Assembly: GCF_013376415.1 (NCBI RefSeq)
Contig: NZ_WYET01000004.1
Location: forward strand, 744,001-808,000
Length of the DNA: 64,000 nt
DNA from: Flagellimonas chongwuensis
Lineage (GTDB): Bacteria > Bacteroidota > Bacteroidia > Flavobacteriales > Flavobacteriaceae
Reading direction: 5' to 3'
The notes beneath the pieces were generated by a model. The model was not told the origin of the DNA. It made no database searches and saw nothing but the letters and a program-made list of their open reading frames with translations. The translations under genes and the position numbers were made by a program. Below, piece after piece: positions 1-64,000 of the stretch. Each line of letters starts with the position of its first letter. Position 1 is the first letter of the stretch.

Positions 1-24
1 AGCCACTTTATCGGCGCTTGGTAA
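1..24 (+). CDS. 3' end of an upstream gene (partial)
   Basis: Frame 1 reads seven codons (SHFIGAW) and then TAA at 22-24. A strong hairpin terminator follows at 56-88, which fits the end of a plus-strand gene. A C-terminal aromatic residue is common in outer-membrane barrels, but seven residues are too few to name a family. Its position before the ankyrin/DUF2271/PepSY operon would suit a receptor; that is inference only. Confidence 0.3.
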   Translation, partial: SHFIGAW

Positions 25-55
25 CCCTCTCTAAAGCAATAATTATATTAAAATT

Positions 56-88
56 CCGTGGGAGCCATTTCTCCCACGGGATTTTTAA
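56..88 (+). terminator. Rho-independent terminator
   Basis: A perfect 9-bp stem, CCGTGGGAG (56-64) with CTCCCACGG (71-79), has a 6-nt loop and is followed by GATTTTT. It should end transcription of the gene that stops at 24 and separates it from the operon starting at 263. Confidence 0.8.
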
Positions 89-262
89 GATTTAAAAAGT
101 TTTATAATAGATTAGGTGAAATGGAATTATATCCCGTTTGAAACTTTAATCAAAAGCAATAATTTTGAAATCCTGATTACATAACAGATTCATTAACATC
201 TTTATAAGTCATAAATTTATAGAGCATGGTACTTGACTTAAAAAAATCTCATTAGAACCAAA

Positions 263-1771
263 ATGAAAACACATACTATAAAATCCTTCCTTCTTGGTAT
301 TGTTACCATACTTGCCGCCTCAAACACCACGGCACAACAAGGGGATACGGATAATCCTTTTATGGACAGGAACTATTGGGCCTCAAAGCCCACAATAGCC
401 GATATTGATGCTAAAATTGCACAGGGACATCCTATCACCGAAGCAAATTCTGGTGGATTTGACCCCACCACCTTTGCTATTTTTGGAGGAAATCCCGTAA
501 CCACGATTGCTCACCTTGTCGACAATGGAAATGATGTAAACAAGCGCACCCATGACTCTCGGACCTATATTTTTTGGGCAGCTTCAAGGGGTGACCTGGA
601 GGTAATGCAGTACTTGGTTGAAAAAGGAGCCAAATTGGATTTAAAGGACTCCCATGGATACTCCGTGACTCAGTTTACCGCAGCGGGAGGACAAACAGAC
701 CCGAAAATCTATGATTTCCTTATTGAAAACGGAGCAGACCTTAAAAATGAAAAGGATCATGATGGTCGCAACGTACTTTTGGTGGCAGCACCAAGGGCAA
801 AAAATTTGGACTTAATCGATTATTTTGTCAGCAAAGGGCTAAGCCTTGAATCTACAGACGATCACGGAAACGGTATTTTCAACATAGCCGCCCAAGGTGG
901 TAACATTGAAATATTGAAGGCTTTGGTCGCAAGAGGAGTTTCAACGGAAAAAAATTCCAACACCAATGAAAATGCCATTCTTTTTGCAAGTCGTGGTGGA
1001 AGAGGAAGCAGCAATGGAATGGAAGTATTCAAGTACTTGGAAAGCCTGGGACTCAACCCTAATGTTACTTCCAAAAGCGGAACCACTCCGTTGCACAACC
1101 TATCGCGCTCTTCAGATGATCTTGCTATTTACCAGTATTTTATAGACAAAGGCGTGAATCCCAACACAGCAGACGAAGAAGGCAATACCCCATTGTTGAA
1201 CGCTGCCTCTCGCAACAAGTTGGAAGTCATCAAGTTTTTGGCCGAAAAAACGAATGACATCAACCACGCTAACAATGAAGGACATTCAGCATTGACCCTT
1301 GCCATTCAGGATAACAGTGGCGAAGTTGTTGATTATCTCATTTCCAAAGGAGCCAAGACGACTGTTTTGGATAAAGACGGAAATAACCTTGTCTATTATC
1401 TTTTCTCGGCAAGGGGCAACACCCGTGATTTTGATGATAAGGTAATCGCCTTGCGCAAAGAAGGGGTAGATTTCACAAAATCTCAACCAGACGAAAGAAC
1501 GGTTTGGCATTTGGCTATGGACAAGAACGACTTAAATCTCCTTAAAAAAGTGCAAACTTTTGGAGCCGATATCAATGCAAAGGATGGACAAGGAAATACC
1601 GTTTTGCATTATGCCGCAATGAAATCAAATGACACGGATATCCTTAAATATCTTATTGCCAATGGCGCTGATGTTAATTCAACCACCGAATTTGGTGAAA
1701 CCGCATACGAATTGGCCCAAGAAAATGAGCTATTGGCCAAAAACAATGTGAGTTTGGATTTCCTTAATTAA
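263..1771 (+). CDS. Exported ankyrin-repeat protein
   Basis: A 502-aa protein. An N-terminal signal peptide (hydrophobic segment about residues 8-20, ending near TTAQQ) shows export. The rest, about residues 60-495, is a run of ankyrin repeats with the usual pattern of G-TPLH-like helices and 'LIxxGADVN' turns, for example near residues 105-135, 290-320, 340-365 and 445-480. Ankyrin repeats bind proteins and have no catalysis of their own. The stop codon overlaps the ATG of the next gene by one base (TAATG), so it is probably co-translated with the DUF2271 and PepSY genes downstream and may be a periplasmic partner of that membrane reductase. The family call is firm; the partner role is inference. 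Confidence 0.85.
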   Translation: MKTHTIKSFLLGIVTILAASNTTAQQGDTDNPFMDRNYWASKPTIADIDAKIAQGHPITEANSGGFDPTTFAIFGGNPVTTIAHLVDNGNDVNKRTHDSRTYIFWAASRGDLEVMQYLVEKGAKLDLKDSHGYSVTQFTAAGGQTDPKIYDFLIENGADLKNEKDHDGRNVLLVAAPRAKNLDLIDYFVSKGLSLESTDDHGNGIFNIAAQGGNIEILKALVARGVSTEKNSNTNENAILFASRGGRGSSNGMEVFKYLESLGLNPNVTSKSGTTPLHNLSRSSDDLAIYQYFIDKGVNPNTADEEGNTPLLNAASRNKLEVIKFLAEKTNDINHANNEGHSALTLAIQDNSGEVVDYLISKGAKTTVLDKDGNNLVYYLFSARGNTRDFDDKVIALRKEGVDFTKSQPDERTVWHLAMDKNDLNLLKKVQTFGADINAKDGQGNTVLHYAAMKSNDTDILKYLIANGADVNSTTEFGETAYELAQENELLAKNNVSLDFLN

Positions 1772-2274
1772 TGATAAATATGAAGAGATCAGTATATCGA
1801 CCTGCAATCTTATTTGCACTAATAGTAGCTTTTTTAACTGCTTCCTATACACAAGCACCCACTACTGTTTCCTATAAGTGCATGATTCAGATGGCCAACT
1901 ATACGGGTGAAAAAGCCTATGTGGTTGTTTCTTTGATGAACGCCGAAGGAGAGTATGTAAAAACCCTGTATATGCAAGGGGATGACCCAGAATGGTTTCC
2001 CGACCTAAAAGATTGGTGGGGTTTTAACCATGGTACAAATGAGAATATTGATGCCATTACAGGCGCTACTGTGGGCAATGGTGAAAGAAACATTATTTCG
2101 TTATCCGTTGATGCTTCACAAGTTGACAGCGGATACAAAATCCGTTTTGAATCAGCAGTGGAAAATCAGGAATACTATACCGTTGATGCCGAGATAGACC
2201 TCAATTCAGCTACCATTAGGAACAAGGTTGATGGAAAAGGCTATATCCGGTACATTCGGATGGTGCCCAATTAA
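1771..2274 (+). CDS. DUF2271 domain protein, exported
   Basis: A 167-aa protein with an N-terminal hydrophobic segment (residues 10-28) that looks like a signal peptide or anchor. The region after it (KAYVVVSLMNAEGEYVKTLY, DDPEWFPDLKDWW, DAITGATVGNG) fits DUF2271, a small beta-rich periplasmic domain often encoded beside PepSY membrane proteins. The 'DAITGAT' stretch resembles the motif around flavin-linked threonines in FMN-binding domains, but this likeness is weak. The first ATG (1771) overlaps the previous stop; an in-frame ATG at 1780 is an equally good start. The PepSY reductase gene begins 6 nt downstream, so the two are very likely one operon. Biochemical role unknown. Confidence 0.75.
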   Translation: MINMKRSVYRPAILFALIVAFLTASYTQAPTTVSYKCMIQMANYTGEKAYVVVSLMNAEGEYVKTLYMQGDDPEWFPDLKDWWGFNHGTNENIDAITGATVGNGERNIISLSVDASQVDSGYKIRFESAVENQEYYTVDAEIDLNSATIRNKVDGKGYIRYIRMVPN

Positions 2275-2280
2275 TATTCT

Positions 2281-4476
2281 ATGACACTTTCGATATGGCG
2301 CTATAGCCACTTGACCCTGGCGTTAGTATCATCCTTGTTTCTGTTGGTCGCATCAATTACAGGGGTAATATTGGCCGTGGAACCCATATCGAACAAAATA
2401 CAGCCCTATCGCATAGCTGATGCCGATGAACTTACTTTGGCCGAGACGCTGACGAACCTAAATGCAAAATACGATGAAGTTCTTTCAATTTCGCGTGACC
2501 GTAATGGGTTCATCAGTGTCTCGGTTATCATTGAAGGTGAAAGCAAGCAATTTTATGTAAATCCCTTCTCAGGCGAAGCGTTGGGACCACTCATAGAAAA
2601 GGCACCAATTTTTCAGTTCAGCACCAACCTACACCGTTCACTGTTTCTAAAATCTACAGGGCGGCTCTTAATTGGACTTGTATCCTTTTTGCTGTTTTTG
2701 ATTGCCGTTTCAGGTATTGTGCTCATCGCCAAACGCCAAGGAGGTATTCGCTATTTTTTCGCCCCAGTGGTACGTGAAAATTTTTCCCAATTCAATCATG
2801 TTGTTTATTCGCGATTAACATTATTGCCCATTCTAGTATTGTCATTGACGGGGGTATACCTGTCGTTGCTTCGCTTTAACTTGATTCCAGAGGAAAACAT
2901 TGTACATGAAGTGGACTATGATTCGCTAAATGAAACGCCAATCATACCCATACAAGAATTTGAGCTCCTTCAGAATATAAAATTGGGGCAGCTACGGGAA
3001 TTGGAATACCCCTTTTCTGAGTTTGTGGAAGATTATTACACCATTCGCCTCAAGAATAGGGAAATTTTGCTCAACCAGTTTACCGGAGAGGTCATCACTG
3101 AAAAGAAAGAACCCTTGGTCACTACCATTTCCTCATGGTCCACTGTTCTGCATACCGGGGAGGGCAGTATCATTTGGAGTGCAGTTTTGGGATTGGGAAG
3201 TCTTTCCATCCCTTATCTTATGGTCACCGGCTTTGTCATCTATTTTAAACGACCCAAAATCCGCATCAAAAATAAGTTTCTCAAGAACGAGTGTGACCAT
3301 ATCATCTTAGTTGGAACCGAGGGTGGCACTACCCTGTTATATGCCCAAGAATTCCACAAACAATTGCTGAAATCTGGAGAAAAATGCTATTTGGGAATGA
3401 TGAATGAGTATACTGTATTTCCCCAAATGAACCAACTTACCTTGATAGCAGCTACGTATGGGCAGGGTGAGGCTCCTGCAACTGCATCGAAGTTCATGCA
3501 ACTCATCAAAGAGCATCTCCAAAAACAACCCTTCTCCTTTTCCGTAGTTGGATTTGGCTCTACATCCTATCCAAATTTTTGTCAATTTGCATATGAAGCA
3601 TTTGACACCCTTAAAAAGTATTCAAATGCTACCGCTTTGGGCGAAGTTTTTACGGTAAACAACCAATCTTTTGAGGCGTTTTCCAACTGGGCAAATGCAT
3701 GGGCCAAATCGCAAGGAACGGCACTTCGTCTTGAAAAGCCCAAAATATCCCTGCCCAAAACCCATATTTCCAATTTTGTAGTGGCGGATAGGGTTGACTT
3801 TAGCAAGGAAGACACCTTTCTACTTACGTTGAAAAATAAAAATGGTGCAAGAGCTGTTTCGGGCGACCTTCTATCCATTATACCTGAGGAAGATGGCCGT
3901 GAACGTCTTTACTCCATCGGAAATTTGGGAAAAAACACGTTGGCCGTCAGTGTCAAAAAACATCCTAAAGGTGTTTGCTCCAATTTGATGGGGCAACTTG
4001 AAAAAGGGGAAACACTATCAGCAGGCGTTGTAAACAACAGGCATTTTCACCTCCCAAAAAGCAACAAAGAAGCCGTTTTAATCGCTACGGGGACGGGCAT
4101 TGGTCCTTTTTTGGGGATGATTGCTTCCAACAGTCCCAAACGAAATCTGCATTTGTATTGGGGAGGAAGGACATCTGAATCATTTGGTCTGTACCAACCC
4201 CACATTGATGAGGCACTTTCCAAAAATAAATTATATCGCTTCATACCAGCCTATTCCCGTGTGGATGATAAAAAGGTCTATGTGCAGCACTTGATTAAAA
4301 AGGATGGTGGTAAAATCGCCAAGATTTTGAACAATGGGGGTTGTGTTATGATCTGTGGGTCCATTGCAATGCAACGCGAGGTTATGACCGAGTTAGCAAA
4401 GATTTGCAGCACATATCTCAAGAAAGATTTGAGCCACTTCCAAAACCGCAAGCAAATTAAGATGGATTGTTATTAA
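2281..4476 (+). CDS. PepSY membrane protein fused to flavodoxin and FAD/NAD(P)H reductase
   Basis: A 731-aa inner-membrane flavoprotein. The N-terminal half is a PepSY-associated membrane domain with four clear transmembrane segments (about residues 12-36, 126-152, 178-200, 300-325). It is followed by a flavodoxin-like domain (about 340-480, with ATYGQGEAPATA as the FMN-loop signature) and a ferredoxin-NADP reductase module: RLYSIGN and GVCSN for FAD, ATGTGIGPFLGM and CGSIAMQREV for NAD(P)H. This domain order matches bacterial proteins thought to move electrons from cytoplasmic NAD(P)H across the membrane, often for ferric-siderophore or heme reduction. The upstream DUF2271 and ankyrin genes may supply periplasmic partners. 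The domain reading is firm; the iron substrate is inference. Confidence 0.85.
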   Translation: MTLSIWRYSHLTLALVSSLFLLVASITGVILAVEPISNKIQPYRIADADELTLAETLTNLNAKYDEVLSISRDRNGFISVSVIIEGESKQFYVNPFSGEALGPLIEKAPIFQFSTNLHRSLFLKSTGRLLIGLVSFLLFLIAVSGIVLIAKRQGGIRYFFAPVVRENFSQFNHVVYSRLTLLPILVLSLTGVYLSLLRFNLIPEENIVHEVDYDSLNETPIIPIQEFELLQNIKLGQLRELEYPFSEFVEDYYTIRLKNREILLNQFTGEVITEKKEPLVTTISSWSTVLHTGEGSIIWSAVLGLGSLSIPYLMVTGFVIYFKRPKIRIKNKFLKNECDHIILVGTEGGTTLLYAQEFHKQLLKSGEKCYLGMMNEYTVFPQMNQLTLIAATYGQGEAPATASKFMQLIKEHLQKQPFSFSVVGFGSTSYPNFCQFAYEAFDTLKKYSNATALGEVFTVNNQSFEAFSNWANAWAKSQGTALRLEKPKISLPKTHISNFVVADRVDFSKEDTFLLTLKNKNGARAVSGDLLSIIPEEDGRERLYSIGNLGKNTLAVSVKKHPKGVCSNLMGQLEKGETLSAGVVNNRHFHLPKSNKEAVLIATGTGIGPFLGMIASNSPKRNLHLYWGGRTSESFGLYQPHIDEALSKNKLYRFIPAYSRVDDKKVYVQHLIKKDGGKIAKILNNGGCVMICGSIAMQREVMTELAKICSTYLKKDLSHFQNRKQIKMDCY

Positions 4477-4675
4477 AGTTTTAAGTTTTCCTATTTCAAA
4501 GACAAATTCAGCCCAATATTGAAATTCCAAATAAAAGCTGAATGCAATCATGTTGTAATGTGTGTCATTGACCGTGGGTAATTGATAGAAAACTGTTGGC
4601 TAACCACAAAATCAAACTGTTTAAAAGTAGAGCAATAAGAACCCCAAATCTTACCCCAACTTTTGCGCATGGATC

Positions 4676-5212
4676 CTAACGGTTTTTTGTAGTGTTCCGG
4701 TAGATAAGCGTGAAGCAAAAACACGATAGGATGCAACCTACTTGTTGGATTTCAGTACCCCATGTCCTCACCTGTGCCTCTTGCCCTCTTGCCTTATAGA
4801 TACCTCTTCCAAGGGCTTTGATGATCTTGGCCGCCATCTGTACTTTATTTGTCGGTATACTGGGGGCCTTGACCTCTTGGTTGCGATGGAAACTCTTGGC
4901 ATAGTCCTCCATGAGTTTCCTTGTATATTTCCTTAGGATGTTTGGATCATTTCCAATTGCCTGTAATTCTCTTTTGTTGGGACTGACCACCATAGAGTAG
5001 AATTTTGGGTCTTTCTGTCTCATTTTGAAGGTGTTGACATCGATTTCCCGGATTACTTCGGCTGCGGAAATCTCATCGCCATACTGGTTGAAAAAATGCT
5101 CCATATCCTCTTGTTCCAAACCTTGGTTTTCCTTCTCCAGATACTTCACGAAATCTGCCGAGCTTTGCGAATAGTTCTTGCCCAAATTCTGTGCTGTGAT
5201 GGTGATGTACAT
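4676..5212 (-). pseudogene. Mobilisation protein MobB (DUF5712), internally deleted
   Basis: The first ~110 residues (MYITITAQNLGKNYSQSS, FVKYLEKEN, EIDVNTFKMRQKDPKFYSMV) match the N-terminus of DUF5712/MobB mobilisation proteins of Bacteroidota integrative elements. From about residue 115 the text changes to SIPTNKVQMAAKIIKALGRG, which resembles the far C-terminus of the same family. The middle part, roughly half of a normal protein, is therefore missing in frame, with the join near 4870-4885. The last ~35 residues (cysteine-rich, ending YRNTTKNR) look like read-through into unrelated DNA. It starts 11 nt after the bfmA remnant, the usual order for these elements. Almost certainly non-functional. 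The internal-deletion reading relies on my memory of the full-length family. Confidence 0.7.
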
Positions 5213-5223
5213 TGTCCGATATT

Positions 5224-5510
5224 TTAAAGTTCGTTGGTGGTGTTTTTCTTTTCTTTGAATCTGACCTCTTGCTTTTCATTGGCATATTTCTTTTCCAGAA
5301 TGAGCGGCTTCTTTTTTGGTTCGTCCACTTCAAACAGGGATTGCAGCATTGCGACCGTGGGCTTGGTCTGGGTCTTTTCCACATCGCGCATTATGGCGAT
5401 AACGGCATTGATTCGTTTTAGTAATTTAGCTTCAATGGTGCGTCCCGTTGGCCCGAAATTTTCCTTTGGGGAAATCTCATTGTAAAGAAAAAAATCGAGG
5501 ATGGTAGTTA
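5224..5510 (-). pseudogene. BfmA/BtgA mobilisation protein, 5'-truncated
   Basis: The reading frame ending at 5224 contains ILDFFLYNEISPKENFGPTG, then RINAVIAIMRDVEKTQTKPT and a lysine-rich tail. This matches the central and C-terminal part of BfmA/BtgA accessory mobilisation proteins of Bacteroidota. The normal N-terminal ribbon-helix-helix-like part is missing: upstream of about 5500 the frame is an out-of-frame reading of the jetA gene. The open frame can be extended to 5583, but those codons are jetA sequence. The remnant was therefore created by a deletion that fused jetA to the middle of bfmA. Confidence 0.7.
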
Positions 5511-6481
5511 CTCTCCCTAATAATTTGACTAATCTTTTCGGCCATTTTATCATTTGCCCGATAGACGTGCTGACCAGTCTCAAAAAGATTGTTTTTTATG
5601 CCAATGAGAAAATCATCATCGACCTCAATTTGCTTTTCCTTTAATTTGTTTAACAATTCCTCTATGAGCCTGTTCCATTCGGTTTTTAGGCCTCGGTCTA
5701 TGAGGAATTGCCAAAACGCATAAAAGCTTTTTCCCTGATGGCTTTTTTTGAGCTTGTCAATGGCATCAAATGTAAATGACAGCACCTCTTTTTTGGACAG
5801 ATCTGAATCGGTATGCTTAAGATAAATTTCTTTGGAAATTTCCTTGAAGTTGATTTCAACTTCTTTGAAATCTGAAAGTAATTCTTTTGCAGTATCATTG
5901 ATATTCTGAAATCTTGGAATAATTTCATATTCCTGATAGGTATCCACCTTACCACTAATTTTTAACTCGTTGATTTCATTCTCAAGTTCACGCTTTTTCT
6001 CTTCAAGGATTTCGATACGTTTTTCAACATCGTCATTGGTCCATTCAACAAGTTCTTTGAGCTGATTAAAGACTTCCTTGAATTTTGATTCGGTTCCTAC
6101 AAACTCTTTTTTCTTAAGACTTTCCAACCAAATAAGGATTTTAGTGGTGTGATTGGTAAGCTGATAATGCGGTGCGCCACTCTCATTTCTATAACTTGTC
6201 AAGAAACCCAGTTGTGTCCATCGTTTAATGAGCTTTTTGGCTTTTACCTCATACGTATCTGCAAATTGAAGGTCGTTTTCCTCATCTTCCTCTAACTGGA
6301 TACTTTCTAGATGGTCAGCAAGTATGGTATGAAGATAATCGTAGGAATGGCTTTTGCTTGTGTCTGGGAAAGCCGATAAAAGAACCAGTAGAATCAATTC
6401 CCGATTACGGGATTTCAAAATCTTGACACTAGGTGCGTGTTCAAGAATGGACTTTATTTCTTCTAATTCAAAAGTTCTCAA
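5477..6481 (-). pseudogene. jetA: Wadjet JetA (DUF3375) protein, 3'-truncated
   Basis: A 334-aa frame. Residues 1 to ~322 follow the DUF3375/JetA pattern closely: LLVLLSAF near the start, LTNHTTKILIWLESL, the signature KKEFVGTESKF, a coiled coil around residues 150-178, FQNINDTAKELLSDFKEVE, and GKSFYAFWQFLIDRG. JetA is the kleisin-like subunit of type I Wadjet, an SMC-type system (JetABCD) that cleaves circular plasmids. Normal DUF3375 proteins are near 480 aa; here homology stops at about 'ISQIIRES' and the last ~12 residues are out-of-frame bfmA DNA. jetB, jetC and jetD would be expected downstream but are absent, so the system is dead. The start is TTG at 6481, because a stop codon lies three codons upstream. 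Confidence 0.75.
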
Positions 6482-6588
6482 AATACGTTAAAGCACTTTC
6501 AAATTATCCGAAAAAAGAAATTAGCTGTACCTGATAGTTAATTGTTAAAATTGACTTTAAATATAGCTGAATTTAACCCGAAAACATA

Positions 6589-9500
6589 TCATTCGTTAAC
6601 AAAATAATTAACATTCAGCATAATATGATAAATTTCCGTTCCGCTTTGGTGAGTGCTTCTGCAAATTTTTATGGCAGAATTTGTGGCATTAAAATCATCC
6701 GTCATATCCGAAATGCCTTTGGTTATTAACTCATAGCCTAATGGGTAATCCAGTTTTTTGAGAATTTTTGATTTATAATATTTCCAACGTTTCTTGAACT
6801 TTTCATTTGGCTCTAAGTCATAGGCCAAAATGTAAAACACCCTTCGTTGGTGTGAGTAGTTGAATATCTTGGTAAGATGTTTTTGAACAACGGTTTTTGT
6901 TGAATGCTTGAAGGCTTCAATTACTGACAATTCCCCGGAATCATCGCAAATTACCAAATCACGTTCACCAGCTTTGTTTCCAGTCGCAGAACGACCACCT
7001 TTCGTCTGGTCATTAATGTGAAATCCAAATGTAGATAGCTTGTTTTCTAAAATTTCCTTGATGAATCCATTGTAATCATCTTCGTCAGCTTCTGGATTGT
7101 ACAGTTTCACATTCTTTAAAAATCTATTTGAGGCAATGATAATCTCATTTGCCATCTGTTTCCCAAAATCATCTTCAAACTTTAAAGGTTTTAAGGAACT
7201 CATTGAGTTTTTACCATTAATAGATAGGCTATCTAGGTGTGCTTTTATTTCTTCTACGGGATTGGATTTAGAAATCATCTCGTTTAAATCTGAAAGAAAC
7301 TCAAATGAGTGCTTTTCTTTTGTTTTGTGAAAATTCAAAGCTTCATCAACAAGTTTTCTGGCATCATCAATAAATTCGTACCTTACCAGCATCTTAATCC
7401 TAAGTTGAACCATATCTGGTGATAATCGTTCAGCCTTGTTTAACTTTTCGTAGAGTTTATTGAATTCGTCTCTATCGTTCAGGTTTAAGTAGACCGTAAG
7501 TTTGTTGTAATTGACCTTATCATTTACGGTATTTAAACTAGAAAGCGGGGAATTCTGTTCATATTCATACCATTCATTTATCGCTTCTTTAAAAAGTTGT
7601 TGACTTTGACTTTTTAGCGCCAAGTTCACTTTCGCACCAAAACGATTTAATGCGAATGTAGGATATTGCGGATATCGACTGACCAACTTATCAAAGATTT
7701 CGTAAGCATCCTCAGGCTTTTCTTTGTATCGAATCAAACCAATAAAAAACTGCTTGTGGTCAGAGGGCTTAAATTCTCTGTGAACGATATATGTGGATTC
7801 TGGTTCCACAACATTTCGAACGCCAAATTCATCGTTGGCATAATAAGCCTGCATTAATTGCGCTTCAAATATTTCTTTTTCTGTTTCCCTTGTGATGGTT
7901 CTAGGATTAGTTCTTTTATGCCAAGCTTCCAATGCCTTCTCTGCTTCTTGCTGCATTTCTTGGTTTTTGGAAAGCTCAGTAACCACATAAGTTATTTCGG
8001 GAAGCCAGGTTTGTTGGTCAATAAAATTTGCAATGTCAGATTGTTTGATTCTACTAAGCGCATTTTCCTTTATCCCTTCAGTTTGGGAATGGGAATGTAT
8101 ATAAAGAAGCTGAACAATATTTTTAGTTCCTAAAAGTTCCTGAAAGATTTTGGTCTTATCTTCGAAAAGGTCGCCCATTTCAATTAAGAGTGGCAACAAC
8201 TCATCTTCTGGTGTTCTAAAATGCTGTCTGTCTGTATGGGCATCAAGAATATTTATACTGTGAGCCAGATTATCTTTAGCATATTTCCTGACCAATCCAA
8301 CTACACTATTCTCGACAGCCTCTTTTATCTCTATAAAGGATTCTGATTTGAGATAGCTTTTTTGATTTTGAATAGCTTTTAAGATATTGAGAAGAACGAA
8401 TAGATGAGTTCTTATTTTTTTAGCCTTGAATTGGTTTTCTCTGAGAAAGTATTCATCCGTATTCACGAGCTTAAAACATGGATTTAAGAACTCACCTAAA
8501 TTTCCTGATTCAAAGGCAACTACTGCTGGTGAGAGCCAGTCTATCCTAACAAGAATTTCATTTCGGCTCGACCAAGTTGGCAGACCTTCAATGAGTTTCG
8601 AAGACGCAAATTTTTGTTTTTCAACGCTATTCTGCTCAATTTTCTCAATGTAACAATCGGTAAAATTTGAAGCGACTAATGATTTCAGCTTACCAAGCTT
8701 TTCCTTTGGATAGTCATAATTTGTGTACAGCAGAAACTTACTTAACCAGCTTAACGCATCAAGTTTCAAAACAGGTAGACCGATAACGCCATTAAGATAT
8801 TTAGGATTTATTTTGTAGTTATTGATTGCGGCCACTACATCCTCAAAAATGTGAAATAAAAACCCTTGATTAGAGGCCCCATTTACAAAACCGCCATTAA
8901 GTTTACTATCTTCAATAATTTTTAATAACCTTTTTTCTTTTTCCTCTCTTTTCTCAATCTGTAAGCGTAAGTCTTCAGCTTTCCTGATATGGTTTAAAGA
9001 TTCTCCTTTTTCTTTGGTAATTTCTTGAAAGAGTTGAAAAACGAGACGTGCCGTGTTTCCCTTATTTGGTGTTTCTATTCTCAGATAGGAATTCAATAAC
9101 AAGTGCAACCCATCTTCCAAGATATTCTTTGTCAATAGGTGTCTAATTTCTCTATCCGAAATTTCCGTTTTGATTTGCCTTAAAAGATAGAAACCGAGTC
9201 CAGCAAGGTCGGGTTCGATTAGAAGATAGGGGATGACATCGGGTCTATTCTGTTGAATGAAATGTGCTATTTCCCAGAGTAAATAAGGTTTGGCTATGCC
9301 AGACCGAAGTAGTTGCTGAATGTTTTTATAGTGAACCCTTATAGGTGCACCATCTACGATTACGCTATCACTTTCTTTATCAATTTCGACAATCAACCAA
9401 ACTAAATATGCCAAATCATTTCTGGAATCTTGAGAATAAAAAATATTGTTTTGGTACTTACCCGAAATGTGCTGAATTTGTTGATATCTTTCAAAAGCAT

Positions 9501-10605
9501 CATCTGTCACTACAAAAGAATCATCTTGAATAGACTGATTGGATTGAAACGCATAATTACTTCCCAATCCTTGGTCCAAATAGCATTTTATAAACTCATT
9601 CCCAATAGTCGATATATCCTTTTCTTGGTTGATTAGGTTCAAAGATGCCTTTAGAAAACTATCCTTGGAACTCTCTGAGATGTAATCTTGAATCTTTGGC
9701 CAATGACTTCCTCGAAGCATTACATTGATAAAATTTAGTATCCTTTCTTCATCGCTGGAAAAGCTATCGTCTAGCATTAGGGCTTCCCAATAATGCCCGC
9801 CTATTTCGCTCTTTAAATCGTGCCAATAACTTGGTTCGCTTTGATAGATTGAAAAGAGATGCTCGTTTTTCTGCTTGACAAATATTTTATTATCCTCAAA
9901 TTCCTTTAAAGTAGGTGTCAATGGAAAACATTTTTTGTGCTTATCGAGTATCGATTTTAATACAGAGGTTTTTATATAAAGTGCTTTGCCTTGACGTTCT
10001 TGGGATGTTATTTTAAAAGCATTCAAAAAGGCAAAGTAATCCCAGTGTTCCAAAAGATTGAATAGGTAATCGACATTCCCAATTTTTAATAAACCAGCTT
10101 CCTTACTTGATTTTACCCATTTTTTGTCAGCTATCCATTTTCTTGAAATCTTAATACTATTTTGTTTTTCATATTCAAGTAAAGACTCTTTATACAAACC
10201 TTCTTGAATGGTCTGACTTGGATGGTTATCGAAAAGGCTTTTTAGAAAAAAGACTTCAGTTTTATAGTCTCTATACTTTTCATAGTCATAGGTTACTGAC
10301 CTTACTGCGTTTGGAATATGCACAAATCCCAAAACTTCTCTTAGCCAGAATTTATTAAATAAGAAATCGACATTAATATTGACTAAGTTTTGCTGATTAT
10401 AACGAATTACAAATTTTTCAAATTCTTTTTTTGGAAACAATCGTTGAATACGTTTAGAGGCTAAGATAATATTGCTAAAAAGTAGCGAAGCATTCCAAAG
10501 TTTGTTGTCATTCTGGGCACTATTTGGCCTCTTTAAAGTTGGCGGTTTGAGAAGGTTGATATTGGCTATTAAGGACTTTACCGCCTCACTTTCTTTGTAA
10601 TCCAT
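6589..10605 (-). CDS. 1338-aa helical-repeat protein with a nuclease-like C-terminus, linked to hipBA
   Basis: A very long, A/T-rich gene of no family I recognise. Most of the protein reads as alpha-helical solenoid; a charged coiled coil lies around residues 555-590 and TPR-like helix pairs around 950-1110. No Walker A motif, signal peptide or membrane span is seen, so it should be cytosolic. The last ~150 residues look like a separate alpha/beta domain: KAGERDLVICDDSGELSVIE is followed by AFK, giving D1216, E1230 and K1233 spaced like a degenerate PD-(D/E)XK nuclease core, then a predicted strand FYILAYD. Its ATG (10605) comes one base after the hipA stop codon, so it is probably translationally coupled to hipA. 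A toxin, effector or defence role is inferred only from context. Confidence 0.7.
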   Translation of the reverse strand: MDYKESEAVKSLIANINLLKPPTLKRPNSAQNDNKLWNASLLFSNIILASKRIQRLFPKKEFEKFVIRYNQQNLVNINVDFLFNKFWLREVLGFVHIPNAVRSVTYDYEKYRDYKTEVFFLKSLFDNHPSQTIQEGLYKESLLEYEKQNSIKISRKWIADKKWVKSSKEAGLLKIGNVDYLFNLLEHWDYFAFLNAFKITSQERQGKALYIKTSVLKSILDKHKKCFPLTPTLKEFEDNKIFVKQKNEHLFSIYQSEPSYWHDLKSEIGGHYWEALMLDDSFSSDEERILNFINVMLRGSHWPKIQDYISESSKDSFLKASLNLINQEKDISTIGNEFIKCYLDQGLGSNYAFQSNQSIQDDSFVVTDDAFERYQQIQHISGKYQNNIFYSQDSRNDLAYLVWLIVEIDKESDSVIVDGAPIRVHYKNIQQLLRSGIAKPYLLWEIAHFIQQNRPDVIPYLLIEPDLAGLGFYLLRQIKTEISDREIRHLLTKNILEDGLHLLLNSYLRIETPNKGNTARLVFQLFQEITKEKGESLNHIRKAEDLRLQIEKREEKEKRLLKIIEDSKLNGGFVNGASNQGFLFHIFEDVVAAINNYKINPKYLNGVIGLPVLKLDALSWLSKFLLYTNYDYPKEKLGKLKSLVASNFTDCYIEKIEQNSVEKQKFASSKLIEGLPTWSSRNEILVRIDWLSPAVVAFESGNLGEFLNPCFKLVNTDEYFLRENQFKAKKIRTHLFVLLNILKAIQNQKSYLKSESFIEIKEAVENSVVGLVRKYAKDNLAHSINILDAHTDRQHFRTPEDELLPLLIEMGDLFEDKTKIFQELLGTKNIVQLLYIHSHSQTEGIKENALSRIKQSDIANFIDQQTWLPEITYVVTELSKNQEMQQEAEKALEAWHKRTNPRTITRETEKEIFEAQLMQAYYANDEFGVRNVVEPESTYIVHREFKPSDHKQFFIGLIRYKEKPEDAYEIFDKLVSRYPQYPTFALNRFGAKVNLALKSQSQQLFKEAINEWYEYEQNSPLSSLNTVNDKVNYNKLTVYLNLNDRDEFNKLYEKLNKAERLSPDMVQLRIKMLVRYEFIDDARKLVDEALNFHKTKEKHSFEFLSDLNEMISKSNPVEEIKAHLDSLSINGKNSMSSLKPLKFEDDFGKQMANEIIIASNRFLKNVKLYNPEADEDDYNGFIKEILENKLSTFGFHINDQTKGGRSATGNKAGERDLVICDDSGELSVIEAFKHSTKTVVQKHLTKIFNYSHQRRVFYILAYDLEPNEKFKKRWKYYKSKILKKLDYPLGYELITKGISDMTDDFNATNSAIKICRSTHQSGTEIYHIMLNVNYFVNE

Positions 10606-10606
10606 A

Positions 10607-11863
10607 TTAAGCTGAAGTATTAAATGCCGATTCCATCATTGAAATTTCCTTGTTGGAAATCCCTATTCCCTTTGCTACCGTCTTCCAATCCTTCACAACG
10701 ATAACAACCTTATTGATAATGGCATCCATTTCATCTTCATTTAAGCGGAAAAATTCCCCAACACTCTTGGCCAGTTCAAAATCCAAGGAATTGTCGTCCA
10801 TATCGATATTGAGTGCCAGTCCGTCCTTTTCAATGGATGGGTTCAAGTCATAGGCTGGTGACAGTTCCCAGCCTTTTTCGTTTAGGATAAACCCGTGATT
10901 CCGTAGGTGGTCGTCTGTATTCGATATGGCTATATTGAAGACTATCCTGCGCCAGAGTTGATGCAAATTGGCTTCAACATTGGTTCCGTAATTCTCGATG
11001 ACATCGACGATATCGAGATAACTTACGGTTTGGGTTTTAAGTGTCTCCTCATTGTTTCCGGTCATTGTCATTGCCGATGCAAAATGGATCCGGCCATCTA
11101 CTGAACGGTCAAAACGTTTGGTAAGGAAGGTATGATAAGAGCCCGAAATCTTTTCGATTTTTGATTCGGCCATTTCTATACCGCAGGCGGTCGCCAATTT
11201 ATAGGCCAGATATTCCCAGGCCGCCTTGTCCAAAGTATCGGTCTTTGAAGGAAATTTTGCAATCCATAGACTTTTATCCTTCCCTGAGATGTTTGCTTTT
11301 GGCCGTGCACCACCCAATGATGAACCTGGAGCTATCAATACGGCCAACCATTGTCTTGTTTCTTCATTTTGGGTATCGTTTTCAAGCTGTTCAACGGCTT
11401 TTTGTAAATCACCAAGGAAAGACCAAGGTGGAGTAGGATTCTTGTCGTCATCATCCAAGAATGGGCCTTCCACATCTGTCTTGAAGCGAAGTGCACCCAT
11501 TCGACTCTCATCATAGACTCCAAGCAAATAGTCGATTTCGTACAATGTTCTTGCCTTTTCGCCGCGCTCCCTTGCGTCTTGCGCTTCTCGTCGTTTCATC
11601 AGAGTCTTCCCCCAAGTGTCGGGCATACTGTCCAAGAATATTCCAAAATTTTCCTTATCGGTAGGATATTGAGGTCCCGAATAGAATGCAATATCCGGGT
11701 CAAGGCTTTGGTAAAGACCTTTGTCCAACCAATCTTTGTTGTACTCAAAACTGAAGGCTTTTTTTGCTTTTGCGAAATGTGCCGACAGCACACCTACTTG
11801 AATTGGACCATTTAGACCAATCCAATCGGCATATACATAAATATCGTATTTCCCTTGTGCCAT
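10607..11863 (-). CDS. hipA: HipA-family serine/threonine kinase toxin
   Basis: A full-length 418-aa HipA protein. Visible features: the N-terminal HipA_N region with FGIFLDSMPDTWG; the ATP-loop segment GSSLGGARPKA; the lysine in LWIAKFP; TFLTKRFDR; the catalytic stretch SNTDDHLRNHGF; and the metal-binding SPAYDLNPS. HipA kinases phosphorylate cytosolic targets (glutamyl-tRNA synthetase in E. coli) and arrest growth unless bound by HipB. The gene lies 3 nt after hipB and 1 nt before the 1338-aa gene, forming a tight three-gene unit. All key catalytic positions look intact, so the toxin is probably active. Its target in this organism is unknown. Confidence 0.9.
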   Translation of the reverse strand: MAQGKYDIYVYADWIGLNGPIQVGVLSAHFAKAKKAFSFEYNKDWLDKGLYQSLDPDIAFYSGPQYPTDKENFGIFLDSMPDTWGKTLMKRREAQDARERGEKARTLYEIDYLLGVYDESRMGALRFKTDVEGPFLDDDDKNPTPPWSFLGDLQKAVEQLENDTQNEETRQWLAVLIAPGSSLGGARPKANISGKDKSLWIAKFPSKTDTLDKAAWEYLAYKLATACGIEMAESKIEKISGSYHTFLTKRFDRSVDGRIHFASAMTMTGNNEETLKTQTVSYLDIVDVIENYGTNVEANLHQLWRRIVFNIAISNTDDHLRNHGFILNEKGWELSPAYDLNPSIEKDGLALNIDMDDNSLDFELAKSVGEFFRLNEDEMDAIINKVVIVVKDWKTVAKGIGISNKEISMMESAFNTSA

Positions 11864-11866
11864 AAC

Positions 11867-12154
11867 CTATAATAAATCCAAGTCTTGAAGTTTACGACCG
11901 AATTCATCATCTTGGGCGATTTTTGAAAAATCGTTTTCAAGATTCAATACTCTCAGCACATTGAAATATAGACCTATGGCCACCGATGGATCTCCCTTTT
12001 CGATTCGGTGCAGTGTAGCACGGTGAATGCCCGCACGTTCCGAAACCTGTTCTGTTGTTAGCTTTCTGCGCTTACGGGCCAGTTTGATATTTTCGCCTAT
12101 ACCATCAAATATCTTCTGATATTTAGGAAGTATTATTGCTTTCTTTGAATTCAT
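11867..12154 (-). CDS. hipB: HipB-like antitoxin, helix-turn-helix regulator
   Basis: A small Cro/C1-type protein: IKLARKRRKLTTEQVSERAG, then IHRATLHRIEKGDPSVAIG, is a standard HTH. An open frame reaches back to an ATG at 12175, but a perfect promoter -7 box (TATATTTG, minus strand, 12180-12173) covers that codon, so I prefer the second ATG at 12154 (95 aa, MNSKKAIIL). HipB proteins bind operators over their own promoter and neutralise HipA. The stop TAG is 3 nt before the hipA start. The inverted repeat at 12160-12202 that brackets the -7 box is the likely operator. Confidence 0.88.
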   Translation of the reverse strand: MNSKKAIILPKYQKIFDGIGENIKLARKRRKLTTEQVSERAGIHRATLHRIEKGDPSVAIGLYFNVLRVLNLENDFSKIAQDDEFGRKLQDLDLL

Positions 12155-12159
12155 TTTAT

Positions 12160-12202
12160 CGCTTATTAACGACAAATATAATGATTTAGTTGTAAATAAG
12201 CG
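12160..12202 (-). promoter_or_regulatory. hipBA promoter with flanking inverted repeat (probable HipB operator)
   Basis: The 8-bp arms CGCTTATT (12160-12167) and AATAAGCG (12195-12202) are perfect inverted repeats, with partial symmetry continuing inward (AAC/TAC). Between them, on the minus strand, lies TATATTTG (12180-12173), an exact match to the Bacteroidota -7 consensus TAnnTTTG. A clear -33 TTTG was not found. The layout is typical of an autoregulated toxin-antitoxin promoter. Confidence 0.65.
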
Positions 12203-12284
12203 ACATTTTTTAATTTTGAAGAAAAAACCTCTTTCAGCTGATTCAGAAAAACTGTAGCGTCAACTTTGCAACAACCTATTGGAT

Positions 12285-13550
12285 TTATCGTCTTGCAGTG
12301 ATACTATAACCATAATCATCTTGTTTATTTTCCTGTTCAAGCTTGCTCCTTAAATCTCGAATATCATTGCTAATTTTCTGCTCCAAAACCCTGGCATAAA
12401 CCTGTGTAGTCGAAATCTTTGTATGCCCGAGCATTTTTGACACCGTTTCAATGGGTACACCATTCGATAAGGTTACCGTAGTCGCAAAAGTGTGTCGAGC
12501 TGAGTGGAATGTCAGATGCTTATAAATTTCCAAAGAAGCAGCAATGTCTTTTATGTACACATTTATCTTTTGATTGGAGTACACCGGAAGTAGCTTCCCA
12601 TTATTCAATTCCGAATAGGATTTGTAATTATCCAAAATAGAAAGTGCCTTGTCCAACAAAGGAATTTTAACAGGCTGCTCATTCTTTTCACGCTGGGTAA
12701 ATATCCAGTAATCGCCATCAATGCCCCGCACAATGTTGTTTTCATTCAATTGTCTCACATCCGTGTAGGATAGACCCGTGTAACAGGCAAACACAAAAAC
12801 ATCCCTTACTATGTCGTAACCTTTGTTGTCTAATTCTGCTTCCTCAAAAATTTTGAGTTCTTCTTTGGATAGATACTCCTTTTTATGCCTATTGAATTTC
12901 AGCTTATAGCGTGCAAACGGGTTCTTGTCCAGCCATTCCAAGTCCATAGCAAAGTTCATCAATTTACGAAGTCGCTCCAAATGTTTCATCACCCCGTTAT
13001 TGTTCAATGGATTGGCGTTCTGCAATGAAGGTCCTTTACGTAAATACTGTTCAAAATCTATGATGAAGCTGTACTTAAGATGCTTTAAAAAAATATCGCT
13101 TGTTTTCTTTTTATGGACCAGAAACCTTTTGATATAATTTTCCGTAGCATAGTAATTCTTCAGGGTGCCAGGCTTTAGAACTCCCTTCATATTTTGATTA
13201 TGATAGGTCTCCAAGTCCAACAGGGTTTTATGCCCCTCATCTTGCCCGACGAACCTAGCTTTTATTGATTTTTCTGTAACAAGCTCAAAATCAGATGATA
13301 ATTGTTTATAACATTCCAACAATTTAGCGTACACCTGGTCCAAATAGGTGTTCAATGCCTTGCCTTCAGGCGTTCTGGAGGTCGTTTTCTTGGATTTGGT
13401 GTCCCAATAGGTAACCGATGTTTGTCTTTGCAGACTGATTTCCGCACGTTTTCCATCAATGGTGACCCGTGCATAAATAGGTGCCAAATCGCATTTTTTC
13501 TTGGCCAGATTTAGCCAAAAATGAATACTGAAAGTTCTTGAAGTGCCCAT
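12285..13550 (-). CDS. Tyrosine recombinase/integrase (IntDOT-like)
   Basis: A 421-aa site-specific recombinase with a SAM-like core-binding domain (around residues 100-200) and a C-terminal catalytic domain. Catalytic residues seen: HSARHTFATT (H..R), LGHTKISTTQVYARV (H and nucleophile Y). At the first arginine position the sequence is CYTGLSYTDV, with Ser instead of Arg, as in the CTnDOT integrase family. The open frame extends to a TTG at 13595, but the ATG at 13550 (MGTSRTFSIHFWLN) matches the usual start of these Bacteroidota integrases. It faces away from tRNA-Pro and lies close to its 3' end, so this tRNA is the likely attachment site. It should mediate integration and excision of the element; the gene itself looks intact. 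Confidence 0.9.
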   Translation of the reverse strand: MGTSRTFSIHFWLNLAKKKCDLAPIYARVTIDGKRAEISLQRQTSVTYWDTKSKKTTSRTPEGKALNTYLDQVYAKLLECYKQLSSDFELVTEKSIKARFVGQDEGHKTLLDLETYHNQNMKGVLKPGTLKNYYATENYIKRFLVHKKKTSDIFLKHLKYSFIIDFEQYLRKGPSLQNANPLNNNGVMKHLERLRKLMNFAMDLEWLDKNPFARYKLKFNRHKKEYLSKEELKIFEEAELDNKGYDIVRDVFVFACYTGLSYTDVRQLNENNIVRGIDGDYWIFTQREKNEQPVKIPLLDKALSILDNYKSYSELNNGKLLPVYSNQKINVYIKDIAASLEIYKHLTFHSARHTFATTVTLSNGVPIETVSKMLGHTKISTTQVYARVLEQKISNDIRDLRSKLEQENKQDDYGYSITARR

Positions 13551-13622
13551 AGACTCTCGCTTTAGGTGAATACTCGATTTGTTTCCGAAAGTCAAATCGA
13601 AGCGAAAGTCAAACGCTAATGA

Positions 13623-13745
13623 GTTACCAATGTAATGAAAAAATTCGGTACAAAATAGGTAACCGAATAGGTAACTTTTGTTTTGATATTAAAGCCAATC
13701 AAATTAAATCAAAAAAAATGTAATTATTTGAAAATCATTTGATTG
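13623..13745. repeat. Repeats between integrase and tRNA (possible integrase/excisionase sites)
   Basis: AATAGGTAAC occurs twice as a direct repeat (13654-13663 and 13666-13675), a 12-bp period, with an inverted GTTACC at 13623-13628. Closer to the tRNA a perfect 9-bp inverted repeat, CAATCAAAT (13696-13704) and ATTTGATTG (13737-13745), lies 34-42 bp from the tRNA 3' end. Such clusters are typical of arm-type and core-flanking sites of tyrosine integrases, but could also be operators of the integrase promoter. Confidence 0.45.
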
Positions 13746-13778
13746 ACTTTTTAATGGGTTGCTTTAAAATCCATTTTG

Positions 13779-13852
13779 TCGGGATGACTGGATTCGAACC
13801 AGCGACCACACGCACCCCATGCGTGTACGCTACCAGACTGCGCCACATCCCG
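13779..13852 (-). tRNA. tRNA-Pro (GGG anticodon)
   Basis: The reverse strand folds into a complete cloverleaf of 74 nt: acceptor CGGGATG/CATCCCG; D arm GCGC...GCGT; anticodon stem CACGC/GCGTG with loop ATGGGGT giving anticodon GGG (proline); T arm GCTGG-TTCGAAT-CCAGT; discriminator A. CCA is not encoded. Its 3' end faces the integrase gene, the usual position for integration into a tRNA, and the tRNA remains intact. Confidence 0.95.
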
Positions 13853-13965
13853 AAAAGGGACTGCAAAAATATAAATTTTGGTGATACTACCACCTAGCGC
13901 AACTAAAACTTTTTGGTACTTAGGTCATCATGGTTAAAATCTTTTTTCGAAGGCAGAATTTCCAT

Positions 13966-16900
13966 TTAGTCTCGATATAGCGTAAAATGACCCACAAAGC
14001 GTTGTTTTTCAGTATCGTTTGCATTGACCACATACCAGTAGTCACCAGTTGGAAGTGGTTTTCCATCATAGTTTCCGTCCCATTTTTTCACTTGGTCCAA
14101 ACGGGCCACAACCCTACCATAGCGATCATAAATGATTACATCAATATTCGGGAAGTATTCACGGTTTCCGGGATACCAATAGTCATTCATATTATCACCA
14201 TCAGGAGTAAAGAAATTAGGCATTTCCGGCATTCCTTCAAAATTGAACGGCATTACCAAAGTAGCTTCACAGCCATTTTGGTCACGTACCATAATGGTGA
14301 TATTGGAATCTTGTATGATATTAAAGACGTTCTCTTCACCAAAAGATTCACCTTGGAAGAAGTATTCATAACCACCAAAGCCTCCTGTGGCAATGGCCGT
14401 AACCTCATCTGGACCGGTTTTGGTGGCCTCCAACGTCAGTGGTTCATAGGCTTCAACTTCAAACTCTGTAAAGGTTACACATCCGTTGGCATGATAAATA
14501 TATACGGTGTGCTCCCCTGCCGGTAAATCACCAAAGGTCCGCTGATTTGTAGCCATCTGTATATCATCCACATCCAAAGAGAACAATAGATTCGACAATT
14601 GTGAACCATCAGCAATATTTATGGTGACCGTACTATTAGGGAATATGCCCTCACAACCATATTCCACAACCGGTTCGGCAACAATATCGACGCCTATTCC
14701 GATTTCAGCTATTACATTCGTCTGGCAACCATTGGCATCACGAACAAAAACAACATAGGTTTCACCACCTTGAAGATTATCGAAGAAAAGACCATCATTT
14801 TGTACAAAGTCCGCATCGTCCGCAGAATTTACACTAGTGTAATATGGTGCAGTTCCTCCCGTAATCTCAAGGGTCATACTACCATCACCATCTCCCATAC
14901 AAGTTTCCGGGGTGGTTTCCACAACTCCGGCCACCAACTCCATGGGCTGGGTAATCTCTACGGTTCTTGTAATGGTACATCCTAAGTCATCCTGAATGAT
15001 AATGTCGTAAGTTCTTGGAGCTAAATCATTGAAGGTTTTCCTATTTGGATTGGCAGGATCATCTCCTTCAAAGAATTCGCTTAAGGTATCGGAAATCGAG
15101 TATCTAATCTGACCTGTTCCTCCGCTTGCTTCGATAATGATTTGTCCGTTCATATCCCCGGCACACAATACAGGTACGGCTTCTAAATAATCCAACACCA
15201 ATGGGTCTTTTGGTTCAATATCAATCGGGGTCGACATCACTTCACATCCACCACTCTGAGCATACACAAAGTATCTTCCGGGGTTAAGTTCCCTGAATAT
15301 CCCTGAATTCTGGGTGGGGCGTACTATGGATGCTGCCGTTACAGGCAACGTATTGGAGTTAACCAAAGTATAGGTGTAGTTTCCAATTCCACCGAATGCT
15401 TCAGAACGGATAATTCCCGTAGCTTCACCTGCACAGTTGATAGTTGCATTTGTCAAATCGAGATTGATGACCAACGGAGCTGCAGGGTCCAAGGAAACCT
15501 GGTTAGAGGTTTCATAAGGACATCCATTTGAATTTTGCACTTCGTATTGAAACGGTCCGGCGTCAACGCTAATATCCGCAGAAATTTGAACACTTGTCAT
15601 CCCAACTCCGAAATCGATAAATGTACCACCTGTTCCCGCTCTTCTGTAGGAATAACTGACCCCAGGTTCTGGGTTGGTCACCGTAAGTTCCATGATACCC
15701 AAATCCCCACAACCCGGTGGTTGAATCTCCCTTAATTCAGCTATCACTATTTCCGGGTCCGAAATGGTAATCACATCTGTTTGGGCACTACAATTCCAAC
15801 CATCAAAAATGGTAATTCTATAGTCTCCTGCGGAAAGGTTTCCAAATCGCGGCGTAGTTTGTAAACCGCTATTGGTCCCATCCGTAATTCTGTTTAATTG
15901 ATACAGATAGTTTCCTGGGCCTTGACCACCTGCTTCGTTATAAGCCTCAATTATAGCGTCATTATCATTGTTACAGGCCAATGGGCTCACAATACGGATA
16001 TCCGCCGTAATATCTGTTGGAGGTGGCAAGAATAAATTTCCGCTTGACTCACATCCTTCAATGTCTCTGATGTTTACCGTGTAGGTATCGGTTGATAGAT
16101 TTTCGAATACTGGATTGGTATTTGGATAATCTACCACTATAGTTCCATCAGATGCCACCAATTGGTATTCGTAGGTTCCCCATCCTCCATCTCCTGAAGC
16201 TGTGATCTCTCCCAACCCGGGCACATTACAGGTAACCGGGGAAGTTTGCAATAAGTCAACGGTGAGGACCCTATCCGGAGAGCGCACCGTGGTAACATTG
16301 CTGACGGCATCACAAAACGGAGAATCCAAAGCTTCTATACGAACCACTAAGTTGCCTGCAGGAACATTTTCAATACGCTCTGGAGTGTTGATAGGTGAAT
16401 TGGTATCAAACGTACCGGTTATACCTGTGCTCGTCTCTACTCCTGCGTTATCGCGCGCAAAGACCTCATAATTGTATTGACCGCTATAATTATTGATTTC
16501 TAAACTGATAACACCATCCGAACCGTTGAAACAGGTCACGGGCTCCAATTCGGCGATAACAGCTTCAATAGTATTGTACTCTGGCATATTGATGGTTGTG
16601 GTCAAGTAGCTACATCCGCCACTTCCCACATCGGTAACTGCAAAAATGTAGTTCCCTGGGGTGGCAATATCCCAAGTGACTCTATCGCTTCCTCCCGAGC
16701 TACGAGCAGGTTCCGAGCCCAAAGGCAATATTTGCACCTCATAATCTCCAGCGCCCTCATTGATTATGATATCAATGGAGCCTGCACTTACCCCGCTTCC
16801 GGTAGCATCACAGGTAATTGGATTCACATTATAACTAAAAGTGATGTCCGTTGGGGTGTTGATAGTAACTGTATCGGTAATTTCACAACCATTTTGATCC

Positions 16901-19900
16901 CTCGCTGTCAAAACAATGGACTGATTGGTTCCATTATCGATTACTTCAAAAGTGTTGCTGGTTTGGAAATTGGTTCCATCAAATTGTGGGGTTCCATCAT
17001 TCATACTGTACGTGAACGACCCAGAACCAGTAGCTGCTCCTGTTCCGTCACCATTGGTATCAGTATAAACGGTAATCGTAGCTGTACTAAATTGATTGCT
17101 CGATGGATTACAGCTAAACTCTGTGTTCACTGCATTGATCTGAACTTGCGTAGGTTCGTCAATTATGATATCCCCTGAACGATCTGCACATCCCCTATCG
17201 GAAACTACCTCAACTTGATAGGTTCCCTGCGGTAGATTATCAAAGAGATTGGTCAATTGTGGTCCTGCCACTATTGTTGATGAAGAGCCTTGGTACAGTA
17301 CATAATTTATTGGAGTATCAGTGGCAGTTAACGGGTCCAATTCCACAGAAATTGTTCCATCATCAGCTCCAAAACAGGTAATATCGCTTTTTGGTGTAGC
17401 CGTAATCGCTGGAGTATCCACCGTGGAAACAATCACCTCGGCCTCATCGGAACACAAAGGACTTGTATTTGAATCCAAATCCGTTACCAAAATATTGTAA
17501 TCCCCGGGGTTAACATTGTTAAAAACATTGCTGGACTGGGGCAGTCCTATATCCGTTAAGGTAGCGGCATCCCTTAATTGGTACCTGAAATTACCACTAC
17601 CTCCAGTGGTATTTACGGTAATTACACCATCACCTGCATTACAGGTCGGGTAAGATGTAGCATCTGCTGAAATTGCGAAGAAGTCAAATACCTCCGCAGT
17701 TACCGTGTTGGTACATCCGTTGCCGTCCCTTACGGTAATCACATAACTTCCCGGATTAGGTACAATAAATGACGTACTCGATTGGAACCCACTTCCTAAA
17801 TCGTACTGGAACGTTTCTTCCGGCAATCCGGAACCTGTGGAAAGTGGAGAAACTATGTTGATTTGATATCCGCTGGTGGCCGTACACTGGTTTATCACAT
17901 CGATTACGGGGTCAGGAACGCCCGCCTCTTGGGTCACCGTTAGTGTGGTCAAAGCAGTACAGCCATTGGCATCCTGTACATAAAAGTCGTAGTCTGCTGG
18001 ATAAGGCCCTGGTACTTCAAAAGTAGTTTCTGATGTAAATGTTGATGGTGCTGCACTTCCTGCGGGTACATAGGCATAACTGTAAGGCTCCGTACTTCCA
18101 AAACCTCTTAAAGTAACCAAAGCTCCGGCATTACATGTAGCTTCCACAAAATTGTCTATGGCTATGGAAACTGAACTGATATCGATAAACGCCAAAGTAC
18201 TTCCACTACATCCCGTGGTATCGTCCGTGACGATTATTTGATAGTTCCCGGGCGCCAATCCTGTGATTGTTCCATTGTAAGGTATGGTTTCCCCAGTAAA
18301 AGATTGCGTTGAAACGGTTACTCCAGTATCCGTATTTTGAATAGTTACCGTAAAATTGCCAGCTGGCGAAATTCCAGAAACCTCATAATCAATGGAACCA
18401 CTGCCAGCCACATTACACGAAGCCGACAAGGATGTTGCGCTAACCGTAACAGGACTGGTTGGACCGATGGGTTCAATTTCTTCAATATAGGTACAGCCGT
18501 TGGCATCCCTTACTTCAACAAAGTAAGTGACACCGGGAACGACTTGACCGGTTACATCAAAAATATCGTTGTTAGGGCCCTCTCCCAGTGTCCATGTGGG
18601 ATCTCCCACAAGTCTAAATTCATAAGGTTCGGTTCCCCCACTGGCTTGAACACGATACGAAAATGAAGTATCAGAACATACTGTTGGTTCCGCATCAATA
18701 GGTGTCAAATCCAATTGATTTTGATCGATAACCACCTGAACGCGATCCTCACAACCTAAAGCATTAGTAATAACGACAGTATAATTGCCTAGAGGTAGGT
18801 TAGGAAAGGTGACCGTTGGGTCTGGTGAGCCTGGTGATGAAGCTACGGTTCCACCAAATTCATCCACCAACACATAATCATAAGGTGCCGCCGCTCCTGA
18901 AGTTACGTTGGCTTGAATAGATCCATAAACCTGATTAAATATTGATGAACAAACGGCATCCGTAGGCGTGGCAGTTGCTTCCAATGGGTCACTAGAACCT
19001 ATGGTTACATCATAAATAGGGCTAATACATCCTCTACTATCGCGAATTACAAACCCGGTATGGGTTCCCGCTCCATAACCCGAGAATATGTTCTGGCTAC
19101 CAAAGGTTGTCCCTCCGTCATTACTATATTCATAAGGAGGTATTCCTTGGGTGGTATCCGGAATCAGTTCTACAATACCACTTGTATCGTCCCCACATTG
19201 GGTGTCTGTTCCCACCACACTACCGGCAATGGTCTCTGGAGGGGAGATAGTCACCGTATTGGTTTCCGTAACACATCCCCGTGCATCGGTTACACTGAAC
19301 TGGAAGGTAGTATCTGTAATAATGGAACCATCGTTAGGAACACTGTACACAAAGGAATTTCCTGTAATATTGTTGTTATCCGTTGTATAAGGGGCGCCGT
19401 TGACGCTCACTTCATAAGTGCCGTAATCACCAGATGATGTATACCCATTGCTTATATTTACCTGAATTTGACCTGGAGGGCCTGCACAATCCAACTCTTG
19501 AATAGTAGTGGCATTTGCCATTAATTGAGGTTCGATAGTGAAGGACACGGTATCCCTACAATCATTGGCATCAACTACCTCAATAGTATATGCACCTGGA
19601 GTAAGACCGTTAAAACTGTTGCTACCTCCTAATACACCACCATTAATTCGGTATTGATAGGGTGCCAATCCGCCCGAAGCATTTACCACAAGTGTCGCTG
19701 CCGTAAAGTTATCGTAACAAAAATCGGAAGCTGCCATATCCAAAGTAAGCGTCGGAGCATCTAAACGTGTCAAGGTAAAAGTATCCGTAACAGTGCAACC
19801 GTTGGCATCACTTACGCTCACTTGGTACGTTCCTTCTTGAGAAAGATTGGAGAAGGTACTTCCGTTCTTTGGTCCTCTTGTGGAACCATCGGGCTGCGTC

Positions 19901-22284
19901 AAGGTATATCGGTTACCTCCCCATCCTCCGACGGTATTAACACGAACGGCCCCGGTATTTCCATTCTGACAGCTCATGTCGGTTATATCCAGACTAGAGA
20001 TATTGAAAGCTGTTGATGGCTCTTCTATCACCAATGTCGCTGTATCCGTGCAATTGGTTTCTTCATCGGTCACGGAAATCACGTAGCTTCCGGCGGATAG
20101 AGAGGTCAAAGCAATGATGCTATTACTCTGCCCTGTGGATACTGGGCCACCATCAACACTATAGCTATATGTTGAGTTGAATCCATCCACCAAAAATCGC
20201 CCTTGGCCGTCGGAATCTCCCAAACAGGTAACCACTCGGGTCTGCTGGGCTTGGACACCTATGGAGCTGATATCGGTAATGGCATAGTTTTCTTCGTAAG
20301 AACAACCTTCATCATCGGTTACCCTAAATGTATAGGTACCCAATCCTAGCCCTGTAAATGTATTGTTGTTACCATTGTTCACGGCACTGGCGGAAGGTGC
20401 AATAATTTCATAAGTATAAGTACCCGAACCACCTGTTACGCTTAAATCCAAAGAGGCCGTAGTGGTTATACAATCCAAGCTAGAAATACTGAAATCGATA
20501 TCCGTTGGTTTGTTCAAACTGTTAAAAGGAATGTCGGGCAAGGTCTGCACACAACCGTTGGCGTCACGCACCATCGGAGTGTACGTTCCGACCCCTAAGT
20601 TGGAAAATACATTGTTGGTTCCAAAACCAGCTCCAATGCTATATTCATAAGGTGCAGTTCCCCCGGAAACTCCGGAAATGGTTATTTGTCCACCATTTTC
20701 ATTGGTACAGACAGGAAAACTATCTGGAGTAGCCGTTGCCGTTATGGTTGATGGTGTTCCTATAGTTACTGTTTGAGGTGCAGTTGTACAAGTGAAAGAA
20801 TCTTGCTCATACCTAAGCACCAAATCGTAGATACCCGGTGCCAAGTTGGAAAACACATTACTTACTTGAAAGCTACCTCCATTATTGATGCTATATGTGA
20901 TTTCATAACCAAATCCACTCGTTACATTAACCGTGACCCTACCATCGTTGGCTCCGCCACAATTGGCATCTTCTTCCGTAAAAGTGAATATCGGGGGCGG
21001 AATATCTTCAACATCCACCGCTGCAGTTCGCTGACAGCCGTTTGCATCCTCGACCAAAATATTGTAGGTTCCGGCAGTTGAGACGGAAAAACTCGAAGTA
21101 CTGGAATAAGTTGAACCAAAAGGTCCTCCATCCACACTAAATCGATAAGGTGCAGTTCCTCCACTGGTGGACACATTCACATTTACTGATGTAGCGCCGC
21201 ATCCAAAACTGTCGGAAGCTGTCGCAGAGACCGCTAATGGGCTTATTCCTCCTCCAATTACAATTGGGTCGCCATCAATATCGGTAGTAACCGTTTCCGA
21301 ACAGTTATTGGTTTCTACACGAATGTTGTAGGTACCAGGACTTACGTTGGCAAAGGTGTAAGAGTCAGCCCCATTTGGACCAAATGTATCCACTGTCACC
21401 CCATTCTTCACCAGTCGGTATGTATAAAAACCGGGCACTCCGGAAACGTCCACGTCAATACTGCCCAATTCCCCACTACATAAAATATCATGGGTGGTCA
21501 CATCTACATTGATATCTAAATCATCAACCCTCAACATATTTGATGGAAAAACACATGCTGTTTCCGATACATTTTTTAAACGCACATATACGCGATAATC
21601 GCCTGGAGTTGTTATATCAAAAAACGGGGCATCTTGGTAAGGTCCTGCGGTACTGTTCAAACTGTATTCGTAACCTGCAGGAACATTCGTAACCTCCACT
21701 CTTCCCGGGTTCCCACAAACGATGTCTTCCTTGATAAGTTGTGGGTTCAATGGGTTCAGAGTTGACTTGAAGTAATAATATTGACCAGAATTTACACGTA
21801 CCCTAAACTCTCCTGCTGTTGACAAATTAAAAGTGGCTCCCGTACCGACCGTATTCCAAGTACAGGCATTATTAATCGTAGGACAATCGTCCACCACTGT
21901 TGGAGCACAACTATTTGGATCTAACTGCTGCCACTGGTAAGAACTCCCTGATTGACTCAGGGTGAGTGTTCTGGTATCGCTGGTACCGCACAAAAAGAAT
22001 TTGGCCACCGTGCTCCCATCATTGGGACAGGTAACCTCTTGATTGGCGCCATTGATAATGGTGGCAAACATTGCGGTCGTTGCGAACAGCTCTCTTTCTT
22101 CGTTGGACGCATTTTTTGAGGTTGCATCTAGATTCTTTTCTTGGGTATCGGCCTCTGTTGTTTTGGAAACCATATTTACTATAGCCCGAGCAACATGAGT
22201 TTTTGCTAATACTGTGGAACCGAAGATTGAAATGAACACCAACAACACGGCATATATAAAATGCCTTGTTTTTTGTGGGAGCAT
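13966..22284 (-). CDS. Giant SprB-repeat surface adhesin with type IX sorting domain
   Basis: A 2772-aa secreted protein. It begins with a signal peptide (hydrophobic residues about 10-26, TVLAKTH). Almost all the rest is a long tandem run of ~80-95-aa SprB-like repeats, each with a cysteine near the start (patterns such as 'CxxxxDG', 'VSGGTAPYxYS', 'FxNLxxGTYxVxVxDxNGC'). The last ~85 residues (NFFTPDGDNMNDYW, VIIYDRYGRVVARL, KWDGNYDGKPLPTGDYWY) form a CHU_C type B sorting domain, read by the type IX secretion system. SprB in Flavobacterium johnsoniae is the mobile gliding adhesin; this protein has the same build but need not be its orthologue. A SprF/PorP-like partner, often encoded directly downstream, is absent: the next feature downstream is tRNA-Pro and then the integrative element. 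Confidence 0.9.
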   Translation of the reverse strand: MLPQKTRHFIYAVLLVFISIFGSTVLAKTHVARAIVNMVSKTTEADTQEKNLDATSKNASNEERELFATTAMFATIINGANQEVTCPNDGSTVAKFFLCGTSDTRTLTLSQSGSSYQWQQLDPNSCAPTVVDDCPTINNACTWNTVGTGATFNLSTAGEFRVRVNSGQYYYFKSTLNPLNPQLIKEDIVCGNPGRVEVTNVPAGYEYSLNSTAGPYQDAPFFDITTPGDYRVYVRLKNVSETACVFPSNMLRVDDLDINVDVTTHDILCSGELGSIDVDVSGVPGFYTYRLVKNGVTVDTFGPNGADSYTFANVSPGTYNIRVETNNCSETVTTDIDGDPIVIGGGISPLAVSATASDSFGCGATSVNVNVSTSGGTAPYRFSVDGGPFGSTYSSTSSFSVSTAGTYNILVEDANGCQRTAAVDVEDIPPPIFTFTEEDANCGGANDGRVTVNVTSGFGYEITYSINNGGSFQVSNVFSNLAPGIYDLVLRYEQDSFTCTTAPQTVTIGTPSTITATATPDSFPVCTNENGGQITISGVSGGTAPYEYSIGAGFGTNNVFSNLGVGTYTPMVRDANGCVQTLPDIPFNSLNKPTDIDFSISSLDCITTTASLDLSVTGGSGTYTYEIIAPSASAVNNGNNNTFTGLGLGTYTFRVTDDEGCSYEENYAITDISSIGVQAQQTRVVTCLGDSDGQGRFLVDGFNSTYSYSVDGGPVSTGQSNSIIALTSLSAGSYVISVTDEETNCTDTATLVIEEPSTAFNISSLDITDMSCQNGNTGAVRVNTVGGWGGNRYTLTQPDGSTRGPKNGSTFSNLSQEGTYQVSVSDANGCTVTDTFTLTRLDAPTLTLDMAASDFCYDNFTAATLVVNASGGLAPYQYRINGGVLGGSNSFNGLTPGAYTIEVVDANDCRDTVSFTIEPQLMANATTIQELDCAGPPGQIQVNISNGYTSSGDYGTYEVSVNGAPYTTDNNNITGNSFVYSVPNDGSIITDTTFQFSVTDARGCVTETNTVTISPPETIAGSVVGTDTQCGDDTSGIVELIPDTTQGIPPYEYSNDGGTTFGSQNIFSGYGAGTHTGFVIRDSRGCISPIYDVTIGSSDPLEATATPTDAVCSSIFNQVYGSIQANVTSGAAAPYDYVLVDEFGGTVASSPGSPDPTVTFPNLPLGNYTVVITNALGCEDRVQVVIDQNQLDLTPIDAEPTVCSDTSFSYRVQASGGTEPYEFRLVGDPTWTLGEGPNNDIFDVTGQVVPGVTYFVEVRDANGCTYIEEIEPIGPTSPVTVSATSLSASCNVAGSGSIDYEVSGISPAGNFTVTIQNTDTGVTVSTQSFTGETIPYNGTITGLAPGNYQIIVTDDTTGCSGSTLAFIDISSVSIAIDNFVEATCNAGALVTLRGFGSTEPYSYAYVPAGSAAPSTFTSETTFEVPGPYPADYDFYVQDANGCTALTTLTVTQEAGVPDPVIDVINQCTATSGYQINIVSPLSTGSGLPEETFQYDLGSGFQSSTSFIVPNPGSYVITVRDGNGCTNTVTAEVFDFFAISADATSYPTCNAGDGVITVNTTGGSGNFRYQLRDAATLTDIGLPQSSNVFNNVNPGDYNILVTDLDSNTSPLCSDEAEVIVSTVDTPAITATPKSDITCFGADDGTISVELDPLTATDTPINYVLYQGSSSTIVAGPQLTNLFDNLPQGTYQVEVVSDRGCADRSGDIIIDEPTQVQINAVNTEFSCNPSSNQFSTATITVYTDTNGDGTGAATGSGSFTYSMNDGTPQFDGTNFQTSNTFEVIDNGTNQSIVLTARDQNGCEITDTVTINTPTDITFSYNVNPITCDATGSGVSAGSIDIIINEGAGDYEVQILPLGSEPARSSGGSDRVTWDIATPGNYIFAVTDVGSGGCSYLTTTINMPEYNTIEAVIAELEPVTCFNGSDGVISLEINNYSGQYNYEVFARDNAGVETSTGITGTFDTNSPINTPERIENVPAGNLVVRIEALDSPFCDAVSNVTTVRSPDRVLTVDLLQTSPVTCNVPGLGEITASGDGGWGTYEYQLVASDGTIVVDYPNTNPVFENLSTDTYTVNIRDIEGCESSGNLFLPPPTDITADIRIVSPLACNNDNDAIIEAYNEAGGQGPGNYLYQLNRITDGTNSGLQTTPRFGNLSAGDYRITIFDGWNCSAQTDVITISDPEIVIAELREIQPPGCGDLGIMELTVTNPEPGVSYSYRRAGTGGTFIDFGVGMTSVQISADISVDAGPFQYEVQNSNGCPYETSNQVSLDPAAPLVINLDLTNATINCAGEATGIIRSEAFGGIGNYTYTLVNSNTLPVTAASIVRPTQNSGIFRELNPGRYFVYAQSGGCEVMSTPIDIEPKDPLVLDYLEAVPVLCAGDMNGQIIIEASGGTGQIRYSISDTLSEFFEGDDPANPNRKTFNDLAPRTYDIIIQDDLGCTITRTVEITQPMELVAGVVETTPETCMGDGDGSMTLEITGGTAPYYTSVNSADDADFVQNDGLFFDNLQGGETYVVFVRDANGCQTNVIAEIGIGVDIVAEPVVEYGCEGIFPNSTVTINIADGSQLSNLLFSLDVDDIQMATNQRTFGDLPAGEHTVYIYHANGCVTFTEFEVEAYEPLTLEATKTGPDEVTAIATGGFGGYEYFFQGESFGEENVFNIIQDSNITIMVRDQNGCEATLVMPFNFEGMPEMPNFFTPDGDNMNDYWYPGNREYFPNIDVIIYDRYGRVVARLDQVKKWDGNYDGKPLPTGDYWYVVNANDTEKQRFVGHFTLYRD

Positions 22285-22436
22285 AGGTTAAGTCTTGTTA
22301 AGAAGAACATTTAGATTTGGGATCTCAATATTCTTTAATAGTAATTTTCTGTTCTTATAAAATTTCTCTTTATCTTTTGTGGAACGACGTCAAAAATGCC
22401 GTTTATCCATAAAATCTGTTATTTCAACGTAAAATT

Positions 22437-23555
22437 ATGCAAAATAGTCTCTTATTTCCCATTTTTTTCGTTGTACTGCTTAGTACATCTTGCGCACAAA
22501 CCCGCGATAAAGACATAAATACCCCCAAAACCATTGATTTTACTAAGGAGTTGGTGGTTGATGGTATTCAGAACGGATGGGGCATGGTTTTCTTGCCCGA
22601 TGGCGCCATTTTAACATCTGACAAAGCCGGAAGACTCCTTCTCCATACATCTGGCAATACCAAAGAGATTGAAAACCCGCCTAAAGTTTACAACAGAGGA
22701 CAGGGTGGATTAATGGATATTGAGTTGCATCCAAATTACGGTAAGAATGGCTGGATATATTTCTCCTATGCCTCAACCGAAGGTGATGATAAGGGAGGAC
22801 ATACAGCCATAATGAGGGCGAAATTAGCCAATACCAAGCTGGTAGACATTCAGCAACTTTACAAAGCGAGCCCCAACTCAACCAGAGGACAACACTTTGG
22901 ATCAAGAATTGAATTTGACCAAAATGGATACCTGTACTTTTCCATTGGAGAAAGAGGGAACAGAGATGTGAATCCACAAGATATTACCCGGGATGGCGGT
23001 AAAATTTATCGGTTACATGATGATGGCAGCATTCCCAAAGATAATCCGTTTGTTAACCAATCAGGCGCCAAAAAAGCCATATGGAGCTATGGACACCGAA
23101 ATCCTCAGGGCCTGGCATTGCATCCGGAAACAGGGGCCTTGTGGGAACACGAGCATGGTCCAAGGGGCGGGGATGAAATTAATATTATTCAAAAAGGAAA
23201 AAATTACGGATGGCCCATTGTTACTTACGGAATCAATTATAGTGGTACAAAAATCACTGATGAAACGTCCAAACCGGGCATGGAACAACCCTTATATCAA
23301 TGGACACCTTCCATTGCTCCATCGGGAATGACATTCGTTACATCGGATAAATATCCTAAATGGAAAGGTAGCTTACTGGTGGGGTCTTTGGCATTTCAAT
23401 ATCTTGAACGGTTGGAGCTAGAGAACAACAAAGTGGTATACCGGGAAAAGCTACTGGATGGCATAGGAAGGGTCCGCAATGTGCGCCAGGCCCCAGACGG
23501 TTTTATCTACGTTAGCGTAGAGGGCCAAGGCATCTATCGCTTGGTTCCCAAGTAA
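22437..23555 (+). CDS. PQQ-type soluble aldose/glucose dehydrogenase family lipoprotein
   Basis: A 372-aa beta-propeller protein of the GSDH family (YliI/Asd-like sugar dehydrogenases). A lipoprotein signal (LLSTSC, Cys20) predicts anchoring outside the cytoplasm. Family landmarks: RGQGGLMDIELHPNYG, HFGSRIEFDQNGYLYFSIGE, SYGHRNPQGLALHPETG, EHEHGPRGGDEINI and GKNYGWP. Such enzymes oxidise aldose sugars with PQQ as cofactor; the true substrate and whether this organism makes PQQ are not shown here. It is divergent from the giant adhesin gene (152-bp gap) and convergent with murQ (6-bp gap). Confidence 0.85.
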   Translation: MQNSLLFPIFFVVLLSTSCAQTRDKDINTPKTIDFTKELVVDGIQNGWGMVFLPDGAILTSDKAGRLLLHTSGNTKEIENPPKVYNRGQGGLMDIELHPNYGKNGWIYFSYASTEGDDKGGHTAIMRAKLANTKLVDIQQLYKASPNSTRGQHFGSRIEFDQNGYLYFSIGERGNRDVNPQDITRDGGKIYRLHDDGSIPKDNPFVNQSGAKKAIWSYGHRNPQGLALHPETGALWEHEHGPRGGDEINIIQKGKNYGWPIVTYGINYSGTKITDETSKPGMEQPLYQWTPSIAPSGMTFVTSDKYPKWKGSLLVGSLAFQYLERLELENNKVVYREKLLDGIGRVRNVRQAPDGFIYVSVEGQGIYRLVPK

Positions 23556-23561
23556 AATGGG

Positions 23562-24380
23562 CTACTTTTTGAGTGCATCTACCGCCAACTTTACCGAGCC
23601 ATATTTTATTAGCGCTTTTTCGGCATCATCATAATCAAGACCAAGCTCCTCCATAATATAGCGGGTGCCTCTATCCACTAATTTGGTGTTGCTCAATTGC
23701 ATGTTCACCATTTTATTTCCTTTTACCCTACCTACTCGAATCATCAGGGCAGTGGAAATCATGTTGAGCACCAATTTTTGGCTGGTCCCACTTTTCATTC
23801 GGGTACTACCGGTCAAGAACTCGGGCCCCACGTTCACTTCAATGGGAATATCGGTGGATTGAGCCAATGGTGAACCAGGATTGTTGGTTATACCTACCGT
23901 CAGAATACCGTGTGCTTTGGCACCCGCCACGCCTCCCAAGACGTAGGGGGTTGTACCCGAAGCGGCAATCCCGACCAATACATCATTTTCATTGATACTG
24001 TATTCTTGGAGGTCTTTCCATGCTTGTGCCGTGTCATCTTCTGCATTTTCCACTGCTTTGCGAATGGCCTGGTCCCCTCCTGCAATAAGTCCAATCACCT
24101 TATCGTAGGGCATTCCAAAGGTCGGCGGAATCTCAGAGGCATCAAGTATTCCAAGTCTACCACTGGTACCCGCACCAATATAAAATAGCCTGCCTCCTTT
24201 TTCAAAACGTTTGGCCATTTCATCAACCACTTTAGCCACTTGAGGGAGCACCAACTCAACAGCATCCGCTATTTTCTTGTCTTCATTGTTGATATTGGTC
24301 ACGATATCCAAAGTATCCATTTCATCCAATCGATCATAATTGGATGGTTCCTCAGTGATCTTGATATGTTTCTCTACCAC
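23562..24380 (-). CDS. murQ: N-acetylmuramic acid 6-phosphate etherase
   Basis: A 272-aa SIS-domain enzyme that splits the D-lactyl ether of MurNAc-6-phosphate to give GlcNAc-6-phosphate, a cytosolic step in cell-wall sugar recycling. Seen: the N-terminal signature KITEEPSNYDRLDEM, FYIGAGTSGRLGILDASEIPPTF (with the conserved Glu), VENAEDD, GIAASGTTPYVLG, and GSTRMKSGTSQKLVLNM. The start codon is GTG at 24380; no ATG precedes the conserved KITE motif. It follows the regulator gene by 4 nt, so the two form one transcript. It works with AnmK (makes the substrate) and NagB (uses the product after deacetylation) encoded across the divergent promoter. Confidence 0.95.
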   Translation of the reverse strand: MVEKHIKITEEPSNYDRLDEMDTLDIVTNINNEDKKIADAVELVLPQVAKVVDEMAKRFEKGGRLFYIGAGTSGRLGILDASEIPPTFGMPYDKVIGLIAGGDQAIRKAVENAEDDTAQAWKDLQEYSINENDVLVGIAASGTTPYVLGGVAGAKAHGILTVGITNNPGSPLAQSTDIPIEVNVGPEFLTGSTRMKSGTSQKLVLNMISTALMIRVGRVKGNKMVNMQLSNTKLVDRGTRYIMEELGLDYDDAEKALIKYGSVKLAVDALKK

Positions 24381-24384
24381 TACT

Positions 24385-25134
24385 TTATAGTATTTGTATG
24401 TTCAAATTTTTAAATGCTTCTAATTTTGCGTCCCAAGGTTCCAGCTCTGTAATCATAGTATTGATGACATTTAGGTGGCAAGTTTTAAACCGATGTTGGG
24501 AATTTAGCTTCTCCGAGATGCATAAAAGCACTGTTTTCTTTGATGCATTGATCACTGCCTTTTTGGTCTGCACCACATCCCAATCAAACTCCGTTAACCC
24601 AAATTCAGGATCCACATAACCCGTCCCAATAAAACTATAATCTACTTTTATATCGGATAAGGCATGGATTGTACTGGGCCCCATAGCCATTTGTGAATCC
24701 TTGGAAAGCGCTCCCCCTATAAAAATAGTTTCAACATTGGGTTTACGCAACAATTCCATGGCCACAGGCAAACTTAAGGTAAAGCAGGTAAGCTTCAGGT
24801 TTGTCGGCAATAATTTTGCCAGCTCCAAACATGTGGTTCCTCCATCAATAAGAATTACACTGTTGTTCCTCAGCAAACTTATGGCCTTTTTTGCTATGAT
24901 AATTTTCTTGTCCAAAGCGTAAACATTGTTCCGTTGAGGGGCATGATTTGTAAACCCCAATGAAACCGCACCACCATGCACCTTGATAAGCATATTTTCC
25001 TCATCAAGTTCCTTGACATCCCTTCTTACGGTATCCACGGATACATTGAGTTTATCCGCCAAATCCGTTAGCAGTACCCTATTGTGCAATTCCACCTCAT
25101 TCAGAATGGAATGTTGCCTTTCTTCCTTTAGCAT
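24385..25134 (-). CDS. DeoR/GlpR-family transcriptional regulator
   Basis: A 249-aa repressor-type protein: N-terminal DeoR winged helix (RQHSILNEVELHNRVLLTDL, LNVSVDTVRRDVKELDEENM, VHGGAVSL) and a C-terminal sugar-phosphate-sensing domain (NSVILIDGGTTCLELAKLLP, FIGGALSKDSQMAMGP, DYSFIGTGYVDPEFGLTEFDW). Family members are usually released from DNA by a phosphorylated sugar. Its position between murQ and nagB suggests that it controls amino-sugar and muropeptide recycling genes and senses a phosphosugar such as GlcN-6-P or MurNAc-6-P; the effector is inference. Probable binding sites are the palindrome and TTGCAA-like repeats at 25179-25276. Confidence 0.9.
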   Translation of the reverse strand: MLKEERQHSILNEVELHNRVLLTDLADKLNVSVDTVRRDVKELDEENMLIKVHGGAVSLGFTNHAPQRNNVYALDKKIIIAKKAISLLRNNSVILIDGGTTCLELAKLLPTNLKLTCFTLSLPVAMELLRKPNVETIFIGGALSKDSQMAMGPSTIHALSDIKVDYSFIGTGYVDPEFGLTEFDWDVVQTKKAVINASKKTVLLCISEKLNSQHRFKTCHLNVINTMITELEPWDAKLEAFKNLNIQIL

Positions 25135-25178
25135 CTAATAAATCCTTGACATCTAATAAATTCAAAAGTAGAAAACAA

Positions 25179-25276
25179 TTGCAACATATCTTTTAAATCA
25201 ACTACAATATTTTTTTAAACTTGCAAAAAACTGCAATTTGATTGCAGTTTTTTTCGATTTTTAATTATATTTGCAG
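25179..25276. promoter_or_regulatory. Divergent operator region: perfect palindrome plus TTGCAA-like half-sites
   Basis: A perfect 12-bp inverted repeat, AAAAAACTGCAA (25225-25236) and TTGCAGTTTTTT (25242-25253), has a 5-bp spacer. More half-sites of the same kind occur at 25179 (TTGCAA), 25221 (TTGCAA) and 25271 (TTGCAG, joined to the -7 box). This is the only gap between the regulator/murQ operon and nagB, so it is the natural operator for the DeoR-family protein. The arms also resemble a weak terminator stem, but a terminator would not be expected between divergent starts. Confidence 0.65.
25266..25273 (+). promoter_or_regulatory. nagB promoter -7 box
   Basis: TATATTTG is an exact match to the Bacteroidota -7 consensus TAnnTTTG, 31 nt before the nagB ATG. 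A TTG at 25242-25244, inside the palindrome, lies 21 bp upstream, slightly long for a -33 box. Repressor bound to the palindrome would block this promoter. Confidence 0.6.
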
Positions 25277-25304
25277 CATAAAATTGGTCAAAACCCATTA
25301 AAAC

Positions 25305-27245
25305 ATGCAAGAATTAGCTGACAACTCATTAAAAAACGAACCTCTCGATGCCGAAACCGTGAAGTTCGAAAAGATTAACACACAGATTTATCAAGATTCG
25401 CAAAGCGCATCTTGGTACGTAGCCAATGAAATTGCAAGCCTTATCAAGCAAAAACAAGATCAGGGCCAAAAAGCTGTTCTTGGGCTGGCAACAGGATCCA
25501 CCCCCACGAAAGTTTATGACTACTTGGTCCAATTTCACAAAGAAGGAAGGTTGAGCTTTAAAAATGTGGTCACTTTCAATTTGGATGAATACTTTCCCAT
25601 GGAACCAGACTCCATACACAGCTATGTTCGTTTTATGAATGAACACTTGTTCGACCATATAGACATAGAACCCCACAATGTGCATATACCAGATGGAAGT
25701 CTATCCAAAGAAGAAATCAGGAAATATTGTTTGGATTATGAGGAAAAAATTCAAAACGTAGGAGGAATTGATATTCAAGTATTGGGTATAGGTAGAACGG
25801 GGCATATTGGATTTAACGAGCCCGGCTCATCGCTAAAAAGTAAAACCCGACTCGTACGGTTAGATCGCGTAACCCGACTCGATGCCGCAAGTGATTTTTT
25901 TGGAGAGGAAAATGTTCCCCGCAGAGCCATAACCATGGGGGTCGGTACCATTATGGAGGCCAAAAGAATCATAATCATGGCATGGGGAGAAGGAAAAGCC
26001 CCCATTGTACAGCAAGCCGTTGAAGGCGAAATAAAAGAGTCTGTTCCCGCTACTTTCTTGCAACATCATAAAAATTGTGATTTTGTACTGGATGATGCTG
26101 CTTCTTCCTACTTGACCAGAGTTAAAACACCTTGGTTGGTAAGCGAATGCGAGTGGGACGAAAAACTTATAAAAACGGCATCCATTTGGCTCTCTGGAAA
26201 ATTGGACAAAGCCATACTAAAATTAACCAATGAGGACTACAACGAACACGGGATGGGCAATCTAATTGCCGAAGTGGGATCTGCTGAAAACATCAACCTT
26301 TCTGTATTCAATCAACTGCAACGCACCATTACAGGCTGGCCTGGAGGGAAGCCTAATGCGGACGATAGTCAAAGACCCGAAAGAGCACAGCCTTACCCCA
26401 AAACATCGTTGATTTTTAGTCCACACCCCGATGATGATGTAATTTCCATGGGCGGTACCTTGCTACGATTGGTTGACCAAGGTCACGATGTACATGTAGC
26501 TTACCAAACTTCTGGAAACATTGCCGTATTTGATGACGAAGTCATACGTTTTTTAGATTTTGCTACCGATGTACAAAAAGACAACAAAGATCTTCGCAAG
26601 AAATTTAAAGAAGTACGCAAGTTCCTAGCCAATAAGAAACCTGGAGAATTGGATAGCCCAGAAATTCAAGAGTTCAAAGGACTCATCAGAAAAGGGGAAG
26701 CCTTGGCCGCCTGTCGCTATTGCGGGGTTTCTGAAAAAAATGCGCATTTCCAAAACCTACCCTTCTATGAAACTGGTGCCGTAAGAAAGAAACCTCTTTC
26801 CGAAGAAGATGTACAGATTACCTATGACTTGCTCAATAAGCTCAAACCTCATCAAATATTTGCAGCAGGGGATCTTTCCGATCCACACGGAACCCACAGG
26901 GTATGCTTGGATGTGATTTTCAAGGCTATTCAACGTTTGGTGGACGAAGGTTCCAATTGGATTCGTAACTGTTATGTTTGGCTGTACAGAGGTGCATGGC
27001 AAGAATGGGACATTGCCGATATGGAAATGGCCGTACCTATCGGTCCAAAAGATATGTCAAGAAAAATCAATGCCATTTTTAAGCACCAATCCCAAAAGGA
27101 CAGTGCTATGTTCCCTGGAAACGACAAAAGGGAATTCTGGGAACGTGCCGAGCAAAGAAACAAGGATACTGCAAGACGTTACAACCAACTTGGAATGGCA
27201 GAATACGAAGCAATGGAAGGCTTTGTACGATACCACTTTCAATAA
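25305..27245 (+). CDS. nagB: Glucosamine-6-phosphate deaminase fused to a PIG-L/LmbE domain
   Basis: A 646-aa two-domain protein. Residues ~30-270 are NagB: LGLATGSTPTKVYDYL, VVTFNLDEYFPM (catalytic Asp), GIGRTGHIGFNEPGSS. It converts GlcN-6-P to fructose-6-P and ammonia. Residues ~365-640 are a PIG-L/LmbE deacetylase-like domain with the zinc motif SPHPDDDVISMGGTL and DLSDPHGTHRVC. This fusion is usual in Bacteroidota NagB; the second domain may deacetylate an N-acetylated sugar, which would feed the first, but this is inference. It is transcribed alone from the divergent promoter and ends before a strong terminator at 27290-27327. Confidence 0.93.
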   Translation: MQELADNSLKNEPLDAETVKFEKINTQIYQDSQSASWYVANEIASLIKQKQDQGQKAVLGLATGSTPTKVYDYLVQFHKEGRLSFKNVVTFNLDEYFPMEPDSIHSYVRFMNEHLFDHIDIEPHNVHIPDGSLSKEEIRKYCLDYEEKIQNVGGIDIQVLGIGRTGHIGFNEPGSSLKSKTRLVRLDRVTRLDAASDFFGEENVPRRAITMGVGTIMEAKRIIIMAWGEGKAPIVQQAVEGEIKESVPATFLQHHKNCDFVLDDAASSYLTRVKTPWLVSECEWDEKLIKTASIWLSGKLDKAILKLTNEDYNEHGMGNLIAEVGSAENINLSVFNQLQRTITGWPGGKPNADDSQRPERAQPYPKTSLIFSPHPDDDVISMGGTLLRLVDQGHDVHVAYQTSGNIAVFDDEVIRFLDFATDVQKDNKDLRKKFKEVRKFLANKKPGELDSPEIQEFKGLIRKGEALAACRYCGVSEKNAHFQNLPFYETGAVRKKPLSEEDVQITYDLLNKLKPHQIFAAGDLSDPHGTHRVCLDVIFKAIQRLVDEGSNWIRNCYVWLYRGAWQEWDIADMEMAVPIGPKDMSRKINAIFKHQSQKDSAMFPGNDKREFWERAEQRNKDTARRYNQLGMAEYEAMEGFVRYHFQ

Positions 27246-27289
27246 AACAATACATCATTTAAGTTGTTAGTTGTTTAATTTAATCTAGC

Positions 27290-27327
27290 AAAAAGGCCTA
27301 CATTTAATGCACACGTAGGCCTTTTTT
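27290..27327 (+). terminator. Rho-independent terminator after nagB
   Basis: The stem GGCCTAC/GTAGGCC (27295-27301 with 27315-27321) has a 13-nt loop and is flanked by AAAAA and TTTTTT. It separates nagB from the permease-GH3-anmK operon, so that operon needs its own promoter in 27328-27391. Confidence 0.8.
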
Positions 27328-27391
27328 ATGTTTATAACACTTGATAATTACAATTGATTTTCCCTTTCCATACCATTAAAAAACAACCCAA

Positions 27392-28672
27392 ATGAATGTA
27401 GCTCCGAAAGACAAAAATGCTTGGCTGTGGATTCCGTTTTTATATTTCACACAAGGAATACCATACATTCTAGTGGTCACCGTTTCCGTAATTATGTACA
27501 AACGTTTAGGTATTGGAAATGCCGAAATAGGATTGTACACCAGTTGGTTGTACCTCCCATGGGTAATAAAACCTCTTTGGAGCCCAATTGTGGATTTGAA
27601 CTGTACCAAGCGCAAATGGTTTTTGGCCATGCAATTGGTAATTTCAATGGCATTTTTAGGAATTGGATTGTTTCTTCCCTCCAATTCATTTTTTATAATA
27701 ACGTTAGCGTTCTTTTGGATGGCTGCTTTTGCCTCCGCCACCAATGATATTGCTTCCGATGGGTATTACATGATTGGACTTACTCAGAAAAAGCAATCCT
27801 TTTTTATTGGACTTAGAAGTACATTTTATCGGTTGGCCATGGTAACCGGGCAAGGACTTTTAGTGATTTTCGCAGGTTTTTTGGAGAACAAGTATGGTGA
27901 TAATACCAAAGCATGGTCCGCTACTATGATAAGTGCTGCCGTTTTAATGATCATATTGACTGTTTCCAACTTTTTTACTGCTCCAAAATTTGAAGAGACC
28001 ACAACCGAGCTCAAGGAAAAACCAGCAGGATTCTTTGAGGTATTCGCAACATTCTTCAAAAAGCATCAAATCGGAGTGGCCCTTTTATTTGTTTTGACAT
28101 ATCGATTGGGCGAATCCCAATTAGTGAAAATGGCATCGCCTTTTTTATTGGATGATTTAAAAGTGGGCGGATTGGCCTACTCCACCGAAGCCGTCGGAAC
28201 CATTTACGGCACGGTCGGTGTCATCATGTTATCACTTGGCGGTATACTTGGTGGTATTCTGATTTCACGTGACGGTCTTAAAAAATGGATGCTCCCCATG
28301 CTTTTGGCCCTTAACCTGCCCAACGCACTCTACGCCATACTGGCCATAACACAAGCAACAAGCATTTATGCAGTTGTCGGCACCGTAGTGTTGGAGCAAT
28401 TCGGTTACGGTTTTGGTTTCGCTGCTTTTATGATGTACCTGATATATGTGGCCGAAGGCGCCTCAAAAACCTCCCACTATGCCATTGCCACTGGTTTTAT
28501 GGCATTGGGCATGATGCTTCCCGGTATGCTGAGCGGGTATATTCAGGAATGGTTGGGGTACGATGGTTTCTTTATTTGGGTGGTAATTGCCGCCCTTCCC
28601 GCGTTTATAGTGCTACGCTATTTAAAATATCCTGCCGATTTCGGCAAAAAAACGGCTGAATCCAATGACTAA
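27392..28672 (+). CDS. AmpG-like MFS permease (muropeptide/amino-sugar uptake)
   Basis: A 426-aa inner-membrane protein with about twelve hydrophobic segments. The opening WIPFLYFTQGIPYILVVTVS, then LYLPWVIKPLWSPIVDL and ATNDIASDGYYM, match the AmpG/acetyl-CoA-transporter branch of the major facilitator superfamily. AmpG imports anhydro-muropeptides from the periplasm. The gene overlaps the next (a NagZ-like GH3) by 8 nt and is followed by anmK, strongly supporting muropeptide or anhydroMurNAc disaccharide uptake. The exact substrate (with or without peptide) cannot be read from the sequence. Confidence 0.82.
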   Translation: MNVAPKDKNAWLWIPFLYFTQGIPYILVVTVSVIMYKRLGIGNAEIGLYTSWLYLPWVIKPLWSPIVDLNCTKRKWFLAMQLVISMAFLGIGLFLPSNSFFIITLAFFWMAAFASATNDIASDGYYMIGLTQKKQSFFIGLRSTFYRLAMVTGQGLLVIFAGFLENKYGDNTKAWSATMISAAVLMIILTVSNFFTAPKFEETTTELKEKPAGFFEVFATFFKKHQIGVALLFVLTYRLGESQLVKMASPFLLDDLKVGGLAYSTEAVGTIYGTVGVIMLSLGGILGGILISRDGLKKWMLPMLLALNLPNALYAILAITQATSIYAVVGTVVLEQFGYGFGFAAFMMYLIYVAEGASKTSHYAIATGFMALGMMLPGMLSGYIQEWLGYDGFFIWVVIAALPAFIVLRYLKYPADFGKKTAESND

Positions 28673-30251
28673 CATATCGAAAACTTATACCCTTCCCGCT
28701 GAACCATTGAACTTAAAACAAAAAGTTGGTCAATTGTTTATGCCCGCTGTTTTCATCAACGATACCGAAGAAGAGGTACAACAAATGGAAAAGCTTATCA
28801 AGGAGCAGCATGTAGGTTCCATTTGCTTTTTCCATAGTAGGGCCAGTGCGGCCACCAATTTTGAAGGGAAGAAAAAGATTGTTCACAACGAAAAAAGCTA
28901 CGACCGGTTATTGGAACTTATCGACCGTTATCAAAATGCAGCAAGCGTTCCCTTATTGATTGCCATTGATGCCGAATGGGGTCTTGCCATGCGTATTGAA
29001 AACACACCACAATACCCGTATGCCATTACGTTAGGAGCCTTAAAAGATAACCATGAGCTTGTTTTTAAGGTCGGTGAAGCTATCGGCCAGGATTGTAGAT
29101 CAGCAGGCGTACATTGGAATCTCGCCCCAGTTGTGGACATCAACAATAATCCAGAAAATCCAGTAATCGGCTATCGTTCTTTTGGGGACGACAAAGAAAA
29201 AGTTCTTGGAAAAGCTGAAGCATTCATCAAAGGAATGACCCATAGCGGAACCTTGAACTCCATAAAGCACTTTCCCGGACATGGTGACACGGCCACAGAT
29301 TCCCATTTGGGACTGCCGGTTATAGACAAATCCATGGATGAGCTTATGGAGAATGAGCTGTACCCATTCAAAAAATTGATTGAATCAGGGATAGACTCAG
29401 TGATGGTCGGCCATTTGTTACTGCCCCAGTTAGATTCGGAAAACCCGTCCACCACATCGTCCAAAATCATTTCCGGTTTGCTAAGAGAGCAATTGGGTTT
29501 TAATGGAGTCGTAATTTCCGATGCTTTGAATATGCATGCCGTTTCCAAAAGGTACCCTGAAAAAGGAAAACTGGAATACGCCGCTTTTACAGCGGGCATG
29601 GATGTGCTCTGTTTTAGCGAAAATGTGAAAGAGGGAATCGATGAAATAATGGCAAAAGCTACCGAAACAAGAATCCAAGAGAGTTTTGAAAGGGTTTGGG
29701 CGATGAAGGATAAGATTTTCAAAAAAGAAAATTACTCCAAATCACAGGGCGCTGAAATGCAAACAGATTCCATATTGAATCGTGAAATTGCCCAAAAGTG
29801 TATAACGGAACTCTTCGGAGACGCTGCATTGGTCGAAAAAGTAAAAAACGCTGATTTTTTGAACGTTTCGGTCAGTTTTGATAAAAAAAATCGCTTTTCC
29901 GAGCTGATTTCATCCAATTTTGGTTCAAAAAGCATGAATTTGGATGAAGCTCTTCTATCAGAAAAAGAATGTGTCCTCCTGAGCGTATTTCCTCCTGCGG
30001 TAAAGCCTAAAGACCAATTTGGGTTTGATAAAAAAACGTTAGCCAACATTCATAGGGTATTGGAAGAAAAAAATACTTTGATCTACCTGTTCGGCAATCC
30101 CTATGTGCTGGATATTTTAAAATTGCAACCATCGTCCAATGTGGTGTTGGTATATCAAGATTTTCCGGAGTTCCAAGAAGTTGCATTTGAACATTTCTCC
30201 GGTAAAATTGAAGCTCGGGGAAAACTTTCTATACAATTAAAAACCTTTTGA
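28665..30251 (+). CDS. GH3 beta-N-acetylhexosaminidase, NagZ-like, cytosolic
   Basis: A 528-aa protein without a signal peptide. The first ~350 residues are a glycoside hydrolase family 3 domain with NagZ hallmarks: GVHWNLAPVVDINNNPENPV, the histidine loop KHFPGHGDTATDSHLGLP and the likely nucleophile Asp in VVISDALNMHAV. NagZ removes GlcNAc from anhydroMurNAc in recycled muropeptides. A further ~170-residue C-terminal region beyond the catalytic barrel is present, longer than E. coli NagZ (about 340 aa). It overlaps the permease gene by 8 nt and precedes anmK by 2 nt, so it probably supplies AnmK with anhydroMurNAc. Confidence 0.88.
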   Translation: MTNISKTYTLPAEPLNLKQKVGQLFMPAVFINDTEEEVQQMEKLIKEQHVGSICFFHSRASAATNFEGKKKIVHNEKSYDRLLELIDRYQNAASVPLLIAIDAEWGLAMRIENTPQYPYAITLGALKDNHELVFKVGEAIGQDCRSAGVHWNLAPVVDINNNPENPVIGYRSFGDDKEKVLGKAEAFIKGMTHSGTLNSIKHFPGHGDTATDSHLGLPVIDKSMDELMENELYPFKKLIESGIDSVMVGHLLLPQLDSENPSTTSSKIISGLLREQLGFNGVVISDALNMHAVSKRYPEKGKLEYAAFTAGMDVLCFSENVKEGIDEIMAKATETRIQESFERVWAMKDKIFKKENYSKSQGAEMQTDSILNREIAQKCITELFGDAALVEKVKNADFLNVSVSFDKKNRFSELISSNFGSKSMNLDEALLSEKECVLLSVFPPAVKPKDQFGFDKKTLANIHRVLEEKNTLIYLFGNPYVLDILKLQPSSNVVLVYQDFPEFQEVAFEHFSGKIEARGKLSIQLKTF

Positions 30252-30253
30252 CT

Positions 30254-31345
30254 ATGAGTGTTTATAAAGTTTTAGGGTTAATGTCCGGAACATCCTTGGA
30301 TGGATTGGACATTGCCTATTGCCATATTTGGGAAGAGGATAACAAATGGAACTTTTCCATAGAAAATACAGCAGAAATCAACTATTCCGATGAGATGAGG
30401 GAGTATTTGAAAAATGCCATCCATCTTTCGGAGGAGGACCACGACCAGCTCCATAAGGATTATGGCATTTGGCTGGGGCAGCAATCCAAGTTATTTATTG
30501 ATGAATTGGAGGAAGAAGTCGATTTTATTGCCAGTCATGGCCATACTTCGCATCACCGACCCGAAGAAGGAGTCACTTTTCAGTTGGGTGATGGGCAACT
30601 ACTGGCAAATACATCGGGAAAACAGGTAGTCTGTGATTTTAGAACCAAGGACGTATCGCTGAAAGGCCAAGGAGCTCCACTGGTTCCTATTGGGGATAAA
30701 TTACTTTTTCATGAATATGATTTTTGCCTCAACCTGGGGGGCATCAGTAATATTTCTTTCGACAAAAATGGTGAACGGATTGCCTACGATATCGGATTGG
30801 CCAATATGCCATTGAATTACATTACCCATAAAATGGGGTTGGCCTATGACGAAAATGGAAAGATTGCAAGATCTGGGAAATTGAACCATGCTCTGCTTCA
30901 AAAATTGAACAGTCTACCGTATTACGCGCTCCCCTATCCAAAATCCACTGGATACGAATGGTTTTCTTCTGAAATAATGCCCTTAATTGAGGGGTCCAAG
31001 CTTTCAAATGAAGACTTACTGCATACGTTCATTCATCATAACTGCGAACAAATAGCATTTGCTGCGCTCAAGCATAAGAACAATGGCAAATCCAATAGTA
31101 AACTTTTGGCAACCGGCGGCGGGGCGCTCAATCAATTCTTTATGGATACACTGCAAAGCAAATTGGGAAACAGCATTGAGGTGGTGGTTCCCAATAGAAC
31201 GCTGATTGCATACAAAGAAGCATTGGTCTTTGCCTTAATGGGCGTACTCCGCCTGGAGGGCAAAACTAATGTGCTCAAATCAGTTACCGGCGCAACTTCA
31301 GATTCCTGTAGTGGGGAAATGTTTGTTCCTAAGGATTTGGTTTAG
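30254..31345 (+). CDS. anmK: Anhydro-N-acetylmuramic acid kinase
   Basis: A 363-aa sugar kinase that opens and phosphorylates 1,6-anhydroMurNAc to MurNAc-6-P, the MurQ substrate. Seen: LGLMSGTSLDGLDIAYC at the start, DFIASHGHTSHHRP, VCDFRTKDVSLKGQGAPLVPIGD, LNLGGISNIS, and LLATGGGALNQFFM near the end. A TTG two codons upstream (30248) overlaps the GH3 stop, but the ATG at 30254 gives the usual N-terminus (MSVYKVLGLMSG). Last gene of the permease-GH3-anmK operon; its end overlaps by 4 nt the convergent MFS exporter gene. Confidence 0.95.
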   Translation: MSVYKVLGLMSGTSLDGLDIAYCHIWEEDNKWNFSIENTAEINYSDEMREYLKNAIHLSEEDHDQLHKDYGIWLGQQSKLFIDELEEEVDFIASHGHTSHHRPEEGVTFQLGDGQLLANTSGKQVVCDFRTKDVSLKGQGAPLVPIGDKLLFHEYDFCLNLGGISNISFDKNGERIAYDIGLANMPLNYITHKMGLAYDENGKIARSGKLNHALLQKLNSLPYYALPYPKSTGYEWFSSEIMPLIEGSKLSNEDLLHTFIHHNCEQIAFAALKHKNNGKSNSKLLATGGGALNQFFMDTLQSKLGNSIEVVVPNRTLIAYKEALVFALMGVLRLEGKTNVLKSVTGATSDSCSGEMFVPKDLV

Positions 31346-32556
31346 GAAGCAGCGATTCTCTTCCGTTTGGGCAAATGCGTCAAAAGAAACAGTGCCAAAG
31401 CAACCATACCGCAGATAGCCAAACCTGCAAAAAGTGGCCATACACTATCCTTTACAAAATCACCAATAAAGGTAGCAATCGGAATGGAAAGTACGGTTGA
31501 CACAAATCCATTTATTGCCGCTCCAATTCCAGCAATGTGGCCAATAGGCTCCATGGCAATGGAACGGAAATTACCCCACATAAATCCAAGGCAAAAGAAT
31601 TGAACCGATAAAAATCCGACCAACACATATATACTTGGGTTTGGCGAATTCAAAAACAAAAAAGAATAGGTCAAGGCCACCATACAGAATACAATCGTAG
31701 CCATTAAGGATAATCTCCTCATCCCGAAGCGCATCACCAAAGTACCATTCATGAAAGTTGATAATCCAATGGATATGGCCAAACCAGCAAAGATGTATGG
31801 AAACACTTCCTTAAGCGCGTATTGATCTTCAAAAATGTGCTGCGCTGAGCTTAAATACACTAAAAATGCACCAGTGACCAATCCGGAAATCAACGTAAAG
31901 GCTACGGTCTCCCTATATTTTACAAATTCTTTTACACCATCAATAAATACATGCCGGGTAAATGGAATCTTATATTCAGCATGTAATGTTTCCTGCTGAC
32001 GCTTCCAGAACCAGAAAGCAACGATCAACACAAAGAACATTTGCACGTAAAAAATACCCTGCCATCCAGTTGCGTCCAAAATTAATTTTCCGATAGCCGG
32101 AGCTACAACAGGTACCAAAATGAAAAAAGCGGTAACAAAAGACATGATTTTTGCCATATAGTCACCTTCATAAGTATCGCGGATAATGGAAATTGAAATG
32201 GTTCTTGGTGCAGACAGTCCGATTCCCTGTAAAATTCTTCCCACCACCATAACCTCCAATGAAGGCGCCATCAAACATATGACACTGGCCACCAAAAAGA
32301 TAGAAAAACCCATGTAAACTACGGGTTTTCTTCCAAAGCTATCGGAAATGGGACCAAAGAAAAGCTGTCCAACGCCCAATCCCAAGAAAATCATGGTTAC
32401 CAATAACTGATGGTCCGTAGAATCGGTACTGTTGATTGCCTCGCCTATGTTAGAAATTGCGGGCAGTATTGCATCAATCGCCAAGGCTACAATCGACATC
32501 AGAGCGGCCATCATGGCCACAAATTCAAAGTTGGGTTTTTGATTTAACTTTTCCAT
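31342..32556 (-). CDS. Bcr/CflA-family MFS drug exporter
   Basis: A 404-aa membrane protein with about twelve hydrophobic helices. The first loop carries GQLFFGPISDSFGRKPVVYMG, the MFS motif A, and GRILQGIGLSAPRTISISIIRD, typical of the Bcr/CflA drug:H+ antiporter (DHA1) group. Such proteins export bicyclomycin, chloramphenicol, sulfonamide-like compounds or dipeptides; the substrate here is unknown. It is convergent with anmK (4-nt overlap) and divergent from the oxidoreductase at 32743, with 186 bp between. Confidence 0.88.
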   Translation of the reverse strand: MEKLNQKPNFEFVAMMAALMSIVALAIDAILPAISNIGEAINSTDSTDHQLLVTMIFLGLGVGQLFFGPISDSFGRKPVVYMGFSIFLVASVICLMAPSLEVMVVGRILQGIGLSAPRTISISIIRDTYEGDYMAKIMSFVTAFFILVPVVAPAIGKLILDATGWQGIFYVQMFFVLIVAFWFWKRQQETLHAEYKIPFTRHVFIDGVKEFVKYRETVAFTLISGLVTGAFLVYLSSAQHIFEDQYALKEVFPYIFAGLAISIGLSTFMNGTLVMRFGMRRLSLMATIVFCMVALTYSFLFLNSPNPSIYVLVGFLSVQFFCLGFMWGNFRSIAMEPIGHIAGIGAAINGFVSTVLSIPIATFIGDFVKDSVWPLFAGLAICGMVALALFLLTHLPKRKRIAAS

Positions 32557-32742
32557 CGGGCAAAATTAGTCATACCCAATGGATCGGTAAAGCATTTAAG
32601 AAAGGTTTAATGATAAAGAAACATATCCAACGTTGTAGTTGAAAATTGTTGCGATACAAAGAGGCATTTTTCTTTATTCAAACTCGATTGAAGCAGTCAA
32701 ATCGCTTCGAGAACCTTATATTTAAATCAAATTTTTATAGTC

Positions 32743-33804
32743 ATGGCAAGTTTAAAGGTATTGGTGGTCGGATGCGGGAACATGGGTACATCCCATGCTC
32801 GAGCATATCATAAATTAGAAGGGTTTAAAATCGTTGGTTTGGTCAGCAGAGGAGCGAAAAGCAGGGAACGACTTTCCAACGAATTGGGTGGTACCCCTAT
32901 GTTTTCCGATTATGCTGAAGCCCTTGCAACCGCGAAACCAGATGTAGTCTCCATCAACACTTACCCGGATACACACTACGATTATGTGAAAATGGCCTTG
33001 AAAGCGGGAGCCCATGTTTTTGTGGAAAAACCCTTGGCCTTAACGGTAGAGGAAGCTCAGACATTGGTCGACCTAGCTCAAAAACTACAGCTCAAAATGG
33101 TGGTGGGCTATATACTGAGAGTTCACCCCACATGGGCCAAATTCACGGAAATGGCCCAAGAACTGGGCAAACCGCTGGTTATGCGCATGAACCTTAACCA
33201 GCAAAGCTCTGGAGACCATTGGCATACCCACAAACAATTAATGAATTCCATGTCGCCTATTGTGGATTGTGGCGTGCATTACGTGGATGTGATGTGTTCG
33301 ATGACTCGCTCCAAACCCATCAGTGTTTCAGCAATCGGTGCGAATCTATCAGACGAAATAGCTTCCGACATGTACAATTATGGTCAATTGCAGGTCCGGT
33401 TTGAAGATGGCTCGGTAGGCTGGTACGAGGCCGGCTGGGGGCCCATGATGAGCGAAACCGCTTTTTTCATCAAAGATGTTATCGGCCCAAAGGGATGTGT
33501 ATCCATAAGCGATCAAGATAAAGGGGCTTCGGACGATGTTGATGGACATTCCAAAACAGGAAGCTTAAAATTGCACCACAGCGAACTTGATGAAAAAGGG
33601 CACTTCACCAAAAAAGATGAGATCATTGACACAGCCGATGAGCCTGACCATGATGGACTTTGCTTGTTGGAACAAAAATATCTGTTGGATGCCATTCGTA
33701 ACGACCGTGACCTCACTCATCACTTAAACGACGCCGTCAACAGCTTAAAAATTGTACTCGCCGCGGATGAATCCGTAAAAACGGGAAAAACTGTATTGTT
33801 GTAG
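32743..33804 (+). CDS. Gfo/Idh/MocA-family NAD(P)-dependent oxidoreductase
   Basis: A 353-aa protein with an N-terminal Rossmann fold (VLVVGCGNMGTSHARAY, residues ~5-22) and the family's EKP motif (HVFVEKPLALTVEEA, about residue 90). GVHYVDVMCSM is the usual substrate-side histidine segment. Members oxidise or reduce sugars, inositols or related polyols. Nothing next to it reveals the substrate: the neighbours are an exporter (divergent) and a GIY-YIG nuclease with repeats. It stands alone. Confidence 0.85.
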   Translation: MASLKVLVVGCGNMGTSHARAYHKLEGFKIVGLVSRGAKSRERLSNELGGTPMFSDYAEALATAKPDVVSINTYPDTHYDYVKMALKAGAHVFVEKPLALTVEEAQTLVDLAQKLQLKMVVGYILRVHPTWAKFTEMAQELGKPLVMRMNLNQQSSGDHWHTHKQLMNSMSPIVDCGVHYVDVMCSMTRSKPISVSAIGANLSDEIASDMYNYGQLQVRFEDGSVGWYEAGWGPMMSETAFFIKDVIGPKGCVSISDQDKGASDDVDGHSKTGSLKLHHSELDEKGHFTKKDEIIDTADEPDHDGLCLLEQKYLLDAIRNDRDLTHHLNDAVNSLKIVLAADESVKTGKTVLL

Positions 33805-33810
33805 GCAGTA

Positions 33811-33835
33811 TGTCAGGTCGAGCGCAGTCGAGACC
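33811..33835 (+). repeat. REP-like palindrome, left copy beside the GIY-YIG gene
   Basis: A 25-bp unit made of TGTCA then GGTCGA (33816-33821), loop GCGCAG and TCGAGACC (33828-33835). The arms pair apart from one bulged G, giving an imperfect hairpin typical of REP elements. The copy at 34166-34190 is its exact reverse complement, and a third copy in mutB (41031-41055) differs at one position. Confidence 0.85.
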
Positions 33836-33844
33836 CACCAAATC

Positions 33845-34165
33845 ATGAACCTATACTTTGTATACATATTAAAATGTTCTGATGGATTGACCTATACTGG
33901 TATCACAGATAATATTGCCCGTAGGTTAGCCGAACACCAAAATGGAACAAACCAAACGGCTTTCACTTATCGAAGAAGACCCGTCATGCTTATCTTTCAA
34001 CAAGAATTCAATGATGTTTTGCAAGCCATCTATTTTGAAAAGAGAATAAAGAAATGGAGCGCCAGAAAGAAGTTTGCTCTTGCTGCGGGCGACATGGACC
34101 TTTTACAAATATTATCTGAGTGTAGAAATGCTTCTCACTGCAAGTTTAATCCAAACCAAGATTGA
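33845..34165 (+). CDS. Small GIY-YIG family nuclease
   Basis: A 106-aa single-domain GIY-YIG protein of the UPF0213/YhbQ-like type: FVYILKCSDGLTYTGIT carries the motif as VYI...YTG, followed by RRLAEHQNG (catalytic Arg region), TAFTYRRRPV and IYFEKRIKKWSARKK (Glu of the active site). These domains nick or cut DNA. The gene is exactly bracketed by two perfect inverted copies of a 25-bp imperfect palindrome; the right copy starts at the base after its stop codon. This arrangement recalls REP sequences next to their RAYT transposases. A role in spreading this repeat is inference. Confidence 0.88.
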   Translation: MNLYFVYILKCSDGLTYTGITDNIARRLAEHQNGTNQTAFTYRRRPVMLIFQQEFNDVLQAIYFEKRIKKWSARKKFALAAGDMDLLQILSECRNASHCKFNPNQD

Positions 34166-34190
34166 GGTCTCGACTGCGCTCGACCTGACA
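34166..34190 (-). repeat. REP-like palindrome, right inverted copy
   Basis: Exact reverse complement (25/25) of 33811-33835, starting immediately after the TGA of the GIY-YIG gene. The two copies make an inverted-repeat frame of about 380 bp around that gene. Confidence 0.85.
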
Positions 34191-34250
34191 AACTTTACCA
34201 ATAACCAAATTGACAGAATATTACTTACATTTAACAAGTAAAATCTAGCC

Positions 34251-35012
34251 ATGGTAGTAAAGTTTATTGAATCCACCTATGATTCAGTTAAGGATAAGCT
34301 CAAAAATCCATTTTATGGAACCCTGTTCATTGTTTGGGTAATTAGAAACAGAGAATTCATCTTCAATGTTTTTTTCAATGAGAATGTTAATTCAGATAAA
34401 CGTCTTGAAATCATTAGGTCTCATTTTTTGAGTTGGGATTCTCTATTAAGTTTTATTGGAACCATCTTTATTAGTTTAGGGCTAATGGTTCTTATTTATT
34501 TTTCATTGAACCTATCAAGACTTATTGTAGAATTATCCGAAAGAGTATTAAAGCCTAGGATTCAAAAAATATTTAGTGAGACAAGTATTGTTTCACGAGA
34601 AGAATATCAAACAGTTATTAACCAAAGAGATCATTACATTAAAAGGTTTAATGAAGAGAATCAGGAAAAGTTAAGGTTACAAGAAGAATTAGATACCAAA
34701 GGTGTGACTAAACAGAACATAGATGGTCAAACCTCGGAAAACTTAGACACTCCGAACAAAATTGACATTATCTTTTTTCAAGACTGGGATGACAATCTAC
34801 AGTTCAGTTTTAAAAAATTAATTGCAGAAGTCAACAATCATCACTCTGCTGGAGAAGTTGAAGAAAAAGTTGGAGATGAATATGTCGAAGAATTCCGAGG
34901 AAGAGATTTAATTGAAATATACTATGACGGTGGAGTTCCTTATTATAAATTCACTCCACTTGGTATAGCTGTAAAAGATTTCTTTAATAAAAATAATATT
35001 AGGGCACTATAA
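34251..35012 (+). CDS. Unknown two-helix membrane protein with coiled coil
   Basis: A 253-aa protein of no recognised family. A hydrophobic segment near residues 22-40 is followed by a stronger one at ~68-92 ([18 protein letters not shown]), then a charged helix/coiled coil (~95-150, [20 protein letters not shown]) and a soluble C-terminal domain (~165-253, with [19 protein letters not shown] and [20 protein letters not shown]). The coding DNA is more A/T-rich than its neighbours. It lies just beyond the repeat-framed GIY-YIG gene and overlaps the convergent pccB end by 6 nt. It could be recently acquired. No function can be assigned. Confidence 0.6.
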
Positions 35013-36548
35013 CGGAATATTACCGTGTTTTTTCCAAGGGGTCTGAACCTCTTTGTTCTCCAGCATGGCAAACGTCTTCAATAATTTACGTCTGGTATAC
35101 TTTGGCATTATCACCTCATCAATAAAACCACGTTTGGCGGCGCGGTAAGGGTTGGCGAACTTATCGGCATACTCGGCTTCCTTTTCCTTTAATTTGGCTT
35201 CTGGGTCATCGGCTGCTGCAATTTCACGTCTAAAAATGATTTCACTGGCACCCTTTGCTCCCATTACGGCAATCTCGGCGCTGGGCCAAGCAAAGTTGAA
35301 ATCCGCACCAATATGCTTGGAGTTCATCACATCGTAGGCGCCACCGTAGGCTTTACGGGTTATCACGGTTACCCTTGGTACCGTGGCTTCACTCAAGGCA
35401 TAGAGTAATTTTGCCCCGTGCATAATAATACCGCTCCATTCTTGGTCCGTTCCGGGCAAAAAACCTGGCACATCGACCAAAACTAGCAACGGGATATTGA
35501 AGGAGTCACAAAAACGGGTGAATCGGGCCGCTTTGGTGGAACTGTTCACATCCAAAACCCCAGCTAAAAACATGGGCTGGTTCGCAATGATACCGATACT
35601 TCTTCCCCCCAAACGAGCGAAACCGGTAATGATGTTCTCCGCATAATCCTTATGGATCTCATAAAACGAATCACTGTCAATAATACCCGAAATCACATCG
35701 TGCATATCGTAGGGTTTGTTGGCATTGTCAGGCACTATTCCCGATAGTTCTTCCCTAATCTCATCCTTAAGCTCGTATGGAATTTTGGGGGTGATTTCTT
35801 TATTGTTCTGAGGAAGGTAGTCCAACAACTTGCGGATATCGTTCAAACAGGTTGCATCGTTTGCGGATGTTTTGTGCGCGACCCCAGATTTAACGGCATG
35901 TGTGCTTGCCCCTCCCAATTCCTCGGAGGTCACATTTTCGTTGGTCACTGTTTTTACAACATTGGGACCTGTTACGAACATATAGCTGGTCTCTTCGACC
36001 ATTACTATAAAATCGGTCATAGCGGGCGAATAAACAGCCCCACCGGCACAAGGCCCCATAATGGCAGAAATTTGTGGTATTACTCCCGAAGCTTGCACGT
36101 TACGATAAAAAATATCGGCATAACCACCGAGTGAACGTACGCCTTCCTGTATACGTGCTCCACCGGAATCATTAAGTCCAATTATTGGGGCACCCACTTT
36201 CATCGCCAAATCCATCACTTTACAGATTTTCTCAGCATGGGTTTCAGAGAGGGCCCCTCCGAACACTGTAAAATCCTGCGCGTACACATACACCAACCTT
36301 CCGTTCACGGTTCCATAACCCGTTACCACTCCGTCACCATAGTACATTTCTTTGTCCATACCAAAATCGGTGGTACGGTGGGTCACCAAAATGCCCATTT
36401 CCTCAAAAGAGCCATCATCCAAAAAGTATAGTACCCTTTCACGGGCGGTCAGCTTTTTTTTCTGATGCTGCTTTTCTATTCGTTTGACACCTCCGCCCAA
36501 ATGGGCTTCGGCAATTTTTTCCTGTAATGCTTTTATCTTGGGGTCCAT
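35007..36548 (-). CDS. pccB: Acyl-CoA (propionyl-CoA) carboxylase, carboxyltransferase subunit
   Basis: A 513-aa carboxyltransferase that moves CO2 from carboxybiotin to propionyl-CoA (or acetyl-CoA), giving methylmalonyl-CoA. Family segments: [90 protein letters not shown] and [13 protein letters not shown]. An upstream in-frame TTG (36557) overlaps the previous gene, but the ATG at 36548 gives the expected N-terminus [11 protein letters not shown]. Third gene of a carboxylase operon (carrier-biotin carboxylase-carboxyltransferase). The methylmalonyl-CoA mutase genes 3 kb away favour propionyl-CoA as substrate. Confidence 0.9.
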
Positions 36549-36553
36549 AGGAT

Positions 36554-37996
36554 TCAATTTGATGGTAATCTTACTAGTTTTTTGTCCTCCAGATATTGGT
36601 AGAGAGCTATCATGGCCGCAACCTCGGCTTCGGCCGCGGTTTGTTCCTTGATTTTTTCCGGGGAATAATAGGTTTTTACAAAATGTGTGTCAAAGTTTCC
36701 TGACCGGAACGCTTCGTGGGCAAATACAAAACTTCCGAATGGCAAAGTGGTCTGTACTCCCTTTATTTTGTAATTCTGAATGGCCTCCAGCATGAGTTCA
36801 ATGGCCTCTTCACGCGTTTTTCCATAAGTTATAAGCTTTGACAACATGGGATCGTAATAGATTGGGATATCCATTCCTTCCCGAAATCCGTTGTCTACCC
36901 GAACTCCTTCACCCATTGGCAATTGGTAGGTCTCCAGATTTCCCACGCTTGGCAAAAAGTCGTTCAATGGGTCTTCAGCATACACCCGAAGTTCTACGGC
37001 ATGTCCATTAATGGCAAGATCTTCCTGTTTCATGGGAAGTGCTTCTCCCCTTGCTACCTTTATTTGTAGCTCCACCAAGTCAACCCCGGTAATCAATTCG
37101 GTCACCGGGTGTTCCACTTGTAAACGGGTATTCATCTCTAGAAAATAGAAATTGTGGTCTGCATCCATCAAAAATTCAACCGTACCAGCTCCAACATAAT
37201 CACAGGATTTGGCGACTTTACAGGCGGCCTCGCCCATTTTTTTTCGCAATTCGGGAGTTAAAATGGATGATGGTGCTTCTTCTACCACTTTTTGGTGGCG
37301 GCGCTGGACACTACACTCCCGTTCAAAAAAGTGGAGTACATTGCCATGGGTATCTGCCATCACCTGCACCTCGATATGTCGCGGCGACTTTACGTATTTT
37401 TCCACAAAAACAGAACCATCGCCAAAGGCAGATGTTGCCTCGCTTATGGCCCGTTTCATACCAGATTCCAAATCTTCTTCTTTCTCAACTATGCGCATTC
37501 CCTTTCCTCCACCACCGGCAGAAGCCTTGATCAAAATAGGATACCCTACCTCGCTTGCGATTTCTTTAGCCTTGTCCACATCGGTTATGGCCTCATCAAT
37601 ACCGGGCACCATTGGAATGTCGTATTCCTTCACAGTTTCCTTGGCGGCTAACTTGCTACCCATAATCTTAATGGCCTTGGATTTTGGGCCTATAAAGGTA
37701 ATCCCGCTATTTTCAACAGCTTCGGCAAACTCAGCATTCTCGCTCAAGAATCCATAGCCTGGATGAATGCCGTCAACATTAAGTTCCTTTGCAACTTCAA
37801 TGATTTTATCACCTCTCAGATATGATTTGTTGGACGGCGCCTCTCCGATGCAAACAGCTTCATCTGCTAGCAAGACATGTGGAGCATTTCTGTCCGCTTC
37901 CGAGAATACGGCAACGGTTTGAATGCCCATTTTTTTGACGGTCTTCATCACTCGGACCGCAATTTCGCCCCTATTGGCGATCAATATTTTTTTCAT
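36554..37996 (-). CDS. Biotin carboxylase subunit of acyl-CoA carboxylase
   Basis: A 480-aa ATP-grasp enzyme that carboxylates biotin on the carrier protein. Seen: [18 protein letters not shown] at the N-terminus, [16 protein letters not shown], the glycine-rich ATP loop [34 protein letters not shown], and [16 protein letters not shown]. It contains only the carboxylase part; the biotin carrier is a separate gene (38003-38503, 6 nt upstream), unlike the fused PccA of many organisms. Five bases separate it from pccB. Could equally be named accC. Confidence 0.93.
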
Positions 37997-38002
37997 GATC
38001 CT

Positions 38003-38503
38003 TTATTGAAATTCAATCAACAATTGCTTTTTGTCCACAGCTTCACCTTTTGATACACTAACTGTTTTGATCACTCCGCTTCTGGGAGAGGTGATGATGT
38101 TTTCCATTTTCATGGCCTCCAAAATCAATAATTGGTCTTCTTCGTTTACCTCTTGGCCTTCTTTCACCAAAATATCCAGAATTAAACCGGGCATGGGCGC
38201 CGAAATAGAATCGATATTTTTCCCTGCATTGACAGCGAATCCCATTTTTTGGATTAGCTCATCCAATGGGGCCTGTATCGAAGTCTCGAATTCGGTACCG
38301 TTAACGCTGAGGGTATATGTGCCCCTGTTAAAATCGGAATCCAATATTTTTAGATGATACGATATACCATTCTTAAGCAAATGATAGCTGTTCTCACCTG
38401 TTTTGATCAAATCCAACGAAGAAATAGTGTCCTTGGAAAGTTTAAAGTCAAAGTCTTCTCCAACCTTGACGGAATAAGAGTCATCCATATTAGAATTTTC
38501 CAT
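38003..38503 (-). CDS. Biotin carboxyl carrier subunit of acyl-CoA carboxylase
   Basis: A 166-aa protein whose last ~70 residues are a biotinyl domain: APMPGLILDILVKEGQEV, then LLILEAMKMENIITSP with the biotinylated lysine in EAMKM. The N-terminal ~90 residues probably bind the partner subunits. First gene of the three-gene carboxylase operon. The gap upstream (38504-38682) to the divergent udk gene is the control region for both. Confidence 0.93.
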   Translation of the reverse strand: MENSNMDDSYSVKVGEDFDFKLSKDTISSLDLIKTGENSYHLLKNGISYHLKILDSDFNRGTYTLSVNGTEFETSIQAPLDELIQKMGFAVNAGKNIDSISAPMPGLILDILVKEGQEVNEEDQLLILEAMKMENIITSPRSGVIKTVSVSKGEAVDKKQLLIEFQ

Positions 38504-38569
38504 GGGTTAGGTTGATAAATATACGGGTAATACATTAAAAATCATACAAAGTTATGAGCCACCCGAAGG

Positions 38570-38612
38570 ATTAATCATGACAATGATCATTAATTTCTGT
38601 ATTATTAATCAT
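38570..38612. repeat. ATTAATCAT-type repeats between the carboxylase and udk operons
   Basis: ATTAATCAT occurs at 38570-38578 and 38604-38612, with an inverted relative (GATCATTAAT) at 38585-38594: three related half-sites in 43 bp within a divergent promoter region. They could bind a regulator of the propionyl-CoA carboxylase operon; the A/T-rich setting makes chance a real alternative. Confidence 0.35.
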
Positions 38613-38657
38613 TAATTATGTTGTATCTCAGATAGACAAGAGATGTTATCATTTGTG

Positions 38658-38665
38658 TATTTTTG
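38658..38665 (+). promoter_or_regulatory. udk promoter -7 box
   Basis: TATTTTTG matches TAnnTTTG exactly and sits 17 nt before the chosen udk ATG at 38683. Because it overlaps the extended open frame (TTG at 38653), it argues for the ATG start. No good -33 box at the proper distance was seen. Confidence 0.5.
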
Positions 38666-38682
38666 ATGCCAAAATTCAAACT

Positions 38683-39291
38683 ATGCTGATCTTAGGGATT
38701 GCTGGCGGTACAGGGTGCGGAAAAACTACGGTGGTGAACCAAATAGTGGAACAATTGCCGACGGATGAAGTAGGGGTCATATCTCAAGACTCCTACTACA
38801 ACGACCTTTCACATTTAAGCAGGGAGGAAAGGACCCATATTAATTTTGACCATCCCAATTCGATAGATTTTGACCTGTTGATCGAACATATTAAACTATT
38901 ACGGGAGGGCAAAACAGTGGATACGCCCATTTACTCCTTTGTGGAGGAAACACGTATGAAGGAGACCGTTCCTACTCCGCCCCGAAAAGTAATGATCGTT
39001 GAAGGAATTTTGGTATTGAGCAATCCTAAATTAAGAGAACTGTTCGATATCAAGATATTTGTACACGCCGATTCGGACGAACGCTTGATACGAAGGCTGC
39101 AACGCGACACCCAAGAACGGGGACATGACCTAAAAAAAGTACTTACCCGATATCAAACGGCCGTAAAACCAATGCACCTTCAATTTATAGAACCGTCGAA
39201 AGAGTTTGCGGACATCATCATCCCAAACAATCATTACAATACAGTTGCGGTAGATATCGTAAGGACCATTATTAACAACAAACTTGCGTAA
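38683..39291 (+). CDS. udk: Uridine kinase
   Basis: A 202-aa P-loop kinase that phosphorylates uridine and cytidine to UMP and CMP in pyrimidine salvage. Seen: MLILGIAGGTGCGKTTVVNQ (Walker A), ISQDSYYNDLSHL, NFDHPNSIDFDLL, TPIYSFVEETR and VEGILVLSNPKLR. I chose the ATG at 38683 over the TTG at 38653 because the family starts at this Met and the promoter box lies in between. Followed by a divIC/ftsB-like gene after 1 nt, then mutA and mutB, an arrangement that looks like one operon. Confidence 0.95.
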   Translation: MLILGIAGGTGCGKTTVVNQIVEQLPTDEVGVISQDSYYNDLSHLSREERTHINFDHPNSIDFDLLIEHIKLLREGKTVDTPIYSFVEETRMKETVPTPPRKVMIVEGILVLSNPKLRELFDIKIFVHADSDERLIRRLQRDTQERGHDLKKVLTRYQTAVKPMHLQFIEPSKEFADIIIPNNHYNTVAVDIVRTIINNKLA

Positions 39292-39292
39292 C

Positions 39293-39625
39293 ATGGGCCT
39301 AAAGGAATTGAGAAAAAAGAAATGGTTCAAGATTATGACCAACACCTACATTCTGGTGCTGACCATTTTTGTGATATGGATGGCTTTTTTCGACACCAAT
39401 TCCCTTATGATTCATTTGGAGCTCGAGAACGAAATCGATAAGTTGGAAAAAGAAAAGGATTTCTTGAAAAGCGAAATTGCCAAGGATAAGGAAATCTTGA
39501 AAAAGATGTCCGATGAAAAAGAACTTGAGAAGCTTGCCCGCGAGAAATACTACATGAAAAAGGACAACGAAGAAATATTCCTTATTGAATATGAAGATAG
39601 TCTAAAAAACAAGCAAGATGAGTGA
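39293..39625 (+). CDS. FtsB/DivIC-like septum formation initiator
   Basis: A 110-aa bitopic membrane protein: a short basic N-terminus (KELRKKKWFK), one transmembrane helix (~residues 13-33, TYILVLTIFVIWMAFF), then a coiled coil (~45-85, LENEIDKLEKEKDFLKSEI) and ARekYYMKKdNEEIFLIEY, the usual end of the DivIC/FtsB family. Such proteins link FtsL and FtsQ in the divisome. The ATG at 39293 is preferred to a TTG at 39284 that overlaps udk. It overlaps mutA by 8 nt. Confidence 0.88.
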   Translation: MGLKELRKKKWFKIMTNTYILVLTIFVIWMAFFDTNSLMIHLELENEIDKLEKEKDFLKSEIAKDKEILKKMSDEKELEKLAREKYYMKKDNEEIFLIEYEDSLKNKQDE

Positions 39626-41003
39626 CACTGGCCTATTTAGTGAATTCCCAGAAGTATCCACCAAACAATGGAAACAAAAAATCCAAGTGGATCTTAAAGG
39701 TGCGGACTATAACAACACCTTGGTCTGGGAATCTCTGGAGGGCATCAATGTTAAACCATTTTACAATCAAGATGATTTAAAAAGCATCCCAACTTTTTCC
39801 TTGCCCAAAAACCATGATTGGTCCGTGGCCCAAGTCATTTATGTGGGTGACGAAAAAAAATCGAACACCAAAGCCCTCACAATCCTTGAAAAAGGCGTCG
39901 AAAGTTTAATTTTTACCATTCCCAATGAAACCACGGATTTTGAAGTCCTGCTTTCGAACTTGGACATGGAGAAAATTGAACTCTATTTTTATTTTGAATT
40001 TTTGAGCTTGGAGCCCATCAAAAAATTGGTAGGTCTTCTTAGCGACAAAAAGGCAAAAGCCCATTTGAATATTGATATTATCGGGCACTTGACCAAAGTG
40101 GGCAATTGGTATCACAATCTAGAAAAAGACCACAAATTACTTACCGATTTAGTCTCGCTCGGAACATCGGATATCTCAATTGTTGGGGTCGATGCTTCTC
40201 GCTACCAAAATGCCGGTGCCAATATGGTACAGCAATTGGCATACAGTTTAGCTCACGCCAACGAGTATCTAAACCATATTGTCACTTCGAGCACAGTCGA
40301 GAAGTCTTTTCCCGTTACCTTTAAGGTGGCCGTGGGAAGCAATTATTTCTTTGAAATTGCAAAAATAAGAGCATTGCGGTGGCTTTGGAAAAGTCTGGCA
40401 TCAGCATATGGAATAGAAAACGAGTGCAACATTCTGGCCATTCCGTCCAAACGCAACAAAACGCTTTACGATTACAATGTGAACATACTCCGCACCACAT
40501 CAGAATGCATGTCGGCAGTATTGGGTGGCGCGGACGCTGCTTGCAACCTTGCTTATGATGCGATTTACCACAAGGACAATGAGTTTGGGGAGCGAATCGC
40601 ACGCAATCAACTATTACTCTTAAAAGAGGAAGGATATTTCTCCGAAGCATCTCAAATGGCGGAAGGAGCGTATTATATTGAATCACTCACCAATCAGCTG
40701 GCAGAGAAAGCATTATCGCTATTCAAACAAATAGAAAAAACTGGCGGGTTCTTGGATGCTTTGAAAAAAGGTACCATCCAACAGAAAATCAAGGAGAGCG
40801 CCGAAAAGGAACAGCATCTTTTTGATGAAGGCAAGATAGTTTCACTCGGTACCAACAAGTATCAAAATCCACAAGACCGGATGAAGGAGAACTTAGAACT
40901 TTATCCGTTTGTAAAGACCAAGGCGCGAAAAACCATCATTGAACCCATCATAGAAAAAAGACTGGCCGAAGCATCCGAACAAAAAAGATTGAACGATGAG
41001 TAG
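39618..41003 (+). CDS. mutA: Methylmalonyl-CoA mutase, small subunit
   Basis: A 461-aa protein of the MutA type: it keeps the TIM-barrel part (e.g. [62 protein letters not shown]) but lacks a cobalamin-binding C-terminal domain, as expected for the non-catalytic subunit. It pairs with MutB to form the heterodimer that isomerises methylmalonyl-CoA to succinyl-CoA. A palindrome of the REP-like family (40284-40305) encodes residues 223-230 (TSSTVEKS) in frame. Overlaps its neighbours by 8 nt on both sides. Confidence 0.92.
40284..40305 (+). repeat. REP-like palindrome inside mutA
   Basis: The arms ACTTCGA (40284-40290) and TCGAGAAGT (40297-40305) pair except for one extra G, around loop GCACAG. 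The architecture, loop (one base different) and bulge position equal those of the repeats at 33811 and 41031, while the outer stem bases differ, so this is a sister subtype. It is translated in frame. Confidence 0.65.
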
Positions 41004-43068
41004 AAAGGACCTTCAACATCTGGAATTGTCTGTCGGGTCGAGCGCAGTCGAGACCCTCAATTACGAGCACGAGAATTTTGCCGCCGGCATTTCCCCTTTC
41101 CTTCGTGGCCCCTACTCCACCATGTATGTTCGCAGGCCTTGGACCATTCGCCAATATGCAGGTTTTTCAACTGCTGAAGAAAGTAATGCATTTTATAGAA
41201 GAAATTTAGAAGCTGGCCAAAAAGGACTCTCCGTGGCCTTTGACCTACCCACCCACCGTGGTTACGATTCGGACAATGACCGTGTGGTTGGAGACGTGGG
41301 AAAAGCAGGGGTTGCTATAGATTCCATTGAGGACATGAAGATTTTGTTCGATGGCATTCCTTTGGACAAAATGTCCGTTTCCATGACCATGAACGGGGCC
41401 GTGATTCCCATTATGGCCTTTTACATTGTGGCAGGTCTGGAGCAAGGTGTGTCCATGGAGCAACTTTCGGGAACCATTCAGAATGATATTTTGAAAGAGT
41501 TCATGGTTCGGAACACTTATATCTACCCCCCCACTCCGTCCATGCAGCTAGTGGCCGATATTTTTGAATTTACCAGTAAACATATGCCTCGTTTCAACAG
41601 CATCAGTATTTCTGGTTACCACATGCACGAAGCGGGCGCTCCTGCATCCATGGAATTGGCCTACACTCTTGCCGATGGTATCGAGTACATCCGAACAGGA
41701 ATTAAGGCAGGGCTTAAAATTGATGAATTTGCACCACGACTATCCTTTTTCTGGGGTATTGGCATGAATCATTTTGCCGAGATTGCCAAAATGCGAGCAG
41801 GCCGAATGCTTTGGGCCAAGTTGTTAGAACAATTCAATCCCACCAATCCAAAATCTTCCATGCTCCGCACCCACAGTCAGACGAGTGGATGGAGCTTAAC
41901 AGAACAAGACCCTTTCAACAACGTGGCCAGAACAACTATCGAAGCCATGGCGGCGGCTTTTGGAGGTACGCAAAGCCTTCACACCAACGCATTGGACGAG
42001 GCCATTGCATTGCCAACGGATTTCTCTGCGCGTATTGCGAGAAACACACAAATCTATCTGCAACAGGAAACCCATATCACCAAAACGGTAGATCCATGGG
42101 CAGGTAGCCACAAAGTGGAACAACTGACCCAAGAAATTGCAGAAAATGCCTGGGAGCTGATTCAAGAAGTGGAAAAGTTGGGCGGAATGACGAAGGCCAT
42201 CGAAAAAGGCATCCCAAAAATGCGGATTGAAGAAGCCGCAGCAAAAAAACAAGCGCGCATCGATAGCGCACAGGATATTATTGTCGGGGTGAACAAATAC
42301 CGACTGGAGAACGAGGACGACCTTCAAATTTTGGAAGTCGACAATGCAAAGGTTCGAAAACAACAAATGACCCGTTTGGACCAAATCCGAAACAGTAGGG
42401 ATTCCCAAAAAGTGGAAAAAGCACTCGAAGCTATCCGCATCGCGGCCAAAAAGACCATGGAAAATAATTCCGACCGCGGAAATTTATTAGCTTTAGCAGT
42501 AGAAGCAGCAAAAGAGCGAGCTACCTTAGGTGAAATTAGCGATGCCATGGAAAGTGCGTTCGGACGCTACAGAGCAAAAATTCAATCCTTTACCGGAGTG
42601 TATTCCAAAGAAATCAAAAACGACGAAAGCTTTGAAAATGCCCGCAAATTGGCAGATGCCTTTGCGGAGCAAGAAGGGCGCAGACCACGTATTATGGTGG
42701 CCAAAATGGGTCAGGATGGGCACGACCGTGGTGCCAAAGTAGTGGCCACGGGTTATGCCGATCTCGGTTTTGATGTAGATATTGGACCATTGTTCCAAAC
42801 CCCGGCCGAAGTTGCCAAACAAGCGGTAGAAAACGATGTGCACGTATTGGGGATTTCCTCACTTGCAGGAGGCCACAAAACATTGGTGCCCGAAGTGGTT
42901 CAAGAACTCAAAAAATACGGACGCGAGGACATTATGGTCATCGTTGGCGGTGTGATTCCAAAGCAGGATTACAGTCATTTATTGGACAATGGGGCCGTTG
43001 CCGTTTTTGGACCCGGCACCAAAATTGCCGATGCAGCTACGCAAATCTTGAACATTCTTTTAGATTGA
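40996..43068 (+). CDS. mutB: Methylmalonyl-CoA mutase, large (catalytic) subunit
   Basis: A 690-aa adenosylcobalamin enzyme. The barrel part shows [53 protein letters not shown] and [17 protein letters not shown]; the C-terminal cobalamin domain has [20 protein letters not shown] (the DxHxxG motif) and [11 protein letters not shown]. It converts (R)-methylmalonyl-CoA to succinyl-CoA with MutA. The N-terminal residues 12-20 (SVGSSAVET) are encoded by a REP-like repeat lying in frame at 41031-41055, before the conserved core. The gene starts 8 nt inside mutA. Together with the pcc operon nearby it forms a propionate-to-succinyl-CoA route; the epimerase is not in the window. Confidence 0.95.
41031..41055 (+). 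repeat. REP-like palindrome inside mutB
   Basis: Matches 33811-33835 at 24 of 25 positions (G for A at position 5). It begins 35 nt after the mutB start codon and is read in frame as residues 12-20, upstream of the conserved enzyme core. Confidence 0.85.
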
Positions 43069-43202
43069 TTCCTATAACGGTCTAATAAATATCAGTTTAA
43101 CTTTATTTAACGCTAAATAGCAGGTTTATTCACCCCCTGTTAACAAATTACATTTTATCGCATCCTAAATAATCGTATTTTTAGCACCTAACTTACTATG
43201 AA

Positions 43203-43976
43203 ATGGGCAAGATTATTGCTATAGCAAACCAAAAGGGCGGAGTAGGAAAAACTACCACTACGGTAAACCTTGCAGCCTCCTTAGGTGTATTGGAAAAAAA
43301 GGTGTTGTTGATTGATGCCGACCCCCAGGCCAATGCAACATCCGGTTTGGGAATTGATGTTGATTCCGTGGAAAACGGGACCTACCAGCTTTTGGAACAT
43401 ACCATGAGCGTTGAAGAGGTCACCATCTCCACCGATTCCCCGAACGTAGATTTGGTACCGGCTCATATTGACTTAGTCGCCATCGAGATTGAATTGGTTG
43501 ACAAGGACAATAGGGAGTACATGCTAAAAGAAGCTCTAAAAAATCTTGGGGACAAATACGATTTTGTACTGATAGATTGTGCCCCATCATTGGGATTGTT
43601 GACGTTGAACGCCCTAACAGCGGCAGACTCCGTAATGATTCCGATTCAATGTGAGTATTTTGCATTGGAGGGTCTTGGCAAATTATTGAACACCGTAAAA
43701 AGTGTCCAGAAAATACACAACAACGATTTGGATATCGAAGGAATGTTATTGACCATGTACGATTCCAGGTTACGACTTTCCAACCAAGTTGTTGAAGAAG
43801 TGAAAAAACACTTCGCAGATATGGTTTTTGATACCATCATCCAGAGAAACGTTAGGCTGAGCGAAGCACCAAGTTATGGCGAGAGCATCATAAAATATGA
43901 TGCAAGCAGCAAAGGTGCCTCCAATTATCTTAACTTAGCCAACGAAATTTTGAAGAAAAACAAGGAGAAAGTTTAG
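43203..43976 (+). CDS. parA: Chromosome-partition ATPase ParA/Soj
   Basis: A 257-aa Walker-type ATPase: GKIIAIANQKGGVGKTTTTV (deviant Walker A), VLLIDADPQANATSGLG, and DFVLIDCAPSLGLLTLNAL. It drives segregation of the ParB-bound origin region and is cytosolic/nucleoid-bound. parB follows directly, with parA's stop next to its ATG. The 134-bp gap upstream is A/T-rich and should hold the promoter; TATTTTTA near 43170-43185 is a near-match to the -7 box. Confidence 0.95.
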   Translation: MGKIIAIANQKGGVGKTTTTVNLAASLGVLEKKVLLIDADPQANATSGLGIDVDSVENGTYQLLEHTMSVEEVTISTDSPNVDLVPAHIDLVAIEIELVDKDNREYMLKEALKNLGDKYDFVLIDCAPSLGLLTLNALTAADSVMIPIQCEYFALEGLGKLLNTVKSVQKIHNNDLDIEGMLLTMYDSRLRLSNQVVEEVKKHFADMVFDTIIQRNVRLSEAPSYGESIIKYDASSKGASNYLNLANEILKKNKEKV

Positions 43977-44882
43977 ATGGCGAAAGCAACAAAAAAACAG
44001 GCGTTGGGAAGAGGCCTGTCCGCTCTATTGAATGATCCAGAGAATGATATTAAATCAGTTTCGGACAAGAATGCGGACAAGGTTATAGGTAATGTAGTAG
44101 AACTGGATATCAATTCCATTGAAGTAAACCCATTTCAGCCACGTTCCAATTTTAACGACGAAACCCTTGAAGAACTGGCCAGTTCCATTCGAGAACTTGG
44201 CATTATACAACCTATAACGGTAAGAAAACTGGATTTCAATAAATTCCAGTTGGTTTCCGGTGAACGCAGGTTCCGGGCATCCAAATTGGTCGGATTGGAA
44301 ACCATTCCAGCCTATATCCGCATTGCCAACGACCAAGAGTCCTTGGAAATGGCCTTGGTGGAGAATATTCAAAGGCAAGATCTTGACCCCATCGAAATTG
44401 CTCTCTCTTATCAACGTTTGATTGATGAAATCGAGATTACCCAAGAGAAATTGAGTGACCGCGTTGGAAAAAAACGCTCCACCATTACCAATTACCTTAG
44501 GTTATTGAAATTGGACCCCATTATCCAAACGGGAATGCGGGATGGATTCATCAGTATGGGTCACGGTAGGGCACTTATCAACATTGATAAGAAGAAAGAC
44601 CAAATCGCCATTTATGAAAAAGTGGTTTCCGATGGTCTCTCCGTTAGAGCTACCGAACAGTTGGTGAAGGACCATAAAGAACCTAAAAGTTCAGGCTCCG
44701 ACAAGAAAAAGAGCACTTCCAATGTTCCCGACTTTGTTTCCAATAGCTTGGACTCCATTAAAGAACGACTAGCGACCAAGGTTGACATTACAACATCCAA
44801 AAACGGAAAAGGAAAAATTGTGATACCCTTCCACTCAGAGGAAGATTTTAAGCGTATCAAAAAATTGTTGACAGGTGAATAA
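43977..44882 (+). CDS. parB: Chromosome-partition protein ParB
   Basis: A 301-aa CTP-dependent DNA clamp. N-terminal ALGRGLSALLND (ParA-contact region), then the ParB/Srx CTPase domain with VELDINSIEVNPFQPR, LVSGERRFRASKL and MALVENIQRQDLDPIEIA, then the HTH segment VGKKRSTITNYLRLLKLDP, and a C-terminal dimerisation tail. It binds parS sites near the origin; no convincing parS was found in this window. The next gene begins 8 nt before its end. Confidence 0.95.
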   Translation: MAKATKKQALGRGLSALLNDPENDIKSVSDKNADKVIGNVVELDINSIEVNPFQPRSNFNDETLEELASSIRELGIIQPITVRKLDFNKFQLVSGERRFRASKLVGLETIPAYIRIANDQESLEMALVENIQRQDLDPIEIALSYQRLIDEIEITQEKLSDRVGKKRSTITNYLRLLKLDPIIQTGMRDGFISMGHGRALINIDKKKDQIAIYEKVVSDGLSVRATEQLVKDHKEPKSSGSDKKKSTSNVPDFVSNSLDSIKERLATKVDITTSKNGKGKIVIPFHSEEDFKRIKKLLTGE

Positions 44883-45531
44883 AAACCTCCTTTTATTGCT
44901 CTTTGCCTTTTTGTTGTTTCATTCAGGTTTTTCCCAAGAAGAAGAGGAAAACACGAAAAAGGAACAGCCTCAGCAAACCAAAGAGGTGGATTCCATTACC
45001 CAAAGCATGGAAGGCGAAGGCGTTACTTTTGAAGAGGTAACAAAGCAAAAGAGCATCAACCCCCTTGCTCCCAGCAAAGCTGCGTTTTATTCCGCTGTGC
45101 TTCCGGGTCTTGGGCAAATCTATAACAAACGTTACTGGAAAGCACCCATAGTTTGGGGTGCTATTGGAACGGGAATTTATGTTTATTCCTACAACAACAC
45201 CCAATATCGAAGTGCAAGGAATGCCTATAAACGCCGACTTGCAGGTTTTGAGGATGATGAGTTTTGGGATTTGAACGGAGATGGCAATGGTCCGGACCTA
45301 ACATCCGAAGCCCTGCAAGAAGCTCAAGAAAACACCCAAAGGGACCGAGATCTCGCCTTGGTCATTACTATAGCTCTGTACGCCCTTAATATTATCGATG
45401 CCAATGTGGATTCCCACTTGAAGCAATACAATGTAAGCGACGACCTTGCGGTTGATTTTAACCCTTATTTAGATATAAATCCGTTTACCAACAAGCCAAA
45501 CTACGGAATGGCTATGGTGATAAAATTTTAA
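44875..45531 (+). CDS. DUF5683 exported/membrane protein
   Basis: A 218-aa protein with a signal peptide (NLLLLLFAFLLFHSGFSQ). The core SKAAFYSAVLPGLGQIYNKR, then YWKAPIVWGAIGTGIYVYSYN, is the DUF5683 signature (also seen in other 'PGLGQ' membrane proteins); further hydrophobic stretches lie near residues 90-110 and 160-178. The start codon is GTG at 44875, overlapping the end of parB; no ATG exists that would keep the signal peptide. dapB begins 3 nt after it. Function unknown, but the parB-DUF5683-dapB-lepB order is a familiar flavobacterial block. Confidence 0.8.
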   Translation: MNKNLLLLLFAFLLFHSGFSQEEEENTKKEQPQQTKEVDSITQSMEGEGVTFEEVTKQKSINPLAPSKAAFYSAVLPGLGQIYNKRYWKAPIVWGAIGTGIYVYSYNNTQYRSARNAYKRRLAGFEDDEFWDLNGDGNGPDLTSEALQEAQENTQRDRDLALVITIALYALNIIDANVDSHLKQYNVSDDLAVDFNPYLDINPFTNKPNYGMAMVIKF

Positions 45532-45534
45532 TGT

Positions 45535-46236
45535 ATGAAGATTGGTCTGTTTGGATATGGCAAAATGGGAAAGATGATCGAGCAGATCGCTCTGGATAGA
45601 GGCCATTCCATCGTAGCAAAAATCGATGACCCTTCGCAGGATGTGGATTACGTCTCAATGGATGTCGCTATTGATTTCAGTACGCCCGAAGCTGCTTTTG
45701 AGAATATCACCAATTGCTTTAAAAACAACGTTCCCGTAATCAGCGGCACCACCGGATGGTTGGACAAGTATTCCGACGCCATCAAAATTTGTGAAGACAA
45801 CAAAAGTGCGTTCATCTATGCATCAAACTTTAGTTTGGGAGTGAATATCTTTTTTGAACTGAACAAACAACTAGCCAAGATGATGGCCGGATTGGCCCAG
45901 TACAATGTATCCATGGAAGAGATTCATCACACCCAGAAATTGGATGCGCCCAGCGGAACAGCTATTACACTGGCCGAAGGAATTATTGAAAACACCGCAT
46001 ACGAAAACTGGAAGCTGGATGAATCGGACAATAAAACGATTTCGATAAAATCCATAAGGGAAGGCATGGTGCCCGGAACACACAGCATTGCTTATGCAAG
46101 TTCCGTGGACACTATCGAAATAAAACACGAAGCGCACAACAGGGAAGGGTTTGCTCTTGGAGCCGTAATAGCTTCGGAGTGGATACAGGGAAAAACAGGT
46201 GTTTTCTCTATGAAAGACGTGTTAAACCTAAGCTAA
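45535..46236 (+). CDS. dapB: 4-hydroxy-tetrahydrodipicolinate reductase
   Basis: A 233-aa NAD(P)H enzyme of the lysine/diaminopimelate pathway, needed for cell wall and lysine. Seen: KIGLFGYGKMGKMIE (Rossmann loop), DFSTPEAAFENI, SGTTGWLDKY, SNFSLGVNIFF, and the catalytic segment EEIHHTQKLDAPSGTAITLAE. Slightly shorter than E. coli DapB (273 aa), normal for Bacteroidota. It begins 3 nt after the DUF5683 stop; lepB follows after 50 nt. Confidence 0.95.
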   Translation: MKIGLFGYGKMGKMIEQIALDRGHSIVAKIDDPSQDVDYVSMDVAIDFSTPEAAFENITNCFKNNVPVISGTTGWLDKYSDAIKICEDNKSAFIYASNFSLGVNIFFELNKQLAKMMAGLAQYNVSMEEIHHTQKLDAPSGTAITLAEGIIENTAYENWKLDESDNKTISIKSIREGMVPGTHSIAYASSVDTIEIKHEAHNREGFALGAVIASEWIQGKTGVFSMKDVLNLS

Positions 46237-46286
46237 AAAACGTAACAGGAACTTAGACCTAGAGTCTAACAAAGAAATTTATTTAT

Positions 46287-48029
46287 ATGGACGGTATACA
46301 ATGGATCATTTTTATTCTGATCATTCAGGTCATCCATTTCTTGGGAACTTGGAAACTCTACGTTAAGGCTGGCAGAAAAGCTTGGGAAGCCGCTATACCG
46401 GTATACAACGGTATTGTTTTGATGAAAATCATCAATAGACCTTCGTGGTGGGTACTTTTATTATTTATTCCTATCATCAATTTGTTGATGTTCCCCGTAG
46501 TTTGGGTGGAAACCATCCGTAGTTTTGGAAAAAATTCCCTTGTAGATACATGGTTGGTCATCCTTACCCTTGGCTTTTACATCTATTACATCAACTACGC
46601 AGAGGACGTAACATATATTGAAGACCGCAGCCTAAAACCAACAACAGGTTTGGGAGAATGGGTCAGTTCCATTGTTTTTGCCATTGTTGCAGCGACTTTT
46701 GTACACACGTATTTTATTCAGCCTTACGTAATTCCGACAGGATCACTGGAACGCACGCTGCGCGTTGGTGACTTCTTGTTCGTGAGCAAGTTCCATTATG
46801 GCGCTAGGGTTCCCATGACAACCTTGGCCGCACCTATGGTCCATGATACACTCCCGGTGGTAAAAACAAGGTCTTATTTGGCAGATGTAAATCCGGAAAC
46901 GCACAAAACATCCTGGATCAACAAATTGCAATTGCCTTATATGCGTTTGCCCGGGTTTGAGAAAGTGGAAAAAAATGACATTGTGGTTTTCAGTTTGCCT
47001 TCTGACACGCTCTACCAATTTTTTAAGGCACAAAAAGCTGTCATAAAACCTATCGATAAAAAATCCAACTACGTAAAGCGCTGCGTGGGAACTCCTGGGG
47101 ATTCACTGGCCGTTATTGATGGTTTTGTATATATAAACGGTGAGCAGCTCAAACTATCGGACCGTGCCAAACCCATGTACATATATGACATCTATGCTAA
47201 CAACGGAGTATCCAGCAAGTATTTGGAGGATGTTGACGCTTCAGATTATGTTAGGAAATATATTGCCAACAATATCAGCGAGGCCCAATATAACGCCTTA
47301 GCTCCCTATATATCTGGTGGACGGCCCACAGAAGATGGAAAAATTGAGCTATATACCAGGGAAGATGGAATACCTACAGATGTAATCCGTCAATTAAGGC
47401 TCTCGTTATCCGAAGAAAAACCTCGTTCAAGAACAGCCAATCTAACCGATGAGATGGTCGCTGCCTTGAAACAAAATCCAGCTATCGATTCGGTGGTAAA
47501 AACAATTGACCCTAAAGGAATGTATGGCGGAAACATCTTTCCACAAAAACCTAATCTGTACCCTTGGAACAACGATAACTTTGGACCAATTTATATTCCA
47601 AAGGAAGGTGCGACGGTAGAAATCAACTCCAAGACAATTCCGTTTTACAAAAAGATAATTAGGGATTACGAACACAATGAGGTAGAAGTTACAGGTGGCA
47701 AAGTACTCATCAATGGTAGTGAAGCCAATTCCTATACCTTTAAGCAAGATTACTACTGGATGATGGGAGACAACCGCGACAATTCTGAAGATAGTAGAAC
47801 TTGGGGATATGTACCTGCCGACCATATTGTGGGCAAACCTGTTTTCCTTTGGATGAGCTTTGACAACTTTAGACAGGGAATCGCCAATTGGAGAGTTCGC
47901 TGGGACCGGGTCTTCACTACCGTTGGCGGTAGCGGGGAACCCGTATCCTATTTCTGGTATTTCATAGCTCTTTTAGCTGCTTGGTTTATTTTTGATTTCT
48001 TCCGCAAGAGAAAGAAGAAAAACGCATAA
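46287..48029 (+). CDS. lepB: Signal peptidase I, long flavobacterial form
   Basis: A 580-aa membrane protease that removes signal peptides at the outer face of the inner membrane. The N-terminal ~140 residues hold several membrane helices (DUF5684-like, ~4-20, 55-73, 88-103) before the usual LepB anchor (~126-142). Catalytic Ser153 lies in VIPTGSLERTL and the general-base Lys264 in NYVKRCVGTPGD; the final box is MMGDNRDNSEDSRTWGYV. A ~200-residue region between the Lys box and the final box is longer than in E. coli LepB. A C-terminal hydrophobic helix (YFWYFIALLAAWFIFDF) ends in a lysine/arginine tail. Confidence 0.93.
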   Translation: MDGIQWIIFILIIQVIHFLGTWKLYVKAGRKAWEAAIPVYNGIVLMKIINRPSWWVLLLFIPIINLLMFPVVWVETIRSFGKNSLVDTWLVILTLGFYIYYINYAEDVTYIEDRSLKPTTGLGEWVSSIVFAIVAATFVHTYFIQPYVIPTGSLERTLRVGDFLFVSKFHYGARVPMTTLAAPMVHDTLPVVKTRSYLADVNPETHKTSWINKLQLPYMRLPGFEKVEKNDIVVFSLPSDTLYQFFKAQKAVIKPIDKKSNYVKRCVGTPGDSLAVIDGFVYINGEQLKLSDRAKPMYIYDIYANNGVSSKYLEDVDASDYVRKYIANNISEAQYNALAPYISGGRPTEDGKIELYTREDGIPTDVIRQLRLSLSEEKPRSRTANLTDEMVAALKQNPAIDSVVKTIDPKGMYGGNIFPQKPNLYPWNNDNFGPIYIPKEGATVEINSKTIPFYKKIIRDYEHNEVEVTGGKVLINGSEANSYTFKQDYYWMMGDNRDNSEDSRTWGYVPADHIVGKPVFLWMSFDNFRQGIANWRVRWDRVFTTVGGSGEPVSYFWYFIALLAAWFIFDFFRKRKKKNA

Positions 48030-48048
48030 CTATTCTAAAGCCCGTTCT

Positions 48049-48681
48049 TTGAAAATTCTTATCCACCCTTCCTATTTTCCGAGTATTGCCACATTTGCCG
48101 CCATAGTTCAGCATGAGGTAATTTGGGAGGCGCATGATAATTTTCAGAAACAGACCTACCGTAACCGTTGTTATATTTCAACAGACAAGGGCAAACATAT
48201 GCTCAATATCCCTATAAAACACGTTGGGGGCAATGAGGGACGTCAAAAGTACATTGATGTATGCACCGAAAATAGTTACAATTGGAAAAAAGAGCATTGG
48301 CGCACTTTGGAAACTGCGTACCGGACCTCACCCTTTTTCGAGTTTTACGAAGACGAAATTCGGCCTATCTATGAAGGAGATGATGATTCGCTATACAATC
48401 TTAACCTAAAGACCATTGAAGCGATTGCTGATTGTATTGGAATAAAAATTCCAACAGCTAAAACCGAAACGTACCAGATTGAACCAACCACCTATTTTGA
48501 CGCCCGATTTTTGGTGGATGCAAAAAAGGAAAACGATTGGAACATAGCACCTTATACGCAGGTTTTTGAGGAGCGCCATGGTTTTATACCCAATTTGAGC
48601 ATTCTGGACCTCTTGTTCAATGAGGGAACCAATACACTCAGTTGCTTAAAAAATCTATCCTTGGATTTTACAAATGACTAG
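48049..48681 (+). CDS. WbqC family protein
   Basis: A 210-aa cytosolic protein of the WbqC-like family (HPSYFPSIATFAA near the start, YRNRCYISTDKGKHMLNIPIKH, WRTLETAYRTSPFFEFYEDE). Some members are encoded in O-antigen or glycan clusters; activity unknown. The open frame extends back into lepB to a TTG at 47992, but the family N-terminus is M-K-L-L-I-H-P-S-Y-F-P, which here begins with a TTG at 48049 (LKILIHPSYFP), 20 nt after the lepB stop. I therefore take that TTG as the start. It overlaps the next gene by 8 nt. Confidence 0.8.
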   Translation: MKILIHPSYFPSIATFAAIVQHEVIWEAHDNFQKQTYRNRCYISTDKGKHMLNIPIKHVGGNEGRQKYIDVCTENSYNWKKEHWRTLETAYRTSPFFEFYEDEIRPIYEGDDDSLYNLNLKTIEAIADCIGIKIPTAKTETYQIEPTTYFDARFLVDAKKENDWNIAPYTQVFEERHGFIPNLSILDLLFNEGTNTLSCLKNLSLDFTND

Positions 48682-48982
48682 GCACCTCATCCACTACGGC
48701 ATACATTTTTTGGTTCCCGTTTTAGTTGGGCTTTGGTTCTTCAAAGGAGATAGTTTTAGGGTTATTTTGATACTTCTAGCTGGAATCCTAATAGATATAG
48801 ATCACCTTTGGGCAATTCCTTTATATGATCCCGACCGTTGCAGCATAGGTTTTCATACCTTTCATAGCTATTGGGTAATTGCAATTTATATTTCGCTGCT
48901 GTTCTTTAAACCTACCCGACTAATCGGCTTGGCATTAACCATCCACATTATTGCAGATTCCGTGGATTGTTTATTGATGTGA
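48674..48982 (+). CDS. DUF6122 small membrane protein
   Basis: A 102-aa protein with three to four hydrophobic segments. It has a string of polar metal-ligand-like residues: HYGIHFLVP, IDIDHLWAIPLYDPDRCSIGFHTFHSYW and HIIADSVD, typical of DUF6122 and reminiscent of membrane-bound metal-dependent hydrolases (YdjM-like). It starts 8 nt inside the WbqC-like gene, so it belongs to the lepB-side operon, and its end overlaps the convergent gene by 12 nt. Function unknown. Confidence 0.8.
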   Translation: MTRHLIHYGIHFLVPVLVGLWFFKGDSFRVILILLAGILIDIDHLWAIPLYDPDRCSIGFHTFHSYWVIAIYISLLFFKPTRLIGLALTIHIIADSVDCLLM

Positions 48983-50011
48983 ATTTAAACGTACAGTCGC
49001 CATTACCGGATAATGGTCGGAAAGGCGTTCGTCAAAATTTTGATGCGAGAGCACTTCAAACCTTGGGTCGGCTAAAATATAATCAATGCGAAGTGGCATC
49101 TTCCACAAATCGTACGTGCGTCCAAAACCCTTTCCCTCCTCCAAAAAAGTATCTTGTAAATCACCTTTTGCAATTTTATAGACATTGGAAAATTGAGTGT
49201 TATTAAAATCTCCACAAACAATGTTGACATAAGGGCTCTTCTCCAAATGATTCTTGAGAATTTCTGCCTGCTCCAATTGTTTTGAAAAGGTATCGACCAA
49301 TTTCTTATAAGTCCTTTCCGATTTTTCACCATCAGAAAAGTTATCCCTACTTGGCACTATTTTGAACGATTGCAAATGAACATTGTAAACCCTAAGGGTA
49401 TCCTTTCCAAAAGCAATATCCGCATAAATAATATTGTTAATGGTACTTGGCAAATCCAACGACCCCTCTCCCACAATGGGGTACTTGGAGAATATGGCTT
49501 GTGTTGTCCTTGGCACAGCATTAGGTGTTTCGCTTTTATATTTGTATTGACCTAACTGCCTGTGGCGCTCCCTACTATGCTCTTGGACACAGAGAATGGC
49601 AGGGTCCTGATCTTTCACAAATTTGACTATACTATCCCCCACTCCTGGTTGTTTTATCCAACCATTCTTATTAAATCCCCATGCATTGAAGGACATAATT
49701 TTTATATTCGATGACACTCCTTCTTGATGAACGTTATTGCCTCCAAAACCGTAAAAAGGTCCAAACATAAAATAACCGAGAACGATAGCAGTGAACGAAA
49801 GCAAAAACTTTCGTTTCATTTTTGCCGCCCAGTACAATAGAAACAGTACGTTGATTGCGAATAGAAAAGGTACTACCAAACTCAGTACCGAGATGGCAGA
49901 GAAAAACCGTAATGGCACATAAGAGGTGAATCCAGTAAACAACAATAGAAATGCAATCAAAATATTGATTGCAAACACCACCCTATCCCATATTGAGGTA
50001 GATCTTTTCAC
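48971..50011 (-). CDS. Endonuclease/exonuclease/phosphatase-family membrane protein
   Basis: A 346-aa protein with three N-terminal hydrophobic helices (~residues 10-85) and then an EEP domain: IMSFNAWGFNKN, ILCVQEHSRERHRQL, VNIVCGDFNNTQFSN, LRIDYILADPRFE and LSDHYPVMATVRL. Such proteins are metal-dependent phosphodiesterases; the domain probably faces the periplasm. The start is GTG at 50011 (VKRSTSIWDRVV), 3 nt after the upstream rhomboid gene. It is the last gene of the mutL-rhomboid-rhomboid operon. Substrate unknown. Confidence 0.85.
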   Translation of the reverse strand: MKRSTSIWDRVVFAINILIAFLLLFTGFTSYVPLRFFSAISVLSLVVPFLFAINVLFLLYWAAKMKRKFLLSFTAIVLGYFMFGPFYGFGGNNVHQEGVSSNIKIMSFNAWGFNKNGWIKQPGVGDSIVKFVKDQDPAILCVQEHSRERHRQLGQYKYKSETPNAVPRTTQAIFSKYPIVGEGSLDLPSTINNIIYADIAFGKDTLRVYNVHLQSFKIVPSRDNFSDGEKSERTYKKLVDTFSKQLEQAEILKNHLEKSPYVNIVCGDFNNTQFSNVYKIAKGDLQDTFLEEGKGFGRTYDLWKMPLRIDYILADPRFEVLSHQNFDERLSDHYPVMATVRLNSHQ

Positions 50012-50014
50012 TGT

Positions 50015-50878
50015 TTAGTCTTCCTTACCTGCCTTAAACAAAAAGTCTTTCTCCTCTTTGGACAAGCTTTCATAACCGGATTTACTGATTTTATCCAAAA
50101 TCGAATCAATCCTTTTTTGCTTGGCCTGTTTGTCGTAATCTTCTTTGATGTTAGCGGCTGCTTTTTTCTTATAAACCGTCTTTAACGGCGCCTTTTTCTC
50201 TTTTGGTTTGAACATATTTGCAATGGCAACCCTCATTGTGGTAAAACCAGAACCGATATCATTTCCCTTGAACAATTGCCTGGCATACATATATCCTAAA
50301 AAGGCACCCCCCAAATGGGCCATACCACCACCAATGTTATCCCCCATGCCTATCAAAACCAGATCCTTTATCACCAAAGCAAGGCCGATATACCATAATT
50401 TTATATTGAAGAAAATTACGCGTACCTCTTGATTTGGAATATAGGCACAGACAAAAATAAGCACTGCATTTACTCCAGCAGATGCCCCTATCAATGCGGT
50501 ATTGGAGTTGACAAGGGTCGGAAATACGTTATAACTCAGCAGAAATACCAAGCCGCCCAACATTAAACCTAAAAAATATACGTTGATAAACCGTTGTGCA
50601 TCAAAAAGGTTGAGAAAAATCCTTCCCGCAAAATAAAGGACTATCATGTTCCAAAAAATATGTCCAAACCCTGCATGAAAAAAGGAATAGGTCACTAAAG
50701 ACCAAGGTTGGGTCAAAAATTCAAAAAAATCTTTTGGCAAATGGAACCAACGTGAAAACGAATGGCCCAACAATGCCCCCGAGAGTCCGTCCAATAAAAA
50801 TATAAGCACATTGATGGCAATGAGCTTTTCGGCTATGCTAAGCCTTGCAAATTGATATCGTAGTCCACCGTTCATCAT
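50015..50878 (-). CDS. Rhomboid intramembrane serine protease (second copy)
   Basis: A 287-aa protein with six membrane helices. Catalytic serine in ALIGASAGVNAVLIF (GxSxG) and histidine in GGGMAHLGGAFLGYMYA; the HAGFGHIFWNMIVLYFAG loop is also typical. A basic cytosolic tail (~residues 215-287, rich in Lys, EKKAPLKTVYKKKAAANIKE) follows the membrane part and is missing in the neighbouring rhomboid. It lies 3 nt after that first rhomboid gene. Both appear active. Confidence 0.9.
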   Translation of the reverse strand: MMNGGLRYQFARLSIAEKLIAINVLIFLLDGLSGALLGHSFSRWFHLPKDFFEFLTQPWSLVTYSFFHAGFGHIFWNMIVLYFAGRIFLNLFDAQRFINVYFLGLMLGGLVFLLSYNVFPTLVNSNTALIGASAGVNAVLIFVCAYIPNQEVRVIFFNIKLWYIGLALVIKDLVLIGMGDNIGGGMAHLGGAFLGYMYARQLFKGNDIGSGFTTMRVAIANMFKPKEKKAPLKTVYKKKAAANIKEDYDKQAKQKRIDSILDKISKSGYESLSKEEKDFLFKAGKED

Positions 50879-50881
50879 GCG

Positions 50882-51637
50882 TTAATCCCATCTATTTTGA
50901 TTGAACTGATTTCTTTTCCAGTACCACATGATTATGAACCCTGTAATAGCTCCTCCAACGTGGGCCATATACGCCGTATTGCTCGGACTAAAAAAGGACT
51001 GTCCGGTAATCGCCGAAATCACATCCAGCAATATGATACCAGGAATAAAATATTTGGCCTTAATGGGAATGGGTAAAAATATTAACATAAGTCGTGCTTC
51101 GGGGTTCATCATTCCAAAAGCGGCCAAAACTCCCATAATACACCCAGAGGCACCCACCATACTCGCATTGTATATCTGCGCATACTCCGGCATTACCGCC
51201 CTTAAGGTCGAAATCTGAACTTGCGACAATCCTTCTTGGAGTCGGTTCGAAGCCAACATATCCAAGATTTGTTGATTTGAAAGCCCCGTACTCAGCAATT
51301 CCGATTGGGCAGGCAAAAAATTAAAGTAGTAAAATCCTAATTGAAACAAAACTGCCCCCAATCCCGCAGAAAAGTAGACGAATAGAAACCGATTTTTTCC
51401 CAGAACACGTTCTACGGGCGTACCGAACATCCAAAGGGCAAACATATTAAAGGCGATGTGCATAAAGCCTCCATGCATGAACATGTGGGTAATTATTTGC
51501 CAAATTTGGAAGTTTTCATTCTTGGGAAACCAAAGTGCCAACCATTGATACATTTGATCTCCATATAATTGAGTGGCAAAAAACAAGATCACGTTAATGA
51601 TCAAAATATGCTTTACTGCCTCGGTCATTCTACCCAT
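50882..51637 (-). CDS. Rhomboid intramembrane serine protease (first copy)
   Basis: A 251-aa six-helix rhomboid with MHGGFMHIAFNMFALWMFG, catalytic serine in MVGASGCIMGVLAAFG and histidine in AYMAHVGGAITGF. It has a longer loop between helices 3 and 4 (~residues 110-150) than the second copy and no basic tail. Its ATG follows the mutL stop codon with no gap, so the two are probably co-translated. Tandem rhomboid genes after mutL suggest duplication followed by divergence; substrates are unknown. Confidence 0.9.
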   Translation of the reverse strand: MGRMTEAVKHILIINVILFFATQLYGDQMYQWLALWFPKNENFQIWQIITHMFMHGGFMHIAFNMFALWMFGTPVERVLGKNRFLFVYFSAGLGAVLFQLGFYYFNFLPAQSELLSTGLSNQQILDMLASNRLQEGLSQVQISTLRAVMPEYAQIYNASMVGASGCIMGVLAAFGMMNPEARLMLIFLPIPIKAKYFIPGIILLDVISAITGQSFFSPSNTAYMAHVGGAITGFIIMWYWKRNQFNQNRWD

Positions 51638-53488
51638 CTAGTTGAATTTTTTATCAATATCCCCTTCGGAGATAATGGTATATGTTATTTTTTGAAAAGG
51701 GCTCAAACTAGGCTCCTTGCATGCAAATAGATTGTTCACCAACATTAATTGCGATTCCGAATCCAATACATCCCCAGTGCGTACCGCTAAGTTCCTGCTT
51801 AGCACCTTGGCCAACATTTCGGCCTGCGAAATGGAACCGTCGGAGTAACCCTCCATATAATCAGCAATCAAGCGATCCAATACCGTGCCAATCCCGCTTT
51901 CGGGCACCATCATGGGAACACCTGTCACTTTTACAGTCTCGTGCTCCAAGCTATCAAATATAAACCCAATGTTTGTCAGGCTTTCTTGGATTTCTCTCAC
52001 CACGGCCAACTCCTGCTTGCTAAAGCTTAGTTCCAAAGGAAAAAGTAACTGTTGGCTCACCCCTTCTTTTACCGTAATCTCACCTAAAAACTTTTCGAAA
52101 AGAATCCTTTCGTGGGCCCTGTTCTGATGGATGACCAACATTCCCGACTTAACGGTGCTGACCACATATTTTCTTCGCAATTGAAAAGTAGCGGCCAAAT
52201 GCTCCTCTACTCCTTCTCCCGAATACAAAGTACCCTGCTCCTCACTTTCAGATTCAATTACAACACTACTGAACTGATTGTGCTCGTTCTGATTGCCAAG
52301 GCCCTCATACAAATCCTCCCAACCTTTGGTGCTCTGTTTACGAAAACCACTCCCTGACCCGCCTTTTTTGGCCACTGTATCCTGAAACGGATTAAAACTG
52401 GCATCAACGGTCACCTTGGGGATTACGGCTCCTTTCTCTTTATAGGAATAAGGTGTATCTAGATTGGGGTCATGGTCAAAATCCAGAACAGGGGCCACAT
52501 TGAATTGTCCCAAACTATGTTTGATCGTCGACCGTAAAATCGCGTACAAAGTATTTTCATCATCAAACTTCACCTCTGTTTTAGTAGGGTGAATATTGAT
52601 ATCGATGGATGAAGGATTTACCTCCAAAAACAAGAAATAGCCGGGATGGGTGTCTGATTTTATCAAACCTTCAAAAGCGGCTACCACAGCATGGTGCAAA
52701 TAGGGGCTTTTGATATAACGATTATTGGCAAAAAAGAACTGTTCTCCCCTGCTCTTTTTGGCAAACTCTGGTTTACAAATAAATCCGGACACTTTTAAAA
52801 CTTCGGTTTCCTCGGAAACAGGAACCAAACGGCTATCCATTTTACTACCGAAGATGTGCACAATGCGTTGACGAGGCTTTCCGATGGGAAGGTTAAAAAT
52901 CTCCGACCCATTATTGTAGAAATGAAATTCGATATTAGGATGAACCAATGCCACCCGATGGAACTCATCGGTGATATGGCGCAACTCTACCTGCGTCGAT
53001 TTCAAAAAATTTCGTCTTGCCGGAATATTGAAAAATAGGTTCTTTACCGATATGGATGTTCCCTTTGGGGTAGCCACTACCTCTTGGGACACAATTTTGC
53101 TTCCCTCAATTTTAAGGTGTGTACCAACCTCATTGGTTTCGGTACGCGTTTGCATATCCACATGGGCGATGGCCGCAATAGATGCCAGCGCTTCGCCCCT
53201 AAAACCTTTGGTAGCCAAATTAAAAAGGTCTTGCGCAGATGATATCTTGGAAGTGGCATGGCGCTCAAAAGACAAACGGGCATCTGTCTCGCTCATACCG
53301 CTTCCGTCGTCAACCACCTGAATTAGGGTTTTTCCACCATCCTTAATAATCAGCTTAATACATGATGCGCCTGCATCAATGGCATTCTCCATAAGCTCTT
53401 TTACAACAGAAGCGGGGCGTTGCACCACTTCCCCTGCTGCTATCTGGTTAGCAACATGGTCCGGTAAAAGTTTAATGATGTCCGCCAT
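51638..53488 (-). CDS. mutL: DNA mismatch repair protein MutL
   Basis: A 616-aa GHKL ATPase. N-terminal motifs: IAAGEVVQRPASVVKELMENAIDAGA, VVDDGSGMSE, and TKGFRGEALASIAAIAHV, followed by KGTSISVKNLFFNIPARRNFLKS. A flexible linker (~340-420) leads to the C-terminal dimerisation domain. The QSHAxHER..YE-type region (LVIHQNRAHERILFEKF) is present. MutL links MutS to downstream repair; the endonuclease motif DQHA(X)2E(X)4E is not seen as such (QNRAHERILFE), so its nicking activity is uncertain. Overlaps the upstream 94-aa gene by one base. Confidence 0.95.
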   Translation of the reverse strand: MADIIKLLPDHVANQIAAGEVVQRPASVVKELMENAIDAGASCIKLIIKDGGKTLIQVVDDGSGMSETDARLSFERHATSKISSAQDLFNLATKGFRGEALASIAAIAHVDMQTRTETNEVGTHLKIEGSKIVSQEVVATPKGTSISVKNLFFNIPARRNFLKSTQVELRHITDEFHRVALVHPNIEFHFYNNGSEIFNLPIGKPRQRIVHIFGSKMDSRLVPVSEETEVLKVSGFICKPEFAKKSRGEQFFFANNRYIKSPYLHHAVVAAFEGLIKSDTHPGYFLFLEVNPSSIDINIHPTKTEVKFDDENTLYAILRSTIKHSLGQFNVAPVLDFDHDPNLDTPYSYKEKGAVIPKVTVDASFNPFQDTVAKKGGSGSGFRKQSTKGWEDLYEGLGNQNEHNQFSSVVIESESEEQGTLYSGEGVEEHLAATFQLRRKYVVSTVKSGMLVIHQNRAHERILFEKFLGEITVKEGVSQQLLFPLELSFSKQELAVVREIQESLTNIGFIFDSLEHETVKVTGVPMMVPESGIGTVLDRLIADYMEGYSDGSISQAEMLAKVLSRNLAVRTGDVLDSESQLMLVNNLFACKEPSLSPFQKITYTIISEGDIDKKFN

Positions 53489-53772
53489 TATGGATTCAGG
53501 AATATTGATAGGTCAAAATCGATGATAAACAGAAACAGCAGCACCAGAACGGCAACGATAATCCAAAAACGAAGTTTTAAATTTTTATCCCCTTCGGTCT
53601 GCAAATCGTCCATTGCAGAGGTGACTTTGTTTTTAAGTCCTCTGGTGGAATGTGCCGTGGTTCTGAACTTATCAAGCTTATGCTCAATTTTATAAGGATT
53701 CCCCTCTCCCTTATAATATCTGGGGGAGTAATCGAAGCTCTTATTTTTTCTAAGTTTTAAAGGGTTTCGCAT
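53488..53772 (-). CDS. Small C-terminally anchored protein upstream of mutL
   Basis: A 94-aa protein: a basic N-terminal part (RKNKSFDYSPRYYKGEGNPY, then KIEHKLDKFRTTAHSTRGLK) and one C-terminal membrane helix (~residues 68-90, FWIIVAVLVLLFLFIIDF). Short homologues in Flavobacteriaceae are often labelled 'riboflavin synthase subunit beta', apparently because they lie beside ribH; nothing in the sequence supports that enzymatic name. Likely a tail-anchored membrane protein of unknown function. Its stop overlaps the first base of mutL. Confidence 0.8.
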   Translation of the reverse strand: MRNPLKLRKNKSFDYSPRYYKGEGNPYKIEHKLDKFRTTAHSTRGLKNKVTSAMDDLQTEGDKNLKLRFWIIVAVLVLLFLFIIDFDLSIFLNP

Positions 53773-53807
53773 AGTATCCTTATCGCTGTAACCTCAAAGG
53801 TACTTAA

Positions 53808-53837
53808 AATAGAAAAAAGGGGTTGGACGATCGTCCC
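53808..53837 (-). terminator. Possible terminator after ribH
   Basis: On the minus strand the palindrome GGACGATCGTCC (53825-53836) can fold with a 4-nt loop and is followed by AACCCC and a run of six T (53814-53819). It would end the TPR-ribH transcript before the mutL operon. The stem is short, so confidence is limited. Confidence 0.4.
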
Positions 53838-53892
53838 AAAAAATGTTAACAGTCCCTAGATGCTTGGATTATTGGGTTGTTGAAAATAAAAC

Positions 53893-54375
53893 TTACTTGC
53901 CCAATACAGCCATTTGAATGGCGGCAATAGCGGCTTCAGTTCCCTTGTTTCCATGCTTGCCACCGCTTCTTGCTCTGGACTGCTCAATATTATCATCGGT
54001 CAACACACAAAAAATAACGGGCACATCGTAAGCAACGTTCAGGTCTTTTACGCCTTGAGCAGTTGCGCTGCATACAAAATCGAAATGACTGGTCTCTCCC
54101 CGAATAACACTACCAATGGCAATTACGGCGTCGACCTTTTCCGTTTGAATCATTTTTTTGCAACCGAAAGTCAATTCAAAACTTCCTGGCACACTCCAAC
54201 GTAGTACGTTTTCAGGAAGCGCCCCACAATCCACAAGAGCTTCCATTGCTCCTAGATAGAGGGCTTCGGTAATTTCATCGTTCCATTCAGAAACAACAAT
54301 CCCAAACCGAAGGTCCTTCGCGTTTGGGATTTTATTTTTATCGTAAACGGATAAGTTTTTGTTCTCTGTGGCCAT
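53893..54375 (-). CDS. ribH: 6,7-dimethyl-8-ribityllumazine synthase
   Basis: A 160-aa enzyme of riboflavin synthesis that joins the ribityl-uracil intermediate with dihydroxybutanone phosphate. Seen: FGIVVSEWNDEIT, WSVPGSFELTFGCKKM, AVIAIGSVIRGETSHFDFVCSATAQGV (with the conserved His) and FCVLTDDNIEQSRARSGGKHGNKG. Members assemble into 60-mers or pentamers. It lies 3 nt after the TPR gene and is co-transcribed with it. Confidence 0.95.
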   Translation of the reverse strand: MATENKNLSVYDKNKIPNAKDLRFGIVVSEWNDEITEALYLGAMEALVDCGALPENVLRWSVPGSFELTFGCKKMIQTEKVDAVIAIGSVIRGETSHFDFVCSATAQGVKDLNVAYDVPVIFCVLTDDNIEQSRARSGGKHGNKGTEAAIAAIQMAVLGK

Positions 54376-54378
54376 CTT

Positions 54379-55140
54379 TTAATTTTGCGCCAATCCAATT
54401 AAAGCGTCTACACCGTTGGCTTCTTGAGAGTTTGGATATTCTTCCTTGATTCTTTCAAAATATCCCAAAGCTTTGCTTTTTTCACCCAATTCCAATGCTA
54501 CAACACCGGCCTTATGTAAAAAACGAGGAGCTGTAAATTCGTTATCGCTATGAGAAATTGCCTTTTCATAATAATCCAAGGCATCATCATTCTGGTTCAA
54601 TTGAGAAAAAGCATCACCGATTCCTCCTTTTGCCATAGCGCCCATAATATCGTCATCGGAAGAAAAACCTTCCAAATACTCGATGGCCTGATCATATTGC
54701 TTAAGGTTCAAGTACGTCATACCAGCGGAGTATTTTGCCAAATTGGCTGCTTTGGTACCACTATATTCCTCAATAATGTCCAAGAAACCATACTTACCTT
54801 GAGCACCGTTCAAAGCCATAGTGAACAAGGAATCCTTTTCGGTTTCACTTGCCAAGGCTTGGTCAAAGTATTGTTGCGGGTAGAAAAGCTCGTTTGCGGC
54901 TGTTGCTTCTTTTGGATTTTGGATGAATTGATGGTATCCCAAGTAGGCCAAAACACCTACCGCGATAACGCCGATAACGCCCAAAATATAGTTTTGGTTC
55001 TTCTGAACCCATGCTTCGGTCTTGGAGGCACCCTCGTCCAAAGTATTGAAAACTTCAGCCGTTGTGCTGTCGTGTTCCTCTATCTGAGCTTCTTCCTCTT
55101 TATTTTTTGGCTTAAAGCCTCTCTTCTTGTATGTTGCCAT
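54379..55140 (-). CDS. TPR-repeat membrane-anchored protein (YfgM-like)
   Basis: A 253-aa protein: charged cytosolic N-terminus (YKKRGFKPKNKEEEAQIEEH), one membrane helix (~residues 50-72, YILGVIGVIAVGVLAYLGYHQFI), and a periplasmic part of TPR helices (~95-250, e.g. AGMTYLNLKQYDQAIEYLEGF, NDDALDYYEKAISHSD). The build matches YfgM-like proteins, which in E. coli attach chaperones to the Sec translocon. It is the first gene of a TPR-ribH operon with a good promoter at 55161-55189. Confidence 0.85.
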   Translation of the reverse strand: MATYKKRGFKPKNKEEEAQIEEHDSTTAEVFNTLDEGASKTEAWVQKNQNYILGVIGVIAVGVLAYLGYHQFIQNPKEATAANELFYPQQYFDQALASETEKDSLFTMALNGAQGKYGFLDIIEEYSGTKAANLAKYSAGMTYLNLKQYDQAIEYLEGFSSDDDIMGAMAKGGIGDAFSQLNQNDDALDYYEKAISHSDNEFTAPRFLHKAGVVALELGEKSKALGYFERIKEEYPNSQEANGVDALIGLAQN

Positions 55141-55160
55141 CCGTCATTTAATTGGTCGCG

Positions 55161-55189
55161 CAAAAATAAAGTTTTTATCCAAAACCAAA
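55161..55189 (-). promoter_or_regulatory. Promoter of the TPR-ribH operon
   Basis: Minus strand: TTTG (55189-55186), a 17-bp spacer, then TATTTTTG (55168-55161). Both boxes fit the Bacteroidota sigma factor consensus TTTG-N17/19-TAnnTTTG. The ATG at 55140 lies 20 nt downstream of the -7 box. This is the best complete promoter seen in the window. Confidence 0.7.
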
Positions 55190-55204
55190 AGGTAATTTAT
55201 TCGT

Positions 55205-55212
55205 TATTTTTG
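55205..55212 (+). promoter_or_regulatory. recF promoter -7 box
   Basis: TATTTTTG matches TAnnTTTG; the recF ATG lies 55 nt downstream. No clear -33 box at the usual distance. It is divergent from the TPR-ribH promoter only 16 bp away. Confidence 0.5.
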
Positions 55213-55267
55213 GATTCCCTTTTTAAAGGGGCCACCTTTTAATCCCTAATGGTTTCTCTAATTTTTT

Positions 55268-56347
55268 ATGTTTTTAAGACATTTATCTTTAGTCAATTAC
55301 AAAAATTTCGACTCCAAGACACTGGAATTCGACCCTGTTATCAACTGTTTGGTAGGCGACAACGGGGTGGGAAAGACCAATGTTCTGGACGCTATTTACC
55401 ACTTGTGTTTTGGCAAAAGCTACTTTAACCCGGTGTCTACCCAGAACATAAAACACGACACCGATTTTTTTGTAGTGGAAGGGGAGTTTGAGAAAAACGA
55501 AAGAACCGAAAAAATCCTATGTTCCTTTAAAAAAGGCACTAAAAAGGTCATCAAACGCAATGGAAAACCTTATGAAAAGTTTTCCGAGCATATCGGTTTT
55601 TTACCTTTGGTGATGATTTCCCCATCGGACCGGGACTTGATTGTTGAAGGAAGCGACACCCGAAGAAAGTTTATGGACGGTGTAATATCCCAATCGGATA
55701 GAGTGTACTTGCAAAACCTCATCAAATACGGTAAAGTTGTAACGCAGCGAAATTCGCTACTCAAGTATTTTGCCGCCAACCGCACCTTTGACCAAGATAC
55801 TTTGAGCATTTACAACGATCAAATGCATTCCTTGGGAACGGCAATCCATCAAAAAAGGGTAGAGTTCATTGATTCTTTTCTGCCTATTTTCAAGGAGCAG
55901 TACCAACATATTGCCGAAAAAGAAGAACAAATCGACCTCTCTTACGAAAGCCAGTTGAGCGATGATAGCCTTTTACATCTTTTGCAGAACAACATCGATA
56001 AAGACAGGGCCCTACAATATACCTCGGTGGGGGTGCACAAGGACGATTTGAGCTTTACCATTGCCGGGCACCCTATTAAAAAATTCGGAAGCCAAGGTCA
56101 ACAAAAATCATTTTTGATCGCCTTGAAGCTGGCCCAGTTTCATTTCATCAAACAATTAGCGGACACAACACCAATTTTATTATTGGATGATATTTTTGAC
56201 AAGTTGGACGAGAACAGGGTATCGCACATTGTAGGATTGGTAAAGGATGAAAATTTTGGTCAGATTTTTATCAGTGACACGCATGCGGACCGCACCGAAA
56301 ATGTAGTTAAAAACATTCATCAGAGTTATAAAATATTTACCTTGTAG
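55268..56347 (+). CDS. recF: DNA replication/repair protein RecF
   Basis: A 359-aa SMC-like ATPase that loads RecA at gaps with RecO/RecR. Seen: [33 protein letters not shown] (Walker A), [46 protein letters not shown] (signature), and [16 protein letters not shown] (Walker B). Followed after 4 nt by a lipoprotein gene and then a DUF721 gene. Not next to dnaA or dnaN. Confidence 0.95.
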
Positions 56348-56351
56348 CATC

Positions 56352-56774
56352 ATGAAACGCATCCTTTCCCTAGTACTGATTTTATTTTTATGGAGCTGTG
56401 ATGAGTCATCTGTAAACAAGGACGACCTTCATTATTTGAACGGCTATTGGGAGATTTCAGAAGTTGAGTTTCCTGATGGCTCCATCAAGGAATATGGAAT
56501 GAACACCAGCATTGACTTTATTCAACTGAAAGAAGATAAAGGGTATCGAAAAAAGATGAAACCCCAGTTTGATGGTTCGTACGATACCTCCAAAGATGTT
56601 GAAGATTTTGAGATATCCCACATCAACGAAACATTCACATTGCGTTATAAAAACGAGTTCAGCGAATGGGAAGAAAAACTGGTGGAGTTGGATTCGGTTT
56701 CGTTTTCAGTCATCAACCAAGAAGGTGTTACCTACAAATACAAACGGTTTGAACCCATCAAAATCCCGCAATAA
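56352..56774 (+). CDS. Small lipoprotein of unknown function
   Basis: A 140-aa protein with a lipoprotein signal (RILSLVLILFLWSCDES, Cys15). The mature part is a lipocalin-like strand-rich sequence (LNGYWEISEVEFPDGSIKEYG, DFEISHINETFTLRYKNEFSEWEEKLVELD), similar in pattern to small flavobacterial lipoproteins. It lies between recF and a DUF721 gene (1-nt overlap with the latter), an arrangement I associate with flavobacterial chromosomes. Function unknown. Confidence 0.8.
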   Translation: MKRILSLVLILFLWSCDESSVNKDDLHYLNGYWEISEVEFPDGSIKEYGMNTSIDFIQLKEDKGYRKKMKPQFDGSYDTSKDVEDFEISHINETFTLRYKNEFSEWEEKLVELDSVSFSVINQEGVTYKYKRFEPIKIPQ

Positions 56775-57070
56775 TGGCCAAACGACATAGCTCCCATATT
56801 CCATTGAGTGAAGCGCTTAGTGAGTTCATCCAAGAAAACAAGCTACAAAAAGGCATGGACAAAGTGGATGCTAGAGAGGCTTGGGTCAAATTAATGGGCA
56901 ATGGGGTAAATAACTACACATCTGCCGTTGAACTTAAAAACGAGACGCTCTACGTATCGCTCTCCTCTTCGGTATTGCGGGAGGAATTGAGTTTGGGCAA
57001 GTCCAAGATCGTTAAAATGATCAATGAGGAATTGGGCAAGGAACTGGTGAAGAAATTAGTGTTGCGGTAA
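56774..57070 (+). CDS. DUF721 (DciA-like) protein
   Basis: A 98-aa protein of the DUF721 family: PLSEALSEFIQENKLQKGMDKVDAREAWVKLMG, then YTSAVELKNETLYVSLSSSVLREELSLGKSKIVKMINEELG. The family includes DciA, the ancestral replicative-helicase operator, which fits its linkage to recF; this short single-domain form lacks a disordered tail. Its ATG overlaps the previous stop (TAATG). A bidirectional terminator follows. Confidence 0.85.
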   Translation: MAKRHSSHIPLSEALSEFIQENKLQKGMDKVDAREAWVKLMGNGVNNYTSAVELKNETLYVSLSSSVLREELSLGKSKIVKMINEELGKELVKKLVLR

Positions 57071-57083
57071 TCAACGATAAAAT

Positions 57084-57117
57084 AAAAAAAAGCCACCTTT
57101 TTGGGTGGCTTTTTTTA
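57084..57117. terminator. Bidirectional terminator between DUF721 gene and ndk
   Basis: The stem AGCCACC (57091-57097) with GGTGGCT (57104-57110), a 6-nt loop, a run of A before and a run of T after. It serves both convergent genes. Confidence 0.85.
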
Positions 57118-57138
57118 TATAAATGTCTTGTATTTAGA

Positions 57139-57558
57139 CTAGTAGATTTCCCTTCCTGAAAAGTGGAAAGCACCTTCGATAGCAGCGTTTTCATCACTAT
57201 CGGAACCGTGAACCGCATTTTCACCGATACTGGCAGCATACAGCTTTCTAATGGTTCCTTCGGCAGCTTCTTCTGGGTTTGTAGCCCCGATCAAAGCACG
57301 GAAATCATCCACTGCATTGTCCTTTTCCAAAATGGCGGCAACAATTGGTCCTCTTGTCATAAACTCCACCAATTCGCCAAAAAACGGACGCTCTTTGTGG
57401 ATGGCATAGAATATTTCGGCATCCCTAGTGCTCAATTGTGTGTACTTCATGGCCACAATTCTAAATCCAGCAGCCGTAATTTTATCCAAAATTGCCCCGA
57501 TATACCCATTTTCAACGGCATCAGGCTTAATCATGGTAAATGTTCTATTTCCAGTCAT
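57139..57558 (-). CDS. ndk: Nucleoside-diphosphate kinase
   Basis: A 139-aa enzyme that equilibrates nucleoside di- and triphosphates. Seen: [48 protein letters not shown], and [16 protein letters not shown] with the phosphorylated histidine. It is a single-gene unit ending at the bidirectional terminator. Confidence 0.97.
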
Positions 57559-57606
57559 TTTTTAAATTTTGCGCAAACTTAAGCTTTTTCAAGCAAGGTA
57601 CAAGGC

Positions 57607-58641
57607 TCAATAGCTTTGTTTTAACTCTTGGAGAACAGTACCATTATCCCCCATAATCTTAAATTCGGCCCTTTTCTCTTTAAAATTAAGGTTGATGATT
57701 CCATAACTTTTATCGGAAACCACCTCACCCACACGATATGTGTTGGGCTCTCCGCTAAAGCTGGAATACGAATGAGTAAGCCCACTACTGGTAAAATCCA
57801 CCAATGGATAGGACAGGCCATCAATATCGGCTCTGGAGAACTCGGAAATATGACGGTCCCCCGACAAAATAATCACTCCATTTGCTCCTGATTGTGTTAT
57901 AATGTTCTCCAATTTCTCTACCTCCAATGGAAAATTGCCCCAAGTTTCAAAACCGTGTTCGCCCGAAAGCACTTGAATGCTGGACATAATCAAATTGAAA
58001 TCGGCATCCGAACCGTTAAGCTCATTTTCTAACCATTTCCATTGGATGTCACCCAACACGGTTGCCGTTGAATCCATTGTCGGTTTGTAGCGTTTGCTGG
58101 AATCCGTATCATCAATAAGTTCACTTCTAAAATAACGGGTATCCAACACGATTACCTTTACCTTGCCGGCCGGCACTTCGTAATCATGCGAAGCATACAC
58201 GCCTTCTTGGGTTCTCCTCTCACTATCTTGCGGCACATCCATAAAATCCAAGAACACTTGCTGACTTTCTGCCTTTATCGCAAAATCGGACCCTCCGTCG
58301 TTCACACCAAAATCATGATCGTCCCAAGTACCAATAATCGGAACTTCGTTCCTCAACTTCGCGTATCCCGCCACGGTATCCTGCATGGCATAGATAGCGC
58401 GTAATCGTTCAACATCGTCCGTATCCGCATAAACTATATCCCCTCCCCAAATCCAAACATCTGGATCTTCGGCCAAAATGTCGTCCCAAAAAGGATTCGG
58501 TTCTTGCGACATATTGCAGGAGCCGAAGGCTACAACAAAATCAGAGGTTGACTGCTCTTCGATCTCAGTGGTTTGCTCCGCCTTCTTTTTGCAGGCAGTG
58601 AACAAAACCAATGCCGCTAAAATTATGTAGGATTGCTTCAT
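57607..58641 (-). CDS. PhoD-like alkaline phosphatase/phosphodiesterase lipoprotein
   Basis: A 344-aa exported protein with a lipoprotein signal (LAALVLFTACKKK, Cys16). The metallophosphatase motifs of the PhoD family are visible: AFGSCN, WIWGGDIVYADTDD, IGTWDDHDFGVNDGG, VIVLDTRYFRSE and VIILSGDRHISEFSRAD. PhoD enzymes release phosphate from phosphodiesters outside the cytoplasm using Ca/Fe. It is divergent from nrnA; a TATTTTTG box (minus strand, 58667-58660) may be its promoter. Its 49-bp gap to ndk holds no clear hairpin. Confidence 0.88.
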   Translation of the reverse strand: MKQSYIILAALVLFTACKKKAEQTTEIEEQSTSDFVVAFGSCNMSQEPNPFWDDILAEDPDVWIWGGDIVYADTDDVERLRAIYAMQDTVAGYAKLRNEVPIIGTWDDHDFGVNDGGSDFAIKAESQQVFLDFMDVPQDSERRTQEGVYASHDYEVPAGKVKVIVLDTRYFRSELIDDTDSSKRYKPTMDSTATVLGDIQWKWLENELNGSDADFNLIMSSIQVLSGEHGFETWGNFPLEVEKLENIITQSGANGVIILSGDRHISEFSRADIDGLSYPLVDFTSSGLTHSYSSFSGEPNTYRVGEVVSDKSYGIINLNFKEKRAEFKIMGDNGTVLQELKQSY

Positions 58642-58702
58642 GATATGATTTTACGGAACCAAAAATACGGATAAACCAAGTTACCTCTATATTATATTAT
58701 TG

Positions 58703-58710
58703 TATATTTG
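58703..58710 (+). promoter_or_regulatory. nrnA -7 box, very close to the start codon
   Basis: TATATTTG matches TAnnTTTG exactly, only 5 nt before the ATG at 58716. If used, the transcript would start at or within a few bases of the ATG, i.e. leaderless or nearly so. Confidence 0.45.
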
Positions 58711-58715
58711 GCCGC

Positions 58716-59732
58716 ATGAATTCAGCGGATATCACGACAGTAAAGTCGATTCTTTCCCAACCTCAAAAGATAGCGATCATACCCCACAGAAATCCTGATG
58801 GGGATGCCATGGGCTCCTGCTTAGCGTTATATGGATTTTTAAAGAAAAAAGGGCATACCGTACATGTGGTCGCTCCAAATGACTATCCAAAATTCCTTAA
58901 ATGGATGCCAGAGAATGATACCGTCATCAATTTTGAGAGGGAAAACCCAAAGGCAAAAGAAGTCATCAATGAGGCTTCTATCATTTTTACCTTGGATTTT
59001 AACGACCTTTCCCGTGTTGGGCAAATGGAACAGGTCTTGAAAGAGGCGAGCGCCGATTTTATAATGATAGACCACCACCAACAACCGAGCGATTATGCAA
59101 TGGTGACCTATTCCGATGTAACGATGAGCTCTACCTGCGAGATGGTGTACAACTTTATTGAATTTTTAGGTGAAACCGACCAAATTGATGCCGATATGGC
59201 CACAAATCTCTACACGGGCATTATGACGGACACAGGCTCATTTAAGTACCGTTCCACATCCAGCAAAACGCACCGCGTCGTTGCGGAACTTATTGACAAG
59301 GGCGCGGACAACATGGCCATTCACCAAGAGGTTTTTGACACGAACTCTCCTTCTCGCCTACATTTGCTGGGTGTTGCGCTGAGCAATATGGTGATTCTGC
59401 CCGAATACAGAACCGCTTACATTACCCTAACCCAAGACGAGTTGGACCAGTACGACTTTAAAAAAGGTGATACAGAAGGTTTTGTAAATTACGGCCTAAC
59501 TTTGGAAGGGATTATTTTCGCTCTTATTTTTATAGAAAATCGGGAAGAAGGCATTATTAAAATTTCCTTACGTTCCATTGGCGATTTTTCCGTGAACGAA
59601 TTTGCGAGAGCTCATTTTAATGGCGGTGGACACACCAATGCGGCCGGGGGAAGAAGCGAAACTAGTATGGAGGAGACCATATCCAGATTCAACGATATTT
59701 TAAAAACGTATAAATACAAATTGAATCCATGA
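58716..59732 (+). CDS. nrnA: DHH-family nanoRNase/pAp phosphatase
   Basis: A 338-aa two-domain phosphoesterase that degrades short oligoribonucleotides and 3',5'-pAp. DHH motifs: IIPHRNPDGDAMGSCLALY, FTLDFNDLSRVG, FIMIDHHQQPSDYA and TGIMTDTGSFKYRST; DHHA1 domain with RAHFNGGGHTNAAGG. The alternative would be a c-di-AMP phosphodiesterase of the same superfamily, but the protein lacks membrane or PAS parts. Its end overlaps gldI by 4 nt (ATGA). Confidence 0.9.
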   Translation: MNSADITTVKSILSQPQKIAIIPHRNPDGDAMGSCLALYGFLKKKGHTVHVVAPNDYPKFLKWMPENDTVINFERENPKAKEVINEASIIFTLDFNDLSRVGQMEQVLKEASADFIMIDHHQQPSDYAMVTYSDVTMSSTCEMVYNFIEFLGETDQIDADMATNLYTGIMTDTGSFKYRSTSSKTHRVVAELIDKGADNMAIHQEVFDTNSPSRLHLLGVALSNMVILPEYRTAYITLTQDELDQYDFKKGDTEGFVNYGLTLEGIIFALIFIENREEGIIKISLRSIGDFSVNEFARAHFNGGGHTNAAGGRSETSMEETISRFNDILKTYKYKLNP

Positions 59733-60277
59733 GATTTTTTCTAGCTGTTCTGTTGGTCGCATCCATTGTAAGTTGTGGAGGGCCAGAGCCGAGAAGACCG
59801 ATGGAGGTCAAATCCGGTAGTTTCTTCAAGGAATCCATTGAACGTACCAAAAAGTTGCTGGCAGAGGAGGAAAAGGCCATCCAAGAAATCATTTCCAAAG
59901 ATACAGCCCACAAGTATCTCTCGAACCCAAACGGGTTTTGGTATTATTACCAGACCAAGAACGATACTGCCACCTATCAATTAAAGTCGGGTGACCAGAT
60001 CTTGTTTTCCTATAATTTGATGGGATTGGAAGGCGACACTATTTATACTGCAGAGGAAATTGGGCCGCAATCGCATGTCATTGACAAGCAACAATTGTTC
60101 CCTGGGCTTCAAAATGCCGTGAAGCTGTTAAGAATAAACGAGAAGGCTACATTTTTGTTCCCTTCTCCCCTAGCTTTCGGCTATCAAGGTGACAATAAGT
60201 CCATTGGACCAAAAACACCTCTCAAATCATCAGTGGAATTACATACAATCATTATAGACAACGACAGTTTAAATTAA
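59729..60277 (+). CDS. gldI: GldI-like FKBP peptidyl-prolyl isomerase lipoprotein
   Basis: A 182-aa lipoprotein (LLVASIVSCGGPE, Cys15) with a helical stretch (~residues 30-60) and an FKBP domain (~80-180: GDQILFSYNLMGLEGDTIY, FPGLQNAVKLLRINEKATFLFPSPLAFGYQG). GldI is needed for gliding/type IX secretion in Flavobacterium, probably by folding periplasmic components. It is co-transcribed with nrnA (4-nt overlap) and followed 11 nt later by a second isomerase gene. The FKBP call is firm; gldI orthology is likely given family and position. Confidence 0.85.
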   Translation: MRFFLAVLLVASIVSCGGPEPRRPMEVKSGSFFKESIERTKKLLAEEEKAIQEIISKDTAHKYLSNPNGFWYYYQTKNDTATYQLKSGDQILFSYNLMGLEGDTIYTAEEIGPQSHVIDKQQLFPGLQNAVKLLRINEKATFLFPSPLAFGYQGDNKSIGPKTPLKSSVELHTIIIDNDSLN

Positions 60278-60288
60278 ATTCATAAACA

Positions 60289-61392
60289 ATGAAGAAATTA
60301 TTTTACATCATACCTTTGTTTCTCCTAGTAATCATGGGATGTAAATCGAGTAAATATGCCGATTTGGGCGATGGTATCTTTGCCGACATCCAAACTACTA
60401 AAGGAGACATCATTATCCAATTGGAATACAAAAAAACGCCTGTTACCGTGGCCAACTTTGTATCCTTGGCAGAAGGAAAAAATCCATTTGTAAATGATGA
60501 GTACAAGGATAAAAAATTCTATGACGGGATTGTTTTCCACCGAGTGATCAAAGATTTTATGATTCAAGGAGGAGACCCAACAGGTAGCGGAAGCGGAAAC
60601 ATCGGCTACACCTTTAAAGATGAATTCAATGATTCATTGCGACACTCAAAAAAAGGTATTCTTTCCATGGCCAACAGAGGACCAAAAACCAATAGCAGTC
60701 AATTTTTTATCACGCACAAGGCTACACCTTGGTTAGATGACAAGCACACCGTTTTTGGTGAAGTGGTTATGGGAATGGACGTTGTGGACACCATTGCCAG
60801 TGTTGAAACCGGTGCTCAGGACAGACCAAAAACAGATGTTGTGATGAATCACGTAGAAATTGTACGTAACGGCAAGGATGCCAAACAGTTTGACGCTGTT
60901 AAAATAATGAGCAACTACTTTGAAGAAGCAAAACTAGCCGAAGCAGCATTCAAAAAAATGAAGGAAGATTTGGCCGCCCAATTTGCAGAACAAATCGACC
61001 AAGCCGAAGAAACTCCTAGTGGACTTCGCATTTTAACCTTGAACGAGGGTGATGGTGAACAGCCAAAAGTAGGCCAAAAAGTACTTGTAAACTATGCAGG
61101 TTGGTTGTTTAACGGAGATTTGTTCGACAGCAATATTCAAGAAATTGCCGAACAATTCAACCAATTGAACCCAGGCAGAAGAGATCAGGGCGGATATCGT
61201 CCATTTCCTATGGACTACAGCCCAGATGCCCAATTGGCTGCAGGCTTCCGCGAAGGATTGTTGACCATGAAAGTTGGGGACAAAGTTCGTTTGTTCATCC
61301 CTCCGCATCTAGGGTATGGCGACAACGACTACGGTCCTATTCCTGGTGGTTCGACCTTAGTTTTTGATATAGAAATAGTTGGAATCCAATAA
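60289..61392 (+). CDS. Cyclophilin-FKBP fusion peptidyl-prolyl isomerase, lipoprotein
   Basis: A 367-aa lipoprotein (LFLLVIMGCKSSK, Cys19) with two isomerase types in one chain: a cyclophilin domain (~residues 30-195: TPVTVANFVSLAEG, YDGIVFHRVIKDFMIQGGDP, GILSMANRGPKTNSSQFFIT, LDDKHTVFGEVV), a charged helical linker (~200-240), and an FKBP domain (~245-367: GQKVLVNYAGWLFNGDLFDS, GFREGLLTMKVGDKVRLFIPPHLGYGD, GSTLVFDIEIVGI). It should act on periplasmic or surface proteins, with gldI next door. A terminator follows. Confidence 0.92.
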   Translation: MKKLFYIIPLFLLVIMGCKSSKYADLGDGIFADIQTTKGDIIIQLEYKKTPVTVANFVSLAEGKNPFVNDEYKDKKFYDGIVFHRVIKDFMIQGGDPTGSGSGNIGYTFKDEFNDSLRHSKKGILSMANRGPKTNSSQFFITHKATPWLDDKHTVFGEVVMGMDVVDTIASVETGAQDRPKTDVVMNHVEIVRNGKDAKQFDAVKIMSNYFEEAKLAEAAFKKMKEDLAAQFAEQIDQAEETPSGLRILTLNEGDGEQPKVGQKVLVNYAGWLFNGDLFDSNIQEIAEQFNQLNPGRRDQGGYRPFPMDYSPDAQLAAGFREGLLTMKVGDKVRLFIPPHLGYGDNDYGPIPGGSTLVFDIEIVGIQ

Positions 61393-61414
61393 TAAAATTC
61401 CAAAAGCATAACTT

Positions 61415-61447
61415 AAAAAAAGCCGTACTTTTCCGTGCGGCTTTTTT
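61415..61447 (+). terminator. Rho-independent terminator after the isomerase fusion gene
   Basis: The stem GCCGTAC/GTGCGGC (61422-61428 with 61435-61441, one mismatch) is preceded by seven A and followed by seven T. It ends the nrnA-gldI-isomerase transcript. Confidence 0.8.
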
Positions 61448-61478
61448 ATTTGCCGTAAAAACAAATTGCTCAATTTTG

Positions 61479-62552
61479 ATGAGACAAAAAACCAAGACAA
61501 TTATTGCCATAGCCCTTCCGATTCAAATACTATTGGTCAAATGGATAGGTAGTTATCCCAACCTTGTTGAAACGTATTACAGTAATGGCATATATCTTTA
61601 CATCTCATGTTTTCTAAGAATCCTGTTGGGCTGGGTTCCTTTTTCGTTTGGGGACATACTCTATACCCTAATTGTACTGTTGGCCATCCGGTATATCTAT
61701 AAAAACTGGAGAAGCATTAAGCAAAGACCTCTTTTTTTCCTAAAGGATATTACAGTGTCACTTTCCGTAGTATTCTTTCTTTTTCATCTGCTTTGGGGCA
61801 TGAACTACCACCGCCAACCCATTACTTGGAAACTCAAACTTGAACATGAATATACTGTTGATGAACTGGTTGAGCTGACACGGTTCATCGTAAAACAAAC
61901 GAATCAATATCAAATGGAACTTACCGGAGATACTATCTCTCCTGTCCATATCCCCTACTCCAAAAAGGAAATCTTTGCCAAAACCGAAGAAGCCTATGCC
62001 AACTTTGCAGAGCAATATCCCCATTTTGGATATCAACATCTCAGTCTAAAATCATCCATTTATAGCATACCCTTAACTTTTATGGGATATGGCGGCTACC
62101 TGAACCCTTTTACTAACGAAGCTCAGGTGAATGGCGTTACCCCAAAATTTAGACTGCCCACCGTAAGCTGTCACGAAGTAGGCCATCAATTAGGATATTC
62201 TGCCGAGGGCGCCACCAATTTTATCGGCTATTTGGTCACCTCTCAAAGCAATGATACTTATTTTAAATATTCCGCCTACAACCATGCCTTAGGATATTGC
62301 CTCACCGATCTTTTTCATAAGGATGAAGAAAAGTATAATGAGATTGTGGGCACCATCAACATGGGGGTAAAGGAAAATTTCAATGAATTACGAGATTTTT
62401 GGGAAAAATATGAGAATCCGATGGAGCCCGTATTCAAATCCGTATTCAACACTTTTCTAAAGGCGAACAACCAAAAAGAAGGCATCAAAAGTTATAATGC
62501 CGTTGTAGGTCTCATCATCAACTACAGAAAACAGCAGATGGCCATCCAATAA
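61479..62552 (+). CDS. DUF3810 membrane metallopeptidase
   Basis: A 357-aa protein with three N-terminal membrane helices (~residues 8-23, 42-70, 92-110) and a large outer domain. It carries the zinc motif SCHEVGHQLGYSAEGATNFIGYL (HExxH with a downstream Glu), as in DUF3810. Other family stretches: MNYHRQPITWKL, YSIPLTFMGYGGYLNPFTNEAQVN. The family is predicted to be a zinc-dependent peptidase; substrate unknown. A TTG immediately before (61476) is not needed; the ATG at 61479 is used. Confidence 0.85.
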   Translation: MRQKTKTIIAIALPIQILLVKWIGSYPNLVETYYSNGIYLYISCFLRILLGWVPFSFGDILYTLIVLLAIRYIYKNWRSIKQRPLFFLKDITVSLSVVFFLFHLLWGMNYHRQPITWKLKLEHEYTVDELVELTRFIVKQTNQYQMELTGDTISPVHIPYSKKEIFAKTEEAYANFAEQYPHFGYQHLSLKSSIYSIPLTFMGYGGYLNPFTNEAQVNGVTPKFRLPTVSCHEVGHQLGYSAEGATNFIGYLVTSQSNDTYFKYSAYNHALGYCLTDLFHKDEEKYNEIVGTINMGVKENFNELRDFWEKYENPMEPVFKSVFNTFLKANNQKEGIKSYNAVVGLIINYRKQQMAIQ

Positions 62553-62611
62553 GACTTGTAGAGTCCTTTGAGTTACGTTATATTTAAACCGACTAATTCA
62601 ATTCAAACCTT

Positions 62612-64000
62612 ATGAAACTTAAACTTTTAGCGTTGCTATTCTTTGTAGGCAGCGTTTCTTTGTTTGCACAGGATTACTTTCCAATCAATGATGGTGTAAA
62701 GGCAAAGAAAAACAACAATTACACGGCATTTACCAATGCCAAGATCTACGTAACCCCGACCCAAGTTATCAACAAGGGTACTTTGCTGATCCGGAATGGC
62801 AAAGTAGTACAAGTTGGTAAATCCGTAAACATTCCAAAAAATGCAGTGGTCGAGGATATGAGCGGTAAATCCATTTATCCTTCATTTATCGACGTGCTTT
62901 CCGGGTTTGGGGTAAAACTTCCCAAAGAAGCCAGTGGTGGTGGAAGGTCCGCACAATACGGTCCGTCCAGGGAAGGGTTTTATTGGAACGACCACATTAT
63001 GCCGGAAAACGATGCCATTGGCAGTTTTGAGTATGATAAAAAACAGGCCGAGGAGTTGAGAAATGCCGGTTTTGGAACCATCAATGCCCATATTGAGGAT
63101 GGTATTGCCCGAGGAACAGGTGTTTTGGTCGCGTTGAACGACGAAGCATCCGAAGCACAGCGTATCCTTTCCGATAAATCCGCCCAATACTTCTCTTTTG
63201 AGAAAAGCCAAGCATCCAGACAATCATACCCAGGTTCCTTGATGGGCGCCATGGCCCTGATGAGACAGGTATATTACGATATGGATTGGTACAGCAAAGG
63301 CAATGTGGACACCAAAGATCGTTCTTTGGAAGCACTTATTGCCAATAAAGGATTGACCCAAATATATGTTGCCGGTGATAATGGCAACGTATTGAGAGCT
63401 GATAAAATTGGTGACCTTTTTGGAATACAGTACACCATTTTAGGCGGTGGAGATGAGTATGAGCGTATAGATGAAATCAAAGCTACCAATGCCAAATTGA
63501 TTCTACCCGTTAATTTCCCAGATGCCTTTGACGTCTCAAATCCTTATCAAGCAAAATACATTGCGTTAAAAGACATGAGACATTGGAACTTGGCACCATC
63601 CAACCCTAAGGTGTTGGCGGACAACGGTGTCGAGTTTTCCATCACCCTGCATGGCCTAAAATCGCCAAAAGATTTAAAGGGAAAAATAATGAAGGCCATA
63701 ACTTACGGTCTTTCCGAAACAAAGGCACTTGAGGCCTTAACCACCGTTCCCGCAGCCATTCTAGGGAAGTCAAGTGAAATAGGGTCTTTGCAACCAGGTA
63801 GCCAGGCCAACTTTTTGATTACCTCCGGTAATATTTTTGACAAAGGAATCACCCTTTATGAGAACTGGGTGCAAGGAACCAAGAATATTGTCGAGAGCAT
63901 GGACGTAATCGATATTAGAGGTGATTATGACCTTGCAGTTAACGGAACCACATATAAAGTTTCCTTAACCGGCGATGCTGATAAACCAAAAGCTGAAATC
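62612..64000 (+). CDS. Exported amidohydrolase-family protein (5' part)
   Basis: An open frame from ATG 62612 to the window edge (463 codons, no stop). A signal peptide (LKLLALLFFVGSVSLFAQ) is followed by an amidohydrolase start: FTNAKIYVTPTQVINKGTLLIRNGKVVQVGKSV, then KSIYPSFIDVLSGFG. Near residues 350-440 come LHGLKSPKDLKGKIMKAITYGLSETKALEALT and LGKSSEIGSLQPGSQANFLITSGN, the usual C-terminal closing of the amidohydrolase barrel. The usual first metal motif (HxH after 'PGfID') reads SGFG here, so this first domain may be degenerate. Related flavobacterial proteins have two amidohydrolase domains in about 1000 residues, so a second domain probably lies beyond 64000. Confidence 0.8.
   Translation, partial: MKLKLLALLFFVGSVSLFAQDYFPINDGVKAKKNNNYTAFTNAKIYVTPTQVINKGTLLIRNGKVVQVGKSVNIPKNAVVEDMSGKSIYPSFIDVLSGFGVKLPKEASGGGRSAQYGPSREGFYWNDHIMPENDAIGSFEYDKKQAEELRNAGFGTINAHIEDGIARGTGVLVALNDEASEAQRILSDKSAQYFSFEKSQASRQSYPGSLMGAMALMRQVYYDMDWYSKGNVDTKDRSLEALIANKGLTQIYVAGDNGNVLRADKIGDLFGIQYTILGGGDEYERIDEIKATNAKLILPVNFPDAFDVSNPYQAKYIALKDMRHWNLAPSNPKVLADNGVEFSITLHGLKSPKDLKGKIMKAITYGLSETKALEALTTVPAAILGKSSEIGSLQPGSQANFLITSGNIFDKGITLYENWVQGTKNIVESMDVIDIRGDYDLAVNGTTYKVSLTGDADKPKAEI

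Follow-up and report, generated by a model that had tools for sequence, protein, structure and literature searches.

A single-domain GIY-YIG nuclease gene framed by dispersed palindromes in Flagellimonas chongwuensis: a possible nuclease counterpart of REP/RAYT pairs

The stretch of Flagellimonas chongwuensis DNA analysed here (64,000 nucleotides, referred to below as the window) carries, between genes for a Gfo/Idh/MocA oxidoreductase and a carboxyl transferase, a small nuclease gene framed by two palindromes (Table 1). An initial annotation of the window described the palindromes as identical 25-bp sequences in opposite orientation, one of them adjoining the stop codon, and the coordinates confirm this: the stop codon of the nuclease gene occupies positions 34163-34165, so the downstream palindrome starts on the very next base. 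The repeat arms around the gene extend to 29 nt (97%). A 253-aa open reading frame at 34251-35012, which separates the nuclease unit from the carboxyl transferase gene, has no Pfam or PADLOC match and no NCBIfam match over cut-off. At two sister loci that have the nuclease gene (L151 and L152), the distance from the oxidoreductase stop codon to the carboxyl transferase gene is 568-572 nt, which is too short for this reading frame, so it is absent from that interval.

Table 1 Features of the nuclease locus and dispersed palindrome copies in the window
Feature	Position	Strand	Details
Upstream type A palindrome, TGTCAGGTCGAGCGCAGTCGAGACC	33811-33835	+	25 bp; tag TGTC (33811-33814), A, bulged hairpin GGTC-GA-GCGCAG-TC-GA-GACC
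Single-domain GIY-YIG nuclease gene, 106 aa	33845-34165	+	Pfam, alignment, dN/dS
Downstream type A palindrome	34166-34190	-	Identical to the upstream 25-mer, inverted; tag outward; adjoins stop codon
Dispersed type A copy	40280-40305	+	1 mismatch in 16-nt core; in frame in methylmalonyl-CoA mutase small-subunit gene (39618-41003)
Dispersed type A copy	41031-41055	+	In frame, N-terminus of methylmalonyl-CoA mutase large-subunit gene (40996-43068)

The protein belongs to the GIY-YIG superfamily, scoring 59.1 bits against the Pfam model PF01541 (curated cut-off 22.6), which is its sole Pfam match at an E-value of 0.001. Seven residues (Y7, Y17, R27, H31, E65, W71 and K76) are invariant in an alignment of 19 sequences; in a 31-row alignment Y17, R27 and E65 remain invariant and Y7 is conserved in at least 90% of rows. 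Y7, Y17, R27 and E65 are those that we take to be the catalytic tyrosines, arginine and glutamate of the GIY-YIG fold. The AlphaFold2 model of the protein has a mean pLDDT of 88, and among solved structures those closest to it are the UPF0213 GIY-YIG proteins 1zg2 and 1ywl (E 4e-5 and 3e-4), with a weaker match to the branched-DNA nuclease Slx1 (E 0.008 and up). Sequence and fold alike point to the two UPF0213 proteins, the titles of whose database entries mention no association with repeats. Orthologues within the genus are under strong purifying selection, with a median dN/dS of 0.09 (21 of 136 pairs gave a usable dS). This is the only short GIY-YIG gene in the genome, the other three of four GIY-YIG matches lying in open frames of 440-611 aa. 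We also considered whether the nuclease might be part of a defence system, for which no PADLOC or NCBIfam match was found at an E-value of 1, or be carried by phage; none of 124 pattern matches in a scan of viral contigs encoded a relative.

The palindrome is not confined to the two copies that frame the gene. Allowing up to three mismatches, the window contains four occurrences of its 16-nt core, where 0.12 are expected and 100 shuffles gave at most one. Across the whole genome, an 18-nt core is found at 38 places with up to two mismatches, its reversed control at none, and TGTCNNNNYGAGCGNAGTCGAR, the tagged form, in 35 copies, many copies being intergenic. Within the family 80 of 149 genomes contain this tagged form, and within the genus 68 of 71, with control matches at zero in every genome.

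The initial annotation also proposed that each copy can form a bulged hairpin. Type A copies are compatible with an imperfect hairpin that has a 4-bp variable stem, two unpaired bases (GA), two further pairs and a 6-nt loop, and that lacks a constant tail. Folding of the window copies as DNA with ViennaRNA gave stabilities no higher than those of shuffled sequences (z 0.03 to 0.13), and with so unremarkable a folding energy it is covariation that argues for the hairpin. Judged from the aligned sequences, the stems do covary: in 80 of the 141 distinct copies, 97.1% of stem cells are paired (72.6% when shuffled) and 124 cells carry two-sided changes (36.8 when shuffled), with all four variable stem pairs contributing. 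Moving the stem partner by one to three columns abolishes the pairing excess. Two of the five covariation measures did not exceed shuffles, namely pairs with a two-sided change (4 versus 4.0) and further pair types (11 versus 13.1), and the two inner pairs are uninformative because the search pattern fixes them. The closing pair (Y-R), which was left free in the pattern, is C-G or T-A in 175 of 179 copies at the loci sampled at that stage; in the same 179 copies the loop reads GNA, N being C in 131, G in 33, T in 8 and A in 7. At four loci (L149, L159, L161 and L199) the loop base of the type A hairpin gives way, each time in the same position, to a second palindrome of 22 nt (CCCGCCTG..GACGGGCAGGC-like), which is either a nested element or an apical extension of the hairpin. 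Two of these loci (L159 and L161) were among those retrieved for the nuclease gene.

Homologues of the nuclease were identified at an E-value of 1e-5 in 90 of 149 genomes of the family. The initial annotation suspected a dispersed repeat system driven by the nuclease rather than a chance neighbour, and chance can be set aside on the strength of the shuffles, the reversed control and the way in which homologues are framed elsewhere. We defined the clade of the window protein as those homologues scoring above 105 bits, giving 31 of the 96 homologue copies examined. A palindrome core, detected with a loose motif, lies within 250 bp of 30 of these 31 copies, on both sides in 21 cases, on one side in nine and on neither in one, so that proximity of gene and palindrome is the rule in the clade. 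Framing can also be detected de novo, with no motif supplied: inverted repeats scoring at least 14 frame 20 of the 31 copies, 14 of 65 other homologues and 1 of 1274 shifted control windows. Among named genomes, 45 of 80 homologue loci are framed compared with 2 of 1038 control windows. The framed loci in this set include some from Nitrospinota (L265 and L271), Eremiobacterota (L290) and Cysteiniphilum (L275), several of the non-Bacteroidota loci coming from metagenome bins.

The tag points away from the gene at the nearest upstream site of 110 of 137 genes and at the nearest downstream site of 97 of 127. Of 52 intact type A pairs, 33 have their downstream palindrome, measured from the edge of the motif, no more than 6 nt from the stop codon. 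On the upstream side, seven of 11 readable loci in the genus have two direct copies 52 bp apart and three have one copy plus a decayed one; the window has one.

Four types of palindrome accompany four subclades of the nuclease in the genus. Type A has a TGTC tag and GAGCGNAGTCGA, type B a YGTC tag, GAGTG, a long apical arm and TATCGA, type C a TGTC tag and GAGCYTGTCGA, and type D an NNGG tag and GAGCGNAGTCGA with a loop base that is mostly T. The flanks had been inspected before types B, C and D were drawn up, and each subclade label was assigned by the closest labelled protein row, with rows close to unlabelled ones counted as D. As types A and D have their hairpin core in common, their tags are directly comparable. 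Among inward sites, 168 of 186 near clade A genes carry the TGTC tag, and 38 of 40 near clade D genes carry one ending in GG; each of the 21 type D loci in the genus carries one or more inward core palindromes. In the window's genome, NNGG-tagged copies lie 39-92 bp from type A copies at three places (C1:405396, 407505 and 529256 of G000), despite which no subclade D gene is found in this genome among the matches listed.

Palindrome type follows the protein tree closely. On a FastTree phylogeny of 177 proteins (138 rows labelled, 39 unlabelled), types A, B and C require three changes compared with 48.6 when shuffled. In a larger set of 214 rows (108 of them unlabelled), the GTC tag (84 rows) and the GG tag (22 rows) are separated by a single change on a branch with support of 97, compared with around 20 changes when shuffled; on this evidence the switch between the TGTC and NNGG tags falls on a single branch of the tree. 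Within clade A, the closing pair (C-G or T-A) also follows the tree, with three changes compared with around 26. These trees are limited to 106 columns, and the agreement between tree and labels may in part be mere linkage of the gene to its flanking DNA.

Linkage of gene and flanks alone cannot explain why copy number throughout the genome tracks the matching gene. Whether it tracks the clade was a check suggested in the initial annotation, and neither of the two outcomes named there as refuting is seen: clade members do lie near the palindrome, and the palindrome is not equally common where the gene is lacking. The repeat is found in all 27 family genomes with a clade A gene, at a median of 19 copies. 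At least five copies are present in 22 of these 27, compared with 25 of the 122 others (p 5e-13 for copy number, framing copies included). Within the genus, the median number of type A copies is 36 in the 22 genomes with a clade A gene and 14 in the 49 without, among the matches listed (p 1e-4). When all four types are considered in the 71 genus genomes, each palindrome is associated with its matching gene (p 1.1e-4 for A, 4.8e-6 for B, 7.5e-6 for C and 3.3e-8 for D), whereas the 12 mismatched combinations are weakly related (p at least 0.039). With two framing copies per gene removed, the matched values are 3.3e-4, 1.2e-3, 1.4e-5 and 3.5e-5 for A to D, the mismatched ones are at least 0.035 and, of the 24 possible pairings, the matched one has the highest summed AUC. 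Removal of three framing copies gives 5.2e-4 for A, 0.051 for B, 2.5e-5 for C and 2.6e-3 for D, with two mismatched values at 0.019 (palindrome B with gene D) and 0.032 (palindrome A with gene D); type B is therefore the weakest leg of the comparison. Subclade genes were classified among the matches listed, down to an E-value of around 5e-8, a genome in which the gene is cut by the contig end (G194) being counted as without. Types B and D are undercounted: stem letters are set in the pattern used for B, and the YYGG pattern used for D overlooks tags like ACGG (12 of the 40 near D genes).

Being species of a single genus, the 71 genomes cannot be treated as independent. Phylogenetically independent pairs, which draw on 30 of the 71 genomes and number only eight, are too few to reach significance: type A differs in the same direction in none to three pairs and in the opposite direction in none, type D in the same direction in three to five and in the opposite direction in none to two. 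Among the matches listed, 11 of the 49 genus genomes without a clade A gene nevertheless have at least 30 copies, with 75 in G190 and 68 in G162. Type C palindromes number 16-27 in three genomes (G176, G186 and G191) that have no subclade C gene among the matches listed, and these are candidates for loss of the gene. We regard the matching of gene subclade to palindrome type as strongly supported; it suggests recognition, and perhaps spreading, of the repeats by the enzyme.

In two complete relatives (G180 and G189), palindromes no more than 150 bp apart form 19 pairs with tags outside, none with tags inside and two in the same direction. The spacing is 51-52 bp in 12 of the 19 tags-outside dimers, whose geometry is that of the gene-bearing unit. 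Ten of the 19 are one and the same 73- or 74-bp heterodimer (L335-L337, L341 and L344-L349), most of them enclosed in a further inverted repeat whose ends are GTCTAAAAAGC-like and which may be a MITE that carries the dimer. No dimer preference is seen among the loci that supplied the 179 copies above (10 tags-outside, eight tags-inside and 27 same-direction). An array at C1:43935-44669 of G189 (L353) consists of alternating palindromes around 180 bp apart. Orientation was compared by eye with GC skew in 10 stretches of 20 kb per genome; there is a regional bias in G189 and none in G180, and thus no consistent strand bias pointing to replication in these two genomes.

Palindromes also lie inside conserved genes. 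In-frame copies are found in four, encoding the two methylmalonyl-CoA mutase subunits in the window, arginine-tRNA ligase (L006) and HemW (L029), and alignment of the two mutase copies in 30 of 71 genus genomes reveals every stage from intact to unrecognisable. Such copies weigh against the notion that the palindromes are RNA-level elements, such as terminators or mRNA stabilisers, that frame the nuclease gene by accident. The many intergenic copies in the window's genome would suit elements of that kind, yet framing lies far above that of control windows, and neither the matching of types nor the switching of tags is to be expected of passive neighbours; we consider this explanation very improbable indeed.

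How the gene itself has behaved can be traced in the genus, where 23 clade A genes occur in 22 genomes among the matches listed. The 17 closest of these (at least 71% identity) share a single syntenic position next to the oxidoreductase gene, the mutase genes or both; 16 run in the same direction and one (in G183) lies nearby and opposite. The remaining six, more distant (59-67%), lie at other places and may reflect older movement or transfer. At 30 oxidoreductase loci examined (from 38 matches), the nuclease gene is adjoining in 12, one of them cut by the contig end, and absent from 18. Several gene-less loci still bear a whole palindrome at the site (L130 and L131) or part of one (for example, L129, L137, L145, L147 and L149). 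The single syntenic site, together with the palindromes and scars at gene-less loci, indicates that the window copy is an old resident that has been lost repeatedly. Synteny speaks against recent hopping of the window orthologue and for vertical descent with loss, and with an orthologue so old, vertically inherited and often lost, dispersal would now be slow or mostly past.

This history bears on two further explanations. GIY-YIG enzymes are known homing endonucleases, and a free-standing one could have invaded a palindrome dimer as a passenger, the palindromes being mobilised by some other enzyme; the tags-outward geometry common to the gene unit and the dimer is as such a passenger would leave it. 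Four subclades with different palindromes, genome-wide copies that follow the matching subclade, and closest orthologues at one site rather than at many palindromes all sit badly with homing, which we think improbable. A stronger competitor is recognition without mobilisation. Here, the nuclease would be a resident enzyme specific for single-stranded DNA, of the Ssn type discussed below, and the palindromes useful genomic marks (modulating natural transformation or recombination, for instance) that spread by other means. Strong purifying selection, closest orthologues that descend vertically at a single site and the matching of palindrome types are all compatible with this. By itself, however, it explains neither the in-frame copies in four conserved genes nor the recurrent 51-52-bp dimers nor the two-sided framing of the enzyme's own gene, and we judge it unlikely, though less so than homing.

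The reading that we favour, and hold to be somewhat probable, is that gene and palindromes constitute a nuclease/repeat pair resembling a REPtron, in which a GIY-YIG enzyme stands in place of the HUH/Y1 transposase and the palindrome is its recognition site. A small sequence- and structure-specific GIY-YIG endonuclease would recognise the palindrome that frames its own gene, with TGTC as the unpaired tag and a short bulged hairpin behind it, and would presumably do so in single-stranded DNA. The "REPtron" would comprise the gene and two outward-tagged palindromes, with a GIY-YIG enzyme replacing the HUH/Y1 transposase of REP/RAYT pairs, and the scattered single palindromes and inverted dimers would be its non-autonomous satellites. 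The protein may bind this hairpin and cut it close to the tag, and recombination or repair after the cut could disperse copies. The nuclease may thus drive the dispersal, a possibility raised in the initial annotation; against this, many genomes without the gene keep many copies, the closest orthologues stay at one syntenic site, and independent pairs agree in direction but are too few for significance.

The resemblance to REP/RAYT pairs had been pointed out from the start, and it extends further than the layout around the gene. TnpA-REP processes its cognate single-stranded REPs, whose palindromes are bulged and preceded by a conserved motif, and has co-evolved with them (PMC8266576). The tags-outside dimers of the two complete relatives have the arrangement of REPINs (PMC3116915). 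The present system has the same tagged, imperfect bulged hairpin, dispersed copies, inverted dimers, inverted framing and clade-matched enzyme and repeat. It departs from REP/RAYT and REPINs in its enzyme, which is GIY-YIG rather than an HUH/Y1 tyrosine transposase, and in its tags, which are TGTC, YGTC or NNGG rather than GTAG (PMC8266576; PMC3116915). As the enzymes are unrelated, the window pair can be said to work like a REP/RAYT pair, not to be one.

A second point of comparison is provided by the CGTC-tagged REPs of Di Nocera et al. (2013; PMC3733652). Its authors state that these REPs apparently lack a dedicated transposase, having found no transposase gene flanked by them; the repeats (families 1-4) carry CGTC or TGTC tags, have stems of 8-9 bp, loops of 4-5 and tails that are mostly CCA, are reported in Bacteroidetes including G. 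forsetii, and form dimers mostly in one orientation (HH). Set against that description, the CGTC/TGTC tag is found in types A to C and not in type D, and type A differs in its 4-bp stem with GA bulge and two further pairs, its 6-nt loop and its lack of a constant tail (PMC3733652). With the tag in common and stem length not, the palindromes described here are relatives of CGTC-tagged REPs by layout at most.

A search of the literature by title and opening of abstract found no work on GIY-YIG enzymes and dispersed palindromes in bacteria. The nearest precedent is the Ssn/NTS system of Neisseria. A 2025 paper reportedly describes the Ssn proteins as GIY-YIG site-specific single-strand nucleases associated with multicopy NTS repeats; Ssn is said to be a single-domain GIY-YIG protein with a cognate repeat present in many copies and homologues in many bacteria. 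The combination of a GIY-YIG enzyme with a cognate multicopy repeat would be common to both, "cognate" being by association only in the present case. What sets the present system apart is its four subclades, switched tags, REPIN-like dimers, intragenic copies and occurrence mainly in flavobacteria. If that description is right, the principle of such an enzyme/repeat pair is already established, and the novelty here lies in the matching across four subclades, the switching of tags, the dimers and a connection with the REP question.

A broader proposition would be that single-domain GIY-YIG proteins are the missing mobilising enzymes of YGTC- and NNGG-tagged palindromes, a second and independent invention of the REPtron in which specificity for tag and loop has changed over the protein tree, and which occurs in Bacteroidota as well as on Nitrospinota and Eremiobacterota metagenome-assembled contigs. 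This we put forward tentatively, as possible but rather doubtful. The framing of GIY-YIG genes by tagged palindromes and a genome-wide copy number that follows the subclade do make testable the question, left open by Di Nocera et al., of which enzyme, if any, serves CGTC/TGTC-tagged palindromes (PMC3733652). The genus offers four natural enzyme/repeat pairs, of which A and D differ in tag and loop base on the same core and are suitable material for specificity swaps. If the proposed reading is true, it would add to the known site-specific nucleases a group with readable recognition rules, and would account for in-frame peptide insertions in conserved flavobacterial proteins.
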